A DNA stretch of 64,000 nt from the NCBI RefSeq assembly GCF_003030345.1, contig NZ_CP028158.1:7130001-7194000 (forward strand), read 5' to 3'. The translations under genes and the position numbers were made by a program. Positions 1 through 64,000 of the stretch are shown piece after piece (within the stretch, counting starts at the first letter, position 1; each line of letters opens with the position of its first letter). The stretch is from Plantactinospora sp. BC1. GTDB lineage: Bacteria > Actinomycetota > Actinomycetes > Mycobacteriales > Micromonosporaceae. The notes beneath the pieces are model-generated. The model saw only the letters and a list, made by a program, of their open reading frames with translations, searched no databases and was not told where the DNA came from.

Positions 1-721
1 CGTCGGCCGAGGCGGCCAGTCCGCTCGACGAGGCCGGCAGCGGACGCTCCTTGACGAAGGTCTCGGTGATCGCGCTGACCCCGGTGATCCGCTGGCCGGT
101 CACGAACTGGGTCAGGTCGATGATGTGCGCCCCGATGTCGCCGAGCGCACCGGACCCCGCCTTGTCCTTCTGCAGCCGCCACACCAGCGGAAACTGCGGG
201 TCGGTGATCCAGTCCTGCAGGTAGACCGCGCGGACGTGCCGGATCGCGCCGAGCCGGCCGGAGGCGACCAGCTCCCGCATCAGGCTGACCGCGGGAACCC
301 GGCGGTAGTTGAACCCGCACATGGCCCGTACGCCCACCGTCTGGGCCTTGGCCGCCGCGGCGACCATGGCCCGAGCCTCCTCGACCGTGTTGGCCAGCGG
401 CTTCTCGCACAGTACGTGCTTGCCCGCCTCCAGGGCCGCGATGGTGATCTCGGCGTGGCTGTCGCCGGGCGTACAGACGTCGACGATGTCGATGTCGTCC
501 CGGGCGATCAGCTCGCGCCAGTCGGTGGTGTGGCCCTCCCAGCCGAGCCGGCCGGCCGCGTCGGCGACCTTCGACTCGTCCCGGCCGCAGATCAGGGCCA
601 TCCGGGCACGTACCGGCAGGTCGAAGACGCGGTTCACGGTCCGCCACGCCTGCGAGTGCGCGGCGCCCATGAACGCGTAGCCGACCATGCCGACCCGCAG
701 TTCTTTCTCATTCGTGGACAA
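1..721 (-). CDS. Gfo/Idh/MocA family oxidoreductase (3' part outside window)
   Basis: This is an NAD(P)-dependent sugar or cyclitol dehydrogenase of the Gfo/Idh/MocA family, expected in the cytosol. About 240 residues are visible and the C-terminus lies beyond the left edge. I start it at a TTG (721-719), six bases after GGGGAGA. It shows a Rossmann start (RVGMVGYAFMG, residues 9-19), the family EKP motif at about 106-108 and the second-domain signature GDIGAHIID at about 194-202. It is the last gene of the leftward sugar operon, 21 bases after the binding-protein gene, so it probably acts on the imported sugar. The substrate cannot be read from the sequence. Confidence 0.9.
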   Translation of the reverse strand, partial: MSTNEKELRVGMVGYAFMGAAHSQAWRTVNRVFDLPVRARMALICGRDESKVADAAGRLGWEGHTTDWRELIARDDIDIVDVCTPGDSHAEITIAALEAGKHVLCEKPLANTVEEARAMVAAAAKAQTVGVRAMCGFNYRRVPAVSLMRELVASGRLGAIRHVRAVYLQDWITDPQFPLVWRLQKDKAGSGALGDIGAHIIDLTQFVTGQRITGVSAITETFVKERPLPASSSGLAASAD

Positions 722-742
722 GGTGGGTCTCCCCCCGGTGTG

Positions 743-1825
743 TCAGAACCCGAGCTTGGCGTACTGGCTCGCGTTCTCCTTCGTGATCGTCTCGGAGGCC
801 AGAGTGATCTCCTTCGGCACCTGCAGCTCGACCAGGTCGGACATGCCCTTGCCCTGGCCGATGAGCCGGGCCAGCGAGATCGCCGACGAGGCCATCGAGG
901 GGCTGTAGGTGACGGTTGCCTTCAGGACGCTGTTGTCGGCCGCGATCGCGTCGATGGCGGCCTTGGAGCCGGCGCCGCCGACCATGATGAACTCGGAGCG
1001 GTTGGCCTGCTTGATCGCCGCGAGTACCCCGATGCCCTGGTCGTCGTCGTGGTTCCACAGCGCGTCCATCTTGGGCAGCGCCTGGAGCAGCTGCGACGCC
1101 TCGCTCTGGCCGGTGTCGGCGGTGAACCGGGCGGCGCGGCGGTTCTGCACCTTGAAGCCGTAGACGGCCAGTTCGGCGGCGAAGCCGGCGGACCGCTCCT
1201 TGGTCAGCTCCAGCTCGTCCATGCCGGCGATCTCGCCGATGATCGGGTTGGCGATGCCCTTGGCCTTCATCTGCTCGCCGATGTAGCGGCCGGCCGCGAC
1301 GCCCATGCCGTAGTTGTCGCCCTTGATCTGGAGCCGGTACGCCAGCGCGTCCGGGAACGCCCGGTCCAGGTTGACCACCGGGATGCCGGCCTTCATCGCC
1401 TCCAGCCCGGAGGCGTTCAGCTCCTTGCCGTCGTGCGGCAGCATGACGATCACGTTCGGCTTCTGCGAGATCAGCGTGGAGAGCGCGGCCCGCTGGGCGG
1501 CGGCGTCCGCGCCGGCGGCCACCGTCTTGAACTCCACGTCCGAGTAGACCTTCGCCTGCGCCTCGGCGTTCTTGGTGATGGCGGCGAGCCAGCCGTGGTC
1601 GGCGGCCGGGGCGGAGAAGCCGATGACCACCCGCTGGCCCGGCACGCTGTTCGGGTTGGCGGCGTTGTCCGCCTCCTTGACCTGCTCGTTCCCGCCGCCA
1701 CCGGAGCCGGTCTCGTTGCTGGTGCAGGCGGTGAGCAGGGCACCGGCGCCCACCGCCGCCCCGCCGAGCAGCAGCCGGCGGCGGGACAGGTCACGCACCG
1801 GCCGGAGCGGATCGTGCTGGGTCAT
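743..1825 (-). CDS. Sugar ABC transporter substrate-binding lipoprotein
   Basis: This is the extracellular sugar-binding component of the transporter encoded upstream. The 360-residue protein opens with a twin-arginine signal (SRRRLLLGG, residues 14-22) and a lipobox LTAC ending at Cys34, so it should be exported folded by Tat and anchored by lipid. A Gly-rich linker follows, then a periplasmic-binding type I (ribose/LacI-like) fold, with strands such as RVVIGFSAP and NVIVMLPHDG and a DNYGMGVAAGRY stretch. The length is normal for ribose- or xylose-type binding proteins. It lies between the permease gene and the dehydrogenase gene. The sugar specificity is not evident. Confidence 0.9.
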   Translation of the reverse strand: MTQHDPLRPVRDLSRRRLLLGGAAVGAGALLTACTSNETGSGGGGNEQVKEADNAANPNSVPGQRVVIGFSAPAADHGWLAAITKNAEAQAKVYSDVEFKTVAAGADAAAQRAALSTLISQKPNVIVMLPHDGKELNASGLEAMKAGIPVVNLDRAFPDALAYRLQIKGDNYGMGVAAGRYIGEQMKAKGIANPIIGEIAGMDELELTKERSAGFAAELAVYGFKVQNRRAARFTADTGQSEASQLLQALPKMDALWNHDDDQGIGVLAAIKQANRSEFIMVGGAGSKAAIDAIAADNSVLKATVTYSPSMASSAISLARLIGQGKGMSDLVELQVPKEITLASETITKENASQYAKLGF

Positions 1826-1934
1826 GACGACCTCCTGGTTATTTCGACTTCGGGTGGGGTGAGGTGGGTGGGGTCCACCGGCCGGCGGCCGGGGTGGCCA
1901 CCGGCGGCGGGCGCCACCGGATTGCTGCGGTGCG

Positions 1935-3065
1935 TCAGTTCGTCGAGGTGAGCTTGTTTCGGGCGAGGAGCTGGGTGACCGACTTGAACCGGAACTGCTG
2001 GACCAGTACGGCGGCGACGATGATGCCGCCCTTGACCATGTTCTGCGCCTCGGTGGAGAGGCCGTTGATCGCGAACAGGTTGGTGATGGTGGCGAAGATG
2101 ATCACACCGAGCAGGGAGCCGATGATCGTGCCCCGGCCGCCGCTGAGCAGCGTGCCACCGATGATCGCCGCGGCGATCGCGTCGAGTTCGTAGAGGTTCG
2201 CCATCGCCGCCTGTGCGGAGTTCGCCTGGGCGGTGAGCATGATCGCGGCGATTCCGCAGCAGAGGCCGGAGAGGGCGTAGAGCAGCATGCTGTGCCGGCG
2301 TACGTTGATGCCGGCCAGCCGGGCCGCCTCCGGGTTGCCGCCGACCGCGACCGTACGCCGGCCGAAGGTGGTGCGGTTGAGCAGTACCCAGCCGGCCGCC
2401 ACCACCGCGGCGAGGATGTAGACCAGCACCGGGATGCCGAGGAGGTCGGTACTCGCGATGCCGTTGATGGTCGCGTTGTTGGAGACCTGGGTCTGCTTGT
2501 CGGAGATCTCGGCGGCCAGTCCCCGGGCGGCGACCAGCATGGCCAGGGTGGCGATGAACGGCACCAGCCGGCCGTACGAGATCAGGAAGCCGTTGACCAG
2601 CCCGACGCAGACCGCCACCACGATCGCGGTGAAGATCATCCCTCCGGCGCCGTAGCTCTGGGTCGCGACCGTGGTGCTCCAGACCCCGGCCAGCGCCACG
2701 ATCGCGCCGACCGAGAGGTCGATCCCGCCACCGATGATCACGAAGGTCATCCCGACCGTCACCACGCCGACCACCGAGGCCAGGGTGAGGATCGAGAAGA
2801 TGTTCGCCCGTATCCAGGACGGGTCGCCGTACAGGTCGGGGCGGGTGACGATGCCGATGATGATCAGCACCACCAGTACCCCGACCAGGCCCAGGTTGCG
2901 CCGGAACGTCTCGGCCGCGTCGCCGCTCCACCGGCCGGTGCCGTTCCCGGGCGCACCGGCGCCCTTGTGCACCGGCGCTCCGGCCGGTGCCGGCGACACC
3001 GGCGACGGCCGGTCAACCGGCGGCGCCGTTCCCGCCGGCGCGGCGGTCTCGGTACGTTCGGTCAC
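1935..3065 (-). CDS. Sugar ABC transporter permease (RbsC/AraH type)
   Basis: This 376-residue integral membrane protein forms the channel of a ribose-type ABC importer. The first 55 residues are Pro/Ala-rich and cytosolic. About eight to ten hydrophobic segments follow, including LGLVGVLVVLIIIGIV and GVVTVGMTFVIIGGGIDLS; the latter carries the family signature GGIDLSVG. The start ATG overlaps the stop of the ATPase gene by four bases (ATGA, 3062-3065), which implies translational coupling. A single permease gene and a double-domain ATPase match the usual ribose/xylose-family layout, in which the permease forms a homodimer. Confidence 0.92.
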   Translation of the reverse strand: MTERTETAAPAGTAPPVDRPSPVSPAPAGAPVHKGAGAPGNGTGRWSGDAAETFRRNLGLVGVLVVLIIIGIVTRPDLYGDPSWIRANIFSILTLASVVGVVTVGMTFVIIGGGIDLSVGAIVALAGVWSTTVATQSYGAGGMIFTAIVVAVCVGLVNGFLISYGRLVPFIATLAMLVAARGLAAEISDKQTQVSNNATINGIASTDLLGIPVLVYILAAVVAAGWVLLNRTTFGRRTVAVGGNPEAARLAGINVRRHSMLLYALSGLCCGIAAIMLTAQANSAQAAMANLYELDAIAAAIIGGTLLSGGRGTIIGSLLGVIIFATITNLFAINGLSTEAQNMVKGGIIVAAVLVQQFRFKSVTQLLARNKLTSTN

Positions 3066-4723
3066 GCTGGCGCCCCCTCCATCAGCGACCCCGCCATCAC
3101 GAGGTCGAGCACGGTGTCTTCGTCGAGTTCTCCGGCCGGGGCCTCGTGCACCACCCGGCCCTCCCGCATCACCAGTACGCGGTCGGCCAGGCCGAGCACC
3201 TCCGGCACCTCGCTGGAGACCAGCAGTACGCCCACTCCCCGGGCGGCCAGCGCCCGGATCACCTGGTACAGCTCGGCCCGGGCGCCGACGTCGACGCCCC
3301 GGGTCGGTTCGTCGAGCAGCAGCAGTTTGGTGTCGCCGAGCAGCCAGCGGCCGACCACGACCTTCTGCTGGTTGCCGCCGGAGAGCGTCCGGACCGGTCG
3401 CCGGACGTCCCGGGGCCGCAGCTCCAGCCGGTCGGCGACCTCGTTCGCCTCGGCCCGCTCCCGGCCCGCGTCCGTGAAGCCCAGCCGGGCCCAGCGGGTG
3501 AAGGTGGCCAGCGTGACGTTGCGGTAGATCGGCTCGCCGAGCAGCAGCGCCTGACTCTTGCGCTCCTCCGGGGCCATCCCCATCCCGGCCCGGACGGCGG
3601 CGCCGACGCTGCCCGGCCGGACCGGCCGGCCGGCCATCGAGACCGTGCCGGAGCTGGGCCGGCGGGCCCCGAAGATGGTCTCCAGCAGCTCGGAGCGGCC
3701 CGAGCCGACCAGGCCGGCGATGCCGACGATCTCACCGGCCCGCACGGTCAGCGACACGTCGGCGAACTCGCCCTCCCGGCCGAGGTCGCGCACCTCGAGC
3801 AGGGTCTCGGCGGCCGGCGTCTCGGCCGGGCGGTCCGGGAAGACGTACTCGATGGTCCGGCCGGTCATCCGGCTGACCAGGTCGCGGGTCGGGGTGGACC
3901 GGGCCGGCAGGTTCGCCGCGGTGGTCCGGCCGTCCTTGAGTACGGTGACCCGGTCGCCGATCTCGCGGATCTCCTCCAGCCGGTGCGAGATGTAGATGAC
4001 GGCGATGCCCTGCGCGGTCAGCTCCCGGATAATCCGGAACAGGTTGCCGACCTCGTCGTGTGCCAGTACGGCGCTCGGCTCGTCCATGATGATCAGTCGC
4101 GCCTCGTGCGAGAGCGCCCGGGCCATGCTGACGATCTGCTTGCCGGCCGACGGCAGTGCGCGGACCATCCGGCGGGGCGGGATCTCCGGGTGCCCGAGCC
4201 GGCCCAGGATCTCCCGGGTCTGCCGGGCCATGTAGCCGCGCCGGACGAAGCCGAGGGTCTTCGGTTCGTGCCCGAGGAAGGCGTTCTCGGCGACGGAGAG
4301 GTCCTCGACCAGGTCGAGTTCCTGGTAGATGGTGGCGATGCCAGCCTTCATCGCGGCCTGCGGGTTGCCGAAGGTGACCGGCTCGCCGAGCCACTCCACC
4401 TGCCCCGAGTCGGGCTGGTGGGCACCGGAGAGGACCTTGATCAGCGTCGACTTGCCGGCGCCGTTCTGGCCGAGCAGGCAGTGCACCTCGCCGGCCCGCA
4501 CCTCCAACTGCACCCCGTCCAGGGCGCGTACCCCGGGAAAGGTCTTCACCACGTCGGTGAGCCGGAGGACGACCTCGCCGGGCACCGTGTCGGCGGGCGG
4601 GGTCACCAGCGGCGGCGGGTCGCCGACCGGGCCGGTCCCGTCCGGGTGCGGCGCGCCGGCCGCATCGGTCACGTCGGCACCGGTCCGTTCGGCGTCGCCG
4701 GACCGCTCGTCGGGTTCGGTCAT
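3062..4723 (-). CDS. Sugar ABC transporter ATP-binding protein (RbsA/XylG type, two NBDs)
   Basis: This 553-residue cytosolic ATPase energises the importer. It has two fused nucleotide-binding domains after a 50-residue acidic Pro-rich extension. The first domain has a full Walker A (GQNGAGKST, about 85-93) and Walker B (LIIMDEPSA) but a weak signature (LPSAGKQ). The second has a degenerate Walker A (GLVGSGRSE), a normal signature (LSGGNQQK) and Walker B (LLLLDEPTRGVD). This asymmetry is typical of ribose/xylose/galactoside ATPases. The start follows GAGGAGACGTC directly. It is the first transporter gene after the ROK regulator, 64 bases downstream. Confidence 0.93.
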   Translation of the reverse strand: MTEPDERSGDAERTGADVTDAAGAPHPDGTGPVGDPPPLVTPPADTVPGEVVLRLTDVVKTFPGVRALDGVQLEVRAGEVHCLLGQNGAGKSTLIKVLSGAHQPDSGQVEWLGEPVTFGNPQAAMKAGIATIYQELDLVEDLSVAENAFLGHEPKTLGFVRRGYMARQTREILGRLGHPEIPPRRMVRALPSAGKQIVSMARALSHEARLIIMDEPSAVLAHDEVGNLFRIIRELTAQGIAVIYISHRLEEIREIGDRVTVLKDGRTTAANLPARSTPTRDLVSRMTGRTIEYVFPDRPAETPAAETLLEVRDLGREGEFADVSLTVRAGEIVGIAGLVGSGRSELLETIFGARRPSSGTVSMAGRPVRPGSVGAAVRAGMGMAPEERKSQALLLGEPIYRNVTLATFTRWARLGFTDAGRERAEANEVADRLELRPRDVRRPVRTLSGGNQQKVVVGRWLLGDTKLLLLDEPTRGVDVGARAELYQVIRALAARGVGVLLVSSEVPEVLGLADRVLVMREGRVVHEAPAGELDEDTVLDLVMAGSLMEGAPA

Positions 4724-4787
4724 GACGTCTCCTCGTTTGGCTCGTCGCCGCCACGACCGGGCCGGCCGGGGCTCGCGCTCCGGCCGG

Positions 4788-5966
4788 TCATGACGCCTCC
4801 GCGAAGGCGACGTCGGTGGCGAGCACGGCGGCGCCGGTGACCCCGGCCCGGGGACCGAGTTCGGAGAGCACCACCGGCAGGTTGCCGGTGGCCAGCGGCA
4901 GCGAGCGCCGGTAGACCACGCTGCGGATCTCCGCCAGCAGGATGTGGCCGAGCTGGGCCAGCCCGCCGCCGATCACGATCATCGACGGGTTGGCGAAGCT
5001 GACCAGGCCGGCGAGTACGCCGCCGACCCGCCGCCCGCCGTCGCGGATCAGCCGGATGCAGGTCACGTCCCCCTCGATGGCGCCCTCGGCGACGTCGAGC
5101 GCGGTGACCGTACCGGTGGCGGCGAGTCGCTCGGCCAGCGCCGGTGAGGTGCCGCTGCGGGCCGCCACGGTGGCCTCCTTGGCCAGCGCGGCACCGCTGA
5201 ACAGCGCCTCCAGGCAGCCGACGTTGCCGCACGAGCACATCGGGCCGTGCGAGTCGACCTGGATGTGCCCGATGTCGCCGGCACAGCCGTCGGTGCCCCG
5301 GTAGACCTCGCCGGAGAGGTAGATGCCGCAGCCGATGCCGGTGCCGATCTTGACGAACAGGAAGTCGTCGACCGAGTGCGCCACCCCGCCGTGCCGCTCG
5401 CCGATGGCCATTATGTTGACGTCGTTGTCCACCACCGCCGGGCAGCCGTGCTCGCGGGTCAGCAGCTCCCGGACGGGGAACCGGTCCCAGCCGGGCATGA
5501 TCGGCGGCGACACCGGTACGCCGTCCCGGAAGCTCACCGGCCCCGGTACGCCGATGCCGACGGCGTGCAGCCGCTCGTACGCCCCGTCGACCCTCGCCTT
5601 GTGCAGGAGTTCGTGCACCCGTTGCAGGATCACCTTGGGGCCGGAGCGGATGTCGGTGGTCTCGGCGTACGCGGCGACGGGTTCGAGCCGGCCGTTGACC
5701 ACCTCGACATCGATCGAGCTGGCGCCCAGGTCGACGGCGGCGAACCGTAGGTCGGGGCTGAGTTCGACCAGCGTGGAACGGCGACCGCCCCGGGAGGCGG
5801 CGAGTCCGGCCTCCGCGACGTAACCGAGGCCGACCAGCCGCTCCAGCTCGGCGAGCAGGCGCGGCCGAGGAATCTGCAACCGGTCGGCCAGTTCGGCCCT
5901 GGACACCGCGCCCTGGTCGCGCAACAGCCGCAGCAGCCGCAGGTGCAGCGCTTCCGGGGTGCGCAC
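4788..5966 (-). CDS. ROK family transcriptional regulator
   Basis: This 392-residue repressor should control the sugar operon that follows it. The N-terminus is a winged helix (LLRLLRDQGAVSRAELADRL). The ROK sugar-kinase-like domain follows, with VDLGASSIDVEVVNG, PGPVSF and DNDVNIMAIGE, and the zinc motif CSCGNVGCLEALF near residues 245-257. Members of the family bind a sugar in the kinase-like domain and release DNA. The likely operator is the palindrome at 6079-6108, about 110 bases upstream of the start. The start has GGAGGTGACTCC just before it. Confidence 0.92.
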   Translation of the reverse strand: MRTPEALHLRLLRLLRDQGAVSRAELADRLQIPRPRLLAELERLVGLGYVAEAGLAASRGGRRSTLVELSPDLRFAAVDLGASSIDVEVVNGRLEPVAAYAETTDIRSGPKVILQRVHELLHKARVDGAYERLHAVGIGVPGPVSFRDGVPVSPPIMPGWDRFPVRELLTREHGCPAVVDNDVNIMAIGERHGGVAHSVDDFLFVKIGTGIGCGIYLSGEVYRGTDGCAGDIGHIQVDSHGPMCSCGNVGCLEALFSGAALAKEATVAARSGTSPALAERLAATGTVTALDVAEGAIEGDVTCIRLIRDGGRRVGGVLAGLVSFANPSMIVIGGGLAQLGHILLAEIRSVVYRRSLPLATGNLPVVLSELGPRAGVTGAAVLATDVAFAEAS

Positions 5967-6078
5967 AGGGAGTCACCTCCGTCAGGCTCACGTTCGCGTC
6001 GACGCAACGCCAGCGCGTTGTGTTCGACACAGTAGGAGGCTTCCGGAGCGGATGTCTAGAGCTTCATCCAAGATGACG

Positions 6079-6108
6079 CTAACTTTTGTCCTAACGGACG
6101 AAAGTTAG
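6079..6108. promoter_or_regulatory. Palindromic operator, probable ROK binding site
   Basis: Two 13-base arms, CTAACTTTTGTCC (6079-6091) and GGACGAAAGTTAG (6096-6108), are reverse complements except for one base and flank a TAAC spacer. The AACTTT...AAAGTT core resembles operators of sugar-responsive ROK repressors. It is the only strong palindrome between the ROK gene and the YihY-type gene, so autoregulation and control of the sugar operon are the simplest reading. Confidence 0.6.
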
Positions 6109-6132
6109 TTGTTGATCAAGGAAAGCGCGGGA

Positions 6133-7089
6133 TCACTCACCGCGACCCCGCCGCTTCCTGAGCTTGCGGTCGTCCCGCAGCGAGACGTACGGCTCCCGCT
6201 CCGCCGACCCGCCCAACCGGATCGTCCGCTCCCGCTCCAGCTCCGCACTCAACTCGGCACCGAGCAGGATCGCGACGTTGGAGAGCCAGAGCCAGACGAG
6301 GAAGACGATCACCCCGGCCAGCGAGCCGTAGGTCCGGTTGTACGAGGCGAAGTAGCTCACGTAGAGCGCGAAGCCGGCCGAGACGACCGCCCAGGCCAGC
6401 ACGGCGAAGACGCTACCGGGACTGATCCACCGGAAGCGCTGCCGGGCGTTCGGTGCCGCCCAGTAGAGCACCGCGAAGATCAGACTGACCAGCAGCACGA
6501 GTACCGGCCACTTGCCGATGTCCCAGGCCGTCACCCCGGCCTCGCCGACACCCAGCCGCCGGCCCACCTGCGCCGAGAGCCGCCCACTGAACACCAGCAG
6601 CACCAGGCTGATCAGCACCAGCAGCCCGATCAGGGCGGTCAGGCCGATCCGGAGCAGCAGGGTACGGGCGAGCGGCCGTCCCTCCGGCACGTCGTAGATC
6701 GCGTTGGCGGCCCGACTGAAGGCACCGATGTAGCCGGACGCCGTCCAGAACGCGCCGAGGATGCCGAGCACCGCGACCAGGCCGGCCGTGCCGGTACTCC
6801 CCTGGACCTGGGTGATCGCGGTCAGCAGGATGTCCCGGGCGGACGCCGCCGGCACGACGTCCCGGATCACGTCCTGCACACCGCGCACCGCCGCGTCGCC
6901 GAGCAGGCCCAGCACCGCCACCAGCACCAGCAGGGCCGGAAAGAGCGACAGCACCCCGTAGTAGGTCAGTGCCGCCGCCCAGTCGGTGACGTTGTCCTCC
7001 TGCGCCTCGCGCAGGGTCCGCCGCAGCACGGTGCCCCAGGCAGCCCGGGGCAGCCGACCCGGACTGCCGGTCCGTCGCTCCTCGGCCAT
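6133..7089 (-). CDS. YihY/BrkB family membrane protein
   Basis: This is a predicted inner-membrane protein of the YihY (BrkB, once called RNase BN) family. I prefer the ATG at 7089, which follows GAGGGAGAGCGGG, over an in-frame start 66 bases upstream; it gives 318 residues. The family signature DNVTDWAAALTYYGVLSLFPALL lies near residues 32-54 (YYGVLSLFPALL is the most conserved part). Six hydrophobic segments follow, ending with GVIVFLVWLWLSNVAILLGAELSAELER. The C-terminal tail is basic. The molecular function of the family is not settled. It is not obviously part of the neighbouring operons. Confidence 0.9.
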   Translation of the reverse strand: MAEERRTGSPGRLPRAAWGTVLRRTLREAQEDNVTDWAAALTYYGVLSLFPALLVLVAVLGLLGDAAVRGVQDVIRDVVPAASARDILLTAITQVQGSTGTAGLVAVLGILGAFWTASGYIGAFSRAANAIYDVPEGRPLARTLLLRIGLTALIGLLVLISLVLLVFSGRLSAQVGRRLGVGEAGVTAWDIGKWPVLVLLVSLIFAVLYWAAPNARQRFRWISPGSVFAVLAWAVVSAGFALYVSYFASYNRTYGSLAGVIVFLVWLWLSNVAILLGAELSAELERERTIRLGGSAEREPYVSLRDDRKLRKRRGRGE

Positions 7090-7252
7090 CCCGCTCTCCC
7101 TCGAACGGCGCCGCCCGGGACGGTGCGACCACCGCCGAACCGGGCTACCGGTCAACTACTCACGGTAGTCGCAGCGGGCGGCCGCGTCGGTCCAACCGCC
7201 GTAGCCGGTGCGGTCGACCCACCACGGACCGGCCCCGTGCGGACTCGCGGGC

Positions 7253-8062
7253 TCACTTGCAGAGCAGCCGGCCCATCCGGCGTCCGGCGACGACCAGGCC
7301 GAGCGCGGTCACGCCGACCAGGTAGAGGACGTCGCCGAGCTCGCCCCAGCCGCCGCCCTGCACGGTGATGCCCCGGACCAGGTGCACCGCGCGGTAGAGC
7401 GGCGTCGCCTCGACCACCCAGCGCAGCACCGACGGGTACGCCTCGGCCGGCACGAACGTCCCGGAGAAGAGGAAGAGCGCGAACTGGGCCGAGCCCATCA
7501 AATCGAAGTCCTGCCAACTGCGCATGAAGGTGGAGAGCGCCATGCCCAGCGCGCCGAACGCGAAGCCGACCAGTACGGCGGCCGGAAAGGCGACCAACGC
7601 CCGGATCCCACTGGTCAGGTCCAGCCCCACCATCACGGCCAGGAACGCCGCCGAATAGAGGCTGCCCCGGAGCATCGCCCAGCCCAGCTCGCCGAGGGCG
7701 ATCTCGAACGGCTGCACCGGGGTGGCGAGGATCCCGTCGTACAGCTTCATGTATTTCATCTTGCCGAAGAAATTGAACGTCGTTTCCGCCAGCGCCCCGC
7801 TCATCGCCGAGGCGGCCAGCATCGCCGGTGCCACGAACGCCGCGTACGTCACGACGGTGCCGCTCGGCAGCGTCAGGTCGCCGACCAGCGCCCCCACCCC
7901 GACGCCGATGGAGAGCAGATAGAGCAACGGCTCGAAGAAGCCCGAGATCAGCACCACCCAGTACGCGGACTTCAGCGCCGCGACGTTGCGCTCGGCCACC
8001 GAGGCCGCGCGGCGGGGTGCGCCCTCGAAGCTGATCAGCCGAGGCAGGACGATGCTGACCAC
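7253..8062 (-). CDS. ABC-2 type transporter permease
   Basis: This 269-residue membrane protein is the last gene of a three-gene ABC exporter (ATPase, permease, permease). It has six predicted transmembrane segments and the ABC-2 pattern GFFEPLLYLLSIGVGVG near residues 39-55 and FLFSGTFVPAEAYP near 188-201. The last motif is typical of DrrB/NodJ-like permeases. It lies 60 bases after the first permease gene and is a distant paralogue of it, so the two probably form a heterodimer. The exported substrate is unknown. Confidence 0.88.
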   Translation of the reverse strand: MVSIVLPRLISFEGAPRRAASVAERNVAALKSAYWVVLISGFFEPLLYLLSIGVGVGALVGDLTLPSGTVVTYAAFVAPAMLAASAMSGALAETTFNFFGKMKYMKLYDGILATPVQPFEIALGELGWAMLRGSLYSAAFLAVMVGLDLTSGIRALVAFPAAVLVGFAFGALGMALSTFMRSWQDFDLMGSAQFALFLFSGTFVPAEAYPSVLRWVVEATPLYRAVHLVRGITVQGGGWGELGDVLYLVGVTALGLVVAGRRMGRLLCK

Positions 8063-8122
8063 GGAAGCCTCTCTCTTCGGATCGGAACGGACGGGAACGG
8101 AGCGCGGTCGCCCGGCGGTGGC

Positions 8123-8935
8123 TCAGACCACCAGCCGGCGGCGGAACGCCGCGTGCGCCAGCCACCAGCCGACGGCGACCCAGGCGCCGAGGTAGAGCAG
8201 GTGACCGGGGATCGACCAGGCGGGCGCGACGCCGAGGGTGGCGGCCCGGCACAGGTCCACGCCGTGCCAGAGCGGCGACGCGTAGGCCAGCCAGCGCAGC
8301 ACCACCGGCAGCGACTCGACCGGGAAGAAGACCCCGGCGAAGAGGGTCATCGGGATCACCGCGAACCGGAACAGCAGCGCCAGATAGCTGTCGCTGCGCA
8401 CCGAGGAGCTGTAGGCGAAGACCGGTGCCGCCACCGCCGCCCCGATCAGCGCCACCAGCGGCAGGGTGGCCAGCGCCCACGGCGAGTGCAGCGCGCCGAA
8501 CGCCGCCGCCACGAGCAGGAAGGCGAGGCTGCTGGTGAGCACCCGGAACAGCACGAAGCCGAGCTGCCCGCCGAGGATGTCGGCCACCCGCAGCGGTGTC
8601 GCCGCCTGGGCGAAGTAGATCTTGATCCACTCGAAGTTGCCCAGCACCGGCCAGGTCGACTCGCCGATCGCGACCTGGAGCGCGGTCGAGGCGATCAACC
8701 CCGGTACGAGGAAGTCCAGGTAGGGCACCCCGGCCACCGGCGCCTCGACGTACGCCCCGACGCCCACCCCGAAGCCGACCATGGTGAGCAGCGGCAGCAG
8801 GAACGACGAGAAGACGCCGGCCCGCCAGGTGCGGCGGTAGGCGACGAGGTTGTATTCGAGCACCGCCAGCGCGGGGAACCGCCCGACGAGTCCGGCCCGG
8901 GGGCGGGTCGCCGCCGTGGCCTCCAGGAGCGCCAT
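8123..8935 (-). CDS. ABC-2 type transporter permease
   Basis: This 270-residue permease has six predicted transmembrane segments. FLLPLLTMVGFGVGVGAY near residues 46-63 and TLFAGVFFPVESLP near 196-209 correspond to the same positions in its downstream partner. The ATG (8935-8933) lies one base after the stop codon of the ATPase gene, so the two are almost certainly translated together. NodJ/DrrB-like exporters move drugs, lipids or polysaccharides; nothing here narrows that choice. Confidence 0.88.
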   Translation of the reverse strand: MALLEATAATRPRAGLVGRFPALAVLEYNLVAYRRTWRAGVFSSFLLPLLTMVGFGVGVGAYVEAPVAGVPYLDFLVPGLIASTALQVAIGESTWPVLGNFEWIKIYFAQAATPLRVADILGGQLGFVLFRVLTSSLAFLLVAAAFGALHSPWALATLPLVALIGAAVAAPVFAYSSSVRSDSYLALLFRFAVIPMTLFAGVFFPVESLPVVLRWLAYASPLWHGVDLCRAATLGVAPAWSIPGHLLYLGAWVAVGWWLAHAAFRRRLVV

Positions 8936-8936
8936 C

Positions 8937-9899
8937 TCAGTCCACCAACGTCCGGCCGGTCAGGTGCAGGAAGACGTCCTCCAGGCTGCTGCGCCGGACC
9001 AGCACGCTGGCCGGGGTGAGCGCCCGGGCGTGCACCTCGGCCACGGCGGCGTCGCCGTCGGTGACGTAGAGCAGGATCCGGTCCGGCAGCACCTCGACCC
9101 GCTCGGCGAGCCCGTCCAGCTTGCCGGCGAAGGCCTCCTGGGTCTCACCGGCGAAGCGCAGCTCCACCACCTCGCGGGTCGAGTAGCGGTCGATCAGCGC
9201 GCGCGGCGAGCCCTCGGCGACGATCCGGCCGCCGTCCATCACCACCAGCCGGTCGCAGAGCTGCTCCGCCTCGTCCATGTAATGGGTGGTCAGCACCAGC
9301 GTGACCCCCTGCTGCTTGAGCCGGAACAGCCGCTCCCAGACCAGGTGCCGGGCCTGCGGGTCCAGCCCGGTGGTCGGCTCGTCGAGCAGCACGATGTCGG
9401 GCTCGTTGACCAGCGCGCGGGCGATGGTCAACCGGCGTTTCATGCCGCCGGAGAGCGGCTCCACCTTGCTGCCCGCCCGCTCGGCGAGCTGCACGAAGTC
9501 GAGCAGCTCGGCGGCGCGCTCCCGGGCCACCCGGCGCGGGATGCCGAAGTAGCGCGCATAGGTGGTGAGGTTTTCCCGGACGGTCAGCTCCGGGTCGAGG
9601 TTGTCCAGCTGCGGACAGACGCCGAGCCGGGACCGGATCGCCGGCCCGTCCCGCCGGGGATCCATCCCCATGATCCGCAGCTCGCCGCCGGTCGGCGGCG
9701 AGACACAGCCGACCATCCGCATCGTCGAACTCTTGCCGGCACCGTTGGGGCCGAGGAACCCGAACGCCTCCCCCGCCCGCACGTCGACATCGATCCCGTC
9801 GACAGCGGTGAAGTCTCCGAAGCGCTTGACCAACCCTCGCGCCTGGATGAGAATCCCGTCCTTAGCCACGGGCTCGACCATAACCGTCAGGTCCGACAC
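8937..9899 (-). CDS. ABC transporter ATP-binding protein (DrrA/NodI type)
   Basis: This 320-residue ATPase powers the exporter. It has Walker A GPNGAGKSS, the Q-loop CPQLDNLD, signature LSGGMKRR, Walker B IVLLDEPTTGLD and the H-loop LTTHYMDEAEQ. The C-terminal 90 residues form the extra domain common in DrrA/NodI ATPases. I use the GTG at 9899; an in-frame ATG at 9881 is an equally possible start, because neither has a strong ribosome site. The CPQLDNLDPELTVRENL stretch is typical of actinobacterial multidrug or lipid exporters. It is the first gene of the three-gene operon. Confidence 0.9.
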   Translation of the reverse strand: MSDLTVMVEPVAKDGILIQARGLVKRFGDFTAVDGIDVDVRAGEAFGFLGPNGAGKSSTMRMVGCVSPPTGGELRIMGMDPRRDGPAIRSRLGVCPQLDNLDPELTVRENLTTYARYFGIPRRVARERAAELLDFVQLAERAGSKVEPLSGGMKRRLTIARALVNEPDIVLLDEPTTGLDPQARHLVWERLFRLKQQGVTLVLTTHYMDEAEQLCDRLVVMDGGRIVAEGSPRALIDRYSTREVVELRFAGETQEAFAGKLDGLAERVEVLPDRILLYVTDGDAAVAEVHARALTPASVLVRRSSLEDVFLHLTGRTLVD

Positions 9900-9928
9900 G
9901 CCCCAGCGAGTTTCCGGGGCCGGCGGGC

Positions 9929-10465
9929 TCAGAGGTCGGGGTCGGTGCCGGACCGGGCCGCCGCCACCAGCCGGTCGGTCTCGGCCAGCACGGCAGGGTC
10001 GTCGACCGGCGTACCGGGGTCGTAGCGGACGGTCCAGGTCAGGCCGTCGACGCCGCGCACCTGCCGGGCCGCGATCCGCAGGCCGCCGTCGGGCAACCGG
10101 TGATGTGCCGTGTACGCCACCGACCGGGTCACCCGGGCCCGCACCTGGTGCGGTACGTCACCCGGGTCGACCAGCAGGTAGGTGCGCACCGGCCCGTCGG
10201 CCACCACCCGGTAGTCGGTCCGCTCCTCGACCAGCTCGGCCGAGGTGACCGCCAGGTCCCGACCCGACCAGACCGCCTTGTGCACGCCGTGCCAGCCCAG
10301 CCGGGTGGCGTCCCCGGGCAGCCAGAGCCCACGGTCGGTGACCACCACGATCTCCTCGCCGTCACCCACCCGGGCCCAGTCGAGCACCCGCTCGCCGGAC
10401 TCCAGCGGCGGCCGCTGATCGGCCGGCAGCTTCCGGCCACGGCGGAACAGGTTGAACGCCTCCAC
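9929..10465 (-). CDS. Conserved protein of unknown function downstream of dnaG
   Basis: This 178-residue soluble protein has no motif I recognise. It is predicted to be mostly beta-structured (for example EEIVVVTDRGLWLPG near residues 37-51), with many Arg and Asp residues and no signal peptide or membrane segment. The GTG start (10465-10463) lies three bases after the dnaG stop codon, so the two are cotranscribed and probably coupled. A dnaG-linked protein of about this size is common in actinomycetes as I recall, but I cannot name a function. Confidence 0.75.
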   Translation of the reverse strand: MEAFNLFRRGRKLPADQRPPLESGERVLDWARVGDGEEIVVVTDRGLWLPGDATRLGWHGVHKAVWSGRDLAVTSAELVEERTDYRVVADGPVRTYLLVDPGDVPHQVRARVTRSVAYTAHHRLPDGGLRIAARQVRGVDGLTWTVRYDPGTPVDDPAVLAETDRLVAAARSGTDPDL

Positions 10466-10468
10466 CGG

Positions 10469-13336
10469 CTACAGACCCCCCATCGCCTGCTCGCGCAGGG
10501 CTCGCGCGTGCTGCTCCAGGGAGAGCAGCTCACCGAAGAGCGCGAAGTATTCGTCCTTGTTGGCCGTCGGGTTGACCCGCTGCACCTTCGACTTCAGGTC
10601 CCGGATCCGGCTGGTCACCGAGCCCCACTCCAGCCGGGCCAGGGTGATCGAGACGTACCGGGGATCGGGGTCGGTGTCCAGCCGCAGCGGCTCCACGGCC
10701 AGCTCGCCGACGAGCGCCGCGGCGGCCAGGTCGTCGCAGGCGTCCCGGACCCGCTCGATCCAGACCGCGCCGGTGGTCGCCGCCGCCGCGCCGCCGGCCG
10801 ACTCGATCGCGGCCCGCACCGCCCGGTGTACGGGGTGCAGGTAGACCTCGGCCGCGAGCGCGTCGAACATCGGGCCGGCCAGCACCGGCACCTGGAGGGC
10901 GAGCTTCAGCGCCTCCCGCTCCACCAGCGACTGCGGGTTGTCCACCACCGGCTCCACCGGTGCCGGCCGCTGCGGCGGGGTCGGCCCGGCGCCGTTGCCC
11001 CGGCGGGACTGCCCGGCCCCCTGGCCGGCGGCGGCGGCCAGTACCGCCCGCTGCACCGGCTCGATCTCCATCCCGAGGTCACCGGCGAGCTTGCGGACGT
11101 ACTCCGGACGCTTCTCCCGGTCCTTGAGCTTGGCCACCAGCGGCGCCGCCCGGCGCATCGCCTCCACCCGGCCGTCGACGGTGTCCAGGTCGTACCGGTT
11201 GAGCACCTGGCGCAGCGCGAAGTCGACCAGCGGCTCGCGGCGGGCGACCAGGTCCCGCACCGCCAGGTCGCCCTTTGCCAGCCGCAGCTCGCACGGGTCC
11301 ATGTTGTCCGGGCTGACCGCGATGAAGGTACGCCCGACGAACCGCTGGTCGTCCTCGAAGGCCCGCAGCGCCGCCTTCTGCCCGGCGGCGTCACCGTCGA
11401 AGGTGAAGATGATCTCGCCTGCCACCGCGTCGGTGTCCATCAGCAGCCGGCGGAGCACCGAGATGTGGTCCGCGCCGAACGCCGTGCCACAGGTCGCCAC
11501 CGCCGTCGGTACGCCGGCCAGGTGGCACGCCATCACGTCGGTGTACCCCTCGACGATCACCGCCCGCCCCTGCCGGGCGATCTCCCGCTTCGCCTGCGAG
11601 ATGCCGTAGAGCACGTGCGACTTCTTGTAGATCGGCGTCTCGGGGGTGTTCAGGTATTTCGGGCCGTCGTCGTCGTCGAAGAGCTTGCGGGCGCCGAAAC
11701 CGATCACGTCGCCGGTCAGGTCCTTGATCGGCCAGAGCAGCCGGCGCCGGAACCGGTCGATCAGCGAGCCGGAGCGCGCCTCCCGGGCCAGCCCGGCGGT
11801 GACCAGCTCCTGACCGGTGAAGCCCTTCTGCCGCAGGTGCTTGGTGAGCAGGTCCCAGGCGTCCGGGGCGAAGCCGCAGCCGTAGGTCTGCGCCGCCGCG
11901 CGGTCGAAGCCGCGCTGGGCCAGGAACTCCCGGGCCGCCCGGGCCCCGGCGGTGCCGAGCTGGCCGGCGTAGAACTCGGCGGCGGCGGCGTGCGCGGCGA
12001 CCAGCCGCTGCTTCTGCCCCTGCTGCGGCCGGATCGGCGCGGGGCCGGCCTCGATGTAGCGCAGTTGGATGTTGGCCCGGTCGGCGAGGCGTTCGACCGA
12101 TTCGACGAAGGTCAGGTGCTCGGCGTCCATCAGGAACTTGATCGCGTCCCCGCCGGCCCCACAGCCGTGGCAGTTGCCGGTGAGGATGTTGTCTTCCAGC
12201 ACGAACGCGTGGGTGCCTTCGACCACCGGGCAGAAGACCTCCTCCACCTCGCCGTGGTCCTCGACCCGTTCGACGGTCCAACCCCGGCGCTCGTACGCCT
12301 CGCGATGGGCGAGGAACCGCTCCCGGTGGGCGGAGATCAGGAAGAAGTCCTCCGGCAGGTCCGAACCCATCAGGGTCAGCCGGTAGACCGGCCCGGTGTA
12401 GCCCAGCTCCCCGTCGGGTCGGAGGTAGTCCTTGAAGCCGGTCCGGATGTACTCACGGATCCCGTAGCTGCCGACGCCGATCCTGGTGCAGAGGTCGCGG
12501 ACGAACTCCAGGTGCTCCCGCGAGGTGGAGTCGAGCGAGATGCAGCCGTCGGCGGCGACGTCCCCGTCGGCCGCGAAATAGCCGGCCAGCCAGCCGAAAA
12601 GGTACGACAGCGATTCGTCGAGCGGCGGCAGGTCCGTCTTGAAGTATGCCGGCAGCCCGGACACCACCAGCCCGTTCTCCCGCTGGTAGGTGTGACTGAG
12701 TGGGAACCACTTGAGCAGTTCCGTGTCCTTGTCGCCGTAGAGCAGGGCGACACTCCCACCGCCGAACAGGGTCCCGTCGCCGAAGACGATGCCCCGAGCC
12801 ACCCCGTACGGGGACGGGCGCAGTTCGTGTCCACCGTCACGGGTGGTCAGCGACCGTGGATAGGTGTAGGCCAGCCGGTCACCTGTCCGCAACTGCTCCG
12901 TCACCCGCTCCAGGTGCCGCTTGCGGTCTCGCCCTGCCCGGACGAACCAGCGGTGGTTCGCCGTCGCCCGGACAACCTTCTTCTGCCCGTTGCGGCTCAG
13001 GTGCACCCGCAGGACGGGCTGCTCACCGAAGGAGTAGAAGGGCGCCTCGACCCACCGCCCCCCGGTGGTCAGCACCGAGTGGCTGCCACCGGCCAGGTCC
13101 CCGATCTCTCGTACGCCGGACCGGGTCAGCACCCGGGTGTCGCCGGCAAAACAGAAGTAGACGTTTCGGGCAGGTGCCACCGTGAACGACGGGGTCTTCT
13201 CGTCGTGGAACGGGCAGAGGCCCTTGAGGTTGCCACCGCCGGCCGACTTGAGCGTGACGGTCTCGGAGATGATGTCGGCGATCGAGGTGCGCTCCCGTAC
13301 CAGCGCGATGTCCTCGTCGCGGATCCGCCCGGCCAC
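10469..13336 (-). CDS. dnaG: DNA primase DnaG containing an intein
   Basis: Primase makes RNA primers at the replication fork. The precursor has 955 residues; removing the 327-residue intein (residues 62-388) leaves 628, the normal DnaG length. The N-terminal CHC2 zinc ribbon begins CPFH (41-44) and is interrupted exactly at its third ligand, Cys62/Cys389, before GCGAGGD. The TOPRIM core follows, with VIVEGYTDVMA and FTFDGDAAG, and then a C-terminal DnaB-binding region. The GTG start has GGGGTGAGGCG before it. The unspliced precursor would lack a proper zinc site, so splicing is probably needed for activity. Confidence 0.96.
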   Translation of the reverse strand: MAGRIRDEDIALVRERTSIADIISETVTLKSAGGGNLKGLCPFHDEKTPSFTVAPARNVYFCFAGDTRVLTRSGVREIGDLAGGSHSVLTTGGRWVEAPFYSFGEQPVLRVHLSRNGQKKVVRATANHRWFVRAGRDRKRHLERVTEQLRTGDRLAYTYPRSLTTRDGGHELRPSPYGVARGIVFGDGTLFGGGSVALLYGDKDTELLKWFPLSHTYQRENGLVVSGLPAYFKTDLPPLDESLSYLFGWLAGYFAADGDVAADGCISLDSTSREHLEFVRDLCTRIGVGSYGIREYIRTGFKDYLRPDGELGYTGPVYRLTLMGSDLPEDFFLISAHRERFLAHREAYERRGWTVERVEDHGEVEEVFCPVVEGTHAFVLEDNILTGNCHGCGAGGDAIKFLMDAEHLTFVESVERLADRANIQLRYIEAGPAPIRPQQGQKQRLVAAHAAAAEFYAGQLGTAGARAAREFLAQRGFDRAAAQTYGCGFAPDAWDLLTKHLRQKGFTGQELVTAGLAREARSGSLIDRFRRRLLWPIKDLTGDVIGFGARKLFDDDDGPKYLNTPETPIYKKSHVLYGISQAKREIARQGRAVIVEGYTDVMACHLAGVPTAVATCGTAFGADHISVLRRLLMDTDAVAGEIIFTFDGDAAGQKAALRAFEDDQRFVGRTFIAVSPDNMDPCELRLAKGDLAVRDLVARREPLVDFALRQVLNRYDLDTVDGRVEAMRRAAPLVAKLKDREKRPEYVRKLAGDLGMEIEPVQRAVLAAAAGQGAGQSRRGNGAGPTPPQRPAPVEPVVDNPQSLVEREALKLALQVPVLAGPMFDALAAEVYLHPVHRAVRAAIESAGGAAAATTGAVWIERVRDACDDLAAAALVGELAVEPLRLDTDPDPRYVSITLARLEWGSVTSRIRDLKSKVQRVNPTANKDEYFALFGELLSLEQHARALREQAMGGL
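12173..13153 (-). other. Intein with LAGLIDADG homing endonuclease in dnaG
   Basis: These 327 codons form an in-frame protein intron. The first residue is Cys1 (CFAGDTRVLT, block A), block B has TANHRWFV with the TxxH pattern, block F reads VFCPVVEGTHAFV and the element ends NILTGN before a Cys +1 extein residue. The penultimate residue is Gly rather than the usual His. Two dodecapeptides, GVARGIVFGDGTL (intein residues 117-129) and FGWLAGYFAADGDV (186-199), are the paired LAGLIDADG motifs of a homing endonuclease. The insertion lies between VYF and CHGCG of the zinc ribbon. Base composition resembles the host gene, which suggests an old or locally acquired element. Confidence 0.93.
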
Positions 13337-13412
13337 CGCCTCACCCCCTCCGGGCTACATCCTGCCCTGCCGGGCTGACGTGCACGGTGAAGGGGTGGCG
13401 GTGCGACGCGGC

Positions 13413-14255
13413 TCAGCCGACGACGACCGCGGACTCCTCGGCCTCGACCTGCCGGTTCCAGTCGGGCTTGGCGGAGCGCCAGCTCTCGTCGTCGTCGCCG
13501 CGACGCCAGTAGCCGGAGATGGAGAGCCGCTCCTTCGGCACCCGGAGTTCGCCGCGGAGCATCCGGCGCAGCTCGCGGACGAAGTACGCCTCGCCGTGCA
13601 CGAAGGCGTGCGGCTGGCCGGCCGGGAAGGTGGCCGCGCGTACCGCCTCGACCAGGGCCTCGCCGACGACCCGGCCGGCGCGGTGCACCCAGACGATCTC
13701 GGCGTCCGCCTCGGTGCCGAGGTGTTGCTCCTCGGCCGGGCCGTCGACCTCCAGGAAGACCCGGGCCGGGGCGGCGTACGGCAGCCGCTCCAGCGCCGCG
13801 CCGATCGCCGGCAGGGCGCTCTCGTCGCCGACCAGCAGGTGCCAGTCGGCCAGCGGGTCCGGGGCGTATCCGCCGCCGGGGCCCCGGAACATCACCCGGT
13901 CGCCGGGGCGGGCCGCCGCGGCCCACGGACCGGCCAGCCCCTCGTCGCCGTGGTAGACGAAGTCCAGGGTCAGCTCCCGGGCCACCGCGTCCCAGGCCCG
14001 CACGGTGTAGGTGCGCAGCCGGGGCCACTGGTCGCGGGGCAGCTCGCGTTTGACCATGTCGAGGTCGAGCGGCACCGGATAGTCGACGCCGGCCGGCGGA
14101 AAGATCAACTTTACGTAGTGGTCGGTGTAGGTGTCGGCCGCGAACCCGGCCAGACCCTCCCCGCCGAGCACCACTCGGATCATGTGCGGCGTGAGCCACG
14201 CCGTGCGCAGTACGCTGGCGTACCTGACCCCGGTTCCGTTCGAACTTTCCGCCAT
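13413..14255 (-). CDS. Siderophore-interacting protein (FAD-dependent ferric reductase)
   Basis: This 280-residue cytosolic flavoprotein of the SIP/ViuB family should reduce ferric siderophores to release iron. The FAD-binding half carries DTYTDHYVKLIFPPAGV and LRTYTVRAWD (the RxYTxR pattern). The C-terminal NAD(P)-like half contains LLVGDESALPAIGAALE, a family signature. The ATG at 14255 has no Shine-Dalgarno sequence. Instead an IdeR-type iron box begins on the first base of the start codon and a TAGCCT element lies six bases upstream, so translation from a leaderless, iron-repressed transcript is likely. Confidence 0.92.
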   Translation of the reverse strand: MAESSNGTGVRYASVLRTAWLTPHMIRVVLGGEGLAGFAADTYTDHYVKLIFPPAGVDYPVPLDLDMVKRELPRDQWPRLRTYTVRAWDAVARELTLDFVYHGDEGLAGPWAAAARPGDRVMFRGPGGGYAPDPLADWHLLVGDESALPAIGAALERLPYAAPARVFLEVDGPAEEQHLGTEADAEIVWVHRAGRVVGEALVEAVRAATFPAGQPHAFVHGEAYFVRELRRMLRGELRVPKERLSISGYWRRGDDDESWRSAKPDWNRQVEAEESAVVVG

Positions 14256-14273
14256 TAGTTTAGGCTACCCTAA
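14255..14273 (-). promoter_or_regulatory. IdeR/DtxR iron box overlapping the SIP start codon
   Basis: TTAGTTTAGGCTACCCTAA matches the 19-base IdeR consensus (TTAGGTTAGGCTAACCTAA) at 17 positions. Read on the minus strand it contains TAGCCT, a TAnnnT -10 element six bases before the ATG. Iron-loaded IdeR binding here would block the promoter of the siderophore-interacting protein. The divergent antiporter genes start about 135 bases away and are less likely to be affected. Confidence 0.8.
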
Positions 14274-14408
14274 GTCTGGCCTCGGTGGCGCCCCGGGGCC
14301 GCCGATCCGCCCGGTGGAGACGTAGGCTGGCGGCACTCACCCCCTTGACCGGCCGGTCACCGACCACCGCCCGGCTGTGGGGGCGGCCATTCGTCTGGGG
14401 AGAGGGTC

Positions 14409-14633
14409 ATGGGCCAGGGCGTACACGTGCAGGAGCTGCCGGGCATCGGCAAGCGGTACGACATCGATCTCGGGCACGGCGGCACCCGCGTCTCGGTGGT
14501 GGTACGCCGGGACGGCACCCGTGACCTCTACGTCTTCACCTCCCGCTCGGACGAGCCCACCGCCGTGGTCGAACTGACCGAGGAGCAGTCCCGCAAGGTC
14601 GGCGCCGTGCTCGGCGGGACCTTCTTCGCCTGA
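14409..14633 (+). CDS. KhtT-like N-terminal regulatory subunit of a cation:proton antiporter
   Basis: This 74-residue protein resembles the N-terminal domain of KhtT-type regulators of K+/H+ antiporters: VHVQELPGIGKRYDIDLGHG, a strand-rich middle (VSVVVRRDGTRDLYVF) and ELTEEQSRKVGAVLGG. It lacks the C-terminal TrkA-C domain found in longer relatives, so any nucleotide sensing must come from elsewhere. The ATG follows GGGAGAGGGTC. It precedes the antiporter gene by 150 bases on the same strand. Confidence 0.8.
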   Translation: MGQGVHVQELPGIGKRYDIDLGHGGTRVSVVVRRDGTRDLYVFTSRSDEPTAVVELTEEQSRKVGAVLGGTFFA

Positions 14634-14783
14634 CCCGCTCCGGCCTGCCCCCACCAGCCCTCCGCCCGGCCTCCCCCAGCCCCGACCCCTCTGCGCCCCA
14701 CCCCCGCGCCTGACCTCCGCCCGCCCTTCGCCTGACGTCACCGGGGCCCCCGCCCGGCGCGACGGCATCCGATTGGAGACCCC

Positions 14784-16271
14784 ATGCACGCCGATCTGAT
14801 CGGGTTCGGCGCGATCGTGCTGGTCGCCGGCCTGCTGGCCCGGGCCGGCCGCCGGGTCGGCCTGCCCAGCGTGCCGTTCTTCATGCTGACCGGCATCCTG
14901 CTCGGGCCGGCCACCCCCGGCCCGGTCTTGGTCGAGCATCCCGAAGACCTCGCCCTGCTCGCCGCCATCGGCCTGGTACTGCTGCTGTTCAACCTCGGCG
15001 TCGAGTTCCCGGTACGGCAGGTCTTCGGCAGCGGGAAGCGCCTCTTCATCGCCGCCGCCTGCTCGATCGGGCTGAACGTCGGGGCCGGGCTCGCGCTCGG
15101 CTTCACCCTCGGCTGGGGCACCCCCGAGGCGTTCGTGATCGCCGGGGCACTCGGCATCTCCTCCTCGGCGATCGCCACCAAGCTCCTCATCGAGCTGCGC
15201 CGGCTGACCAACGCCGAGACCCCGATCATCCTCGGCATCATCGTGATCGAGGACCTCTTCCTCGCCATCTATCTGGCCCTGCTCTCGCCGATCCTGGCCG
15301 GCGCCACCTCCCCGGGCGACATCGCGCTGCACATCGGGATGAGCTTCGGCTACCTGCTGCTGCTGGTGGCGGTGGCGAAGTGGGGCGCCCGGGCGATCGG
15401 CGCCGTGATCGGCGCCCGCGAGGACGAACTGCTCGCCATCGGGATGGTCGGGCTGGTGGTACTGGTCGCCGGGCTCTCGGCCGAGGTCGGCGTCTCCGAC
15501 GCGATCGGCGCGCTCATGATCGGCCTCGTCGTCGCCCGGACCGCCGTACGGGAACGGGTGGAGCGACTCGTCCTGCCGCTGCGCGACGTCTTCGCCGCCG
15601 TCTTCTTCGTCGGCTTCGGGTTGAGCATCGACATCGGGGCGTTCGGCTCGGTGGCCGTACCGGTGGCGATCGCGGTCGGGGTGACGATCGTGGCGAACAT
15701 CGGCTCCGGCCTGATCACCGGTTCGCTCTTCGGGTTCAACCAGCGCGGTGCGGCCAACGTCGGGCTGACCGTGCTGGGCCGGGGCGAGTTCTCGCTGATC
15801 CTGGCCACCCTGGCCCTCGGCGCCGGGCTCGACGACCGGATCGGGCCGTTCGTCGCGCTCTACGTCCTGATCCTCGCGGTGCTCAGCCCGATGTTCGCGG
15901 CGCAGTCCCGCTATCTGGCCCGGGTCATCCCGGACCAGCTCCTCCGGTCGCGCTGGCGCTACGTCCGCGAGGAGACCATGAGCACGGCCTGCACCCACCT
16001 GGACCGGATCCACATCACCGAGACCGACGGGGACGCCTGCCGGGAGTGCCTCGACGCCGGTGAGGAGTGGGTGCACCTGCGGATGTGCCTGACCTGCGGC
16101 GCGGTCGGCTGCTGCGACGAGTCGTCGGGCCGGCACGCGACCGCGCACTTCGAGCAGACCGGGCATCCGCTGATCCGCTCGATCGAGCCGCACGAGGACT
16201 GGCAGTACTGCTACGTCGACGGCGCGCTGGTCCGCGAGCCGATCGGCCCCCGGGAGCCGGTCGAGTCCTGA
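14784..16271 (+). CDS. CPA2 cation:proton antiporter fused to a UBP-type zinc finger
   Basis: This 495-residue protein should exchange K+ or Na+ for protons across the membrane. Residues 1-390 form a KefB/KhtU-like CPA2 antiporter with about twelve membrane segments, including VPFFMLTGILLGPATPGP and LLFNLGVEFPVR. After RSRWRYVREE the frame continues into a zf-UBP domain of about 90 residues (MSTACTHLDRI, CRECLDAG, CLTCGAVGCCD, HATAHFEQTGHPL). That domain is usually a separate small protein in actinobacteria. An internal ATG at 15978 with GAGGAG five bases upstream could also express the zinc finger alone. It probably works with the KhtT-like subunit upstream. Confidence 0.88.
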   Translation: MHADLIGFGAIVLVAGLLARAGRRVGLPSVPFFMLTGILLGPATPGPVLVEHPEDLALLAAIGLVLLLFNLGVEFPVRQVFGSGKRLFIAAACSIGLNVGAGLALGFTLGWGTPEAFVIAGALGISSSAIATKLLIELRRLTNAETPIILGIIVIEDLFLAIYLALLSPILAGATSPGDIALHIGMSFGYLLLLVAVAKWGARAIGAVIGAREDELLAIGMVGLVVLVAGLSAEVGVSDAIGALMIGLVVARTAVRERVERLVLPLRDVFAAVFFVGFGLSIDIGAFGSVAVPVAIAVGVTIVANIGSGLITGSLFGFNQRGAANVGLTVLGRGEFSLILATLALGAGLDDRIGPFVALYVLILAVLSPMFAAQSRYLARVIPDQLLRSRWRYVREETMSTACTHLDRIHITETDGDACRECLDAGEEWVHLRMCLTCGAVGCCDESSGRHATAHFEQTGHPLIRSIEPHEDWQYCYVDGALVREPIGPREPVES

Positions 16272-16289
16272 GCGGATGAGGAGCACACG

Positions 16290-17897
16290 TCACGGGTTGG
16301 CCTGGGCCGGCAGCAGGTGGCTCACCTGCGGCAACCCCTCGGCGTGTTCCAGCGCGCGCAGCTCGGCGGCCTGGTCGGCCTTGGTCAGCCGGCCGCCGTG
16401 CTGCCGCAGGTGCTCGTCCCAGGAGGGCAGCTCGTAGACCTCCACGAAGAGGTCGGCCGACTCGCCCTCCCGGAACAGGCCCCAGCGCGACGCGCCGGTG
16501 CGCTGCCGCGCCGCCCGCACCTCCTGCATGGCCGCGACGAACCCCTCCCGCCGCTCCTCCCGGACCGTGTACGTCAGCACCACCATCACCGGCCCGACGC
16601 TCGGGTCGGGCTCGTGCACCAGTTCGAGGTCGGGCCAGTGCGTCGCCGGGTCCCGTTCCACCGCGCGCAGGTCCGGCAGCGGCCACATCTTCACGGTGAG
16701 CCCGCCGAGGACCATCAGCAGCCCGGCGGCGACGTGCGCGAGGACCAGCCCCGCCGTGTCGGCGACGACGCCCCAGACGAGCGCGCCGATCGCCTGCCCT
16801 CCGGCGAAGACCACCTGGTAGACGGCGAGGCCGCGGGCGCGTACCCAGCCGGGGAGGAAGAGCTGCATCTCGGCGTTGAGGTTGGAGAGCACCGTCACCC
16901 AGGCCAGGCCGGCCGGCACCAGTGCGACCAGCACCACCGCCTCGACCGGTACCAGCGCCACCACCAGCATCGCCGCCCCGTAGGTCAGCCCGGCGACCAG
17001 CAGGAAGAGGTTCGGCGAGAACCTGCTCCGGACCCAGGGCAGCACCAGCCCGCCGGCCACCGCACCGGCGCCGAGCGCGGCCAGCAGGACGCCGTACCCG
17101 CCGGCGCCGAGCCCGAGCCGCTGGTTGGCGATCAGCGGCAGCAGCGCCCAGAGCGCACTACCGGGTACCAGGAAGAGCAGCGCCCGCAGCAGCAGCCGCT
17201 GCACGATCGGCGAGTGCCGGACGTACCGGCCGCCGGCCCGGAGCGCCGCGGTGAACCGCTCCGGCACCTCCACCGAACGTGAGGTGCCGGCCCGCCACCG
17301 GAGCAGGGTGAAGGCGAAGAAGAGGAAGGCCAGGGTGTTGAGGGCGAAGACCAGCGGTACGCCGGTCCAGGCGATCAGCAGGCCGGCCACCGCCGGGCCG
17401 ACCGAGCGGGCCACGTTCACGCTGATCGAGCCGAGCCCGGAGGCGGACTGCAACAGGTTGCGCGGCACCAGGTCGGGGATGATCGCGGCCCAGGCCGGCA
17501 GGGTGAGCGCCTGCCCGACCCCGAAGGCGAAGGTGAGGGTGAGCAGCAGCGCCGGTGGCATCCGCCCGGTCGCGGTGAGCAGGGTCAGCGCCACCCCCAC
17601 CGCGACGATGAAGAACTGCACGGCGATCAGCAGCCGCCGCCGGTCGAGGGTGTCGGCCAGGGCACCGGCCGGCAGCGCGAGCAGCAGGATCGGTAGGGCG
17701 CTGGCGGTCTGCACCAGGGAGACCAGGGTGGAGGCGTTCCGTTCGTCGATCAGCAGCCACTGGGCCCCGACGGTCTGCATCCAGGTGCCGATGTTGGCGA
17801 CCAGCATCGCCACCCAGAGGCTGCGGTAGGTCGCCACCCGCAGCGGCGCCCACGCCGAGGGTGGCGGCTCGGCGGAGGCCGGCCCGGCGCTGACCAT
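16290..17897 (-). CDS. EntS-like MFS exporter with C-terminal ABM-like domain
   Basis: This 535-residue membrane protein belongs to the MFS_3 (enterobactin exporter-like) group. Twelve predicted helices start with YRSLWVAMLVANIGTWMQTVG, and the loop LPAGALADTLDRRR carries the MFS signature. The last 110 residues are soluble and resemble a dimeric antibiotic-biosynthesis-monooxygenase fold (VMVVLTYTVREERREGFVAA, then RWGLFREGESADLFVEVYE). This composite is known in the family. It follows the SDR gene by ten bases, so the two are one operon. The substrate is unknown; the nearby siderophore gene hints at iron chelates, but that link is weak. Confidence 0.86.
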   Translation of the reverse strand: MVSAGPASAEPPPSAWAPLRVATYRSLWVAMLVANIGTWMQTVGAQWLLIDERNASTLVSLVQTASALPILLLALPAGALADTLDRRRLLIAVQFFIVAVGVALTLLTATGRMPPALLLTLTFAFGVGQALTLPAWAAIIPDLVPRNLLQSASGLGSISVNVARSVGPAVAGLLIAWTGVPLVFALNTLAFLFFAFTLLRWRAGTSRSVEVPERFTAALRAGGRYVRHSPIVQRLLLRALLFLVPGSALWALLPLIANQRLGLGAGGYGVLLAALGAGAVAGGLVLPWVRSRFSPNLFLLVAGLTYGAAMLVVALVPVEAVVLVALVPAGLAWVTVLSNLNAEMQLFLPGWVRARGLAVYQVVFAGGQAIGALVWGVVADTAGLVLAHVAAGLLMVLGGLTVKMWPLPDLRAVERDPATHWPDLELVHEPDPSVGPVMVVLTYTVREERREGFVAAMQEVRAARQRTGASRWGLFREGESADLFVEVYELPSWDEHLRQHGGRLTKADQAAELRALEHAEGLPQVSHLLPAQANP

Positions 17898-17907
17898 CGC
17901 CGGCGGG

Positions 17908-18603
17908 TTACCAACGCCCGTCGGCGCGGAGCACCCTCTGCCCGGAGACGTAGAGGTCGTCCCCGCCGAGCAGCAGCAGCCGGACGACCTCGGTCGCCAC
18001 CTGCTCGGGCAGCGCGAAGATCGTGTCGAGGAACTCGGCGCCGACCCGCTCCTGGAGTCTGGTCGGCATCGGGCCGGGGTGGATCTCCATCACCTTGATG
18101 CTGTTCGTGCCCTGCGCCTCGGCCAGCGACTCGACCAGGCTGGTGCCGAAGCTCTTCGTCGCCCGATAGAGCGGGATGCCCGGCCGGGGCACGTCGGTGG
18201 CGAGCGCGCTGACGTAGACGATGTTGCCGTACCCCTGTTCGCGCATCCGCAGCAGCGCCTCGTGCAGCAGGTACGCCGTACCCAGCACGTTCACCTCGAT
18301 CGCCCGGCGGATCGTCTCCGGGGAGAGTTCCTCCAGCCTGCCGCCGGCCCACATCGCGGCGCAGTGCGCCAGGCCGTCGATCGGGCCGTACCGGGCGACG
18401 ATCTCCGCGAGGGCGTCCCGGACCTGCTCGCTGCGGGACATGTCGCAGACGATGCCGTCGCAGCCCAGCTCGTCACGGGCCTGGGACACCTCGTCCGGGA
18501 CGTTGCCGAGGATCACGACCCGGTGGTCGGCGGCGAGGATCCGGGCGACCTCCTTCCCGAGCCCGCTGGTGCCGCCGTCCACCACGAATGTCCTGGAGTC
18601 CAT
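17908..18603 (-). CDS. Short-chain dehydrogenase/reductase
   Basis: This 231-residue NAD(P)-dependent oxidoreductase is of the classical SDR type. The cofactor loop is GGTSGLG (residues 10-16), an acidic CDMS lies near 53-56, and the active site is VSALATDV with YRATK (Tyr and Lys) about 13 residues later. I start it at the ATG 18603-18601, preceded by GGTGGAGTGGGC; a longer frame upstream lacks the SDR pattern. It is the first gene of a two-gene unit with the MFS exporter. The substrate is not predictable. Confidence 0.9.
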   Translation of the reverse strand: MDSRTFVVDGGTSGLGKEVARILAADHRVVILGNVPDEVSQARDELGCDGIVCDMSRSEQVRDALAEIVARYGPIDGLAHCAAMWAGGRLEELSPETIRRAIEVNVLGTAYLLHEALLRMREQGYGNIVYVSALATDVPRPGIPLYRATKSFGTSLVESLAEAQGTNSIKVMEIHPGPMPTRLQERVGAEFLDTIFALPEQVATEVVRLLLLGGDDLYVSGQRVLRADGRW

Positions 18604-18973
18604 GCCCACTCCACCTCCTCGTCGACGACGCGGTCCTATCAAGGAGGGTTTCACCTGTGGCGCGGGCGTGCGGCCATGATCGGGTAATCCGGGCGGGCGT
18701 ACGGCCACGGCCGGCCGCCCCGGACCGGCCGATTCGGGACGGCCCGATGCTCGGGACCCGATTCGGGACAGCGGGTGCGTGACCGACCTCCGGCCAGGCT
18801 TCCGGCAGCGGGTGGTACCCGGTGGTCGACCGCGCCGCCCCCGATCGGCGGTCCGCGAGGCGGCGCCGGAGCCGGTGTGCGCATCCGCCCGTCTCGATGC
18901 GACAGCCCGGTGTCATCTGGGGTTTCGCGACGGTGCTTCCCCCGTTAATCCGGAGGATCCAGGGTTACCGGCC
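18604..18973. other. Divergent intergenic region between SDR and phoD
   Basis: This 370-base gap holds the promoters of the SDR/MFS unit (leftward) and the phoD unit (rightward). I see one direct repeat, CCGATTCGGGAC at 18729-18740 and 18758-18769. I found no PHO-box-like GTTCA repeats and no convincing -35/-10 pair. No coding sequence is supported here. Confidence 0.5.
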
Positions 18974-20500
18974 ATGCAGAAGATCAATCGCCGCATCTTC
19001 GTCCTGGGTGGACTCGGTGCCGTCGGCACGGTCGCGCTGCCGCTGCGGGGTGCCGTGGCCGCGACCCCCTACCCGTTCAAGCTGGGCGTCGCCTCCGGTG
19101 AACCAGCACCGGACAGCGTCGTACTCTGGACCCGGCTCGCCCCGTCGCCGCTGAACGCCGACGGACAGGGCGGGATGGCCAACGCGGACGTCACCGTCGA
19201 GTGGCAGGTGTCGGCCGAGGAGCGGTTCGGCTCGCTGGTCGCCTCCGGCTCGGTCGCCGCGCGATACGCCGACGCGCACTCGGTACACGTGGTCGCCGGT
19301 GGTCTCGCCCCGGACGCCGACTACTTCTACCGGTTCCGGGCCCAGGGACACATCTCCCCGGTGGGGCGTACCCGGACCGCGCCGGCGGCCGGCAGCTTCG
19401 GCCGGGACCTGGTGATGACCTTCGCCTCCTGCGCGCACTACGAGTCCGGCTACTACACCGCCTACCGGCGGATGGCCGAGGAGAACCCGGGGCTGGTACT
19501 GCACCTCGGCGACTACCTCTACGAGGACGCCACCACCACCGGCTCGGTACGCGAACACGTCGGCGCCGAGATCGTCTCGCTGGCCGACTACCGCCGCAGG
19601 TACGCCCAGTACAAGTCCGATCCGGACCTCCAGGCGGCGCACGCGGCCGCGCCGTGGCTGCTGGTGCCGGACGACCACGAGGTGGAGAACAACTACGCCG
19701 GCACGGTACGGGAGAACAACACCCCGGCGCTGACCGCCGCACAGTGGACCGCCCGGCGTACCGCCGCCTACCGGGCGTACTACGAGAACCTGCCGCTGCG
19801 GCCCAGCTCGGCGCCGTCCGGCAACAGCATTCCGCTGTACCGGCGGATCCGCTGGGGGCAGCTCGCCACCTTCCACATGCTCGACACCCGGCAGTACCGG
19901 GACGACCAGGCCTGCGGGGACGGCCGCAAGGTCTGCGCCGACGCCGACCTGCCCGGCCGTACCCTGACCGGCGCCGCCCAGGAGGCCTGGCTCCTCGACG
20001 GCCTGGGCCAGCGGCTCGGCACCTGGGACATCATGGGTCAGCAGGTCTTCTTCGCCCGGCAGCTCGACGCGGCCGGGGCGGCGAACATGGACTCCTGGGA
20101 CGGCTACCGCGCCTCCCGGTCCCGGATCCAGCAGGGCTGGACCCAGCGCGGCGTACGCAACCCGCTGGTGCTCACCGGCGACGTCCACCAGGCCTGGGCC
20201 AACGACCTCAAGGCCGACTACGCCAACCCGGGTTCGGCGACGATCGGCACCGAACTGGTCTGCACCTCGATCTCCTCCGGCGGCAACGGCTCCGCCGACA
20301 CGGCGATCCCGAACGGCAGCGTGAACCCGCACATCAGGTTCTTCTCCAACCGGCGCGGCTACGTGCGTACCACCATCGGCCGGGCCCAGCTCCGGGCCGA
20401 CTTCCGGGCGGTGGCCAGCGTCACCGAGCACGGTGCCCCGGTCTCCACCGTCGGTTCGTTCGTCATCGCCGAGGGCCGCCCCGGCCTGCAGGCCGGCTGA
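18974..20500 (+). CDS. phoD: Alkaline phosphatase D (PhoD family), Tat-exported
   Basis: This 508-residue secreted phosphodiesterase/phosphomonoesterase releases phosphate from organic esters. It begins with a twin-arginine signal (NRRIFVLGGLGAVGTVALPL, residues 5-24). The PhoD N-terminal domain follows (FKLGVASGEPAPDSVVLWTR), then metal-binding motifs of the metallophosphatase domain: GDYLYED, DDHEVENN, LDTRQYRDDQ and GDVHQAW. The ATG 18974 is chosen because it places the Tat signal at the N-terminus; GGAGGA lies 16 bases upstream, which is rather far. The next gene starts 15 bases after its stop. Confidence 0.93.
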   Translation: MQKINRRIFVLGGLGAVGTVALPLRGAVAATPYPFKLGVASGEPAPDSVVLWTRLAPSPLNADGQGGMANADVTVEWQVSAEERFGSLVASGSVAARYADAHSVHVVAGGLAPDADYFYRFRAQGHISPVGRTRTAPAAGSFGRDLVMTFASCAHYESGYYTAYRRMAEENPGLVLHLGDYLYEDATTTGSVREHVGAEIVSLADYRRRYAQYKSDPDLQAAHAAAPWLLVPDDHEVENNYAGTVRENNTPALTAAQWTARRTAAYRAYYENLPLRPSSAPSGNSIPLYRRIRWGQLATFHMLDTRQYRDDQACGDGRKVCADADLPGRTLTGAAQEAWLLDGLGQRLGTWDIMGQQVFFARQLDAAGAANMDSWDGYRASRSRIQQGWTQRGVRNPLVLTGDVHQAWANDLKADYANPGSATIGTELVCTSISSGGNGSADTAIPNGSVNPHIRFFSNRRGYVRTTIGRAQLRADFRAVASVTEHGAPVSTVGSFVIAEGRPGLQAG

Positions 20501-20515
20501 GAGGAAGTACCTCCG

Positions 20516-22021
20516 TTGAACCCCGTCATCTCGCTGCTCGTCACCTCCCTGCTGACCGTGCCGGCGCCGGCCGTCCCGACGACGTCGCCCACGCCGGGAC
20601 CGGCGACGTCGCCCACGCAAGCCCCGGCGACACCGTCCGCGCCGGCCCCGGCGACACCGCCCAGCCCGGTCGCACCGACCGCCCCGACCCCCTCCCCGAC
20701 CGGCGCCGCGACTCCGACCCCGACCGGCGCCGCGCCCTCCGGCGGTACCCCGACTCCGAGGCCGACCGGTACGGCCGGGCCGGGGCCGACCGGCCGGGCG
20801 GTCCCGGCCCCGGCCCCGGCCGAAATGGCCGTCGCCGCCGCGCCGGTCACCTGGACCACGGCGAACAGCACCGCCAGCGGCGACCAGGACGTGCCGGCGA
20901 TCGCCGCCAACCGCAACGGCCGGGTCGCGGTGGTCTGGGAGGACGACCGCGACGCGACCGCGCCCGAGGACGACGCGCACTCCGAGATCTACCTGCGGGT
21001 GTTCGACAACGGCACCCCGGTCTACGAGCTGAAGCTCTCCGCCGGTGGCACCTCCGGGACGAACTGGAAGCACGTCACCCCGGACGTCGGCATCGACGAC
21101 CGGGGCAACGCGGTGGTCGTCTGGGCGGACGACCCGGACGGCAACGGCTTCTACAACGTGCCGTACCGGGTGGTCTCGCCGACCGGCAGCGTGCTCGCCT
21201 CGGGTCGGGCCAACGCCTCCGCCGACGGCCAGCAGCTCCATCCGAAGGTGGCGGTGGACCCCGACGGCGTACCGAACAGCAGCACGGCGGTCGGCTTCAG
21301 CGTGGTGTGGGAGGACGTCCAGGGCACCGGGCCGGCGACCGTCCGGGTCGCCGGCTACACCGGCAACACCAGCAAGGCGTACGAGATGCCGGCCAGCCAG
21401 TCGACCGGCGAGCACCACCGGCCGGACGTGGCGGTCTCGGCATCCGGTGACGCGCTGGTGGTCTGGGACGAGGACGGCGACGCGAACGGGTCGTACAACG
21501 TCGGCCTGGCCCGGTTCGCCCGGTCGAACGGCGCGGTGAACCTCTCCCGCCGGATCGCCAACTCGGCCAGCGGCGGGCAGCAGCGCCGGCCCGCGATCGC
21601 GGCCAACTTCACCGGCGACTTCGCCGTGGCCTGGGAGTCCGACCACACCGGTGCGGCCGGGGTCTGGCTGCGCTCGTTCAGCAGCGCGGCGGCGGCCCGG
21701 CACGACGACGTCGAGGTCTCCACCGGCGCCGGTGCGGTCGCGCCGAGCGTCGGGATCGACGACCAGGCCAACGCGGTGGTCGGCTGGACGGTGGCGACCG
21801 CCGCCCAGGACGTCGCGGCCCGGGGCTTCAACCCGGACGGTACGGGGACCGGCCGGCTGCCCGGTCAGGTGCTCGGGCAAACCACCACCGGCCGGCAGGA
21901 GCAGATCGCGCTCACCTCGTCCCCCTGGGGTGAGGTCAGCGTCTGCTACACCGACGACAACGACGGCAACTCCTTCGACCAGGTCATCCTCGGGGTGGAC
22001 GGGTCCAACTCGGACTGGTAG
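20516..22021 (+). CDS. Secreted repeat protein, predicted seven-bladed propeller
   Basis: I do not recognise this 501-residue protein as a named family. A TTG start follows GAGGAAG by eight bases. The N-terminus is a short hydrophobic segment (VISLLVTSLLTVPAPA), then about 90 residues rich in Pro, Thr and Ala, likely an exposed wall-spanning linker. The rest is seven units of about 50 residues, each with a strand like AVVVWADDPDGNG or ALVVWDEDGDANG. Seven such units suggest a beta-propeller. The D-x-D-G-D/N-G loops could bind calcium. Coupling to phoD suggests a cell-surface role under phosphate limitation, which is inference. Confidence 0.75.
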   Translation: MNPVISLLVTSLLTVPAPAVPTTSPTPGPATSPTQAPATPSAPAPATPPSPVAPTAPTPSPTGAATPTPTGAAPSGGTPTPRPTGTAGPGPTGRAVPAPAPAEMAVAAAPVTWTTANSTASGDQDVPAIAANRNGRVAVVWEDDRDATAPEDDAHSEIYLRVFDNGTPVYELKLSAGGTSGTNWKHVTPDVGIDDRGNAVVVWADDPDGNGFYNVPYRVVSPTGSVLASGRANASADGQQLHPKVAVDPDGVPNSSTAVGFSVVWEDVQGTGPATVRVAGYTGNTSKAYEMPASQSTGEHHRPDVAVSASGDALVVWDEDGDANGSYNVGLARFARSNGAVNLSRRIANSASGGQQRRPAIAANFTGDFAVAWESDHTGAAGVWLRSFSSAAAARHDDVEVSTGAGAVAPSVGIDDQANAVVGWTVATAAQDVAARGFNPDGTGTGRLPGQVLGQTTTGRQEQIALTSSPWGEVSVCYTDDNDGNSFDQVILGVDGSNSDW

Positions 22022-22040
22022 GCGGATGCCCGGTCGCCGG

Positions 22041-23294
22041 TCAGGGGTCGCACAACCGCCCGTGCCAGGCGACCGCCGCCGGGTCGGTGAGCGAGGCGAC
22101 CTGGTCGACCACCACCCGGAGTCGGGTGCGGTCGTCCGGCGCCGCCTTCCACAGTGGTGCGAAGACCGGGTCGAGCACCTCCGGTGCCCGGCTCAGCAGC
22201 GCCGTCACCAGTTCGGTCAGGATCTCCCGCTGGTGCTCGTACCAGTCCTGCGCGCCCGGGCGGCGCATCACGTACCGCAGCGCCATCCCCTTCAGCAGCG
22301 CGCACTCGGCGCGGATCCGTCGGGGTACCACCAGTTCGGCGGCGTACCGGCGCAGCGGGCCGGTACCGTGCCGCCGTTCGGTGGCCTCGACGGCCGCCGC
22401 GACGAAGCGCCCGGTCAGCAGGCTGGTGCTCGCCTTCAACGCGGCTAGGGCCCGGTGGCTGCCGTCGTAGTCGTAGAGCGGGGCGAGCACCGGGTCGGCG
22501 AGCAGTCCGGCCAGCACCTCGGCGAGGTCGTCCGCCGACTCGGTCGAGTACCGCCCGGCGACGTCGGCGCAGAGCGCGGCCCGCTCGTCGGGGTCGGCCC
22601 GCAACTGTGCCAGCCGGAGTCGCAGGTAGCCGCCGTGGATGCCGTCCTCGACGTCGTGCACCGAGTACGCCACGTCGTCGGCCCAGTCCATCACCTGCGC
22701 CTCCAGGCAGCGGACGTCGCCGTCCGGGGCGCCCCGGCGCAGCCAGCCGAAGGTGTCGGCGTCGTCGGCGTACACCCCGAACTTGCGCTCGCCGGGCCGG
22801 CGCTGCCAGGGGTATTTGCAGGTGGCGTCGAGGGCGGCCCGGGTCAGGTTGAGTCCGGCGGAGGTGCCGTCCGGGCCGTACACCTTGGCTTCCAGCCGGG
22901 TCAGCACCCGCAGCGTCTGTGCGTTGCCCTCGAAGCCGCCGCAGTCGGCGGCGAGGACGTCGAGCGCGGCCTCGCCGTTGTGCCCGAACGGCGGGTGCCC
23001 GAGGTCGTGCGCGAGCCCGGCCACGTCCACGATGTCCGGGTCGCAGCCGAGGCGCCCGCCCATCTCGCGGGCGATCTGGGCCACCTCCAGCGAGTGCGTG
23101 AGCCGGGTCCGGAGGAAGTCGTCGGTGCCGGCGGTGTGCACCTGGGTCTTGGCGGCCAGCCGCCGGAACGCCGCCGAGTGCAGCACCCGGGCCCGGTCCC
23201 GCTGGTACGGGCTCCGCCCGTAGCCGCTGTCCTTCGCCGGTTCGGCCACCCGGCGCTCCGCGTCAGGTTGGCTGACCACGCCACCGATCTTCAC
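22041..23294 (-). CDS. dgt: Deoxyguanosinetriphosphate triphosphohydrolase (dGTPase)
   Basis: This is an HD-domain enzyme that cleaves dGTP to deoxyguanosine and triphosphate. I start it at the GTG 23294, which gives 417 residues and lies 19 bases after the VOC stop codon. The substrate and metal motifs are [37 protein letters not shown] and [15 protein letters not shown], followed by [14 protein letters not shown]; these are diagnostic of bacterial dGTPases (pieces quoted separately). In actinobacteria dgt is often close to dnaG, as it is here. It ends convergently with the propeller gene. Confidence 0.94.
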
Positions 23295-23313
23295 CCGGCC
23301 GCCCCCGGCTCCG

Positions 23314-23667
23314 TCAACTCCGCCGGGCGAGTACGCAGAACTCGTTGCCCTCCGGGTCGGCCAGCACGATCCAGGTGTCGTCCGCCGACTGCCCGACGTC
23401 GACGTGCCGGGCACCCATGTCGACCAGCCGCTCGACCTCGGCCTCCTGGTCGGTCGGGCGCAGGTCGATGTGCAGCCGGTTCTTCGTCTCCTTGCCCTCC
23501 GGCACCGGTACGAAGATCAGGCCGGGCAGCGTGTCGGGTGTCCGGCGGATCTCCACCTCGTCCGGCAACTCGGCGACGATCTGGTAGCCGAGCGCCTCGG
23601 CCCACCAGCGCGCGAGCCGAGCCGGATCGGCGGCATCGACCACCAGGTTCTCCCACACGATGCCCAT
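23314..23667 (-). CDS. VOC superfamily (glyoxalase/bleomycin-resistance-like) protein
   Basis: This 117-residue cytosolic protein has the paired beta-alpha-beta-beta-beta modules of the vicinal-oxygen-chelate fold: [28 protein letters not shown] at the N-terminus and RLHIDLRP plus [13 protein letters not shown] in the second half. The ATG 23667 follows GGAGGTGTGGCCC. The subfamily with WENLVVDA... and [10 protein letters not shown] is widespread in actinobacteria and has no fixed reaction. It precedes dgt and probably shares its transcript. Confidence 0.88.
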
Positions 23668-24110
23668 GGGCCACACCTCCGTCACGAGGGAAACGAAGTT
23701 CGCGTGTCGCTCAGGTTACGCCCGGGTTCCCGAGTCGGGCGCGCCAACGAACCCCCGACACACCACGCGGTTGACCTGGCGATCCGTACGCAACCGCCAA
23801 ACAGCCGAGAGTTGCCGGACGATTGCCGATGGTCATGGGACGGCGTCGGGACTTCGCTCGGTGTAGCGTGCCGGAGTCGGAAGGTTACCGGGCGGGGGAC
23901 CACCGACCCCGGCGGCGGTCGGCGAGCAGCGGGCGGCGCTCCACCGGGGGCGGCCGGCCGACCCGGGCGGCGCGGACCGCGTCTCATGACGACGTGGCAG
24001 CACCGTCGGAGGGCACCCGGCGACGTCGAGCGGCAACGAGGCCACAGGCGACGAGCGACGGCACCGAGCAAAGTCCAGCGGCACGGACCAACGCCCAAGG
24101 AGAGTCACCA
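23668..24110. other. Divergent intergenic region between VOC/dgt and roadblock genes
   Basis: This 443-base gap contains the promoters of the leftward VOC-dgt pair and the rightward roadblock gene. TTGACC occurs at about 23774, without a good -10 partner at 17 bases. TAGCGT (23864-23869) is a possible -10 element for the rightward gene. I find no strong palindrome and no supported coding sequence. Confidence 0.4.
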
Positions 24111-24617
24111 GTGAACACTGATGCCGCCCTGCTGGCCGAACTGCACCGGCTGCGACGCGCGGTACCGGAGATATCGGGTGCCATACTCGCCGCCGTGGAC
24201 GGGCTGCTGGTCGTCAGCGACCTGCCCGACACCGATCCGCACCACATCGCCGCCCTCTCCGCGGCGGGGCTCGGGATCGGGAGCCGCTTCGCCGACCTGG
24301 TCGGGCACGGGTCGCTGCACGAGGCCGTGGTCCGGGGCGCGGAGGGCTCGGTCGTCGTCTATCCGGCCGGTGCGGACGCGATCCTCACCACCGTGGTCCG
24401 GCCGGAGACCGACCTGCTCCGGCTGCACGCCGAGGCCCGGCCGACCGCCCAGCGACTCGGTGCGCTCTGGGACGCCGTACGGCAGCCGACGGTGGCGACG
24501 GCGATCCCGCCGGCCACCGACCCGGACGCACCGCTGGCCACCCGTACTCCGATGGCCGCCCTTCCGGCCGGGCTCTGGTCCTCCTCCGGCGACCGGCGCT
24601 TCCCCGGCCGGCAGTGA
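24111..24617 (+). CDS. Roadblock/LC7 domain protein
   Basis: This 168-residue cytosolic protein contains a roadblock/LC7 domain in its first 115 residues: LLAELHRLRRAVPEISGAIL, AAVDGLLVVSDLPD and VVYPAGADAILTTVVRPETD. Roadblock proteins in actinobacteria usually work beside Ras-like GTPases and sensor kinases, often in conservon clusters. None of those partners is present here, so it stands alone. The last 50 residues are Pro/Ala-rich and low in complexity. The GTG start is preceded by AAGGAGAGTCACCA. Confidence 0.85.
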   Translation: MNTDAALLAELHRLRRAVPEISGAILAAVDGLLVVSDLPDTDPHHIAALSAAGLGIGSRFADLVGHGSLHEAVVRGAEGSVVVYPAGADAILTTVVRPETDLLRLHAEARPTAQRLGALWDAVRQPTVATAIPPATDPDAPLATRTPMAALPAGLWSSSGDRRFPGRQ

Positions 24618-24627
24618 CCGGCACGGC

Positions 24628-24646
24628 GCCGGGGCCGCACCCCGGC
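24628..24646. terminator. Hairpin after the roadblock gene
   Basis: GCCGGGG and CCCCGGC pair perfectly around a five-base loop, ten bases after the roadblock stop codon and before the convergent ppdK. There is no T-tract, as is common for actinobacterial terminators. Confidence 0.5.
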
Positions 24647-24788
24647 CCGTCCGGCGGCGTCACGTGCCGGGCGTCGTTCGGTTTGGCGGTCGCCCGCTGA
24701 CCGCGACCGGTCGTCGGCCCGGTACCGGTGGTGAACGGCGTTGGCCAGCACCGGTACCGGGCGACGCGTACGGGACGGGGCCGGAGGG

Positions 24789-27497
24789 TCAGCGGCTGTC
24801 GGAGCCGGTGGACTCGATCACCGCGCGGCCGGCCTCCAGCCGGGCCACCGGGACCCGGAACGGTGAGCAGGAGACGTAGTCCAGCCCCACCTCGTGGAAG
24901 AAGTGCACCGATTCGGGGTCGCCGCCGTGCTCGCCGCAGACGCCGAGCTTGAGGCCGGGGCGGGCCGCCCGGCCCTCGTCGGTGGCGATCCGGACCAGCC
25001 GGCCGACCCCGTCGGCGTCGATCGACTCGAACGGCGAGATGCCGAAGATGCCCAGCTCCAGGTAGCGCCAGAAGAAGGCACCCTCCACGTCGTCGCGGGA
25101 GAAGCCCCAGCCCATCTGGGTCAGGTCGTTGGTGCCGAAGGAGAAGAACTCGGCGGCCTCGGCGATCTGCCCGGCGGTCAGCGCCGCCCGGGGTACCTCG
25201 ATCATGGTGCCGATCAACACCTCGACGGCCTGTTCCCGGGTGACCTCCGCGATGATCTTTTCGGCCTCGGCGCGTACCGTCTCCAACTCCTGGACCGCGC
25301 CGACCAGCGGGACCATGATCTCGGGCTTCGGGTTGCCGCCGGCCCTGGCGCACTCCACGGCCGCCTCGACGATCGCCCGCACCTGCATGGCGAAGAGGCC
25401 CGGGATGACCAGGCCGAGTCGCACCCCGCGCAGGCCCAGCATCGGGTTCTGTTCGTGCATCCGGCGTACCGCGTTGAGCAGGGCCTCGTCCCGGGCGGCG
25501 TCCTCGCCGCGCTCGTGCGCGACCGCGACGTGCACGGCCAGCTCCTCCAGCGAGGGGAGGAACTCGTGCAACGGCGGGTCGATCAGCCGGACGGTGACCG
25601 GCTGGCCGTCCATCGCCCGGAAGACCTCGCCGAAGTCGGCCCGCTGCAACGGCAGCAGTTCGGCCAGCGCGGCCTGCCGCTCGTCGTCGCTGCGGGCCAG
25701 GATCAGCCGCTCGACCAGTGCGCGGCGGTCACCGAGGAACATGTGCTCGGTGCGGCACAGGCCGATCCCCTCGGCCCCGAACCGCCGGGCCCGGGCCGCG
25801 TCCTCGCCGGTGTCGGCGTTCGCCCGGACGCCCAGCCGCCGCTTGGCGTCGGCGTGCGTCATGATCCGGTGTACGGCGGCCACCAGCGGATCGTCGGTGG
25901 TCGCACCGTCCACGCTGCCCTCGAAGTAGCGAACCACCTCGGAGGGCCAGACCGGCACCTCGCCGAGGTAGACCTTGCCGGTGGTGCCGTCGATGGAGAC
26001 GACGTCCCCCTCGGAGACCGTCTGGCCGTTGACGGTGAACCGGCGTTGCCGGACGTCGACGTCGAGCGAGTCGGCGCCGCAGACGCAGGTCTTGCCCATT
26101 CCCCGGGCGACCACGGCGGCGTGACTGGTCTTGCCGCCGCGCGAGGTGAGGATGCCGCGCGAGGCGATCATGCCGGGCAGGTCGTCCGGGTTGGTCTCCC
26201 GGCGGACCAGGATGACGTCCTCGCCGGCGTCGGCGAGTTCGACCGCCCGGCTCCCCTCGAAGACCACCTTGCCGACCGCGGCGCCCGGCGAGGCGCCGAT
26301 GCCGGTGGCCAGCGGGGACGGGTCGGCGTCGAGCCTGAACCGGGGGAACATCAGCTGGGCGAGCTGTGCGCCGTTGACCCGGTGCAGCGCCTCGTCCAGG
26401 TCGATCAGGCCCTCGTCGACGAGCTGGGCGGCGATCACGAACGCGGCGGCGGCGGTGCGCTTGCCGACCCGGGTCTGCAACATCCACAGTTTGCCGCGCT
26501 CGATGGTGAACTCGATGTCGCAGAGGTCGCGGTAGTGCTCCTCCAGCCGGGCCATGATGGCCAGCAGTTCGTCGTACGCCGGCTTGTTCAGCTCTTCGAG
26601 CTGTTGCAGCGGGACGGTGTTGCGGATCCCGGCCACCACGTCCTCGCCCTGGGCGTTGGCCAGGTAGTCGCCGTAGATGCCCTGCGCGCCGCTGGCCGGG
26701 TCGCGGGTGAACGCCACTCCGGTGCCGGAGTCCGGCCCGAGGTTGCCGAAGACCATCGCCACGACGTTGACGGCGGTGCCGAGGTCGGCGGGGATCCGCT
26801 CCTGCCGCCGGTAGAGCACGGCCCGTTCGGCGTTCCACGAGTCGAAGACCGCGTTGATGGCGAGTCGGAGCTGCTCCCGGGGCTGTTGCGGGAAGTCCCG
26901 CCCGGTGTGCTTCCTGAAGATCGTCTTGTACGCGTCGACCAGCGCCCGCAGGTCGTCCGCGTCGAGGTCGAGGTCGTTCTCGGTACCCTTGGCCCGCTTG
27001 GCGTCGTCGAGGGCGTGCTCGAAATCCTCGCCGGGTACGTCGCAGACCGTCTTGCCGAACATCTGGATGAGCCGGCGGTAGGAGTCCCAGGCGAACCGCT
27101 CGTTCCCGCCGGCCTGGGCGGCGAGGCCGGTCACGCTGGCGTCGTTGAGCCCGACGTTCAACACCGTCTCCATCATCCCGGGCATGGAGAACTTGGCTCC
27201 GGAGCGGACCGAGACCAGCAGCGGATCGGCCGGGTCGCCCAGCCGCTTGCCCATCCCGTCCTCCAGCGCGGACAGGTGCGCGTCGATCTCGTCGGCCAGC
27301 CCGTCGGGTTGGGTCCCGGTGGCGAGGTACGCCTGGCAGGCCTCGGTGCTGATGGTGAAGCCCGGTGGAACCGGCAGCCCGAGGTTGGTCATCTCGGCCA
27401 GGTTCGCGCCCTTGCCACCGAGCAGGTCCTTCAGGTCCTTGTTGCCCTCGGTGAAGTCGTAAACGTACTTGTGTCCCGCCGTCTGCTGCGCTGTCAA
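24789..27497 (-). CDS. ppdK: Pyruvate, phosphate dikinase
   Basis: This cytosolic enzyme interconverts pyruvate, ATP and phosphate with phosphoenolpyruvate, AMP and pyrophosphate. The 902-residue protein has the full domain order: an N-terminal ATP-grasp with GGKGANLAEM at residues 28-37, the phosphohistidine domain with GGKTSHAAVVARGMGK (catalytic His), and the C-terminal PEP/pyruvate barrel with GTNDLTQM and CGEHGGDP. A TTG start follows GGGAGGGTCCG. It is transcribed divergently from the GH20 gene. A nearby inverted repeat, CGTTC/GAACG at 27517-27532, could be a regulatory site. Confidence 0.96.
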   Translation of the reverse strand: MTAQQTAGHKYVYDFTEGNKDLKDLLGGKGANLAEMTNLGLPVPPGFTISTEACQAYLATGTQPDGLADEIDAHLSALEDGMGKRLGDPADPLLVSVRSGAKFSMPGMMETVLNVGLNDASVTGLAAQAGGNERFAWDSYRRLIQMFGKTVCDVPGEDFEHALDDAKRAKGTENDLDLDADDLRALVDAYKTIFRKHTGRDFPQQPREQLRLAINAVFDSWNAERAVLYRRQERIPADLGTAVNVVAMVFGNLGPDSGTGVAFTRDPASGAQGIYGDYLANAQGEDVVAGIRNTVPLQQLEELNKPAYDELLAIMARLEEHYRDLCDIEFTIERGKLWMLQTRVGKRTAAAAFVIAAQLVDEGLIDLDEALHRVNGAQLAQLMFPRFRLDADPSPLATGIGASPGAAVGKVVFEGSRAVELADAGEDVILVRRETNPDDLPGMIASRGILTSRGGKTSHAAVVARGMGKTCVCGADSLDVDVRQRRFTVNGQTVSEGDVVSIDGTTGKVYLGEVPVWPSEVVRYFEGSVDGATTDDPLVAAVHRIMTHADAKRRLGVRANADTGEDAARARRFGAEGIGLCRTEHMFLGDRRALVERLILARSDDERQAALAELLPLQRADFGEVFRAMDGQPVTVRLIDPPLHEFLPSLEELAVHVAVAHERGEDAARDEALLNAVRRMHEQNPMLGLRGVRLGLVIPGLFAMQVRAIVEAAVECARAGGNPKPEIMVPLVGAVQELETVRAEAEKIIAEVTREQAVEVLIGTMIEVPRAALTAGQIAEAAEFFSFGTNDLTQMGWGFSRDDVEGAFFWRYLELGIFGISPFESIDADGVGRLVRIATDEGRAARPGLKLGVCGEHGGDPESVHFFHEVGLDYVSCSPFRVPVARLEAGRAVIESTGSDSR

Positions 27498-27691
27498 CGG
27501 ACCCTCCCACGTGCGCCGTTCGACACTGAACGAAGGTTTAGCCGCTCTCTACGTACCCAGGGGACGGTTGCCCGTACCAGCGGGAATCGCCGGCTACTGG
27601 TGGGCGAAGGCTAAGGGACCGACGCGCGCCTTGGGACCGTTCGGTGACAATCCGCACAGCTGCGAGGGCTGTACGTGTTCGCGCGGTTGTG

Positions 27692-27705
27692 TGGGAACGA
27701 TCCCA
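27692..27705. promoter_or_regulatory. LacI-family operator-like palindrome
   Basis: TGGGAACGATCCCA has five-base inverted arms. It differs at two central positions from TGGGAGCGCTCCCA, the operator of the cellobiose repressor CebR of streptomycetes. It lies about 195 bases upstream of each divergent gene, ppdK and the GH20 hexosaminidase. Sugar-responsive control of either gene is plausible. No LacI-family gene is in the window. Confidence 0.5.
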
Positions 27706-27803
27706 TGCGCAAGATCAGTCAGCCGGAAGAAATCGGGCCGCTTCGGCGTTGGGCTGGATCGACCAGGTGCCACGGAAGGGTCGTATCACAGGGTGACCAA
27801 CCC

Positions 27804-27832
27804 TTGACACGCGGCCATTTCGTACGTACGTT
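27804..27832 (+). promoter_or_regulatory. Sigma-70-like promoter of the GH20 gene
   Basis: TTGACA (27804-27809) and TACGTT (27827-27832) are separated by 17 bases. They lie 52 bases upstream of the GTG start. This is the closest match to a housekeeping promoter that I found in the window. Confidence 0.6.
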
Positions 27833-27883
27833 TCATGAGATTTGCCCGGAAATCACCTGCGGCTCCCCCCGGAGAGATCTGCC

Positions 27884-29572
27884 GTGCGACCTACCACCTT
27901 TCAGTCCCGGTCCACCCGCACCCCGGCCGACACCCCGCCCCGACTGACCGACGTGCTCCCCGCCCCCGCCCGGGTCGAGCCGGCCGCCGGGGTGGAGTTC
28001 ATCCTGACCCCCGGCACGACGATCCGGACCACCCCCGGCCCCGAGGCGAGCGCCGTCGGCCGACACCTGGCGGAGCTGCTGCGCCGCCCCACCGGCTATC
28101 CGCTGCCCGTGGTCACCGCCGGCCAGGCCGACGGGCCCGGCGGGATCTCCCTGCTGCTCACCGGCGACGACGGATCGACCGGCCGCTCCCGGAAGCCGCA
28201 GCCCGGCGGCGCCGGCTCGGCCGAGGGCTACCACCTGGAGATCAACTCCTCCGGCGTGGTGGCCCGGGCCAGCACCGCCGCCGGCCTCTTCTACGCGGTG
28301 CAGACGCTGCGGCAACTGCTGCCGCCCAAGATCGAGTCCGCCCGGCGGCAGCCCGGCCCGTGGGCGATCCCCGGCGGCACCATCGAGGACCAGCCCCGGT
28401 TCGGCTACCGGGGCGCGATGCTCGACGTGGCCCGGCACTTCTTCGCCGTACCGCACGTGCTGCGCTTCGTCGACCACCTGGCCCGGTACAAGCTCAACCA
28501 CCTGCACCTGCACCTCACCGACGACCAGGGCTGGCGGATCGCCGTCGACTCCTGGCCCCGACTGGCCAGCATCGGCGGATCCACCGAGGTGGACGGCGGC
28601 CCCGGCGGCTACTACACCAAGGAGCAATACGCCGAGATCGTCGCGTACGCGGCCGCCCGGCACATCACCGTCGTACCCGAGATCGACCTGCCCGGGCACA
28701 CCAACGCGGCGCTGAACGCGTACGCCGAACTCGCCCCGGACGGCGTCGCGCCACCGGAGTACACCGGCACCGACGTCGGGTTCAGCGCGGTCGCCGTCGA
28801 CAACGAGCGGACCTACCGGTTCATCGACGACGTACTCGGCGAGGTCGCCGCGCTCACCCCCGGCCGCTACCTGCACGTCGGCGGCGACGAGGCGTTCACC
28901 CTGGACCGGGCCGCCTACACCCGGTTCATGAACCGGGTCCAGCGGATCGTCACCGGGCACGGCAAGCGGGTGCTCGGCTGGCACCAGCTCGCCGTCGCCG
29001 AGCACAGCGCCGGCCGGGTCGTCCAGTACTGGGGCACCGCGACCGAGGACCCGACGGTGGCGGCGGCGGTCCGGGACGGCGCGAAGCTGCTGCTCTCCCC
29101 CGGCAACCGCAGCTACCTCGACATGAAGTACTCGGCGACCACCCTGCTGGGCAAGGACTGGGCCGGGCTGGTCGAGGTCCGCGACGCGTACGACTGGGAT
29201 CCCGGCGACTACCTGGCCGGGGTACCGGCCGAGGCGGTGCTCGGGGTGGAGGCGCCGCTCTGGACGGAGACGATCCGGACTGTCGGCGACATCGAGTTCA
29301 TGACCTTCCCCCGGCTGCCGGCCATCGCCGAGCTGGGCTGGTCGCCGGCACGGGCCCGGGACTGGGCGGACTTCCGGCTGCGGCTGGCCGGCCAGGGCGT
29401 GCGCTGGAGCACGGCCGGGATCACCTTCCACCGCTCGCCCGACGTGCCGTGGGCGGGCGCTCCGGTCGTACCCGAGCCCCGGCCCGCCGGATCGACGGCG
29501 CGCGGCGGCGCAGCGGCGCCGGCCGGAGACGCGCCGCCGCCCGCCGACGACCAGCCGGTGCCGATCGCCTGA
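27884..29572 (+). CDS. Beta-N-acetylhexosaminidase (GH20)
   Basis: This glycoside hydrolase removes terminal GlcNAc or GalNAc residues, for example from chitin fragments. I use the GTG at 27884 (GGAGAG nine bases upstream), giving 562 residues. The GH20b domain is followed by the catalytic barrel: YRGAMLDVARHFF, LHLTDDQGWRI, VPEIDLPGHTNAAL and YLHVGGDEAF; the Asp-Glu pair in the last is the substrate-assisted catalytic pair. EAPLWTE and FPRLPAIAELGW complete the site. No signal peptide is visible, so it may act in the cytosol on imported sugars. The last 45 residues are Pro/Ala-rich. A LacI-like operator lies upstream. Confidence 0.93.
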   Translation: MRPTTFQSRSTRTPADTPPRLTDVLPAPARVEPAAGVEFILTPGTTIRTTPGPEASAVGRHLAELLRRPTGYPLPVVTAGQADGPGGISLLLTGDDGSTGRSRKPQPGGAGSAEGYHLEINSSGVVARASTAAGLFYAVQTLRQLLPPKIESARRQPGPWAIPGGTIEDQPRFGYRGAMLDVARHFFAVPHVLRFVDHLARYKLNHLHLHLTDDQGWRIAVDSWPRLASIGGSTEVDGGPGGYYTKEQYAEIVAYAAARHITVVPEIDLPGHTNAALNAYAELAPDGVAPPEYTGTDVGFSAVAVDNERTYRFIDDVLGEVAALTPGRYLHVGGDEAFTLDRAAYTRFMNRVQRIVTGHGKRVLGWHQLAVAEHSAGRVVQYWGTATEDPTVAAAVRDGAKLLLSPGNRSYLDMKYSATTLLGKDWAGLVEVRDAYDWDPGDYLAGVPAEAVLGVEAPLWTETIRTVGDIEFMTFPRLPAIAELGWSPARARDWADFRLRLAGQGVRWSTAGITFHRSPDVPWAGAPVVPEPRPAGSTARGGAAAPAGDAPPPADDQPVPIA

Positions 29573-29619
29573 CCGGGTCGGTCGGTCGCCTGCTCGTGCT
29601 CGGTCGGGTGGGCGCAGAC

Positions 29620-29636
29620 GGGGCAGCTCGACAGTC
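29620..29636 (+). repeat. Copy A of a dispersed 17-base motif
   Basis: GGGGCAGCTCGACAGTC occurs here, at 51074-51090 on the same strand, and at 49908-49924 on the opposite strand. Similarity extends upstream (GTGGGCGCA or a near match). All three copies lie in or beside non-coding DNA. The function is unknown. Confidence 0.7.
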
Positions 29637-29640
29637 CCCG

Positions 29641-29682
29641 GACCGAATGACATGTCGGGACGACCGAATGACATGTCGGGAC
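29641..29682 (+). repeat. Perfect 21-bp tandem duplication
   Basis: Two identical 21-base units that begin GACCGAATGAC lie head to tail between the convergent GH20 and dusB genes. Each contains the palindrome GACATGTC. The perfect identity suggests a recent duplication or a paired protein-binding site. Confidence 0.85.
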
Positions 29683-29727
29683 CACGGTCGAACTCCCCGG
29701 CGGTCTTGCCGGCCCCGCGCGCGGTGC

Positions 29728-29744
29728 GGCGGCGCTCAGCCGCC
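29728..29744 (-). terminator. Hairpin overlapping the dusB stop codon
   Basis: GGCGGC (29728-29733) and GCCGCC (29739-29744) pair around a five-base loop that includes the dusB stop codon. It could serve as terminator for the leftward genes, though the stem is short and has no T-tract. Confidence 0.35.
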
Positions 29745-30926
29745 GGAGTCGGCGAGTTCCGCGCCGGCCGGCACCTCGGCGCTGTCCCGGTCGGCCAGCC
29801 AGCCGTCCGGCAGGAAGACCTTGCCCGGCGAGTTCGTCCGGCCCCGGGGCTGGCCGAGCGTCTCCAGCGGGAACGGCTCGGCCGGGTCGAGCTTGCCGAG
29901 CAGGTCGTCCAGCTCAGCCAGGCTGTTCACCATCGCCAGGGCCCGGCGCAGCTCGCCGCCGACCGGGAAACCCTTCAGATACCAGGCGACGTGCTTGCGG
30001 AAGTCGACGCAGCCGTCCCGCTCCGCGGTGTCGGGCCGGTCGCCTCCGGCGAACCACTCGACCAGCAGCTCGGCGTGCCGGCGCATGGTCGCCGCGACCT
30101 CGCCGAGGGCCGGCAGCCGGCGTACGGGGCGGCCGTCGAAGGCCGCCGCCAGGTCCGCGAAGAGCCAGGGCCGGCCGAGGCAGCCACGACCGACCACCAC
30201 ACCGTCCGCCCCGGTGTGCGCGACCATCCGCAGCGCGTCGTCGCCCTCCCAGATGTCGCCGTTGCCGAGTACCGGCACGTCCAGCGCCTGCTTCAGGGTG
30301 CCGATCGCGTCCCAGTCCGCCGTACCGGAGTACCGCTGCGCGGCCGTACGCCCGTGCAGCGCGACCGCCGCCACCCCGGCCTCCTGGGCGGCGAGCCCCG
30401 CCTCCACGTACGTCAGGTGGTCGTCGTCGATGCCCTTGCGCATCTTGACCGTCACCGGCACCCCGGCAGGGGCGGCCGCCTCGACCGCCGCCCGGACGAT
30501 CCGGGCGAAGAGCCGGCGCCGCCACGGCAGCGCGGCCCCACCGCCCTTGCGGGTGACCTTCGGCACCGGGCAGCCGAAGTTCAGGTCCACGTGGTCGGCG
30601 AGGTCCTCCTCGACCACCATCCGGACCGCCGCCGCCGTCACCTCCGGGTCGATCCCGTAGAGCTGGAGGCTGCGCGGCCGCTCGTCGCCACCGAACGCCA
30701 CCATCCGGAGCGTCTTCGGGTTCCGCTCGACCAGCGCCCGGGTGGTGACCATCTCGCAGACGTAGAGGCCACCGCCCTGTTCCCGACAGAGGCGCCGGAA
30801 GGCGACATTCGTGATCCCGGCCATCGGGGCGAGCACCACCGGCGGCCAGACCGGATGCCCGCCCAGCTTCAGCGGGCGGGCAGCGGCCGGTGGCGCGAGG
30901 TCGGTCGTGGTCACGCGTTCGAGCAT
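29736..30926 (-). CDS. dusB: tRNA-dihydrouridine synthase
   Basis: This FMN enzyme reduces uridines in the D-loop of tRNA. The 396-residue protein starts MLERVTTTDL and shows PVVLAPMAGITNVAFRRLC, the catalytic-cysteine stretch DLNFGCPVPKVTRKGGGAAL, VKMRKGIDDDH, ALHGRTAAQRYSG and GNGDIWEGDDAL, all typical of DusB-type enzymes (the third motif is the TIM-barrel FMN site). The C-terminal helical domain is complete. It follows glyS by 59 bases on the same strand and may share its transcript. Confidence 0.94.
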   Translation of the reverse strand: MLERVTTTDLAPPAAARPLKLGGHPVWPPVVLAPMAGITNVAFRRLCREQGGGLYVCEMVTTRALVERNPKTLRMVAFGGDERPRSLQLYGIDPEVTAAAVRMVVEEDLADHVDLNFGCPVPKVTRKGGGAALPWRRRLFARIVRAAVEAAAPAGVPVTVKMRKGIDDDHLTYVEAGLAAQEAGVAAVALHGRTAAQRYSGTADWDAIGTLKQALDVPVLGNGDIWEGDDALRMVAHTGADGVVVGRGCLGRPWLFADLAAAFDGRPVRRLPALGEVAATMRRHAELLVEWFAGGDRPDTAERDGCVDFRKHVAWYLKGFPVGGELRRALAMVNSLAELDDLLGKLDPAEPFPLETLGQPRGRTNSPGKVFLPDGWLADRDSAEVPAGAELADSGG

Positions 30927-30985
30927 GGCACGTCCGTGCGGGACCTCGGTGACCAGGCGGGCCGGGCCGGCCGGACGCCGCCGGG

Positions 30986-32365
<1,380 letters not shown>

Positions 32366-32572
32366 GGCTACCTCCTACACCGGCTGGCGGCCGGCGGGGA
32401 CTTCTTCGGGACGGTCAGGGAAACAGGCGGACAGGGACGGCACTCGGACCTGGATCGGGCGGTACTCCGCACAACGGTACGGTCGCCTGCGGCCCGAGCC
32501 CAGCAGATTACTCCACCTCGGCGGCCGTACCGCCGCCGCCCGGCGGGCCGGCACGGTTCATCCGATGTCGCG

Positions 32573-33274
32573 TCATCTGATGTCGCAGACCCGCAATCCG
32601 CCGGTGGTCTGGTCCTGGTCCAGCAGGGCCTGGAGGTTGTCCTGTCCCCCGCCGGCATAGGTGACGTCCACCGGCACGCTCAACTCGCTGGTCAACGACA
32701 CGTCGCCGATCCGGAACGAGTCGATCTCCGGCTCGGCGCTGACCCGGCGCTCGAACTCGGCCGGCGACTCCCGCTGCCGGGCGGAGTCGCAGAGCAGGTC
32801 GTACGCCTTGCGGAAGTCCCCGTCGTCGAGCGCGTCGAAGTAGTCGGTCACCACCGTCCTGGCCTGCTCGTTCAACGCCTGCGAGCCGGAGATCAACAGG
32901 CCGACCAGCGCCGCTCCGCCACCGCCGCAGAAGAGGACGACGGCGAGGGCGGCCACCCCGAGCCCGAGCCACAACCGCGCCCCACGCCCCTCGCTGGGCG
33001 GCGCGGCGAAGAGCGGCTCGGCACCGGGGCCCGGCGGCGGCGCCGGCACACTCGGCGGCGGCGGCCCGTACCCGGCGGGTGGCAGACCATATCCGGCGGG
33101 TGGCGGCGGCCCGTACCCGCCGGGCGGCGGGCCATATCCGGGCGGCGGACCGTATCCGGCGGGCGGCGATGGCGGGCCGGGCTGCGGGGCGGCGCCACCG
33201 GGTGGGGCCGGGTCGTCGGCCCGGACGGGCTCGGGTGGGGACGACGGCCCGCCGGGCGGTCCGGGAACGGTCAT
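32573..33274 (-). CDS. Pro/Gly/Tyr-rich single-pass membrane protein with DUF4878-like domain
   Basis: This 233-residue protein has an N-terminal cytosolic region of about 110 residues made of imperfect GYGPPP repeats, one membrane segment (LGLGVAALAVVLFCGGGGAA) and an extracellular domain of about 105 residues. That domain (VVTDYFDALDDGDFRKAYDLLC) resembles the NTF2-like DUF4878 fold common in actinobacterial surface proteins. The repeat region is encoded by a low-complexity tract at about 33050-33180. No partner gene is evident. The function is unknown. Confidence 0.8.
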   Translation of the reverse strand: MTVPGPPGGPSSPPEPVRADDPAPPGGAAPQPGPPSPPAGYGPPPGYGPPPGGYGPPPPAGYGLPPAGYGPPPPSVPAPPPGPGAEPLFAAPPSEGRGARLWLGLGVAALAVVLFCGGGGAALVGLLISGSQALNEQARTVVTDYFDALDDGDFRKAYDLLCDSARQRESPAEFERRVSAEPEIDSFRIGDVSLTSELSVPVDVTYAGGGQDNLQALLDQDQTTGGLRVCDIR

Positions 33275-33303
33275 GGGGCAAGGGTAGTGCCCGGCGCATC
33301 ACC

Positions 33304-33342
33304 GGCCGGAGTCAGCGGCCGGAGTCAGCGGCCGGAGTCAGC
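33304..33342 (-). repeat. 13-bp tandem repeat across a stop codon
   Basis: Three perfect copies of GGCCGGAGTCAGC run from 33304 to 33342. On the minus strand each carries a TGA. The second copy supplies the stop codon of the ABM protein gene, so a change in copy number would alter the C-terminus. Confidence 0.9.
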
Positions 33343-33666
33343 GGCCCGGTCGCTCGGGGTGACTTCGACCTGGCCGTCCGGTTCGGCGCTGGCCAGCGTC
33401 TCGTACGCGGAGGGCTCGTCCAGCGACTCGGCGAGCAACGGAGTGGCGTTGACCTTGACGTCGAAGGCGCCGAGGGCCCGCCGGTAGGTACCGACCGACT
33501 CCCACTCGGTGACCAGGCACCAGTGCCGGGGGTCGTCGAGGGCCCGCAGCAGTTGGCCCCGGCGGTATCCCGGCCGGGCGGCGAGGGCGGCCAGCGCGGC
33601 GTGCGCCCGTTCCGTGAAGGTTCCGGCGGTCTCCTCGGCCACCACGAAGCGGTTGGTCACCAGCAC
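33325..33666 (-). CDS. Antibiotic biosynthesis monooxygenase (ABM) domain protein
   Basis: This 113-residue protein has the dimeric ferredoxin-like ABM fold: VTNRFVVAEETAGTFTERAH, then GYRRGQLLRALDDPRHWCLV and TEWESVGTYRRAL. The family includes heme-degrading IsdG/HmoA-type enzymes and quinone monooxygenases, and members with EFxxRW-like motifs degrade heme; I do not see such a motif clearly. The GTG at 33666 follows AGGAGGCGTAC. The C-terminus (ADSGR) is encoded by the 13-bp repeat. It is divergent from the small membrane protein gene. Confidence 0.82.
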   Translation of the reverse strand: MLVTNRFVVAEETAGTFTERAHAALAALAARPGYRRGQLLRALDDPRHWCLVTEWESVGTYRRALGAFDVKVNATPLLAESLDEPSAYETLASAEPDGQVEVTPSDRAADSGR

Positions 33667-33761
33667 GTACGCCTCCTGCCGGGTGCCGGGGCCCGGCGAG
33701 CTGGGGTGTCGCTGACGACAGCTCACCGGCCCGGGCACCGAGATCTCGTAGAGTCTGTGGA

Positions 33762-34019
33762 ATGCAGCGTACGCAGAGCGTTCTGCTGACCCGCCTGGCC
33801 CGGGTCAACCCCACGGGTGTGTTCCTGGCCGCCCTGGCGCTGATGCTGGTCGCCCTCTTCGCGCCGGGGATCGTCGGCGGTGCGCTGCTGCTGGCGATCG
33901 CGGCCGGGCTGGCCGCGCTGCTGGTGACCACCTGGCCGGTGCAGCGCCCGGCGACCCGGATCCTCCGGCTGGTGATCCTGACCCTGCTGGTCGGTGCCGC
34001 GCTGATGAAGATCCTCTGA
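33762..34019 (+). CDS. Small membrane protein, probably DUF6703
   Basis: This 85-residue protein has a basic N-terminus (MQRTQSVLLTRLARVNPTG) and three close hydrophobic stretches: VFLAALALMLVALFAPG, VGGALLLAIAAGLAALLV and ILRLVILTLLVGAALM. It matches what I recall of the DUF6703 family of actinobacteria. The function is unknown. There is no Shine-Dalgarno sequence, but TAGAGT (33749-33754) lies seven bases before the ATG, so the transcript is probably leaderless. Confidence 0.75.
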   Translation: MQRTQSVLLTRLARVNPTGVFLAALALMLVALFAPGIVGGALLLAIAAGLAALLVTTWPVQRPATRILRLVILTLLVGAALMKIL

Positions 34020-34092
34020 TGGCCACCCGCCAGCTGCCGGTTTCCCGACCGGTGCCGAGCGCATGACGCGGTTCCATGCAAGCATGCGTTTT

Positions 34093-34113
34093 TGACAATC
34101 ATTCTCATTGTCG
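34093..34113 (+). promoter_or_regulatory. Zur box upstream of znuA
   Basis: TGACAAT and ATTGTCG face each other across CATTCTC, so GACAAT/ATTGTC form perfect six-base arms. This agrees with the pattern of actinobacterial Zur boxes. It lies 16 bases before the znuA start, where zinc-loaded Zur would block transcription of the znuACB-arsR-zur genes. Confidence 0.75.
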
Positions 34114-34128
34114 CGGAGAGTGGATGAC

Positions 34129-35112
34129 ATGGTGATCCGCTCCGCCCTCCGTACCGTCGCCCTTACCACCACCGGCCTGCTCGCGCTGGCCGGCGCCGCC
34201 GCCTGTGGCAACGACGGCAGCGGCGCCGACCCCGACCGGGTCGACGTCGTCGCCGCCTTCTATCCCCTCCAGTTCGTCACCGAACGTGTCGGCGGGGACG
34301 CCGTCCGGGTGACCAACCTCGCCAAGCCCGGCGCCGAGCCGCACGACCTGGAACTCAACCCGGGCCAGGTCGGCCAGGTCAGCGACGCCGAACTGGTCGT
34401 CTACCTCGCCGGCTTCCAGCCGAACGTGGACGAGGCGGTGCAGCAGCAGGCCGAGGACCGGGCCTTCGACGTGGCCACCGTGCAGCCGCTGCTGGCCGCC
34501 ACCGCCGGCGGACACGAACACGAGGGCGAAGACGGACACGAGGGAGAAGACGGACACGAGGGCCAGGGCGCCGAGCAGGCGGAGGGCGCGGCCGGCAAGG
34601 ACCCGCACGTCTGGCTGGACCCGACCCGGCTCGCCGGGATCGCCGACAAGCTGGCCGAGCGGCTCGGCACGGTCGACCCGGACCGGGCCGCCGACTACAC
34701 CGCCCGGGCGAAGGCGCTCCGCACCGAACTGGAGACCCTCGATTCCGAGTACGCCAAGGGCCTGGCGAACTGCCAGCGGCGTGAACTGGTGACCAGCCAC
34801 ACCGCCTTCGGGTACCTGGCCGAGCGCTACCGGCTGGAGCAGATCGGCATCTCCGGGCTGACCCCGGAGGACGAGCCGGCCCCGCAGCGGCTGGCCGAGG
34901 TGGCCGCCGAGGCCCGGGAGCACAACACGAGCACGATCTTCTTCGAGACCCTGGTCAGCCCGAAGGTCGCCGAGACGATCGCCCGGGAGGTCGGGGCGAA
35001 GACCGCCGTACTGGATCCGATCGAGGGCCTGCAACCCGGCAGTACCGGGGACTACCTTTCGGTGATGCGCAGCAACCTCGCGGCCCTGAGGACCGGACTG
35101 GGATGCTCATGA
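34129..35112 (+). CDS. znuA: Zinc ABC transporter substrate-binding lipoprotein
   Basis: This surface lipoprotein captures Zn2+ for the ZnuBC importer. I use the ATG 34129 (GGAGAG eight bases upstream), giving 327 residues with a lipobox Cys near residue 26. Family zinc ligands are visible: EPHDLELNP (His72), KDPHVWLDP (His160) and TSHTAFGYLAERY. Between them a loop near residues 128-145 contains three imperfect HEGEDG repeats, the His/acid-rich flexible loop typical of zinc-binding proteins. It is repressed through the Zur box just upstream. Confidence 0.95.
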   Translation: MVIRSALRTVALTTTGLLALAGAAACGNDGSGADPDRVDVVAAFYPLQFVTERVGGDAVRVTNLAKPGAEPHDLELNPGQVGQVSDAELVVYLAGFQPNVDEAVQQQAEDRAFDVATVQPLLAATAGGHEHEGEDGHEGEDGHEGQGAEQAEGAAGKDPHVWLDPTRLAGIADKLAERLGTVDPDRAADYTARAKALRTELETLDSEYAKGLANCQRRELVTSHTAFGYLAERYRLEQIGISGLTPEDEPAPQRLAEVAAEAREHNTSTIFFETLVSPKVAETIAREVGAKTAVLDPIEGLQPGSTGDYLSVMRSNLAALRTGLGCS

Positions 35113-35876
35113 CCGGACCTGTCGTCACTGTGCAGCACGGCGTGGTCGCCTACGACGACCGGGCCGTGCTGCGCGGCGTCTCCCTGCGGGTCGACCCCGG
35201 CGAGGTGGTCGCCGTACTCGGCGCCAACGGCTCCGGCAAGTCCACCCTGATCCGGGCGATCCTCGGGCTGGTGCCGCTGGCCGCCGGGACGGTCACCCTG
35301 TTCGGCACCCCGCAGCGCCGGTTCCGGCAGTGGGCCCGGATCGGGTACGTGCCACAGCGGATGGGCGCCGGCAGCGGCGTACCGGCGACCGTGGCCGAGG
35401 TGGTCGCCTCCGGACGGCTGGCCCGGCGCGGCGTGTTCCGGCCGCCGGGGCGGGTCGACCGGACGGCGGTGGCCGAGGCGCTGGCGGCGGTCGGGCTCGC
35501 CGACCGGGCCGGTGACCCGGTGGCCACCCTCTCCGGCGGGCAGCAGCAGCGCACGCTGATCGCCCGGGCCCTCGCCGGCCGGCCGGAGCTGCTGGTCCTC
35601 GACGAGCCGACCGCCGGGGTCGACTCGGCCAGCCAGGACGCCTTCGCCGAGGCGCTGCGCGGGTTCGTCGCCGGTGGCGGGACGGTGCTGCTGGTCGCGC
35701 ACGAACTCGGGCCACTGGCCGGGGTGATCACCCGGGCGGTGGTCGTACACGAGGGAACGATCGCGCACGACGGCGCGGTACCGGAACCGGCCGGGCACCA
35801 CGCGGCGCCCGGACACGAGCACGTCCACCCGCACGCGCCGGAGGAGTCGACAGGGATGTGGGGCAGCCGGCCGTGA
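35109..35876 (+). CDS. znuC: Zinc ABC transporter ATP-binding protein
   Basis: This ATPase energises zinc uptake. It has Walker A GANGSGKST, Q-loop VPQRMG, signature LSGGQQQR, Walker B LLVLDEPTAGVD and the H-loop LVAHELG. I use the ATG 35109, which overlaps the znuA stop as ATGA; an in-frame ATG two codons earlier is also possible. The C-terminus is His-rich (HHAAPGHEHVHPH), which may bind zinc. Its stop codon lies inside the dispersed repeat that precedes znuB. Confidence 0.95.
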   Translation: MTGPVVTVQHGVVAYDDRAVLRGVSLRVDPGEVVAVLGANGSGKSTLIRAILGLVPLAAGTVTLFGTPQRRFRQWARIGYVPQRMGAGSGVPATVAEVVASGRLARRGVFRPPGRVDRTAVAEALAAVGLADRAGDPVATLSGGQQQRTLIARALAGRPELLVLDEPTAGVDSASQDAFAEALRGFVAGGGTVLLVAHELGPLAGVITRAVVVHEGTIAHDGAVPEPAGHHAAPGHEHVHPHAPEESTGMWGSRP

Positions 35877-35958
35877 GCGAGCGAAGCGAGCGAATCAGCA
35901 AGCACAGTGTCGATGTGCCTCATGCCGGCACGGAGCGCAGCGGAGGGCCGGCATGAGT
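35873..35958 (+). repeat. 86-bp dispersed repeat carrying the znuB start codon (copy 1)
   Basis: This element begins GTGAGCGAGCG and ends GCCGGCATGAGT. A second copy at 58119-58204 has the same length and differs at only about a dozen positions. It contains the znuC stop at one end and, at the other, GCGGAG plus the ATG of znuB. The arms CTCATGCCGGC (35919-35929) and GCCGGCATGAG (35947-35957) are perfect 11-base complements, so the start codon sits in a hairpin whose 17-base loop holds the ribosome site. Confidence 0.85.
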
Positions 35959-36915
35959 CTCTTCCAGTACGACTTCATGATCAGAGCCCTGGTCGGGGCG
36001 CTGGTGATCGGGCTGACCGCCCCGGCGCTCGGCATCTATCTGGTGCAGCGCCGGATGTCGCTGATCGGTGACGGGGTCGGACACGTCGCGCTGACCGGGG
36101 TCGGGGTCGGGCTGCTGCTCGACCGGTCCCCGGTGCTGACGGCGGTGATCGTCGCCGCGGTCGCCGCGATCGGCATCGAGCTGATCCGGGAACGCGGCCG
36201 GACCTCCGGCGACGTCGCCCTGGCGATGCTCTTCTACGGCGGCATCGCCGGTGGCGTGATGCTGGTCGGGCTCTCCGGCAGCCGGAGCAACGCCAACCTG
36301 ATGGCGTACCTCTTCGGCTCGCTGACCACGACGTCGCCGCAGGATCTGGTGGTGATCGTGGTCCTCGCGGCGGTGGTCCTGACCGCCATGGTCGCGTTGC
36401 GCCCGGCGCTCTTCGCGATCTGTCACGACGAGGAGTACGCCCGGGTCTCCGGCCTGCCGGTCCGGGCGCTGAACCTGCTGCTCGCGGTGACCACGGCGGT
36501 GACCGTGACCATCGCGATGCGGGCGGTCGGGCTGCTGCTGATCAGCGCCCTGATGGTGGTGCCGGTGGCCACCGCGCAGCTGTTCACCCGGGGCTTCCTC
36601 GGCACCATGCTCGCCGCGATGGGGCTCGGGTTGCTCGCCTCCGGCTCCGGGGTGTGGCTGGCCGGCACCGCCAACACCGCGCTCGGGGCCACCATCGTGA
36701 TCCTGGCGATCGGGCTCTTCCTGGTGGCCTCGGTGGCCGTGGCGGTACGCCGGGCGGTGGCCCGACGCCGTGCCGTGCCCGGGCCGGATCCGCACGTCGA
36801 ACCCTGTGACGTGGTGCTCGACGCCGCCCGGCAAGCCGCCCAGGACCCGGCCCCGTCGACCGGGCCGGTCCCGGTTGACCTTGGAACCGCGCACCGAACG
36901 GCGGTACGCCGTTAA
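35953..36915 (+). CDS. znuB: Zinc ABC transporter permease
   Basis: This 320-residue membrane protein is the zinc channel. About eight hydrophobic segments follow the ABC-3 pattern: MIRALVGALVIGLTAPALG, VQRRMSLIGDGVGHVALTGV and VGLLLISALMVVPVATAQL. The tail from about residue 275 is soluble and basic. The ATG lies inside the 86-bp dispersed repeat and is predicted to be part of a hairpin, so its translation may be limited or coupled to znuC. The TAA stop is 20 bases before the ArsR-type gene. Confidence 0.94.
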   Translation: MSLFQYDFMIRALVGALVIGLTAPALGIYLVQRRMSLIGDGVGHVALTGVGVGLLLDRSPVLTAVIVAAVAAIGIELIRERGRTSGDVALAMLFYGGIAGGVMLVGLSGSRSNANLMAYLFGSLTTTSPQDLVVIVVLAAVVLTAMVALRPALFAICHDEEYARVSGLPVRALNLLLAVTTAVTVTIAMRAVGLLLISALMVVPVATAQLFTRGFLGTMLAAMGLGLLASGSGVWLAGTANTALGATIVILAIGLFLVASVAVAVRRAVARRRAVPGPDPHVEPCDVVLDAARQAAQDPAPSTGPVPVDLGTAHRTAVRR

Positions 36916-36916
36916 C

Positions 36917-36929
36917 AACGGTTACCGTT
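36917..36929 (+). promoter_or_regulatory. Palindrome over a leaderless promoter of the ArsR gene
   Basis: AACGGT and ACCGTT face each other around a single T. The element contains TACCGT (36923-36928), a TAnnnT -10 sequence six bases before the GTG of the ArsR/SmtB gene. Autoregulation by that sensor would fit. The palindrome is short. Confidence 0.45.
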
Positions 36930-36934
36930 ACGGG

Positions 36935-37234
36935 GTGACGGGCACAAACGCCTACGAGGCCTACGCGGGCGCCGGTGAGCTGCTACGAGCGCTCGCCGCA
37001 CCGATCCGGCTCGCCATCGTCAGCGAACTCGCGCACGGCGAACGGTGCGTGCACGAACTGGTGGAGACCCTCGGCGCCCCGCAGCCGCTCGTCTCCCAGC
37101 ACCTGCGGGTACTCCGCGGCGCCGGGGTGGTACGCGGCTCGCGGCGCGGTCGGGAAATCGCCTATACCTTGGTCGACGAGCACATCGCGCATATCGTGGC
37201 GGACGCGGTGAGCCATTCGGGGGAAGCCACCTGA
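36935..37234 (+). CDS. ArsR/SmtB family zinc-responsive regulator
   Basis: This 99-residue winged-helix repressor has LLRALAAPIRLAIVSELAHG, CVHELVETLGAPQPLVSQHL and RVLRGAGVVRGSRRGREIAY. The last helix reads LVDEHIAHIVADAVSHSGE, with the spaced Asp/His residues of the alpha-5 zinc site of SmtB-type sensors. It would release DNA when zinc is high. The GTG 36935 has no Shine-Dalgarno sequence but is preceded by a TACCGT element. An ArsR-type gene followed by a Fur-type gene recalls the smtB-zur pair of mycobacteria, which links zinc excess and shortage. Confidence 0.9.
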   Translation: MTGTNAYEAYAGAGELLRALAAPIRLAIVSELAHGERCVHELVETLGAPQPLVSQHLRVLRGAGVVRGSRRGREIAYTLVDEHIAHIVADAVSHSGEAT

Positions 37235-37282
37235 CGGGGGACGTCCGGCGGCAGGCACCTGACACGACGCGAGGAGGGCGAG

Positions 37283-37690
37283 ATGGCGGCGGCGGAGAGC
37301 GGCGCGGCGGTACGCAACACCCGACAGCGCAGCGCGGTCAGCGCCCTGCTCGGTGAGGTCGAGGGCTTCCACAGCGCCCAGGACCTGCACGCGATGTTGC
37401 GCAGCCGTGGCGAACGGGTCGGCCTGACCACCGTCTACCGCACCCTGCAAGGGCTCGCCGACGCGGGCGAGATCGACGTGATGCGCCCGCCGGGCGGCGA
37501 GCACCTCTACCGGCGGTGCAGCGAGGGGCACCACCACCACCTGGTCTGCCGGGCCTGCGGGCGTACGGTCGAGGTGGAGGGGCCGGCCGTGGAGAGCTGG
37601 GCCGACCGGGTCGCCAACAAGCACGGCTTCTCCGACGTCAGCCACACCCTGGAGATCTTCGGCACCTGCCCTGACTGCGCCGGCCGGTGA
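37283..37690 (+). CDS. zur: Zinc uptake regulator Zur (Fur family)
   Basis: This 135-residue repressor has a winged helix (TRQRSAVSALLGEVEGFHSA, LTTVYRTLQGLADAGEID) and a dimerisation/metal domain with EGHHHHLVCRACGRTVEVEG and GTCPDC. The HHHH stretch and the two CxxC pairs are the regulatory and structural zinc sites. The context makes Zur much more likely than Fur: it closes the znuACB-arsR cluster and its box lies upstream of znuA. The ATG is preceded by GAGGAGGGCGAG. Confidence 0.94.
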   Translation: MAAAESGAAVRNTRQRSAVSALLGEVEGFHSAQDLHAMLRSRGERVGLTTVYRTLQGLADAGEIDVMRPPGGEHLYRRCSEGHHHHLVCRACGRTVEVEGPAVESWADRVANKHGFSDVSHTLEIFGTCPDCAGR

Positions 37691-37702
37691 GCTGAGCCGG
37701 GG

Positions 37703-40315
37703 TCAGCCCGCCCCGAAGCAGACGAAGGCCGCCGCCGTGGCCTGCGCGGAACCGTCGCCGTCGGCGGCGAACTCCCGCTGGGCGGCGGCGAGCGCCGACG
37801 CCGGCCGGGCGCCGGCACCCATCCGGCGGTGCAGGTCCAGCATCAGCGTGCTGGTCAGATCGGCCGGCACCGGCAGCACGGTGGCGATCAGACTGCTGGC
37901 GCCGAGGGCCAGCAGCACCGAGGTGAAGCCCATCACCTCGTCACCGGGGCGTACCCCGGACAGCCCCGAGTCGCAGGCGGAGAGCACCACACAGCCGGGC
38001 GGTCGGGGCAGCCGCTCCAACTCGTACGCGGTCAGCGGTCCGTCGGCGAGGTCCAGTGTGGAGAAGAGCGGGTTGTCGGCCCGGAAGGTCCCGTGCGCCG
38101 CGATGTGCGCCAGCCGGGCCCCGTCCAGCCCCGTGGTCACCGCCTCGGCGGTCGCGCCCTCGCCGGCCAGCAGCCGCGCCCCGGGCAGTACCCGGCTCAG
38201 CAGGCGTACCTCGGTCTCGGCGGCCGGCAGGCGCGGGCCGGCGGCGAGCAGCGGCGGACCGTCCGGCAGCGTACGGCGGGCGGCGGCAAGCCACGCCGTC
38301 GCCGACGGAGCCACCGTCACCGGCCGTCCGGCGCAGGTCGGCAACCCCGCCCAGGCAACCGCGTGCAACGCCCCGATCGGCACCATCACCAGCGGCCGGT
38401 CGGCCAGGCGCGCCCGCAGCGGCCCGAAGAGCTGCCGGTCCAGGGCCGACGCGGCGTGCTCGACCCCGGCCCGCGCGTCGGGGGTGTCCCCGGTGACGAC
38501 CAGCCGGCGCAGGCCGAACCGGTGCAGCCGGGCCGCGTGCAGTGCCGCCTCCAGCGGGCCGAGGTCGTGCAGGGTCGCCCGGCAGTCCCGGAGCAGCACC
38601 GCCCGGAGCCGCTCCCGGTGGGCCACCAGTTCCACCAGTACGGCGCCGCCGAGCCACTCGCCGAGGGTCTGCACACCCGGCGGCGCCAGCAGCCCGCCGT
38701 CCCCGTCGACCCCCCGGGCCAGCTCCCGGATCTGCCGTTCGAGCCGGGCCTGCCGGCGGCGCAGCGCGGTCACCGGGCGGCCGGCGAGCAGCGCCTCCTC
38801 CAGCGCACCGCTGACCATCCGCAGCTCGGCGAGGGCGGCGGCGAGTCCGACGTCCTGCGGCGGAAGCACCGCCCGCATCCGCAGCGCGCTGGCGCGCCAC
38901 CGCTCCGTCCAGGCCAGCACCTGGGCGGGGGTACCGGAGGTGATCGCCAGGTCGACTCCCTCGGCCGCGAGTTCCTGGCCGTGTGCGCCGCTGTGCGCGC
39001 GCAACTCGGTGGCGCCGAGCGCGGCCCGGTAGCCGTCGAGTACCGCCAGTCCGCGCTGCAACGCGCGGGCGCCGCCCCGGTGGTCGCCGTCGAGCCGCCG
39101 GGACAGCGCCAGCGCGTACCAGCCCTGCGCCCGCCGCGACGCCGTACCCCGGCGGCGGGCCCGGGCGGCGACCGCCAGCAGTTCCGCCGCCCGACCGGTA
39201 CGCCCCAGCGCGGTGGCCAGCGAAGCGGCCTCGATCCGGGTGGTCAGCGCCGGTCCCGGCCATCCGGTGGCGTCGAGCTGGTCGGCGGTACGCACCAGCG
39301 CGGTCAGCAGCGCCGCCGAGCGGGTACCCCGGCGCAGCTCGGCGCGGAGTTCGACGTGCCGGGCGAAGGCGGCCCAGGTGCGCCGCCCCTGCCGGCGGAA
39401 CCGGGCCCGCGCCTCGGCGGCGGCCGTGGTGGCGGTCTCCAGGTCACCGGCGAGCAGCGCGGCCCGGGCCCGGGCGAGCAGCGCCTCGGCGAGATCCGAG
39501 GCCATCCCCCGCCGGCGCAGCTCGCGTACGGCGAGGCTGGCCACCTCGACCGCCTCGTCGACAAGTGGCACGGAGAGCAGCAGCTCGAACCGGTCCAGCA
39601 GCAGCGCCGGCCGGGGCACGTTGAGCCGGGCGTACTCCTCCTCGACGGCGGCGAAGCGGCGCAGCGCCCCGGGGATGTCGCCGCCGTGGCTCGCGGCGAT
39701 GCCGAGGTTCCACCGGACGTCGGCGGCGGCCAGGTCGAGTCCGAGCCGTTGGAAGATGGCGGCGGCGCAACCGAGGTCGTCGTCGGCGCCGAGGGTGGCG
39801 CCCCGGTGTGCGTTGAGCAGCCCCCGGTTGTTCCGGGCGCGCGCCTCCAGCAGCAGGTCGCCCTCGCGCCCGGCGATCTCCACCGCGATCCCGTACTCCC
39901 GGACCGCCTCCTCGAACTGGCCGCGGAAGTGCAGCACCACGCCCCGCTGCATCCGGGCCCGCCCGGCGTCGGCGCCGGTCAGCTCGGGCAGCGCCGAGGT
40001 GACCTCGGCCAGGGCGGCGGAGGTGCGGCCGGCGTTGGCGAGTACGTAGCCGAGGCTCATCCTGGCCAGTGCCGCCACCCGGGGCGTACCGGCGGCGCGC
40101 AACGCACGGCGCAGGTGCCGCAGGGCCGCCGGCAGGTCGTTGAGTTCCCGCAGCGCCAGCCCGATCGCCCGCTCGGCGGTGGAGCGCTCGTCGGCGTCGG
40201 AGTGGGCGGTGGCCAGCACCCGCCGACCGAGCATGATCGCTTCGCGGGGATAGCGCTGTACGGCGTCGAGCGCCGCCCGGGCCGTGGGAGCGACGGAGCC
40301 GGCGCTGTCACCCAT
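37703..40315 (-). CDS. TPR-CHAT protein (caspase-like protease)
   Basis: This 870-residue cytosolic protein has about 450 residues of TPR-like helical repeats (for example LRELNDLPAALRHLRRALRAA and EGDLLLEARARNNRGLLNAH), a linker, and a C-terminal CHAT domain. The caspase-type dyad is present: His in HIAAHGTF (about 741) and Cys in VVLSACDSG (about 781). CHAT proteins cleave specific partner proteins. I use the ATG 40315, six bases after a GATTCT element with TTGACC 17 bases further upstream, so the mRNA may be leaderless. It is divergent from the subtilisin-sigma operon, with which it probably forms one system. Confidence 0.88.
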   Translation of the reverse strand: MGDSAGSVAPTARAALDAVQRYPREAIMLGRRVLATAHSDADERSTAERAIGLALRELNDLPAALRHLRRALRAAGTPRVAALARMSLGYVLANAGRTSAALAEVTSALPELTGADAGRARMQRGVVLHFRGQFEEAVREYGIAVEIAGREGDLLLEARARNNRGLLNAHRGATLGADDDLGCAAAIFQRLGLDLAAADVRWNLGIAASHGGDIPGALRRFAAVEEEYARLNVPRPALLLDRFELLLSVPLVDEAVEVASLAVRELRRRGMASDLAEALLARARAALLAGDLETATTAAAEARARFRRQGRRTWAAFARHVELRAELRRGTRSAALLTALVRTADQLDATGWPGPALTTRIEAASLATALGRTGRAAELLAVAARARRRGTASRRAQGWYALALSRRLDGDHRGGARALQRGLAVLDGYRAALGATELRAHSGAHGQELAAEGVDLAITSGTPAQVLAWTERWRASALRMRAVLPPQDVGLAAALAELRMVSGALEEALLAGRPVTALRRRQARLERQIRELARGVDGDGGLLAPPGVQTLGEWLGGAVLVELVAHRERLRAVLLRDCRATLHDLGPLEAALHAARLHRFGLRRLVVTGDTPDARAGVEHAASALDRQLFGPLRARLADRPLVMVPIGALHAVAWAGLPTCAGRPVTVAPSATAWLAAARRTLPDGPPLLAAGPRLPAAETEVRLLSRVLPGARLLAGEGATAEAVTTGLDGARLAHIAAHGTFRADNPLFSTLDLADGPLTAYELERLPRPPGCVVLSACDSGLSGVRPGDEVMGFTSVLLALGASSLIATVLPVPADLTSTLMLDLHRRMGAGARPASALAAAQREFAADGDGSAQATAAAFVCFGAG

Positions 40316-40321
40316 GCGGAC

Positions 40322-40350
40322 AGAATCCCCGATCGATGACCTTGGGTCAA
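40322..40350 (-). promoter_or_regulatory. Promoter of the TPR-CHAT gene
   Basis: On the minus strand TTGACC (40350-40345) and GATTCT (40327-40322) are separated by 17 bases, and six bases lie between GATTCT and the ATG. The transcript would then be leaderless. Confidence 0.45.
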
Positions 40351-40406
40351 TCTGTACGGTTATCCGAAAAGCGACGATTCCACGACCCCTCACGGATCCG
40401 CGATTA

Positions 40407-40439
40407 TTGACAATCGACTATCACTGGAAAACAATCGAC
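40407..40439 (+). promoter_or_regulatory. Promoter region of the S8 protease-sigma operon with direct repeats
   Basis: TTGACA (40407-40412) and AACAAT (40430-40435) are 17 bases apart. CAATCGAC occurs twice, at 40411-40418 and 40432-40439, exactly 21 bases apart and overlapping both hexamers. A regulator or the operon's own sigma factor could recognise this repeat. The stretch is markedly AT-rich for this genome. Confidence 0.5.
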
Positions 40440-40518
40440 ACGGTCGGGGAATGTCTCGGGGAGTTGGCCCGCCGAAGCGCCCGCCGACCGCACTTCTTTC
40501 GTTCATTTGGGAGGACCG

Positions 40519-41826
40519 GTGTCGCCTGACCGTCCCGTCGCGCCGCGCCCGATCGGTCGGTTGTCCCGCCGGCATCTCATGGCGCTGGCCGCGCTGACCG
40601 CAGCCACCCCGTTGGGCGCCGGACTCCGGCCCGGGCCCGCCCTCGCCGGCAGCGACGACGACGCGTACCAGCGGGCATTTCAGCAACTGCTGGCGGCCGA
40701 TCCGGACGTGCTGGTCCACGACGAGCCCGGCCGGGAGTTCCTCTACCGCCCCCGGCAGTTGCTGGTGGCCAACCCGGACGCCGAACGGGTGGTGACCGCA
40801 CTGCGCAAGGCCGGGCATCCGGTCACCCGGGGCGGCGAGTTCGCCGGCGTCACCCGGCTGCGCTTCGACCGGGAGGCCCACGTCCCCTCGGTCGTGGCGA
40901 AGCTGCGCGATCCACGGCAGTGGCCCGACCAACCGATACCCCGGGTGCAACCGCACCACGTGCTGCTCGGCTACGGCAACATCATGGGCAACCCGGGCGG
41001 GCCACCGCAGGTCGCCGCCGCCCTGCCCGCCCCGGATCCGGCGCACGCCGGGGACGGCGCCGGGGTGACGGTGGGGATCTGCGACACCGGGGTCTGGCGA
41101 CTGGCCGGCGCCCGCCATCCGGAGTGGCTCGGCGGCGGCTACCTGCCGCAGGTCGACGACGAGGACCCGCTCTACCTGCACAGCGACGTGCTCGGCCCGC
41201 AGGGTGGGCACGGCACCTTCGTCGCCGGGGTGGTCCGGCAGGCCGCCCCCGGCGTGTCGTTCGACCCCGAGCCGGCGCTGAACCCGACCGGCGTCGGCGA
41301 CGAGGAGATGCTGGCGGCGGCCCTGGCCGGACTCGGCCCGGACGTGTCGATCGTCAACCTGTCGCTGGGCTGTTTCACCCAGGACGACCTGCCGCCACTG
41401 CCGCTGGCGAACGTCCTCGCCGGCAAGCGGGCCGGCAGCGTCGTCGTCGCGGCCAGCGGTAACGCCGGCACCGCCCGGCCGGCCTGGCCGGCCGCGCTGC
41501 CGGAGGTGGTGGCGGTGGCGGCGGTCAGCCAGGGGGCGAACGCGCTGCTGCCGGCCGCGTACAGCGGCTTCGGGTCCTGGGTGGACGCCTGCGCCGTCGG
41601 CGAGCGGACCAGCACCTACGTGGACGGCCGGCTGCTGCTGCCCGGCCGGCCCGTCAAGGAGTTCCGCGGGTACGCGACCTGGGCCGGCACCTCCTTCGCG
41701 GCGGCACACGTCTCGGGCCGGCTGGCCGCCCTGATGAGCGCCACCGGGCTCGACGCCGAGCAGGCCCGGCTGGTCCTGCTCGGCGAGCCCGACTGGCACC
41801 CCGACTACGGCGTACTCGTTGACTGA
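40519..41826 (+). CDS. S8 family serine protease (subtilisin-like) with Tat signal
   Basis: This 435-residue protease has the catalytic triad Asp189 (VGICDTGVW), His231 (GGHGTFVAGV) and Ser392 (AGTSFAAAHVSG), plus the oxyanion Asn in ASGNAG. A twin-arginine segment (LSRRHLMALAALTAA, residues 15-29) suggests export, and residues 45-150 resemble a propeptide or substrate-recognition region. The GTG start follows GGGAGGACCG. Its last codons overlap the start of the sigma-factor gene, and it is divergent from the CHAT gene. S8 proteases beside CHAT and sigma genes recur in actinomycetes as I recall. Confidence 0.9.
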   Translation: MSPDRPVAPRPIGRLSRRHLMALAALTAATPLGAGLRPGPALAGSDDDAYQRAFQQLLAADPDVLVHDEPGREFLYRPRQLLVANPDAERVVTALRKAGHPVTRGGEFAGVTRLRFDREAHVPSVVAKLRDPRQWPDQPIPRVQPHHVLLGYGNIMGNPGGPPQVAAALPAPDPAHAGDGAGVTVGICDTGVWRLAGARHPEWLGGGYLPQVDDEDPLYLHSDVLGPQGGHGTFVAGVVRQAAPGVSFDPEPALNPTGVGDEEMLAAALAGLGPDVSIVNLSLGCFTQDDLPPLPLANVLAGKRAGSVVVAASGNAGTARPAWPAALPEVVAVAAVSQGANALLPAAYSGFGSWVDACAVGERTSTYVDGRLLLPGRPVKEFRGYATWAGTSFAAAHVSGRLAALMSATGLDAEQARLVLLGEPDWHPDYGVLVD

Positions 41827-42517
41827 GCAGCCGGATCCCGCCACGCGTCCGGACGCCGGCCCGGCGCCGGAGGTCCCGACGAGCGACGCGATCCTCGCCG
41901 GTCTGGTCTCCGCCGCCGCGAACGGCGACGAGTTCGCCTGGGTCGAGCTGGTCCGCCGCTACGCCCCACTGGTCCTGTCGGTGATCCGGGCGCACGGGCT
42001 GAACCGGACCGACGCGGCCGACGTCAACCAGACCGTCTGGCTGCGCCTGGTGGAGCACCTGGGCCGGGTACGCGAGCCCGCCGCCCTGGCCACCTGGCTG
42101 GCCACCACCACCCGGCGGGAGTGCTACCGGCTGGTCCGGGTCGGCCGGCGTACCCAGCCGTTCGACCCGCTCGACGAGGCCGTCGAGGCGACCATCGGCG
42201 CCCTGCTGCCGCCGGACTTGCGGACACCGGACGAGAATCTGCTCCGGGCGGAACGCCGGCAGGCGCTACGGGACGGCTTCGGCCAGCTTCCGGCGCGCTG
42301 CCGGGAGTTGCTCTCCCTGCTGGTCGCCGATCCCCCGACCAGCTACCGGGAGATCGCGCGACGGTTGGGCATGCCGATCGGCAGCATCGGCCCCTCGCAG
42401 GCACGCTGCCTGCGGAAGCTGCGCAACTCCCCCGCGCTCGCCGCGTTCGTCGGGGCGTCCTCGGACGCCGAGGGGAGCGGAGGTGACCGCGATGGGGCTG
42501 TGGCCGCCGGCCGATGA
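41819..42517 (+). CDS. Sigma-70 family RNA polymerase sigma factor
   Basis: This 232-residue ECF-like sigma factor has region 2 (FAWVELVRRYAPLVLSVIRA, VNQTVWLRLVEHLGRVREPA) and region 4 (LPARCRELLSLLVADPPTSY and REIARRLGMPIGSIGPSQAR). Both promoter-binding regions are complete. The TTG start overlaps the protease stop codon by eight bases and has no strong ribosome site, so translation is probably coupled to the protease. The C-terminal 25 residues are Gly/Ser/Asp-rich. No classic anti-sigma gene follows; the small acidic protein downstream takes that position. Confidence 0.9.
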   Translation: MTEQPDPATRPDAGPAPEVPTSDAILAGLVSAAANGDEFAWVELVRRYAPLVLSVIRAHGLNRTDAADVNQTVWLRLVEHLGRVREPAALATWLATTTRRECYRLVRVGRRTQPFDPLDEAVEATIGALLPPDLRTPDENLLRAERRQALRDGFGQLPARCRELLSLLVADPPTSYREIARRLGMPIGSIGPSQARCLRKLRNSPALAAFVGASSDAEGSGGDRDGAVAAGR

Positions 42518-42956
42518 CGACGCCCTGCTGAGCGAGCTGGGTGCGGCGCTGCGCGAGGCAGGGCCACCGCCGGAGGAGTTACTGACCGCCGCGTACGCGG
42601 CGTTCAGCTGGCGGACGGTGGACGCCGAACTGGCCGTCGCCGAGCTGACCTTCGACTCGGCGTGCGACCCCGAGCCGGCCGGGCTGACCCGGTCCACCGG
42701 CTCCACCCGCGCCCTGGCGTTCCACGCCGGTCCGGTCGTCGTCGCGATCGAGGTGACCGGGACCGGCATCGTCGGCCAGCTCTCGCCGGCTCGCGGCGGC
42801 CGGGTCGTCGCCCGCACCCCGGGCGGCCCCTACGAGGAGGTCGCCGTGGACCCGGTCGGCTTCTTCTCGCTGGGTCCGCCGCCGCCCGGCCCGGTCCAAC
42901 TACACGCGCGGACCTCCGACTACGCGGTGGCGACCAGCTGGGTCTCGCTCCGCTGA
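42492..42956 (+). CDS. Small acidic protein coupled to the sigma factor, unknown function
   Basis: I do not recognise a named domain in this 154-residue protein. A perfect GGAGGTGA lies five bases before the ATG 42492, inside the end of the sigma gene. The N-terminal half is acidic and helical (DDDALLSELGAALREAGPPP) and is followed by the stretch AAFSWRTVDAELAVAEL. The second half is beta-rich (HAGPVVVAIEVTGTGIVGQL), ending in VATSWVSLR. There is no signal peptide or membrane segment. Its position suggests a sigma-factor partner or protease target. Confidence 0.8.
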   Translation: MGLWPPADDDALLSELGAALREAGPPPEELLTAAYAAFSWRTVDAELAVAELTFDSACDPEPAGLTRSTGSTRALAFHAGPVVVAIEVTGTGIVGQLSPARGGRVVARTPGGPYEEVAVDPVGFFSLGPPPPGPVQLHARTSDYAVATSWVSLR

Positions 42957-43281
42957 GCCGACCGACCCGGACGCTCCGCCGCCACCGGCAACCGCCGCCA
43001 CCCTCGACCGCCGCCGGGGCCGTCGCGTGCCCCCGGACAGGTGCGGCCGTACAAGAGGACCGTCGGGCTCCGTTGATACAAATAGGCACGTAATTCTTCC
43101 ACTCGCATTCCGCCTTATTCGAGAATTACTCCCTCCCCGGCATATGCGGGCACGCGCGGCAATCGAATTATTCGCCTGTTCCATTGCCTCCGACCATTGG
43201 ATTAGAGTCCTTTTGCCGGCCCGGTACGAGCGCGCTCCTCATTGCTCATCGCCCCAGTACCCGAGGAGAAGGAACCCCCAA
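42957..43281. other. AT-rich leader upstream of the secreted protein gene
   Basis: This 325-base gap has no supported gene. From 43081 to 43200 the GC content falls to about 52 percent, against more than 70 percent around it. It contains two small palindromes, ATTCGAGAAT (43118-43127) and CGAATTATTCG (43164-43174), and CAATCGA at 43160-43166, a motif also found twice in the S8-sigma promoter. It probably holds the promoter and regulatory sites of the following gene. Confidence 0.55.
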
Positions 43282-44319
43282 ATGACCACTGCGAGTCCAC
43301 GTCTGTTCCGAACCGCCGGAGTGTTGTTCGGCGCGGTATTGGCGACGCTGCTGACCGTCTCGACGAGTGGCGCCGCCCTGGGCGGCGGCGTCGGCAACGG
43401 GTCGGAGGCCGGCGCGGCGGTCTCCGCGCGTACCGACGTGTTCATGAAGGACACCGCGTCGGACGTCGGGAACGAGCCGCACGGGGCGATTTATTCGTCC
43501 TTCTTCAACAGCCCGGACGTCAAGATCTGCCCCAGCGCGATCGAGTGCGCGTCGCACACGAACCCGGTCGTCGGGTCGACCAGCTACATCTTCGTCAAGC
43601 TCCGGAACCCGGGCCCGTACGGGTCGGGGATCAGCTCCGGCACGCTGCGTGCGTACTACACCACCTCGGGTGGCGCCGCGAACTGGCCGGCCCACTGGAC
43701 CCCGATCGGCTCGAAGAGCCTGCCGGTCGCACCCGGTGAGACCGTCACCTCGATCGCGTGGCCGAACGTCCCCTCCATCGGCCACTTCTGCCTCCTGCTC
43801 CGCTGGGAGTCCGAGACCGACCCGATGAACTTCGAGGGGACGACGACCTCCATCAACACGCAGTACAACAACAACCTCGCCTGGAAGAACGCCAACACCG
43901 TCCCGGCCACCCCGGGCGGGCCGCCGGTCGACCGGCCGTACGCGCTGGCGAACGCGCTGCCGGTGCCGGCGAACTTCGATCTCGTGTTCCGCCCGGCGGA
44001 CCAGGCCGCGCCGAACCTGAAGATCCTGGTCGACCTCGGCCCGGAACTGTTCGAGCGCTGGGTACGGGCCGGACGGGCGGGTGACGGCGTCCGGGTGGTC
44101 GGTCGGACCCAACTGGAGGTCGACCCGAACAAGGCACAGATCAGGGACCTGCTGATCAATCCGGAGGAGCGTCCCGTCGTCAAGCTCAGCTTCGCGGTCG
44201 GCGAGGGCGGGCAGAAGCCGTACGTGCTCCAGGTGCTACAGGTCGGACCAGCCCGGGAGGGCGGCGAGAAGTTCGTGCTGGGCGGGGTGGACTACACCAT
44301 CGTGTCGGGCCGAGGCTGA
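43282..44319 (+). CDS. Secreted protein of unknown function
   Basis: This 345-residue protein begins with a Sec signal (LFRTAGVLFGAVLATLLTVS, ending near SGAALGGG). Residues 45-240 form a beta-rich domain: DVFMKDTASDVGNEPHG, SPDVKICPSAIECASHTNPV, YIFVKLRNPGPYGSG and SGGAANWPAHWTPIGSK, suggestive of an immunoglobulin-like or CARDB-like fold. The C-terminal 100 residues (VDLGPELFERWVRAG and onward) are predicted alpha/beta. I know no function. AGAAGGA precedes the ATG. It lies 325 bases after the CHAT-linked sigma operon and ends at a strong terminator, so it could be a target of that sigma factor. Confidence 0.78.
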   Translation: MTTASPRLFRTAGVLFGAVLATLLTVSTSGAALGGGVGNGSEAGAAVSARTDVFMKDTASDVGNEPHGAIYSSFFNSPDVKICPSAIECASHTNPVVGSTSYIFVKLRNPGPYGSGISSGTLRAYYTTSGGAANWPAHWTPIGSKSLPVAPGETVTSIAWPNVPSIGHFCLLLRWESETDPMNFEGTTTSINTQYNNNLAWKNANTVPATPGGPPVDRPYALANALPVPANFDLVFRPADQAAPNLKILVDLGPELFERWVRAGRAGDGVRVVGRTQLEVDPNKAQIRDLLINPEERPVVKLSFAVGEGGQKPYVLQVLQVGPAREGGEKFVLGGVDYTIVSGRG

Positions 44320-44366
44320 CGACGGAGGGCCGAAGCTAACGACGGAGGGCCGAGGCTGACGACGGA
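44307..44366 (+). repeat. 20-bp tandem repeat, three copies
   Basis: Three units that begin GGGCCGAGGCTGACGACGGA run from 44307 to 44366; the middle one has two changes. The stop codon of the secreted protein lies in the first unit, and the terminator stem starts seven bases after the last. Confidence 0.9.
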
Positions 44367-44372
44367 GGACGG

Positions 44373-44406
44373 TGGGCCGGGGAGCCGGGGAGGGCTCCCC
44401 GGCCCA
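44373..44406 (+). terminator. Strong hairpin terminator after the secreted protein gene
   Basis: A perfect 14-base stem (TGGGCCGGGGAGCC with its complement) closes a six-base loop, 54 bases after the stop codon. The T-tract is minimal. It probably ends the secreted protein transcript. Confidence 0.75.
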
Positions 44407-44500
44407 TCTGCCGTGCGCAGGCCGGCGCGACACCGGCAGCCTGCTCGGCCTCCTCGGAGCCGGTCGGCGACACGGTCCGGCCCGTGGCACGCTGACCGGC

Positions 44501-45115
44501 ATGAGGATCTACGCCGATCGCTTCCCGACCGCCGCCCGCCAACTCCTCACCGACCTGCTCGTCGTCGCCTGGATCTATCTGTGGATCCGGGCCGCCATGT
44601 GGCTGCACGACCTGGTGCAGAAGCTCGCCGTACCCGGACAGAAGCTGGAGGGGGCCGGCGGTGGACTGGCCGACAACCTGGCCGACGCGGGCGGCAAGGT
44701 CGGCCGGGTGCCCGTGGTGGGTGACGAGCTGACCTCGCCGTTCGAGAAGGCCGCCGGGGCGGCGCGGGCGATGGCGGACGCCGGGCGGGAGCAGCAGGAG
44801 CTGGTCGGCGAGCTGGCGTTGGCGCTCGCGCTGGCGCTGCTGGTGTTTCCGCTCGGGGTGGTGCTGTTGGGGTGGCTGCCGCTGCGGGTGCGCTGGATGC
44901 GGCGGGCCGGTGCGGCCCGGGCGCTGCGGTCGGCGCCGGCCGGCCGGGACCTGTTGGCGTTGCGGGCGCTGGCGAACCAGCCGATCCGGCGGCTGACCCG
45001 GATCGACCCGGACGTGGCGCAGGCGTGGCGTCGGGGTGACCCGGCGGCGGTGGAGGCGTTGGCGGCGCTGGAGCTGCGGGCGCTCGGCCTGCGGGCCACT
45101 CCGGTACGCCGCTGA
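44501..45115 (+). CDS. Membrane protein of unknown function with two TM segments
   Basis: This 204-residue protein has one hydrophobic segment near the N-terminus (LLTDLLVVAWIYLWIRAAMW), an amphipathic and probably coiled region (QKLEGAGGGLADNLADAGGK) and a second segment (LALALALALLVFPLGVVLLG). The C-terminal 80 residues are Arg-rich and cytosolic (VRWMRRAGAARALRS and onward). I do not recognise a family with certainty. No clear ribosome site precedes the ATG 44501. Confidence 0.7.
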   Translation: MRIYADRFPTAARQLLTDLLVVAWIYLWIRAAMWLHDLVQKLAVPGQKLEGAGGGLADNLADAGGKVGRVPVVGDELTSPFEKAAGAARAMADAGREQQELVGELALALALALLVFPLGVVLLGWLPLRVRWMRRAGAARALRSAPAGRDLLALRALANQPIRRLTRIDPDVAQAWRRGDPAAVEALAALELRALGLRATPVRR

Positions 45116-45148
45116 CGCCGCCACCGCCGCCACCTTCGAGGATCACCT

Positions 45149-45190
45149 GAGAAGGCTGACCGAGGGACAGAGAAGGCTGACGGAGGGACA
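45149..45190 (+). repeat. 21-bp tandem duplication
   Basis: Two units that begin GAGAAGGCTGAC (45149-45169 and 45170-45190) differ at one position. They lie between the convergent membrane protein and DoxX genes. Confidence 0.85.
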
Positions 45191-45204
45191 GCCGGGCCGC
45201 CGGC

Positions 45205-45591
45205 TCAGCCGGTGAAGGACTCGGGGCCGAAACGACCCCAGGCCACGAAGACGGCCATGCCGAGATAGACCAGGTCGCCGATGATCGTCGCCCGCTCGCC
45301 ACGGCGGAGACGCATCGCCGCCGCCGCGCCGAACAGCAGCGCCACACAGGTGGCGGTGACCGGCACCAGAACCGGCGCGATGTCGAGTACGGCGGGCAGG
45401 ATCAGGCCCGCGACGGCCAGGATTTCGACGGCTCCGATGGCCCGGAGTGCGCCGGGGCTGAAGTCGAGGACCCACTGGGCGGCGTGGCCACCCATGGCCG
45501 CCATCTTCTCCCTGTGCACGAACATCTTGGAGGTGCTGACCAGCAGGACGGTGGCCAGTACGCCGGTGACGATCCACAGAGCCAGGTTCAT
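45205..45591 (-). CDS. DoxX-like membrane protein
   Basis: This 128-residue protein has four predicted membrane helices: LALWIVTGVLATVLLVSTSK, IGAVEILAVAGLILPAVLD, LVPVTATCVALLFGAAAAM and IIGDLVYLGMAVFVAWGRF. The pattern is that of DoxX/DoxD-related proteins, often involved in redox or detoxification. The ATG 45591 follows AAAGGA. It lies 26 bases downstream of the ECF41 sigma gene, and genes of this type commonly accompany ECF41 sigma factors as targets or partners. Confidence 0.85.
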   Translation of the reverse strand: MNLALWIVTGVLATVLLVSTSKMFVHREKMAAMGGHAAQWVLDFSPGALRAIGAVEILAVAGLILPAVLDIAPVLVPVTATCVALLFGAAAAMRLRRGERATIIGDLVYLGMAVFVAWGRFGPESFTG

Positions 45592-45617
45592 CAGGATTTC
45601 CTTTCGAGCACGGATGG

Positions 45618-46547
45618 TCAGCTGTCGGTTGGCGGTCGGCGGGGCTGGCGGCTGGCGCGCACCAGGCCGGCCAGGTCGCCGACCGGGCCGAAGTGCCGCA
45701 GCTTGTCGGGGTTGACGACGGAGTGGATCGTCTGGACCTGACCGTCGGCGATGCCGAGCCCGATCACCCCGACCAGCCGGTCCTGCGAATCGAACGCCAT
45801 CGCGCCGGGCTGGCCGTTGACCTCGGCGAGCTGGACGCGCACGCCGAGGCGGGGCAGCGCGGAGATCCCGGCCAGCAGGGCCCGGGCCACCCGCTGCCGG
45901 CCGTTGAGTGGCCGCCCCAGCGCCGGCGCCCTGCCGCCGCCGTCGCCGTGCAGTGCCACGTCCTGCGCCAGCAGCTCCTCCAGCGCCCGCAGGTCGCCCT
46001 GGCCGGCTGCGGCGAAGAAGCGCTCGGCCAACTCTTCCCGCTGCCGCCGGGAGGCGTGATAGCGCGGCCGGCGCTCCCGGAGGTGGTTGCGGGCCCGGGC
46101 GACCAGGTGCCGGGCACCGTCCACATCGGTACCGACGATCTCGGCGACCTCCGGGTACGGATAGTCGAACACCTCGCGCAGCAGGAACGCGGCCCGCTGC
46201 TGCGGCGTCAGGCTCTCCAGCAGCACCAGGAACGCCAGCGACAGCGAGTCGGCGGTCTCCGCGTACTCGGCCGGTGACGGGTCGGTGACCAGTGGCTCCG
46301 GCAGCCACTCGCCGACGTACCTCTCCCGGCGCACCCGGGCCGAGCGCAGCTGGTCGATGGCAAGCCGGGTGACCAGGGTGGCGAGGTACGCCCGGGGCGA
46401 GGCGATCGACTCACCCCGGCGCAGGGTCTGGTGCATCCGCAGGAACGCTTCCTGCACCACGTCCTCGGCCTCGCTCACGCTGCCGAGCATCTGGTAGGCG
46501 ATGGCGAACGCCTGCGGTCGCAGCTCGGCGTAAAGCTCCGAGGACAT
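45618..46547 (-). CDS. sigJ: ECF41-type sigma factor (SigJ-like) with SnoaL-like C-terminal domain
   Basis: This 309-residue sigma factor starts at ATG 46547 after GGAGATGTC. Regions 2 and 4 are complete (YQMLGSVSEAEDVVQEAFLR, then LTPQQRAAFLLREVFDYPYP). After about residue 185 comes a SnoaL/NTF2-like domain (RFFAAAGQGDLRALEELLAQ, DVALHGDGGG) and the tail motif around NPDKLRHFG. ECF41 factors use this domain as a built-in regulator in place of a separate anti-sigma factor. The DoxX-like gene downstream is the likely partner. Confidence 0.92.
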   Translation of the reverse strand: MSSELYAELRPQAFAIAYQMLGSVSEAEDVVQEAFLRMHQTLRRGESIASPRAYLATLVTRLAIDQLRSARVRRERYVGEWLPEPLVTDPSPAEYAETADSLSLAFLVLLESLTPQQRAAFLLREVFDYPYPEVAEIVGTDVDGARHLVARARNHLRERRPRYHASRRQREELAERFFAAAGQGDLRALEELLAQDVALHGDGGGRAPALGRPLNGRQRVARALLAGISALPRLGVRVQLAEVNGQPGAMAFDSQDRLVGVIGLGIADGQVQTIHSVVNPDKLRHFGPVGDLAGLVRASRQPRRPPTDS

Positions 46548-46637
46548 GACATCTCCGCTCGTCGGGTTCACCCATAGAGACGAGACACCCGGACGCCCCA
46601 TGACCGGCAGTCAGCCAGGTCACAGTAGGGTGCGGTC

Positions 46638-47606
46638 GTGCACGGAGAACAGCAACCGCCGGACGCCTTCCCCCGCCGCCCGCTCGGCGCCACCGGCCTG
46701 CGCGTCACGCCGGTCTGCGTCGGCGGCGGCCCGCTGGGCAGCATGCCGGGCCTCTTCGGGTACGACGTCAGCGCCGAACGCGGCACCGAGACCGCGCTCG
46801 CCGCGCTGACCGGCCCGTTCAACTTCCTCGACACCGCCGCCGGCTACAGCGACGGGGAGAGCGAGCGACGGGTCGGCGCCGCGCTGCGCCGGATCGGCGG
46901 CGTGCCGGAGGGCTTCGTGCTGGCCACCAAGGTGGACCGGGACATGCGGACCGGTGACTTCTCCGGTGCACAGATGCGCCGCTCGGCCGAGGGCAGCCTG
47001 GAACGGCTCGGCCTGGACCGGCTGCCGCTGGTCTATCTGCACGACCCGGAGCACATCAGTTTCGAGGCCGGCATGGCGCCGGGCGGCCCGGTCGAGGCGC
47101 TGCTCGAACTACAGCGCGAGGGCGTGATCGAACACCTCGGGGTGGCCGGCGGCCCGGTGGAGCTGATGGCGCGCTATCTGCGTACCGGGCACTTCGCGGC
47201 TCTGATCACGCACAACCGGTGGACCCTGGTGGACCGCTCGGCCGGTGACCTGATCGACGAGGCGGTCTCGCTCGGCGTCGGTGTGGTGAACGCCGCCCCC
47301 TTCGCGAGCGGCATCCTGGCCAAGGGCCCCGCCCGGTTCACCAAGTACGCCTACCGGCAGGCCGACGACGCGATGCTGGACCGGATCCGGGCGATGGAGG
47401 CGGCGTGCGCGGCGCACGGCGTACCGCTCGCGGCGGCGGCGCTCCAGTTCTCGCTGCGTGACCCGCGGATCACCTCCACCGTCGTCGGGGTGTCCCGCCC
47501 GGAGCGGATCCCGGAGACCGCCCGGCTCGCCACCTGGGCGATCCCCGAGGAACTCTGGGAGACCCTGGCTCCGCTCACCGCCCCGAAGGAATCCTGGCTC
47601 TACTGA
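46638..47606 (+). CDS. Aldo/keto reductase
   Basis: This 322-residue NADPH-dependent oxidoreductase has the TIM-barrel pattern of the family: RPLGATGLRVTPVCVGGGPL, FLDTAAGYSDGESE (catalytic Asp/Tyr), VLATKVD, LVYLHDPE and GVGVVNAAPFASGIL. The final STVVGVSRPERI is the cofactor-phosphate loop. It resembles the L-fucose/D-threo-aldose dehydrogenase branch. The GTG 46638 has no ribosome site, but TAGGGT lies six bases upstream, so a leaderless transcript is likely. It is divergent from sigJ. Confidence 0.9.
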   Translation: MHGEQQPPDAFPRRPLGATGLRVTPVCVGGGPLGSMPGLFGYDVSAERGTETALAALTGPFNFLDTAAGYSDGESERRVGAALRRIGGVPEGFVLATKVDRDMRTGDFSGAQMRRSAEGSLERLGLDRLPLVYLHDPEHISFEAGMAPGGPVEALLELQREGVIEHLGVAGGPVELMARYLRTGHFAALITHNRWTLVDRSAGDLIDEAVSLGVGVVNAAPFASGILAKGPARFTKYAYRQADDAMLDRIRAMEAACAAHGVPLAAAALQFSLRDPRITSTVVGVSRPERIPETARLATWAIPEELWETLAPLTAPKESWLY

Positions 47607-47618
47607 CCCCTCCGGGTC

Positions 47619-49607
47619 TCAGTTTCCCCCGTCCGGCTTCGGAATCCGGCGGCGTACGTCCTCGGCGGTCGACGGGCCGGGCTGCCAGGGGGCGACCCAG
47701 GGCAGGTCGGCGGGCGGGGTGACGACACCCTCCTCCACGAAGGCGTACCGGCCGGCGAGGATCCGCTTCGCCGCCGCCGTGTCGACCGAGTCGGTGTTCT
47801 CCCAGAGTGCCCGGAACAGCGCGGCGATCCGCACCCTTGCCTGCCGGCAGAAGAGGTCGGCCAGTTCGACGCCCTCGGGCCGGGTCTCCCGTTCGGCGTG
47901 CGCCCGTACGCAGACCGCCGACATCGCGAAGAGTTCCGCGCCGATGTCCACGATCCGGCCGAGGAAGCCCTGCTTGTGCTCCAGTTTCCCCTGCCAACGG
48001 GACATCCCCAGGAACGTGGACCGGGCCAGCTTGCGGGACGACCGCTCGACGTGCCGCAGGTGACCGGCGAGGGGCCCGTACTCGGCGTACCCGCCGGGGT
48101 TCTGCCCGCGTCCGACCGCGAGGGTCGGCAGCCACCTGGCGTAGAACGCGCCCGCCCTGGCCCCGGCCCGGACCTTCCGGCCGAGTTCGGCGTCGGGGTC
48201 GATGATGTCGCCGGCCACCGAGAGGTGGGCGTCGACCGCCTCCCGGGCGATCAGCAGGTGCATGATCTCGGTCGACCCCTCGAAGATCCGGTTGATCCGC
48301 AGGTCGCGGAGGATCTGCTCGACGGCGGCCGGCCGCTCGCCCCGGGCGGTCAGCGAGTCGGCGGTTTCGTAGCCGCGCCCGCCCCGGATCTGCACCAGTT
48401 CGTCGGCGATCTTCCAGGCCATCTCGCTGGCGTAGAGCTTGACGAGGGCGGCCTCGATCCGGATGTCGTTGGTGTCGTCGTCGGCGAGCAGGCAGCAGAG
48501 GTCGAGCATCGTCTCCATGCCGTAGGTGGTGGCGGCGATGAAGGCGAGCTTGCTGGCGACGGCCTCGTGCCCGCCGACCGGCCGTCCCCACTGGACCCGT
48601 TCGGCGGCCCACTCGCGGGCCACGTTCAGCGACCACTTGCCGGCGCCGACGCACATCGCCGGCAGCGAGAGCCGGCCGGTGTTCAGGGTGGTCAGCGCGA
48701 TCTTCAGGCCGCGCCCTTCGCCGCCGATGACGTTCTCGGCGGGTACGAGGACGTCGGTGAAGCGGGTCAGGCTGTTCTCCAGCCCGCGCAGTCCGAGGAA
48801 GGCGTTGCGCCGTTCGACGGTGATCCCGGGCGAGTCCGCCTCGACGACGAAGGCGGTGATCCCGCCGCGCCGCCCCTCGGACGCCGGCACCCGGGCCATC
48901 ACCACCAGCAGCGAGGCCACGGTGCCGTTGGTGGCCCACAGCTTGACCCCGTTGAGCCGGTAGCCGGTGCCGTCGGGGGTCGGCTCGGCTGTGGTGGCCA
49001 GCCGGGCCGGGTCGGAGCCGACGTCCGGCTCGGTCAGCAGGAACGCCGACACCTCACCGGCGGCCAGCCGGGGCAGGAAGCGCTGCTTCTGCTCGTCGGT
49101 GCCGAAGAGTTTCAGCGGCTGCGGCACCCCGATCGACTGGTGCGCGGAGAGCAGCGCGCCGATCGCCGGGCTGGCCGAGCCGGCCAGGGTCAGCGCCCGG
49201 CAGTAGTGCAGATTGCTCAGGCCGAGGCCGCCGTACTTCTTGTCGATTTTCATTCCGAAGCTGCCGAGCCGGGCGAGCCCGGCGAAGACCTCGTCCGGGA
49301 TCTCGGCGTCCCGCTCGATCGCCGCGCCGTCCACCTCGGACCGGACGTAGGTGTCGAGCCGGTCGAGGAACTGATGCGCCTCGGCGGCACGCTCGGGGTC
49401 GGGCTGCGGCCACGGGTCGATCAGGTCCAGCCGGAGCCGGCCGAGGAAGAGTTCCTTGCCGAAGCTCGGCTTGCGCCACTCGGTCTCCCGGGCGGCCTCG
49501 GCGACCTGCCGGGCCTCCCGCTCGGAGACCTGCCCGGCCTCCTTGGGCAGTGGCCCGACTCCGTCCGATCCGCTCGCCGCCGGCCTGTTCTGCTCTGTCG
49601 TGGTCAC
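47619..49607 (-). CDS. Acyl-CoA dehydrogenase (long form)
   Basis: This FAD enzyme catalyses alpha,beta-dehydrogenation of acyl-CoAs. The 662-residue protein is about 270 residues longer than simple family members. The canonical region has KYGGLGLSNLHYCRA, AFLLTEPDVGSDPARL, GVKLWATNGTVA and IRGGRGYETADSL; INRIFEGSTEIMHLLIAREA follows. The C-terminal 150 residues are a helical extension like that of VLCAD/ACAD9-type enzymes. I use the GTG 49607, after GAGGGGGTTGCC. A TetR-type palindrome upstream suggests fatty-acid-responsive control. Confidence 0.92.
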   Translation of the reverse strand: MTTTEQNRPAASGSDGVGPLPKEAGQVSEREARQVAEAARETEWRKPSFGKELFLGRLRLDLIDPWPQPDPERAAEAHQFLDRLDTYVRSEVDGAAIERDAEIPDEVFAGLARLGSFGMKIDKKYGGLGLSNLHYCRALTLAGSASPAIGALLSAHQSIGVPQPLKLFGTDEQKQRFLPRLAAGEVSAFLLTEPDVGSDPARLATTAEPTPDGTGYRLNGVKLWATNGTVASLLVVMARVPASEGRRGGITAFVVEADSPGITVERRNAFLGLRGLENSLTRFTDVLVPAENVIGGEGRGLKIALTTLNTGRLSLPAMCVGAGKWSLNVAREWAAERVQWGRPVGGHEAVASKLAFIAATTYGMETMLDLCCLLADDDTNDIRIEAALVKLYASEMAWKIADELVQIRGGRGYETADSLTARGERPAAVEQILRDLRINRIFEGSTEIMHLLIAREAVDAHLSVAGDIIDPDAELGRKVRAGARAGAFYARWLPTLAVGRGQNPGGYAEYGPLAGHLRHVERSSRKLARSTFLGMSRWQGKLEHKQGFLGRIVDIGAELFAMSAVCVRAHAERETRPEGVELADLFCRQARVRIAALFRALWENTDSVDTAAAKRILAGRYAFVEEGVVTPPADLPWVAPWQPGPSTAEDVRRRIPKPDGGN

Positions 49608-49728
49608 GGCAACCCCCTCGATCGAGTACGGCGGTGAGGGGTCACCCGCGCTCATCACTCCGTGTGGCGGAGCGGGCAAACCCCTTGACGTGCTGCGGCC
49701 GAATACACCACCAACGCTACCCGGTTTT

Positions 49729-49744
49729 GTTACCCGTCGGTAGC
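49729..49744. promoter_or_regulatory. TetR-type operator-like palindrome upstream of acyl-CoA dehydrogenase
   Basis: GTTACCCGTCGGTAGC has six-base arms with one mismatch. A half-site GCTACC also occurs at 49716-49721. TACC...GGTA palindromes are common for TetR-family repressors of fatty-acid genes in actinobacteria. It lies about 120 bases before the dehydrogenase start. Confidence 0.4.
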
Positions 49745-49907
49745 ACAAAATATGCACATGCCGTCATCCCTGGCAGCGCGCCTGGCGCCGGCCCGGCCTG
49801 CCGGGGCCGGGCGCGCGGCCCGCCACCGGTGCCGGGCTCGCGGCTTGCCACCGGGCCGGGCGCGCGGCAGACGCACCGCCGCCGGAGGAGTGACAGTGCG
49901 TTGGCGA

Positions 49908-49924
49908 GACTGTCGAGCTGCCCC
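49908..49924 (-). repeat. Copy B of the dispersed 17-base motif (inverted)
   Basis: This is the reverse complement of GGGGCAGCTCGACAGTC. It lies immediately before the point where the XRE/DUF5753 reading frame becomes recognisable. With copy C (51074-51090) it forms an inverted pair around the XRE-DUF397 genes. Confidence 0.7.
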
Positions 49925-49926
49925 GC

Positions 49927-50667
49927 TTGTGCGCCCACGCCCTGAGCACGCGACGCGACAGGCGGATCAGCTTCTCCGGTTCCCTGGTGAGCGCGGTGGA
50001 GACCGGCACCCGCCCGCTGGACTTCCGCTACCTGGCCCTGGCCGACCGTGAGCTTGACACCGGCGGCCTCTTCGTGGAGCTGCTTCGGATTGCCACCCGG
50101 GACGGCCAGTGGTTCCGCTCGTGGCGGGACGCCGAACGGAACGCTCGGATACTCCGGACGTTCGAACCGAACCTGGTGCCCGGCCTGTTGCAGACCGAGG
50201 CGTACGCCCGGACGGTGATCGCCGCCGGCAGCAGGCTCACCGAGCAGGAGATCGAGCGCCGGGTGGCCGTCCGGCTGGATCGGCAGACCATCCTCACCCG
50301 GGAGATGCCGGTGCAGCTCTTCGCGGTGCTCGACGCCACCGTGCTGGGCCGGCTGATCGGGACTCCGGCGATCATGCGGGAGCAGCTCGACCACCTGATC
50401 GCGATGGCCGAGTTGCCGAACGCCGACCTGCTGGTCGTGCCGACCGGCATCGGCATGTACGCCGGGCTGGCCGGGCCGTTCGTGCTGGCCGCGCTGGAGG
50501 GCAACGGCTGGCTCGGCTATCTGGACAATCTGCTCCGTGGTCAGATCGTCACGCTGCCGGACGAGATTGATAGCCTGCAAGAGGCGTGGGAATGCGTCCG
50601 CAGCGAGGCGTTGCCGCGCCAGCACTCCCTCGACCTGTTCAAGGAAGCGGCGAAGACATGGACCTGA
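49927..50667 (+). pseudogene. 5'-truncated XRE/DUF5753 regulator
   Basis: The 246-residue frame matches helix-turn-helix regulators that pair with DUF397 proteins, but it starts in the middle of the DNA-binding domain. FSGSLVSAVETGTRPLDF corresponds to helix 3 onward, and the first 35-40 residues expected for helices 1-2 are absent. The DUF5753 domain is intact (WFRSWRDAERNARILRTFEP, NLVPGLLQTEAYARTVI, GPFVLAALEGNGWLGYLDNL). The only in-frame start is a TTG at 49927 with no ribosome site. A good GGAGGAG-GTG start at 49897 is in another frame. The break coincides with copy B of the 17-base motif. The product, if made, should not bind DNA normally. Confidence 0.65.
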
Positions 50668-50846
50668 GCAACGCCCAGTGGCGCACCTCCACCCGCTCCT
50701 CCAACGGCGGCAACACCTGCGTCGAGGTGGCCGACAACCTCCCCGACGCCGTACACGTCCGCGACAGCAAGGACCGCCGGGGCCCCGTGCTCACCTTCAG
50801 CACCGACGCCTGGCGCACCTTCGTCCACACCGTCAGTACCCGCTGA
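50658..50846 (+). CDS. DUF397 domain protein
   Basis: This 62-residue protein has the complete DUF397 pattern: WRTSTRSSNGGNTCVEVAD, VHVRDSKDRRGPVLTF and AWRTFVHTV. DUF397 proteins are small partners of XRE/DUF5753 regulators in actinomycetes, and some pairs act like toxin-antitoxin or developmental switches (the BldB/AbaA/WhiJ-type systems). The ATG overlaps the end of the truncated XRE gene by ten bases. With its partner damaged, its role is uncertain. Confidence 0.88.
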   Translation: MDLSNAQWRTSTRSSNGGNTCVEVADNLPDAVHVRDSKDRRGPVLTFSTDAWRTFVHTVSTR

Positions 50847-50984
50847 CCCCTGAGCCACGGCGGCCGGCCGGGATTCGGTCACCTGTACGCCAGAGGCGCT
50901 ACGCCGGGCAGATAACGCCTCCGACGTCCAGGTGAGCACCGAGCGCCGGCCGGGCGGCACCCGCCCGACACGGCCGGCGCCCGA

Positions 50985-51055
50985 GTAGACAGCAGCTGGG
51001 TAGACAGCAGCTGGGTAGACAGCGCACCGGGCAGACAGCAGCCGGGCAGGCAGCG
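50985..51055 (+). repeat. Degenerate 15-bp tandem array
   Basis: The first two copies of GTAGACAGCAGCTGG are perfect (50985-50999, 51000-51014), the third diverges after GTAGACAGC, and two or so weaker copies follow (GCAGACAGCAGCCGG, GCAGGCAGC). Confidence 0.8.
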
Positions 51056-51073
51056 TGCCGTGGGTGCGCAGGT

Positions 51074-51090
51074 GGGGCAGCTCGACAGTC
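51074..51090 (+). repeat. Copy C of the dispersed 17-base motif
   Basis: GGGGCAGCTCGACAGTC is identical to copy A and inverted relative to copy B, 1.15 kb away. It lies directly after the 15-bp array. Confidence 0.7.
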
Positions 51091-51132
51091 TCCGGCACGG
51101 GGTACCTGCCGGGCCAGCGGAGCCTTCTCCGG

Positions 51133-51180
51133 ACAAGCGGGCAAGCGGGCAGGCGGGCAGGCGGGGCAAGCGGGGCGAGC
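51133..51180 (+). repeat. Degenerate 8-9 bp tandem array
   Basis: About five units of the form AAGCGGGC or AGGCGGGC run from 51133 to 51180, just before the stop codon of the convergent beta-lactamase-like gene. Confidence 0.7.
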
Positions 51181-51209
51181 TGGCAGGTGGGCCCTGCCGG
51201 CCGATCAGA

Positions 51210-52130
51210 TCAGTTCGGCGAGCCACCGACCGGTGGGATCGCGCGCAGCTCGGTGAGGGCGTACTTCGCGGCCTTCTCCACCGCCGCGATCCCCTTCTGT
51301 TGCGTCGCATGGTGATCGGAGAGCACCGCGATCAGCCAGTCCCGGCCCGGCTCGACGATCCGGCCGATGCTGTTGGTCAGCCACAGCCCGTTGTCGGCGT
51401 CGACCGTCGTCCAGCCGTTCTTGACGTAGCTCGCGGTGCCGGCCCGACCGGCAGCGGCGGTGATCCCCCAGTCCTGCTGCTTGTCGACCTCACCCATCAG
51501 CCCGAGCAGGAACTCCCGGCCCTCGTCGCCGAGCGGGCCGGCCGGGTCGGTAACCGCGGTGAGCAGCCGGAGCTGGTCGGCGGCGGTCGTCGTGGTCATC
51601 CCCCAACTCGAACTCGGGGTGGTCTGGCGCAGCCCGAGGGTCCGGTTCGCGGCGGTCAGCCCGGATCGGTAGCCGATGGCGGCGTAGAGGCCGCTCGCCG
51701 CCGCGTTGTCGCTGACCACGATCATCGAGCGGGCCAGTCGCCGTTCGTTCGCGCTGAGCCTGCGCCCCTGGTCCTGGCGGCGCAGCAGCAACGCGGCCAG
51801 GATGTCGACCTTGACGATGCTGGCGGTCTGGTACCGCCGGGTGCCGGCGGTGACCGCCAGGCCGCTGGTCCGGTCCCGCACCGCGAGCGTGACCCGGCCG
51901 CCGACTCCGCGCAGGTAACGCTCGATCCGGGTACGCGCCAGCGCCGGGTGGTCCGGGGTCGGGCTGGGCGTCGGTCGGGGCGGGCTGGCCGCCGTCTCCG
52001 GCCCGGGGCTGGCACCCGCCGAACCCGCCCACCGGTACGCCAGCCCGGTGCCGGCCGCACCCGTGCCGAGCAGCGCGGCGGCGGTGGCCACGAGCAACTC
52101 CCGGCGGCTCGGCCCGCGACGGCTAGTCAA
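51210..52130 (-). CDS. Class A beta-lactamase-like serine hydrolase, Tat-exported
   Basis: This 306-residue secreted serine hydrolase begins with a twin-arginine signal (PSRRELLVATAAALLG, residues 7-22) and a Pro/Thr linker. The penicillin-binding fold has the SxxK site SIVK (in YQTASIVKVD), the SDN loop (VVSDNAAASG) and a KNG triad (YVKNGW) in place of the usual KTG. I see no clear ExxxN omega loop of true class A enzymes, so it may be a peptidoglycan hydrolase-like or penicillin-binding protein rather than a resistance enzyme. The TTG start overlaps the lipoprotein stop by eight bases. Confidence 0.85.
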   Translation of the reverse strand: MTSRRGPSRRELLVATAAALLGTGAAGTGLAYRWAGSAGASPGPETAASPPRPTPSPTPDHPALARTRIERYLRGVGGRVTLAVRDRTSGLAVTAGTRRYQTASIVKVDILAALLLRRQDQGRRLSANERRLARSMIVVSDNAAASGLYAAIGYRSGLTAANRTLGLRQTTPSSSWGMTTTTAADQLRLLTAVTDPAGPLGDEGREFLLGLMGEVDKQQDWGITAAAGRAGTASYVKNGWTTVDADNGLWLTNSIGRIVEPGRDWLIAVLSDHHATQQKGIAAVEKAAKYALTELRAIPPVGGSPN

Positions 52131-52815
52131 GGAGGTCCGCCAACTTCTTCGCCACCGCGTACCCGGTGTCCCGGTCCACCGGCCCCGGAACGTTCAGCGT
52201 CGAGAGCCGGTCGCCGTGGCGTACCGCCACCAGCAGCGTGGACCGGGCCGGCGCCCCCGGCGACTCGATCCGCCCCCGCACCAGCACAGCGTCGGTGGGC
52301 GGCAGGCCGGTGTCGAGAAGCGTGAACGAGATGCTGGCGCCGTAGGCGTCGTACCGGGAGCATTTGCCCACCACCCGGCGCACGTCGTCGAGGGCCCGCA
52401 CCGCCCAGCCCGGCTCGTACGCCTCGACCACCTGCGTCGCGACCAGCTCGGTCGGCTCGTGCCGGTACCGGCGCTGCACGGCGTCGCTGCGATGCCGCTG
52501 GGCCGGATAGTCCTCCGCCCGGTACGCCGGGCAGTCGGCCTGGAGCCACGGCCACGGCGGCGGCTCCGGCGGATGCGGGCTCTGCCGCCATCCCGTGCCG
52601 AGTCCGCTCGGCTGGAGCAGGGCCAGGTCGAGCGCTGCCGGTCGGTCAGCCGGACCGCTCGCGGTCAGCCGGGCACCTTCGCCGGCCGACGATCGGGGTG
52701 CCGGATCGGCGGCACAGCCGGCGGTGAGGCCGGCGACCACCAGCACGACCAGCAGCAGGACGGCTGTCGCGAACTGCCTGTCGACGGCCGGTGACGACCT
52801 TGCTCGGGCTTCCAC
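52123..52815 (-). CDS. Lipoprotein of unknown function
   Basis: This 230-residue protein has a lipoprotein signal (FATAVLLLVVLVVAGLTAGC) with the lipidated Cys near residue 34. The mature part is about 195 residues with a PknH-like/sensor-like mixed fold (ALLQPSGLGTGWRQSP, LVATQVVEAYEPGWAVRALD, CSRYDAYGASISFTLLDTG). Similar lipoproteins often have extracellular sensor-like domains, but I cannot assign a ligand. The GTG start follows AAGGGG. It is the first gene of a unit with the beta-lactamase-like gene. Confidence 0.78.
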   Translation of the reverse strand: MEARARSSPAVDRQFATAVLLLVVLVVAGLTAGCAADPAPRSSAGEGARLTASGPADRPAALDLALLQPSGLGTGWRQSPHPPEPPPWPWLQADCPAYRAEDYPAQRHRSDAVQRRYRHEPTELVATQVVEAYEPGWAVRALDDVRRVVGKCSRYDAYGASISFTLLDTGLPPTDAVLVRGRIESPGAPARSTLLVAVRHGDRLSTLNVPGPVDRDTGYAVAKKLADLLD

Positions 52816-52897
52816 ACCCCTTAATGACGACCATCGGCCCCGGGACTTTGCATGGACCGTCGACCGGCTCCGGTGAGCCGGCCGACGGTCGGTGCGG

Positions 52898-54829
52898 CTA
52901 TCCGGTGGCGGCCCGCAGCTCCCGCTCCGGATCGACCTCCGGCTCGGCCGGCACCAGCGGGGTACGCGCCGGGCTGGTCACCGGCTTGGGCTTGCCGACC
53001 AGGTACCCCTGGGCGAAGTCCACCCCGTAGTCGCGGAGCAGATCCATGGTGGCCTCGTCCTCCACGTGCTCGGCCGCGGTCCGGATGCCCAACCCGCGGC
53101 ACATCTCGACGATCGACCGCACGATGCCGCGGTTCGCCACCGAGTGCGCGATGCCGGCGATGAACTCGCCACCCACCTTCACCAGGTCCACCGGAAAACA
53201 GGTGAGGAAGGCGAACGGCACGTGCCCGGAGCCGAAGTCGTCGAGCGCGAGCTGGCAGCCGAGCTGGCGGATCCCGTACGCGAAGTTGTGCGCCTCGGTC
53301 AGGTTGCCGATCTGCGCCGTCTCGGTGATCTCGAAGGTGAGCTGGCCGGGATCGACGTCGTACTGCTGAAGCCGCTGCTGTACCCGCTCCAGCAGGTGCG
53401 GGTCGCCGAGCGACCGCCCGGAGAGGTTCACCTGGTAGTGCGAGGTACGCGGGCCCCGGGCGATGAGTTCGATGGTTCGGTCGATCACCCACCGGTCGAT
53501 CGGCAGGATCTCGTCCAGCCGTTCCGCGTCGCCGAGCAGGGTCGACGCCGAGTGTGCCTGCCCGCCGTCGTTGACCACCCGGAGCAGGATCTCCTGCCGG
53601 GTTATCTGGTTGAGCCGCAGGTCGAGGATCGGCTGGGTGTAGAGGGTGAACCGGTTCTCCGCCACCGTGGCGCGTACCCGGCTCCGGCACAGCTCCCGGC
53701 GCTCGTCCTCGGCGGCCGGCTGGTCCAGGGCGACCCGGTCGACGCCGGTCGCCCGGGCCCGGCGCCAGGCCGTCTCGGCGTCCACGATCAGGTCGACGCC
53801 TCGGCTGCCGTCCCGCCCCTGGTAGCGGACCAGGCCGCCCCAGGCGTCGACCAGGCGGGTCCGGCCGAGTACGAAGGACTGCGACCGGATGCCGTCGATG
53901 ATCCGCTCGGCGAGCGCGGTGGCCGAACTCAGCGTGGTGCGCTGCATCAGCACCCCGAACTCGTACGGACCGGTCAGACCGCAGACGTCGGTGCGGCGGG
54001 CGACCCGGCGGACGACCTGGGCGACCGCCACCGCCAGCCGCTGCTGCTCGTCCGCGTCGCCGCCGAACTCACCCTCCGGATCGGGGTCGAGCCCGGCGTC
54101 GGGGCCGGTGGCCGGGCCGACCGGTTCGACGGCCACCACCAGCAGCACGCCGGGCCCGCCCCGCTGGGCGGTGTCGATCTCGTCGGCGAACCTCGCCCGG
54201 TGGAAGAGCCCGGTGACCGGGTCCCGGCCGGCCAGTTCCGCCTGCACCGTCTCGCGGCGGCGGGCCAGTCGGGCCTGCTCCTGGCGGGCGAGTTCGAGTT
54301 CGGTGACGTCCCGGCCGGTGGCGATGATGCCGTACGGCCGGTTCTCCCCGTCGACGACGTATTCGAGGTGGCAGTGCACGTACCGGGTGACCCGGTCCGG
54401 GCCGATCACCCGGCAGGTCGTCTCCCGGACGGTCCGGTCCCGCCACACCGACTCGACCACCCGGCGTACCCCGTCGACGTCGTCGGGGTGGACCAGCCGG
54501 GTCAGCGTCGCGACCGAGTGCCGGAGGGTGCCGGGCGGATAGCCGAGGATCAGGGCCATCTCGTCGGACCAGGTCAGCTCTCCGCTGGCCCGGACCCAGG
54601 TCACGGTGCCGAGCTTGGCCAACTGGGCCGCCCGGGTGATCCGGGCCACCTCGTCGGTGTCGGTGGTCAGCGGATCGCGTACCTCGATGTCGCCGGTCAG
54701 GTCCCGGCCCTCGGAGAGCGCCCGCTGGTATTCCTGCTGCACCCGGCGGGTCGCCCGGCGGGCCCGGGCCCGTTCCAGTTCGCTGAGCGTCCGGTCGGAG
54801 GCCAACGACAGGATGTCGTCCAGGTTCAT
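52898..54829 (-). CDS. PAS-GGDEF-EAL protein (probable c-di-GMP phosphodiesterase)
   Basis: This 643-residue protein should sense a signal and hydrolyse c-di-GMP. It has an N-terminal coiled helix, a PAS domain (LTWSDEMALILGYPPGTLRH, VHPDDVDGV; about 85-200), a degenerate GGDEF domain in which the active-site motif is GPYEF (CGLTGPYEFGVLM), and an EAL domain. The EAL domain keeps Glu (QEILLRV), DDFGSG, AEHVEDE and QGYLVGKP, but KVDG is KVGG. Cyclase activity is unlikely and phosphodiesterase activity probable. The ATG overlaps the sigma-factor stop by four bases. No membrane segment is present. Confidence 0.88.
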   Translation of the reverse strand: MNLDDILSLASDRTLSELERARARRATRRVQQEYQRALSEGRDLTGDIEVRDPLTTDTDEVARITRAAQLAKLGTVTWVRASGELTWSDEMALILGYPPGTLRHSVATLTRLVHPDDVDGVRRVVESVWRDRTVRETTCRVIGPDRVTRYVHCHLEYVVDGENRPYGIIATGRDVTELELARQEQARLARRRETVQAELAGRDPVTGLFHRARFADEIDTAQRGGPGVLLVVAVEPVGPATGPDAGLDPDPEGEFGGDADEQQRLAVAVAQVVRRVARRTDVCGLTGPYEFGVLMQRTTLSSATALAERIIDGIRSQSFVLGRTRLVDAWGGLVRYQGRDGSRGVDLIVDAETAWRRARATGVDRVALDQPAAEDERRELCRSRVRATVAENRFTLYTQPILDLRLNQITRQEILLRVVNDGGQAHSASTLLGDAERLDEILPIDRWVIDRTIELIARGPRTSHYQVNLSGRSLGDPHLLERVQQRLQQYDVDPGQLTFEITETAQIGNLTEAHNFAYGIRQLGCQLALDDFGSGHVPFAFLTCFPVDLVKVGGEFIAGIAHSVANRGIVRSIVEMCRGLGIRTAAEHVEDEATMDLLRDYGVDFAQGYLVGKPKPVTSPARTPLVPAEPEVDPERELRAATG

Positions 54830-55407
54830 CCCCGCTCCCTCCCGGAGGGCGTGTCGAAGCCCGCCTGCTGGGCGAGTTCCTTCAACCGGGACCGCGCCTC
54901 CTGCCGGTAGGTCCGCACGGTGTTGTAGGCGATGCCGAGGATGGCCGCGATCTCGTGGTCGGACCAGCCGTCGAGTGCCAGTACGAAGACCTCGGCCTGC
55001 CGGGGTGGCAGCCTCGGCAGCCAGCCGCGCAGCAGTTCCCGGGCCTCCGCCGGGTCGGCCGGTTCGGCGAGCCGCTCCGGCGGCACCTCCTCCAGACTGA
55101 CCGTCACGTCCTGCCGGCGCCGCCGTTGCAGCACCAGCAGCTTGTACCGGGCGGTCTTGTACATCCAGGCCAGCGGCTTCTCGTAGTCGCGGATCTGCTC
55201 CCACTTGTCCCGGGCGGTGATGAACGCCTCCTGTACGGCGTCCTCGGCCAGCCCCCGGTCCGGGCACTGGGCGAGCAGGAAGCGCTCGACCAGCACGAAG
55301 TTCCGCTGGCAGAACGCCTCGAAGCTCACCTCGGACTCGGCCTGGCCCCGGTCCCCCAACCGGGCGGCCGACTCGGCCCGCACCACCGCGTTGTCCCCGC
55401 TCCTCAT
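54826..55407 (-). CDS. ECF-type RNA polymerase sigma factor
   Basis: This 193-residue sigma factor has region 2 (FEAFCQRNFVLVERFLLAQC, DAVQEAFITARDKWEQIRDY) and region 4 (LPRLPPRQAEVFVLALDGWS, DHEIAAILGIAYNTVRTYRQ). The ATG 55407 is chosen because it overlaps the stop of a 51-residue gene (ATGA) and follows GGCGAGGCGGC; a longer frame upstream looks non-coding. Its own stop overlaps the c-di-GMP gene. The three genes are therefore one tightly coupled operon. No recognised anti-sigma factor is present unless the 51-residue peptide acts as one. Confidence 0.9.
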   Translation of the reverse strand: MRSGDNAVVRAESAARLGDRGQAESEVSFEAFCQRNFVLVERFLLAQCPDRGLAEDAVQEAFITARDKWEQIRDYEKPLAWMYKTARYKLLVLQRRRRQDVTVSLEEVPPERLAEPADPAEARELLRGWLPRLPPRQAEVFVLALDGWSDHEIAAILGIAYNTVRTYRQEARSRLKELAQQAGFDTPSGRERG

Positions 55408-55559
55408 GCCGCCTCGCCCCCGTCTGTTCGACGCAGACCCCGCAGCTCCACGACCCGGTGCCCGTCGCGGTCCCGCACCAACAGCCCCGACCCCCCGATC
55501 AGGCCCACCAGCACCGCCACCGAGCTCCCGGTCGACAGTCCCCCCAGAACCTCGCTCAT
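55404..55559 (-). CDS. 51-residue membrane peptide, first gene of the sigma/c-di-GMP operon
   Basis: This small gene starts at ATG 55559 after GAGAGGCGAGG, a good ribosome site. It encodes MSEVLGGLSTGSS, one membrane-spanning stretch (VAVLVGLIGGSGLLV) and a charged C-terminal tail (RDRDGHRVVELRGLRRTDGG). Its TGA overlaps the sigma-factor ATG. The topology (short outside, charged inside) would suit a membrane tether for the sigma factor. I know no family for it. Confidence 0.7.
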   Translation of the reverse strand: MSEVLGGLSTGSSVAVLVGLIGGSGLLVRDRDGHRVVELRGLRRTDGGEAA

Positions 55560-55786
55560 CCTCGCCTCTCGCGGTCCGTAGTTGTCGTTCCGCGTATAAC
55601 TCTCCGTCAAGGGCCTCGGCGTAGGGGGCGACCCGCCCAGGCGAAGATGACAATGATCAATAAAGCGGCAACGAGCTGGGGTATTTCCTCCGATCAGCCA
55701 CAGTAGACAAGCCGATCGAACGAACACGTCTACTGTCCAGTATGGATTGCAGAGAGTTACGACAAGACGATCTGGGCGGGGCGAGT

Positions 55787-56296
55787 TCAGTCGACCGCGT
55801 CGGGGCGGGCGGTGGCCGGCTGCTCGTCGTCGTCCTCGTCGGCCTCGCCCCAGTTGCGGCGCAGGAACGGCAGCACGGCCCAGAAGGTCAGGAACCAGAT
55901 CCCGGTCACCCCGCTGAGCACGAACGCCACCGGCCGGGGCAGCACGAAGTCGGTGATCAGCAGTACCGAGCTGACCATCGCGATCAGCATGAACGCCAGC
56001 CCACCGGTCGCCATGCCGTGCGCGAACCGGACCAGCTCCGGCTTGCGCCCCTGCCGGAAGAGCGCCCGGTGGAAGGCGACCGGCGAGATGATCAGTGCGG
56101 TGGCCGCGGCGGCGGCCAGCAACGCGACGATGTAGGTGTCCTTCTGGAACTCCGTGGCTCGCGGGAAGCCGTTGCTGAAGGGCAGGGTGAGCAGGAAGGC
56201 GAACAGGATCTGCACCCCGGTCTGCGCCACTCGCAGCTCCTGCAACAGGTCGGCGAAGTTTCGCTGCCAACGCTGCTTCTCCGTCTCCACGGCCAC
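55787..56296 (-). CDS. DUF6328 family membrane protein
   Basis: This protein has a soluble N-terminus (EKQRWQRNFADLLQELRVAQ) and four membrane helices (GVQILFAFLLTLPFS, YIVALLAAAAATALIISPVA, GLAFMLIAMVSSVLLITDFV, FVLSGVTGIWFLTFWAVLPF). It matches what I recall as DUF6328, of unknown function. I use GTG 56296 (169 residues) because GGAGG lies seven bases upstream; a TTG at 56320 would add eight residues. The tail is acidic (EADEDDDE). About 230 AT-richer bases separate it from the sigma operon. Confidence 0.82.
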   Translation of the reverse strand: MAVETEKQRWQRNFADLLQELRVAQTGVQILFAFLLTLPFSNGFPRATEFQKDTYIVALLAAAAATALIISPVAFHRALFRQGRKPELVRFAHGMATGGLAFMLIAMVSSVLLITDFVLPRPVAFVLSGVTGIWFLTFWAVLPFLRRNWGEADEDDDEQPATARPDAVD

Positions 56297-56436
56297 CTGG
56301 GCCTCCTCCCCCTCGGTCAAGTTCGCAGCAGTGTGCCCTGACCGACCGTACGTGAAACGCGAGGAAGGCTCGTCAGCGGACGGGGAGGCGGTACCGGGAC
56401 CAAACCGGGCGGCCTGGGAGGTCGGAGCGTGCCGGG

Positions 56437-57186
56437 TCAGCCGCCCCGGCGGATCCGGCCGGCGTACCGCGCCTCCAGGCTGTTGTTGTGGTCGTCACTG
56501 TCCGGGATGTTCGCCGAAAGGTAGACCGGGGCCGTCTCCCCCGCCTCCACCAGCCGGCGGACCACCTCCACCACGACCTGCTGGGCGAGGAGCGCGGCAG
56601 TGATCGAGGAGACCGCGCCGACCGCGCCGCCACCGGGCAGCGGCAGCGTCGCGTCGCCGTACGGAGCGCCGTTGTCGAGTACCACGTCGGCGAGGTCGCT
56701 CAGCTTCCGGCCGGACGGGTGCCGGGAGGCGACCCGGGCCGAGTGCTGCTCCGAGGTGATCGCGATCAGCCCGTGACCGCGCTCCTTCACCAGCGACGCG
56801 AACTCGACGATGGTGCCGTTCACCCCGGAGTTCGAGGCGATCACGAAGACGTCCCGGGGGTCGATCGGGGTCAGCTCGTAGAGCCGGCGAGCCACGGTCG
56901 GGTCCCGCTCCAGGGTCGGGCCGAGGATCTCGACCGGCTCGCCGCCGCGCAGTACCAGGTCACGCAGCGCGATCCGGTTCGTCGGGACCAGCCCGCCGGC
57001 CCGTCCGGCGATCTCCATGGCCAGCGCCTCCGAGTGGCCGGTACCGAACGCCTGCACCACCCCGCCGGCCCGCAGCGCGTCGGTGACCAGGTCGGCCGCC
57101 CGGCGTACGCCGTCCCGGGCGGCGACCGCCACCCGCCCGATCGTCTCGGTGACCACGTCGAGATAGCCCTCGGGGCTGAGTGTCAC
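56437..57186 (-). CDS. SIS domain protein (sugar isomerase/etherase-like)
   Basis: This 249-residue cytosolic protein has the sugar-isomerase fold: GGVVQAFGTGHSEALAMEIA, VFVIASNSGVNGTIVEFASL and GLIAITSEQHSA. Relatives are annotated as SIS-domain proteins related to MurQ (N-acetylmuramic acid 6-phosphate etherase) or phosphosugar isomerases. The exact substrate is unknown. The GTG 57186 has AAGGGA twelve bases upstream. It is divergent from the TPP riboswitch. Confidence 0.88.
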   Translation of the reverse strand: MTLSPEGYLDVVTETIGRVAVAARDGVRRAADLVTDALRAGGVVQAFGTGHSEALAMEIAGRAGGLVPTNRIALRDLVLRGGEPVEILGPTLERDPTVARRLYELTPIDPRDVFVIASNSGVNGTIVEFASLVKERGHGLIAITSEQHSARVASRHPSGRKLSDLADVVLDNGAPYGDATLPLPGGGAVGAVSSITAALLAQQVVVEVVRRLVEAGETAPVYLSANIPDSDDHNNSLEARYAGRIRRGG

Positions 57187-57321
57187 GCCGCACGCGTCCC
57201 TTCGAGATGTTGATCTGGGCCATCCACCCTATCCCGCCGCCTGGTGGGCGCCGCCACATCCGCCGGTTCCACCGCTGTCGGCACCGCGGCATCCGGTGTA
57301 CGGTCTGCGGAACAACAGCAC

Positions 57322-57412
<91 letters not shown>

Positions 57413-57429
57413 GGTCGAGTCTCCAGCCG

Positions 57430-57461
57430 CGCCGCAGTCCGGGCCGTCCCGGGTTGCGGCG
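57430..57461 (+). terminator. Expression-platform hairpin of the TPP riboswitch
   Basis: CGCCGCA and CCGGG pair with CCCGG and TGCGGCG around CCGT and two small internal bulges. The stem lies between the aptamer and the ribosome site. It could be the OFF-state terminator, or it may regulate by folding against the aptamer. There is no T-tract. Confidence 0.55.
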
Positions 57462-57502
57462 TGCGTCTTGCCTGGTTCGCCACGCGACTGGGAGGCATGC
57501 CC

Positions 57503-58093
57503 ATGAGTTCGTCCACCACCACCAGATGGCGCACCGTCGACATCGTCGTCGCCTCGGTCATCGCGGTCGCGTTCGGGGTCATCTTCTGGGCCTGGAACCT
57601 GGTCTGGGGTGCCACCGAGGGTGCCTTCACCTTCTTCCCGCCGGCCCAGGCGGTCATCTACGGCATCTGGCTGGTACCCGGCGTGCTCGGCGGCCTGGTG
57701 ATCCGCAAGCCGGGTGCGGCGCTCTACTGCGAGTTCCTCGCCGCCTTCGTCTCGGTGCTGCTCGGCAGCCAGTGGGGCACCGTCGCGATCCTCCAGGGGC
57801 TCGCTCAGGGTGTCGGCGCCGAGCTGGCGTTCCTCGCCGTCGGGTACCGCTCGTTCCGGTTGCCGGTGGCGGTCGCCTCCGGCCTGCTGGCCGGGCTCGC
57901 CGCGGCGATCTTCGACCAGATCCGCTACTACTCCGAGTACGACTTCGACTCGTTCCGGCTGCCGGTCTTCCTCTTCACCGTGCTCAGTTCGGCGGTGCTG
58001 GCCGGTGCCGGCGGCTGGGCGCTCACCCGGGCCCTGGCCCAGACCGGTGTGCTGGACCGGTTCCCGGCCGGTCGAGACCGCACCGCCGTGTGA
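57503..58093 (+). CDS. ykoE: ECF transporter S component, YkoE type (thiamine precursor)
   Basis: This 196-residue membrane protein is the substrate-binding part of an energy-coupling-factor importer. Six hydrophobic segments include IVVASVIAVAFGVIFWAWNL, FFPPAQAVIYGIWLVPGVLG and GTVAILQGLAQGVGAELAFL. The pattern TFFPPAQAVIYG and QGxGAE is that of YkoE proteins, which take up hydroxymethylpyrimidine or thiamine. The ATG 57503 is seven bases after GGGAGG. It is under the TPP riboswitch. Confidence 0.9.
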   Translation: MSSSTTTRWRTVDIVVASVIAVAFGVIFWAWNLVWGATEGAFTFFPPAQAVIYGIWLVPGVLGGLVIRKPGAALYCEFLAAFVSVLLGSQWGTVAILQGLAQGVGAELAFLAVGYRSFRLPVAVASGLLAGLAAAIFDQIRYYSEYDFDSFRLPVFLFTVLSSAVLAGAGGWALTRALAQTGVLDRFPAGRDRTAV

Positions 58094-58118
58094 GCGGCGC
58101 GACTGCGGTGGTGCCGTC

Positions 58119-58204
58119 GTGAGCGAGCGGAGCGAGCGAATCAGCCAGCTCAGTGCGGATGAGCCTCATGACGGCACGCAGCGAAGCGGAGTGCCGGCAT
58201 GAGT
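58119..58204 (+). repeat. 86-bp dispersed repeat carrying the ykoD start codon (copy 2)
   Basis: The sequence from GTGAGCGAGCG to GGCATGAGT aligns without gaps to 35873-35958. CTCATGACGGCAC (58165-58177) and GTGCCGGCATGAG (58191-58203) form a 13-base stem with one mismatch, enclosing AGCGGA in the loop and the ATG in the stem. As in copy 1 it lies between two transporter genes. Confidence 0.85.
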
Positions 58205-59656
58205 GAGGTGCGGCTGCGCGGCTTCGGCTGGCGGCACGCGGGCCGGCGGGCCTGGGCGGTCCGCGACGTCGACCTGCGGATCGGACACGGCGAGCGGGTA
58301 CTCCTGCTCGGCGCCTCCGGTGCCGGCAAGAGCACCCTGCTGGCGGCACTGGCCGGGCTGCTCGCCGAGGACTCCGGCGAGCAGGAGGGCACCGTCGAGA
58401 TCGACGGGCTCGATCCGCGGAAGGCGAGGGAGCGGGTCGGGATCGTCTTCCAGGACCCGCAGACCCAGCTCGTGATGGACCGGGCCGGCGACGACGTGGC
58501 GTTCGGCCTGGAGAACCGGGGCGTACCGGCGACGGAGATCTGGCCCCGGGTCACCGAGGCGCTGCACCGGGTCGGCTTCCCGTACGGCCTGGACCGGTCC
58601 ACCGCCGCGCTCTCCGGCGGCGAGCAGCAGCGGCTCGCCCTGGCCGGGGTGCTGGCGCTGCGGCCCGGACTGCTGCTGCTCGACGAGCCGACCGCCAACC
58701 TGGACCCGGCCGGCGCGGAGCTGGTCCGCGACGCGGTCCGGGCGGCGGTCGACGACGACACCACGCTGATCCTGGTCGAGCACCGGGTGTCGGAGGCGCT
58801 GCCACTGGTCGACCGGGTGGTGGTGCTCGAACCGGGCGGCGGGGTACGCGCCGACGGGCCGCCGGAGCGGGTCTTCGCGGCGCACGGCGCGGCACTGGCC
58901 GCCGCCGGGGTCTGGGTGCCGGGGCCGCCGCCGGCACCGCGCCGGGCCGCGACCGGACCCGGCGAGGCGCTGCTCACCGCCGACCGGCTCGGCCTGCCAC
59001 CCCGGCTGGCAAGCACCGACCTGCGGGTACGCGCCGGCGAGGCGCTCGCGGTGCTCGGCCGCAACGGTGCCGGCAAGTCAACCCTGGCGCTGCTGCTCGG
59101 CGGGCTGCTCCGGCCCGGCAGCGGCCGGCTGTCGGCCTCCCCGGAGCTGGCCGGGCGGCACGCCGGCACCGCACCGCACCGGTGGCGGGCGCCGGTGCTG
59201 GCCGGCCGGATCGGCTCGGTCTTCCAGGATCCGGAGCACCAGTTCGTCCGCGGCACCGTATTCGAGGAGCTGGCGCTCGGGCCGCGCCGGATCGGCCGGC
59301 CCGAGGCGACGGTCCGGTCGGTGGTGGACGAGCTGCTGGTGCGGCTCCGGCTGGACCGGTTGGCGGCGGCGAACCCGTACACCCTCTCGGGTGGGCAGGC
59401 GCGGCGGCTGAGCGTGGCGACCGCGCTGGCCACCGCGCCCCGGCTGCTGGTGCTGGACGAGCCGACCTTCGGCCAGGACCGGCGTACCTGGCTCGAACTG
59501 GTCGACCTGCTCGCCGGGCTCCGCGACGACGGGCACGGCATCGTCACCGTCACCCACGACGCCGACTTCGTCGCCGCGCTGGCCGACCGGACGATCCGGC
59601 TCGGCGGCGACGGGGCGACGGAGTCCGGGCAGGCCCGGGCGGCGGGGCGGGCCTGA
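58199..59656 (+). CDS. ykoD: ECF transporter ATPase, YkoD type (two ABC domains)
   Basis: This 485-residue ATPase has two fused ABC domains. The first has Walker A GASGAGKST, signature LSGGEQQR and Walker B LLLLDEPTANLD. The second has Walker A GRNGAGKST, a slightly changed signature LSGGQARR and Walker B LLVLDEPTFGQD. This matches the YkoD/EcfA1A2 type. Its ATG comes from the 86-bp repeat and is predicted to lie in a hairpin. Its stop codon overlaps the next start by one base. Confidence 0.93.
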   Translation: MSEVRLRGFGWRHAGRRAWAVRDVDLRIGHGERVLLLGASGAGKSTLLAALAGLLAEDSGEQEGTVEIDGLDPRKARERVGIVFQDPQTQLVMDRAGDDVAFGLENRGVPATEIWPRVTEALHRVGFPYGLDRSTAALSGGEQQRLALAGVLALRPGLLLLDEPTANLDPAGAELVRDAVRAAVDDDTTLILVEHRVSEALPLVDRVVVLEPGGGVRADGPPERVFAAHGAALAAAGVWVPGPPPAPRRAATGPGEALLTADRLGLPPRLASTDLRVRAGEALAVLGRNGAGKSTLALLLGGLLRPGSGRLSASPELAGRHAGTAPHRWRAPVLAGRIGSVFQDPEHQFVRGTVFEELALGPRRIGRPEATVRSVVDELLVRLRLDRLAAANPYTLSGGQARRLSVATALATAPRLLVLDEPTFGQDRRTWLELVDLLAGLRDDGHGIVTVTHDADFVAALADRTIRLGGDGATESGQARAAGRA

Positions 59657-60456
59657 TGATCCCGTACCAGCCGATCGCCGCCCCCGGCGCACCGCTGGCC
59701 CGGCGCAACCCGGTGGCCAAGGTCGCCGCCGCGATGATCTTCTCGGTGGCGCTGATCGTCACGGTGGACCCGGTGGCTCCGGCGGTGGCGATCGCCTTCG
59801 AGCTCGCCGTGGTGCCGCTCTTCGGCGTCCGGTACGCCGCACTGGCCCGCCGGGCCTGGCCGCTGCTGCTCAGCGCCCTCGGCATCCTCTGCACCCTGGT
59901 GCTCTTCGCCGCCGAGCGGACCGGCAGCCTGCTGTGGCAGGCCGGGCCGGTGGAGGTCACCACCGGGGTACTCGGCACCGCGCTCGGCATGGCGCTGCGG
60001 GTGATCGCGGTGGCGCTGCCCGGCGTACTCGTCTTCGCCACCACCGATCCCACCGACCTGACGGACGCGCTGATCCAGAACGTCAAGGCGCCGCCCCGGT
60101 TCGCGATCGGGGCGCTGGCCGCGTTCCGGCTGGTACCGCTGCTCGCCCTGGAGTGGCGGATGTTGAGCCTGGCCCGGCGGGCCCGGGGCGTCGACGCCGG
60201 ACGGAATCCGCTGGCCCGGCTGCGGCTGTTCGGCTCGACGGCGTTCGCCCTGCTGGTCGGGGCGATCCGCCGGGGTACCCGGCTGGCCACCGCGATGGAC
60301 GCCCGGGGCTTCGACTCGGGCTCGCCGCGTACGTCGGCACGCCGGCAGCGGTTCACCGTCGCCGACGCCGCCCTGGTCGCCGGGGCCGCGATGCTGGCCG
60401 GCGGAGCGCTCGCGGTCAGCGTCGCGCTCGGCGCCTTCCGCCCGCTGGTCGGCTGA
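59656..60456 (+). CDS. ykoC: ECF transporter T component, YkoC type
   Basis: This 266-residue membrane protein couples the ATPase to the S component. It has about six helices and the EcfT features PLARRNPVAKVAAAMIFSVA and the Arg-rich coupling motif RRGTRLATAMDARGFDSG, with ARRARGVDAG earlier. Its ATG overlaps the ykoD stop. With ykoE and ykoD it completes a thiamine-precursor ECF transporter under the TPP riboswitch. Confidence 0.92.
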   Translation: MIPYQPIAAPGAPLARRNPVAKVAAAMIFSVALIVTVDPVAPAVAIAFELAVVPLFGVRYAALARRAWPLLLSALGILCTLVLFAAERTGSLLWQAGPVEVTTGVLGTALGMALRVIAVALPGVLVFATTDPTDLTDALIQNVKAPPRFAIGALAAFRLVPLLALEWRMLSLARRARGVDAGRNPLARLRLFGSTAFALLVGAIRRGTRLATAMDARGFDSGSPRTSARRQRFTVADAALVAGAAMLAGGALAVSVALGAFRPLVG

Positions 60457-60535
60457 GCGACCGACCCTCGCCGGCAGACGCGCCCGGCCGGGCGGCGCGG
60501 CGCCGACCAGTCTCCGCCGAGCGGCGCGGGCCCGG

Positions 60536-62491
60536 TCAGTCCAGGGTGGCGATCTCGATGTCGCCGAACGAGACCCGGTAGGACGGCTCCCGGTCCGGGT
60601 CGGAGGTCGGGTCGGAGAAGATGCCCAGCACCACCCGGCCGGCCACCGGCGCGTCGTCCCGGGCGGCGCCGATCTGCCGACCGTCCTGATAGAAGCGGAG
60701 TTCCTCGCCGTCGGCGACCACGCCGACCCGGATCCGGCCGTTCGGCCGCCGATCCGCGGGGAAGGGGAAGTCGCCGGCCTCGAGCGCGGCATCGGGCCCG
60801 TGCCGCATCAGGTGGTACCCGTCGGCGCAGATCCGCAGCACGTACCCGCCCTGCGCGTCGGTGAACCGGAACCAGATCCCGGCGCAGCTGACCGGCTCGA
60901 CCAGGACGACGTCGACCTCGGCCCGTACGTCGGCCCAGACCCGCTGCGGCCCCGGGCACCGGTACGGGCCGTCGCTCTGCTTGGAGACCACCAGTCCGCC
61001 GTCGAACTCGCAGCCGACCCGGTGCCGCTGGTCCGTCCTCGGTGTCCAGAGGCCGGACCTGGTCAGCGGATCGGCGACCACCACCCGGCCGGGCGGCGGT
61101 GCCCCGGCGGACGGGGTGGGACTCGCCGGCCCGGTCGGGCCACCGATCGTGGCGCCGGGTCCGGCGTTGGCCAGCGGACCCGGTGGGGTCTGGCCGACTC
61201 CCGGCCGCTCCGCGCCGGGCGGCAGCACCCCGCTGGCGTAGCCGACGGTGACCGCCGCGCCCAGCAGTCCGACGAGCGCGAAGAGCGCGCTGGCGAGCGT
61301 CCCCCACCGGCCGCCTCCTCGACGGTCCGGTGCGGCGGGGGCGACCGGCTGACCGGGCGGCGGCGCGGGCTGGAACACACCGGGCCGCCCGGCGGCTGCC
61401 GGATCGACGGCTCCCGGGACGGTCGCGCCGGAGGTGCCGGGCGGTGGGGCGTCCCGCACGACCAGCCCGTACGGGTTGCCGGCGAACCGCTCCGGGGCGC
61501 CGGGCGGGCCCGCCGTGCCGGGCCCGGCCGCCGAACGTCCGACCAGCGCGGTCTCGGCGAGCGGGCGCTGGTCGGTGACGGCCTGCGCCTGCTCGGCCGC
61601 GGCCAGCAGGTCCGGTTGCCGGACCAGCGTCTCGGCGACCTGACCGGTTCGGCCCGGCCCGCCGGCCAGCAGCCGGTCCAGCAGGTCACGGGTGTTCGGC
61701 CGGCGGTGCGGCTCCTTGGCCAGCGCCAGTTCGACCAGTTCGCGCAGGGGTCCGGTCAACCCGTCGAGATCGGGCTCCTCGGTCATGATCCGTACCGCCG
61801 TCGCGGCCGGTGTCTCCGCGGCGAACGGGGTACGCCCGGTGCCGGCGTACGCCACCACGGCGCCCCAGGCGAAGACGTCGGCGGCCGGCGTGAGTACCCC
61901 CTTGGTCGCCGGCTCGAACCGTTCCGGCGCCATGTACGCCACCGTGCCGATCACCTGGTCGGTACGGGTACCGGCGGCGGTGCCGTGCATCGCGCGGGCG
62001 ATCCCGAAGTCGATCACCTTCGGGCTGCCGGGCGGCAGCAGCACGTTGCTCGGCTTGAGATCGCGGTGGATCACCCCGGCGCCGTGGATCGCGGTGAGCG
62101 CGGTCGCCATCCCGATCGCGAGTCCGTAGAGGTTGCCCGGGGTGAGCGGGCCACGGTCGGCGACCACCGTGGACAGACTGGGGCCGTCGACGTACTCGAC
62201 GATCAGGTAGGGCGGGTCGTGGTCGGGGTCGGCGTCGAGCACCTCGGCGGTGCAGAACGGCGGCACCTGCCGGGCCCGTTTCACCTCGCCCCGGAACCGG
62301 CGCCGGAACTCGGCGTCGTGCGCCAGGTCCGGCCGGATCACCTTGACCGCGACCGTCCGCGCATCGGCCAGCCGGGCCAGGTAGACGGTGCCCATGCCGC
62401 CCTCGCCGAGCCGACCGACCAGCTCGCACGGGCCGAGTTGGCGTGGATCGGTGGGCCGGAGCGGTTGTGCCCCGGAGACCTCGCCCGTCAT
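60536..62491 (-). CDS. Serine/threonine protein kinase with extracellular jelly-roll-like domain
   Basis: This 651-residue receptor-like kinase has a Hanks-type domain (residues 18-275): glycine loop GEGGMGTVYLA, VAVKVI, catalytic loop HRDLKPSN and DFGIARAM, with an activation segment VIGTVAYMAPERF. A Pro-rich linker of about 110 residues, one membrane helix (LFALVGLLGAAVTVGYASGV) and an extracellular domain of about 190 residues follow. The last (VRAEVDVVLVEPVSCAGIWF, RFTDAQGGYVLRI) resembles a laminin-G/DUF1080-like sheet fold that binds sugars. PASTA repeats are absent. No cognate phosphatase is nearby. Confidence 0.9.
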   Translation of the reverse strand: MTGEVSGAQPLRPTDPRQLGPCELVGRLGEGGMGTVYLARLADARTVAVKVIRPDLAHDAEFRRRFRGEVKRARQVPPFCTAEVLDADPDHDPPYLIVEYVDGPSLSTVVADRGPLTPGNLYGLAIGMATALTAIHGAGVIHRDLKPSNVLLPPGSPKVIDFGIARAMHGTAAGTRTDQVIGTVAYMAPERFEPATKGVLTPAADVFAWGAVVAYAGTGRTPFAAETPAATAVRIMTEEPDLDGLTGPLRELVELALAKEPHRRPNTRDLLDRLLAGGPGRTGQVAETLVRQPDLLAAAEQAQAVTDQRPLAETALVGRSAAGPGTAGPPGAPERFAGNPYGLVVRDAPPPGTSGATVPGAVDPAAAGRPGVFQPAPPPGQPVAPAAPDRRGGGRWGTLASALFALVGLLGAAVTVGYASGVLPPGAERPGVGQTPPGPLANAGPGATIGGPTGPASPTPSAGAPPPGRVVVADPLTRSGLWTPRTDQRHRVGCEFDGGLVVSKQSDGPYRCPGPQRVWADVRAEVDVVLVEPVSCAGIWFRFTDAQGGYVLRICADGYHLMRHGPDAALEAGDFPFPADRRPNGRIRVGVVADGEELRFYQDGRQIGAARDDAPVAGRVVLGIFSDPTSDPDREPSYRVSFGDIEIATLD

Positions 62492-62685
62492 CCCGACCCT
62501 CCACCGCCCCGCGGACCAGCCACCCCGTCACCGGAAGTCGAGTAAGTATCACATTGGATCAGCTCCCTCGGGAGGCCGGTCGGCGCCACCGTGTGCGCGC
62601 GACTCGGCGACGGGGCCTCCCCGGACAGGGCGGACGGCGCCGGGCGGGTGGCCCGGCGCCGTTCCCGTGGATGGGTGCGGCCGGC

Positions 62686-62970
62686 TCAGCTGCGCCGGAA
62701 GGCGTACTGGCGGGACGACGCGCTGCCCCGACCACGCCCGACACCGGCCGGGCCGCCGCCGTTGCGGATCGCCGGACCCGCCTTCGGCGCCGCCGGCCGC
62801 TGGCGTGCCGGGCTGTCGTCACCCGGCGACCCGGTCGGGGTGTCGTCACCCGGCAGCACGATCGGGGCGGCGAGTTCGATCGGGTCGTCCGCCGGCCGGG
62901 CGACCCGGGCCGGGAAACCGCCCTTACCGGTCGAGCCGGTGGTCTTCCTGGACTTTCGTTTGGCAGGCAT
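62686..62970 (-). CDS. Small basic protein of unknown function
   Basis: This 94-residue protein starts at ATG 62970 after GGAGGAGAGAACACCGT. It begins with a Lys/Arg-rich segment (MPAKRKSRKTTGSTGKGG), has a short hydrophobic-acidic middle (DDPIELAAPIVLPGDDTPTG) and ends in a Gly/Arg/Ser tail (GVGRGRGSASSRQYAFRRS). It is probably disordered and may bind nucleic acid. No named family is evident. Confidence 0.55.
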   Translation of the reverse strand: MPAKRKSRKTTGSTGKGGFPARVARPADDPIELAAPIVLPGDDTPTGSPGDDSPARQRPAAPKAGPAIRNGGGPAGVGRGRGSASSRQYAFRRS

Positions 62971-63266
62971 ACGGTGTTCTCTCCTCCTGGTCGGGACCGC
63001 CCTGCTTGCGCAGCGGCAGCGGCGCGCGGGAATGGGATCCCGGGAGTCCGTTCGCGGAGGTGTCACCGATCGGTGACGGGTCGCCGGAAAAGGCGGAACG
63101 GCACGGACGCCCGGAGCGCTCGCACCCGCGCCGCGCGGAACAGGCGGGCGGGTCGGCTCGGATGAAGGGGCATCAGTACCGCATGTCTGGACCATAGCCC
63201 GGTTCGCTCCCCGGGCGCACCTGTTTTTCGACTCGAAGTCGAACCGTCTTCCGCGGGCCCGCGCGG
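62971..63266. other. Intergenic region between uppS and the small basic gene
   Basis: This 296-base stretch has no supported gene. AT content rises around 63205-63250. I see no clear promoter hexamers or strong hairpin. Confidence 0.4.
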
Positions 63267-64000
63267 TCAGCCGTGTGCCGGTCCGGGCGCGACCGGGTTG
63301 GGCAGGGCACCGCCGAACCTGCGGTCCCGCTGCGCGTACAGCTCGCAGGCGTACCAGAGGTGGCGGCGGTCGAAGTCCGGCCAGAGGGTGTCCAGGTAGA
63401 CCAGTTCGGCGTACGCGCTCTGCCAGAGCAGGAAGTTGGAGATCCGCTGTTCGCCGGAGGGGCGGAGGAACATGTCGACCGGCGGCACCTCGGGGTGGTA
63501 GAGGTACCGCGAGATCATCTTTTCGTTGACCTTGCCCGGATCCACCCTGCCGGCGGCGACGTCCCGGGCGATCGCGGCGGCCGCGTCGGCGATCTCGGCC
63601 TGCCCGCCGTAGTTGACGCAGAACTGGAGGGTCAGCGTCGAGTTGCCCCGGGACATCTCCTCGGCCGTCTGCAACTCCGAGATCACGCTCTTCCAGAGCC
63701 GGCCGGCCCGCCCGGACCAGACGACCCGGACCCCCAGCTCCACCAACTGGTCCCGGCGGCGCCGGATGACGTCCCGGTTGAAGCCCATCAGGAAGCGCAC
63801 CTCGTCCGGCGAGCGCCGCCAGTTCTCCGTGGAGAAGGCGTACGCCGACAGATAGGGGATGCCGAGTTCGATCGCGCCCTCGATGGTGTCGAAGAGGGAG
63901 TACTCGCCCTGCTCGTGACCCTTGGTCCGGGGCAGTCCGCGCTGCTTGGCCCAGCGCCCGTTGCCGTCCATCACCACCGCCACGTGCTTCGGCAGCGCCT
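63267..64000 (-). CDS. uppS: Isoprenyl transferase (undecaprenyl diphosphate synthase-like), 5' end outside window
   Basis: This cytosolic cis-prenyltransferase makes polyprenyl diphosphates for cell-wall lipid carriers. About 244 residues are visible; the N-terminus lies beyond the right edge. Motifs are [18 protein letters not shown] (the catalytic Asp in MDGNGRW), [28 protein letters not shown]-like [11 protein letters not shown] and the C-terminal [20 protein letters not shown] and [13 protein letters not shown], all standard for the family. In actinobacteria it may make decaprenyl or another chain length. Confidence 0.94.

Follow-up and report, generated by a model that had tools for sequence, protein, structure and literature searches.

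A TPR-CHAT protease, a subtilase and a candidate anti-sigma factor beside an ECF54-like sigma factor: a possible protease-gated transcription switch without CRISPR

Can a caspase-like protease control a bacterial sigma factor without CRISPR? The question is raised by a locus of Plantactinospora sp. BC1 within a stretch of 64,000 nucleotides (contig NZ_CP028158.1, 7,130,001 to 7,194,000; hereafter the window, whose numbering is used throughout). An earlier note on this DNA had proposed a protease-gated transcription system formed by a TPR-CHAT protease, an S8 subtilase, a sigma factor and a small acidic protein. Our analysis favours, with a probability of about 0.6, a self-contained and CRISPR-free switch in which the CHAT protease would cut the small protein, as an anti-sigma factor, at a linker arginine and so free the sigma factor. 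The association of the genes is itself already known from the review PMC8999054, as ECF54; new here is the proposal that the small protein is an anti-sigma factor with a defined cleavage site.

The four-gene module and its conservation

Domain searches, gene by gene, confirmed all four genes in the window with small corrections of their starts. The TPR-CHAT protease (870 aa) is encoded on the minus strand at 37703-40315; the ATG at 40315 is the start that agrees with the alignment of relatives, so that the gene does not extend over 37703-40393. Its CHAT domain (residues 621-868) scored 118.9 bits with Pfam CHAT. On the plus strand lie the genes of the S8 subtilase (435 aa, 40519-41826; Pfam Peptidase_S8, 67.3 bits), the ECF sigma factor (232 aa, 41819-42517) and the small acidic protein (154 aa, 42492-42956). 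An overlapping operon divergent from the CHAT gene had been claimed, and this was borne out: a region of 203 bp (40316-40518) separates the divergent CHAT and S8 genes, the sigma gene, with a TTG start, shares 8 nt with the S8 gene, and the small-protein gene overlaps the sigma gene. The sigma factor, which had been called complete, has regions 2 and 4, with Pfam scores of 48.5 bits and of 23.3 bits, the latter just under the cut-off of 24.1; NCBIfam sigma70-ECF gave 75.9 bits. The description of the fourth product as an acidic partner with a ribosome site holds in part. The open reading frame from GTG (42483-42956) has a pI of 4.5 and a Shine-Dalgarno sequence, GGAGGTGA, stands at 42479-42486 (plus strand), but the GTG start at 42483 falls within it, and the ATG at 42492, 5 nt downstream, is the likelier start.

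Catalytic residues, gene neighbours and the linker arginine were examined in 148 loci, from which a set of 139 small proteins was drawn; three repeated pairs remain among them. Outside this set are L070, where the small protein was not found again; L100, L101 and L102, weaker than E 1e-8, all three of which are in a deep set of 12 relatives (itself without L188, a copy of L102); L103, L104, L105, L134 and L170, taken as repeats of other loci; and L160. The arginine is present in all five repeats and in L160 too. All four genes are found in 57 of 62 well-flanked named loci of Actinomycetota and in 65 of 80 loci overall, in many gene orders, and the sigma gene lies directly upstream of the small-protein gene in 122 of 139. 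Among sampled genomes, the CHAT gene occurs in 34 of 36 with the small protein versus 27 of 260 without it (Fisher p 1.6e-25, for genomes that are phylogenetically non-independent). The arrangement is far beyond chance, because it is conserved phylum-wide with shuffled gene order. Co-occurrence limited to close relatives was one finding by which the earlier note had proposed to judge its reading; it proved far wider, extending through Actinomycetota, and the reading stands on this point. In L191 the CHAT gene alone was found and in L192 the CHAT and S8 genes alone. A single CHAT-S8 open reading frame in L155 (Pseudonocardia CNS-139) was set aside as evidence of fusion because that stretch has apparent frameshifts.

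The small protein and its linker arginine

The small protein consists of N-terminal helices, a linker and a beta-sandwich resembling CarboxypepD_reg; with E ≤ 0.1 as the limit, 12 of 28 small proteins matched that model (best 1.3e-5; the single score given is below the cut-off). The deep relatives are homologous to the window family by profile (E 3.7e-11), with the linker arginine aligned; the alignment sets in only at about residue 26 of the protein in the window. Their N-terminal stretch, which is absent from the shorter protein of the window, matched anti-sigma models at E up to 0.5: NCBIfam NF052375 in 10 of 12 (best 7.1e-5), zf-HC2 in three and RskA_N in two, all weakly, the scores given being below curated cut-offs. 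RskA chain 4nqw_B was the second of their three PDB profile matches (E 0.63). Searched against the PDB, the small-protein profile itself matched no Csx30 chain and directly no solved anti-sigma factor, the best match being 7dm0, a surface protein. A natural fusion of sigma factor and small protein is found in L053. Judged from these comparisons of sequence, the small protein resembles the anti-sigma factor that the module had seemed to lack, and it would bind and inhibit the neighbouring sigma factor; no paper among the titles and abstract openings searched calls it one. A predicted interaction of the two, a check that the earlier note had suggested, did not emerge: an AlphaFold model of the joined sigma-small chain gave a pTM of 0.54 and no confident docking (7 paired and 85 unpaired alignment rows, read without PAE or coordinates). 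Foldseek matches of this model to sigma/anti-sigma entries were not used, as they reflect the sigma half.

The proposed P1 residue is the arginine encoded by CGG at 42690-42692 (plus strand), R70 counted from the GTG at 42483 and R67 from the ATG at 42492. It is present in all of the 139 aligned small proteins (94/94 representatives at 70% identity) and in 12/12 deep relatives, and is also kept in copies without an adjoining sigma or CHAT gene. Linker length varies both before and after it, and the following residue is Gly, Ser or Ala in 87 of the 94 representatives; the commonest context is A-G-V-R↓G/S (the arrow marks the proposed cut), and the L053 fusion keeps AGVR↓G. In the AlphaFold model of the sigma-small chain, that of L120, the arginine is residue 262, within the sole run of at least 3 residues under pLDDT 50 (256-263). 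This context has the look of a protease site: a conserved residue in a predicted flexible linker of variable length, as in protease substrates. Cleavage at the arginine is therefore what we infer. The suggestion that the small protein might be both inhibitor and substrate has in this way gained sequence evidence, from the weak anti-sigma matches and the invariant arginine. An alternative cut site in either the N-domain of the subtilase or the linker of the sigma factor was rejected, neither holding an invariant arginine at the threshold used.

An invariant arginine in a loop could also be a binding residue and not a cut site. It may be a contact for the sigma factor or for TPR-CHAT, with binding and release proceeding without cleavage and TPR-CHAT perhaps a co-anti-sigma factor comparable to DdvA. 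Loops can become ordered upon binding, and DdvA (PDB 8rot, 8rw5; a CHAT protein and by title a transmembrane anti-sigma factor) is among the structure and profile matches. We consider such a contact unlikely, since the catalytic dyad of CHAT is kept (see below), as expected if cleavage matters, and since the residue after the arginine is nearly always small in spite of the variable linker on either side.

The two proteases

Cleavage by CHAT, not by S8, is the reading that we prefer. The TPR matches of the CHAT protein were below Pfam cut-offs; its AlphaFold2 model (pLDDT 91.7, pTM 0.89) forms a long helical repeat at about residues 12-534. Foldseek matched the model to separase (9hn5_A, 1.1e-16), Csx29 (8eey_B, 2.3e-15) and DdvA (8rw5, 7.7e-14), with TM-scores of 0.28-0.47. 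The predicted architecture thus combines a TPR superhelix with a caspase-like fold, like that of Csx29 and separase. The intact His/Cys dyad reported for this protein was confirmed as H741/C781, and it is kept in 114 of 115 CHAT proteins, the remaining one being a gap. P1-Arg families of clan CD include clostripain, gingipain, separase and metacaspases (PMC12445089, PMC4626109). E702 (conserved at 0.99; in helix 697-709, following strand 689-692) comes near the S1 acid of gingipain R and separases in our own mapping. In separase the P1 arginine is read by D2151, whose equivalent in Csx29 is K670 (PMC9729208); by our reading of the profile alignment, D2151 falls on the non-acidic S822 of the window CHAT, and P1-Arg specificity of this protease is therefore putative only.

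Alternatively, the small protein may be an anti-sigma factor whose linker arginine is cut by the S8 subtilase, CHAT activating the subtilase or acting elsewhere. In the fetched stretches S8 is no less constant than CHAT (72/80 versus 66/80 loci), its D/H/S triad is present in 108 of 117 subtilases (the rest are gaps; in the window Asp, His and Ser occupy the reference columns), and most copies lack an export signal. By simple motif and hydropathy rules, applied to gene starts that were not curated, a hydrophobic segment upstream of the S8 domain is absent in 87 of 119 at our threshold, and most relatives apparently have a cytoplasmic subtilase. Against this, the window enzyme has a Tat-like N-terminus, with SRRHLM and a hydrophobic run. 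Such a motif was found in 23 of 119 subtilases: 22 are those of the window and Plantactinospora/Micromonospora-type loci, and one belongs to the deep relative L100. In the window clade, the subtilase should therefore not meet a cytoplasmic inhibitor, and the arginine is kept there nonetheless; the S8 N-terminus is also strongly hydrophobic in the four deep relatives L098, L100, L101 and L102. Cutting by S8 thus seems improbable to us. The surface branch through an exported protease, which the earlier note had added, may apply to the window clade but not in general, and export was rejected as a general element of the core mechanism.

Quite improbable, too, is the published reading, proposed for ECF54 in section 3.3 of PMC8999054, that the proteases degrade the sigma factor itself and keep it inactive, with no anti-sigma factor and the small protein an accessory: the small-protein gene takes the usual position of an anti-sigma gene (122/139), the protein is fused to the sigma factor in L053, its deep relatives match anti-sigma models, if weakly, and between regions 2 and 4 of the aligned sigma factors conservation reaches 0.85 in no column.

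Known systems and the proposed mechanism

ECF54 is an ECF group for which PMC8999054 cites Casas-Pastor 2021 and Huang 2015; this review was the only relevant source on it among the titles, abstract openings and passages searched. There, the sigma factor has neighbouring CHAT, subtilase and 'carboxypeptidase' genes, proteolytic regulation is proposed and an anti-sigma factor is said to be absent. The module of the window has the same composition, regions 2 and 4 included, and by gene context its sigma factor is ECF54-like; the 'carboxypeptidase' very probably corresponds to the CarboxypepD_reg-like domain of the small protein, which differs from the account in the review in being proposed here as the anti-sigma factor.

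Type III-E CRISPR (CASP) combines Csx29 (TPR-CHAT), Csx30 (inhibitor and substrate) and CASP-sigma (PMC10028731, PMC9729208). Shared with it are a TPR-CHAT protease, a two-part inhibitor/substrate cut in a flexible loop (here proposed) and an ECF-type sigma factor. The small protein of 154-157 aa, with its beta-sandwich, differs, no relation to Csx30 having been found. In one Csx30 the cut follows a Leu (PMC9729208), and in another, mutation found no essential residue (PMC10028731), in contrast to the invariant arginine proposed as the site here. The window CHAT protein scored 12.5 bits against the Csx29 family (cut-off 300), and a scan for arrays only showed no CRISPR-like repeat array at 30-50 kb of the window; by these two measures the system appears to lie outside type III-E. 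The parallel with Csx29 and Csx30 thus holds for function only. Of the protease-gated system as first conceived, co-occurrence is supported and the inhibitor/substrate role has gained sequence evidence, while a general surface branch is not supported.

In DdvA/DdvS of Myxococcus xanthus (PMC4374960), a CHAT-domain protein likewise controls an ECF sigma factor without CRISPR, but DdvA is one membrane protein and itself the anti-sigma factor, whereas here protease and proposed soluble inhibitor are separate and a subtilase accompanies them. EACC2-caspase systems (PMC8195603) also bring together genes for a caspase-fold protease, an ECF sigma factor and a TPR protein; their constant domains are EACC2 and TRADD-N, the peptidases named for them are trypsin-like and not S8, and a small beta-sandwich inhibitor, as proposed for the window, goes unmentioned in the available text.

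In the proposed mechanism, the small protein would hold the neighbouring ECF54-type sigma factor, as a soluble anti-sigma factor, through its N-terminal helices. A cue reaching the TPR superhelix would activate the caspase-like domain, which would cut after the invariant arginine, between the helices and the beta-sandwich; the broken inhibitor would release the sigma factor to drive at least its own operon. The subtilase might be an output or a second protease that finishes off the inhibitor. In Anabaena, HetF is reported to cleave PatU3. We judge the odds to be even that the module is a phylum-wide, CRISPR-free counterpart of Craspase, with the arginine-bearing anti-sigma factor as the dedicated substrate of TPR-CHAT and separase-like cleavage switching on ECF54 sigma factors. 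If true, Csx29-Csx30-sigma would be an older bacterial relay from caspase to transcription in a CRISPR-tethered form, bacterial caspase-like proteases would widely be transcription triggers, beyond death or CRISPR effectors, and the misleading 'carboxypeptidase' label would be corrected. A single invariant arginine in the candidate anti-sigma factor turns the protease/sigma question into a one-residue experiment.

A promoter-like element lies in the divergent region at 40407-40437 (plus strand), and the sigma factor of the module may read it; the element is TTGACA-like, and a housekeeping sigma factor could own it instead. A promoter shared across clades was rejected: the strict pattern gave 17 matches, all at S8-upstream sites of Micromonospora/Plantactinospora-type loci only, and the Kribbella region carries a different conserved pattern. 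The window shares the TTGAC core of the element, unchanged, with 17 Plantactinospora/Micromonospora-type loci, and in the 8.3-Mb genome the derived pattern is matched exactly at 40407-40437 alone.

The four-gene module and its distribution

In the window, the TPR-CHAT gene (37703-40315, minus strand) is separated by 203 bp from a divergent, overlapping operon on the plus strand, which encodes in order the S8 subtilase (40519-41826), the ECF sigma factor (41819-42517) and the small acidic protein (42492-42956). The small-protein gene is preceded by a perfect Shine-Dalgarno sequence, and the GTG at 42483 taken as its start in an earlier note falls within it. Zinc-uptake genes for ZnuA, an ABC ATPase and an ABC-3 permease, followed by a Fur-family (Zur-like) regulator, adjoin the module upstream (34108-37690, plus). 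No CRISPR-like array was seen among the direct repeats at 30-50 kb of the window. A 22-nt direct repeat occurs in three copies with 20-nt spacing (44307-44368, 91-100% identical). Another ECF sigma factor, encoded at 45618-46601 (minus), ends in a SnoaL_2 domain, as ECF41-type sigma factors do.

The neighbourhood has already been described in the literature, while the mechanism proposed here is new. The small protein of the window could not be assigned to any Pfam family (threshold E 0.001) or NCBIfam family (threshold E 0.1). The published 'carboxypeptidase' neighbour presumably corresponds to the CarboxypepD_reg-like beta-sandwich of the small protein; 12 of 28 small proteins matched CarboxypepD_reg at E up to 0.1.

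Within the order, 26 of 61 genomes carry the small protein, the window's genome among them. A profile search detected it in 36 of 296 phylum-sampled genomes, about a third of these matches being weak. In that phylum sample, CHAT was present in 34/36 genomes with the small protein versus 27/260 others (p 1.6e-25, which overstates independence because the genomes are related). A wider search of named genomes with a nine-member profile, run by way of one peptide pattern (WRT[VI]D[AS]EL[AT]), confirmed 115 stretches. In the best 80 of these 115, sigma was found in 78, CHAT in 66, S8 in 72 and all four genes in 65. When only those of the best 80 having at least 6.5 kb on either side were considered, the module was complete in 57 of 62. 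The five incomplete loci were three from Jiangella, with sigma and small protein only and CHAT elsewhere in each genome beyond the fetched stretch; one of two Blastococcus copies, with no sigma within range; and one orphan small protein. Twenty gene-order patterns were counted, including extra matches and truncated loci, and pairwise distances among the four proteins correlate (r 0.84-0.91) down to 22-31% identity in 61 loci (the 65 four-gene loci minus four with split or double matches). Therefore, the four genes travel as a unit rather than as frozen synteny. The module or parts of it are duplicated side by side within one genome at L148/L150 (Blastococcus mobilis) and L089 (genome G155); the two B. 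mobilis small proteins are identical across the compared stretch.

A putative anti-sigma factor with an invariant linker arginine

We propose that CHAT cuts the small protein, a putative anti-sigma factor, at a linker arginine and thereby frees the ECF sigma factor; the probability of this whole chain is put at about 0.6. The anti-sigma role itself is quite probable. The small-protein gene lies directly after the sigma gene in 122 of 139 cases (no same-strand sigma in 13, other layouts in 4), and at L053:9099-10028 (minus) the two are fused in a single 310-aa ORF with a divergent sigma half. The AlphaFold model of a window-family protein (locus L120) consists of two helices and a beta-sandwich. 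In one bacterial family of the phylum (f32), the distantly homologous protein carries an additional N-terminal stretch (DWVEGRLPEEEA...). Twelve such loci were aligned, and profile comparison with the window family gave E 3.7e-11, covering the window protein from about residue 26 onward. Sigma, CHAT and S8 adjoin the small protein in 11 of these 12 loci; in the twelfth (L099), on a 6.4-kb contig, sigma alone is beside it. In single scans at E up to 0.5, NCBIfam 'anti-sigma factor' was matched by 10/12 f32 proteins (best 7.1e-5), zf-HC2 by 3/12 and RskA_N by 2/12, below curated cut-offs wherever scores were given. RskA was second of three matches when the PDB was searched with the f32 profile (E 0.63).

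The linker arginine is likewise a probable protease site, and a well supported one. Among 139 small proteins aligned with the window reference (140 rows, the window being counted twice), the sole never-varying column is this Arg (R70 counted from GTG; 140/140). It was present in 94/94 representatives at 70% identity. Its position is 8-18 residues after a conserved Leu and 8-17 before a conserved Phe. Among the representatives, its N-terminal neighbour is always one of V, T, A, L, I and M (94/94), and the following residue is G, S or A in 87/94. In the L120 model it is residue 262, within the sole run of at least three residues under pLDDT 50. The Arg is kept in 12/12 f32 proteins and in the L053 fusion. 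It is also retained in the orphan small proteins L047 and L050/L154, which have no sigma, CHAT or S8 nearby and lie in a neighbourhood common to the two genomes. The subtilase and sigma alignments contain no comparable invariant linker Arg.

CHAT as the candidate cutter

Both CHAT His and Cys are kept in 114 of 115 proteins, the remaining one being a gap in a gene split across two frames. Modelling of full-length TPR-CHAT gave a confident structure (pLDDT 91.7, pTM 0.89), which resembles separase, Csx29 and DdvA, a Myxococcus anti-sigma containing a CHAT domain, with modest TM-scores. Cleavage after Arg is a trait of several clan CD families, according to PMC12445089 and PMC4626109. E702, invariant in 33 CHATs and conserved at 0.99 in a larger set, sits in a helix following a strand; by our own mapping it may lie close to where PMC4626109 locates the S1 acid, favouring Arg specificity. 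On the other hand, the position aligned with the separase residue that holds the P1 Arg, a Lys in Csx29 according to PMC9729208, is non-acidic in TPR-CHAT, which counts against it. CHAT is therefore the likely, not the certain, cutter of the linker Arg.

Subtilase export and the divergent promoter region

The subtilase catalytic triad is intact in 108/117, the others being gaps. With uncurated starts, a Tat-like motif was present in 23/119 subtilases (those of the window, of 21 Plantactinospora/Micromonospora-type loci and of L100, a distant relative) and a hydrophobic segment in 32/119. This makes predicted export a trait of a clade; the surface branch suggested earlier is at most a local addition. 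At L155:11411-13903 (plus), CHAT and S8 domains lie within one open frame, in a stretch with apparent frameshifts.

The window and 17 Plantactinospora/Micromonospora-type loci have an ATTGAC block and a downstream AAT in common within their divergent regions. The pattern derived from it matched once per genome, at the module, in six genus genomes with the small protein, and not in the seventh, without it; six more distant genomes gave zero to two other matches, and a reversed control pattern gave two matches in one genome. This distribution is compatible with autoregulation, without proving which sigma recognises the element. Thirteen Kribbella loci (L122-L172) and L156 have a different conserved divergent region upstream of S8, with TCCCCC, GTCGGC and TGAAATGATA-like blocks.
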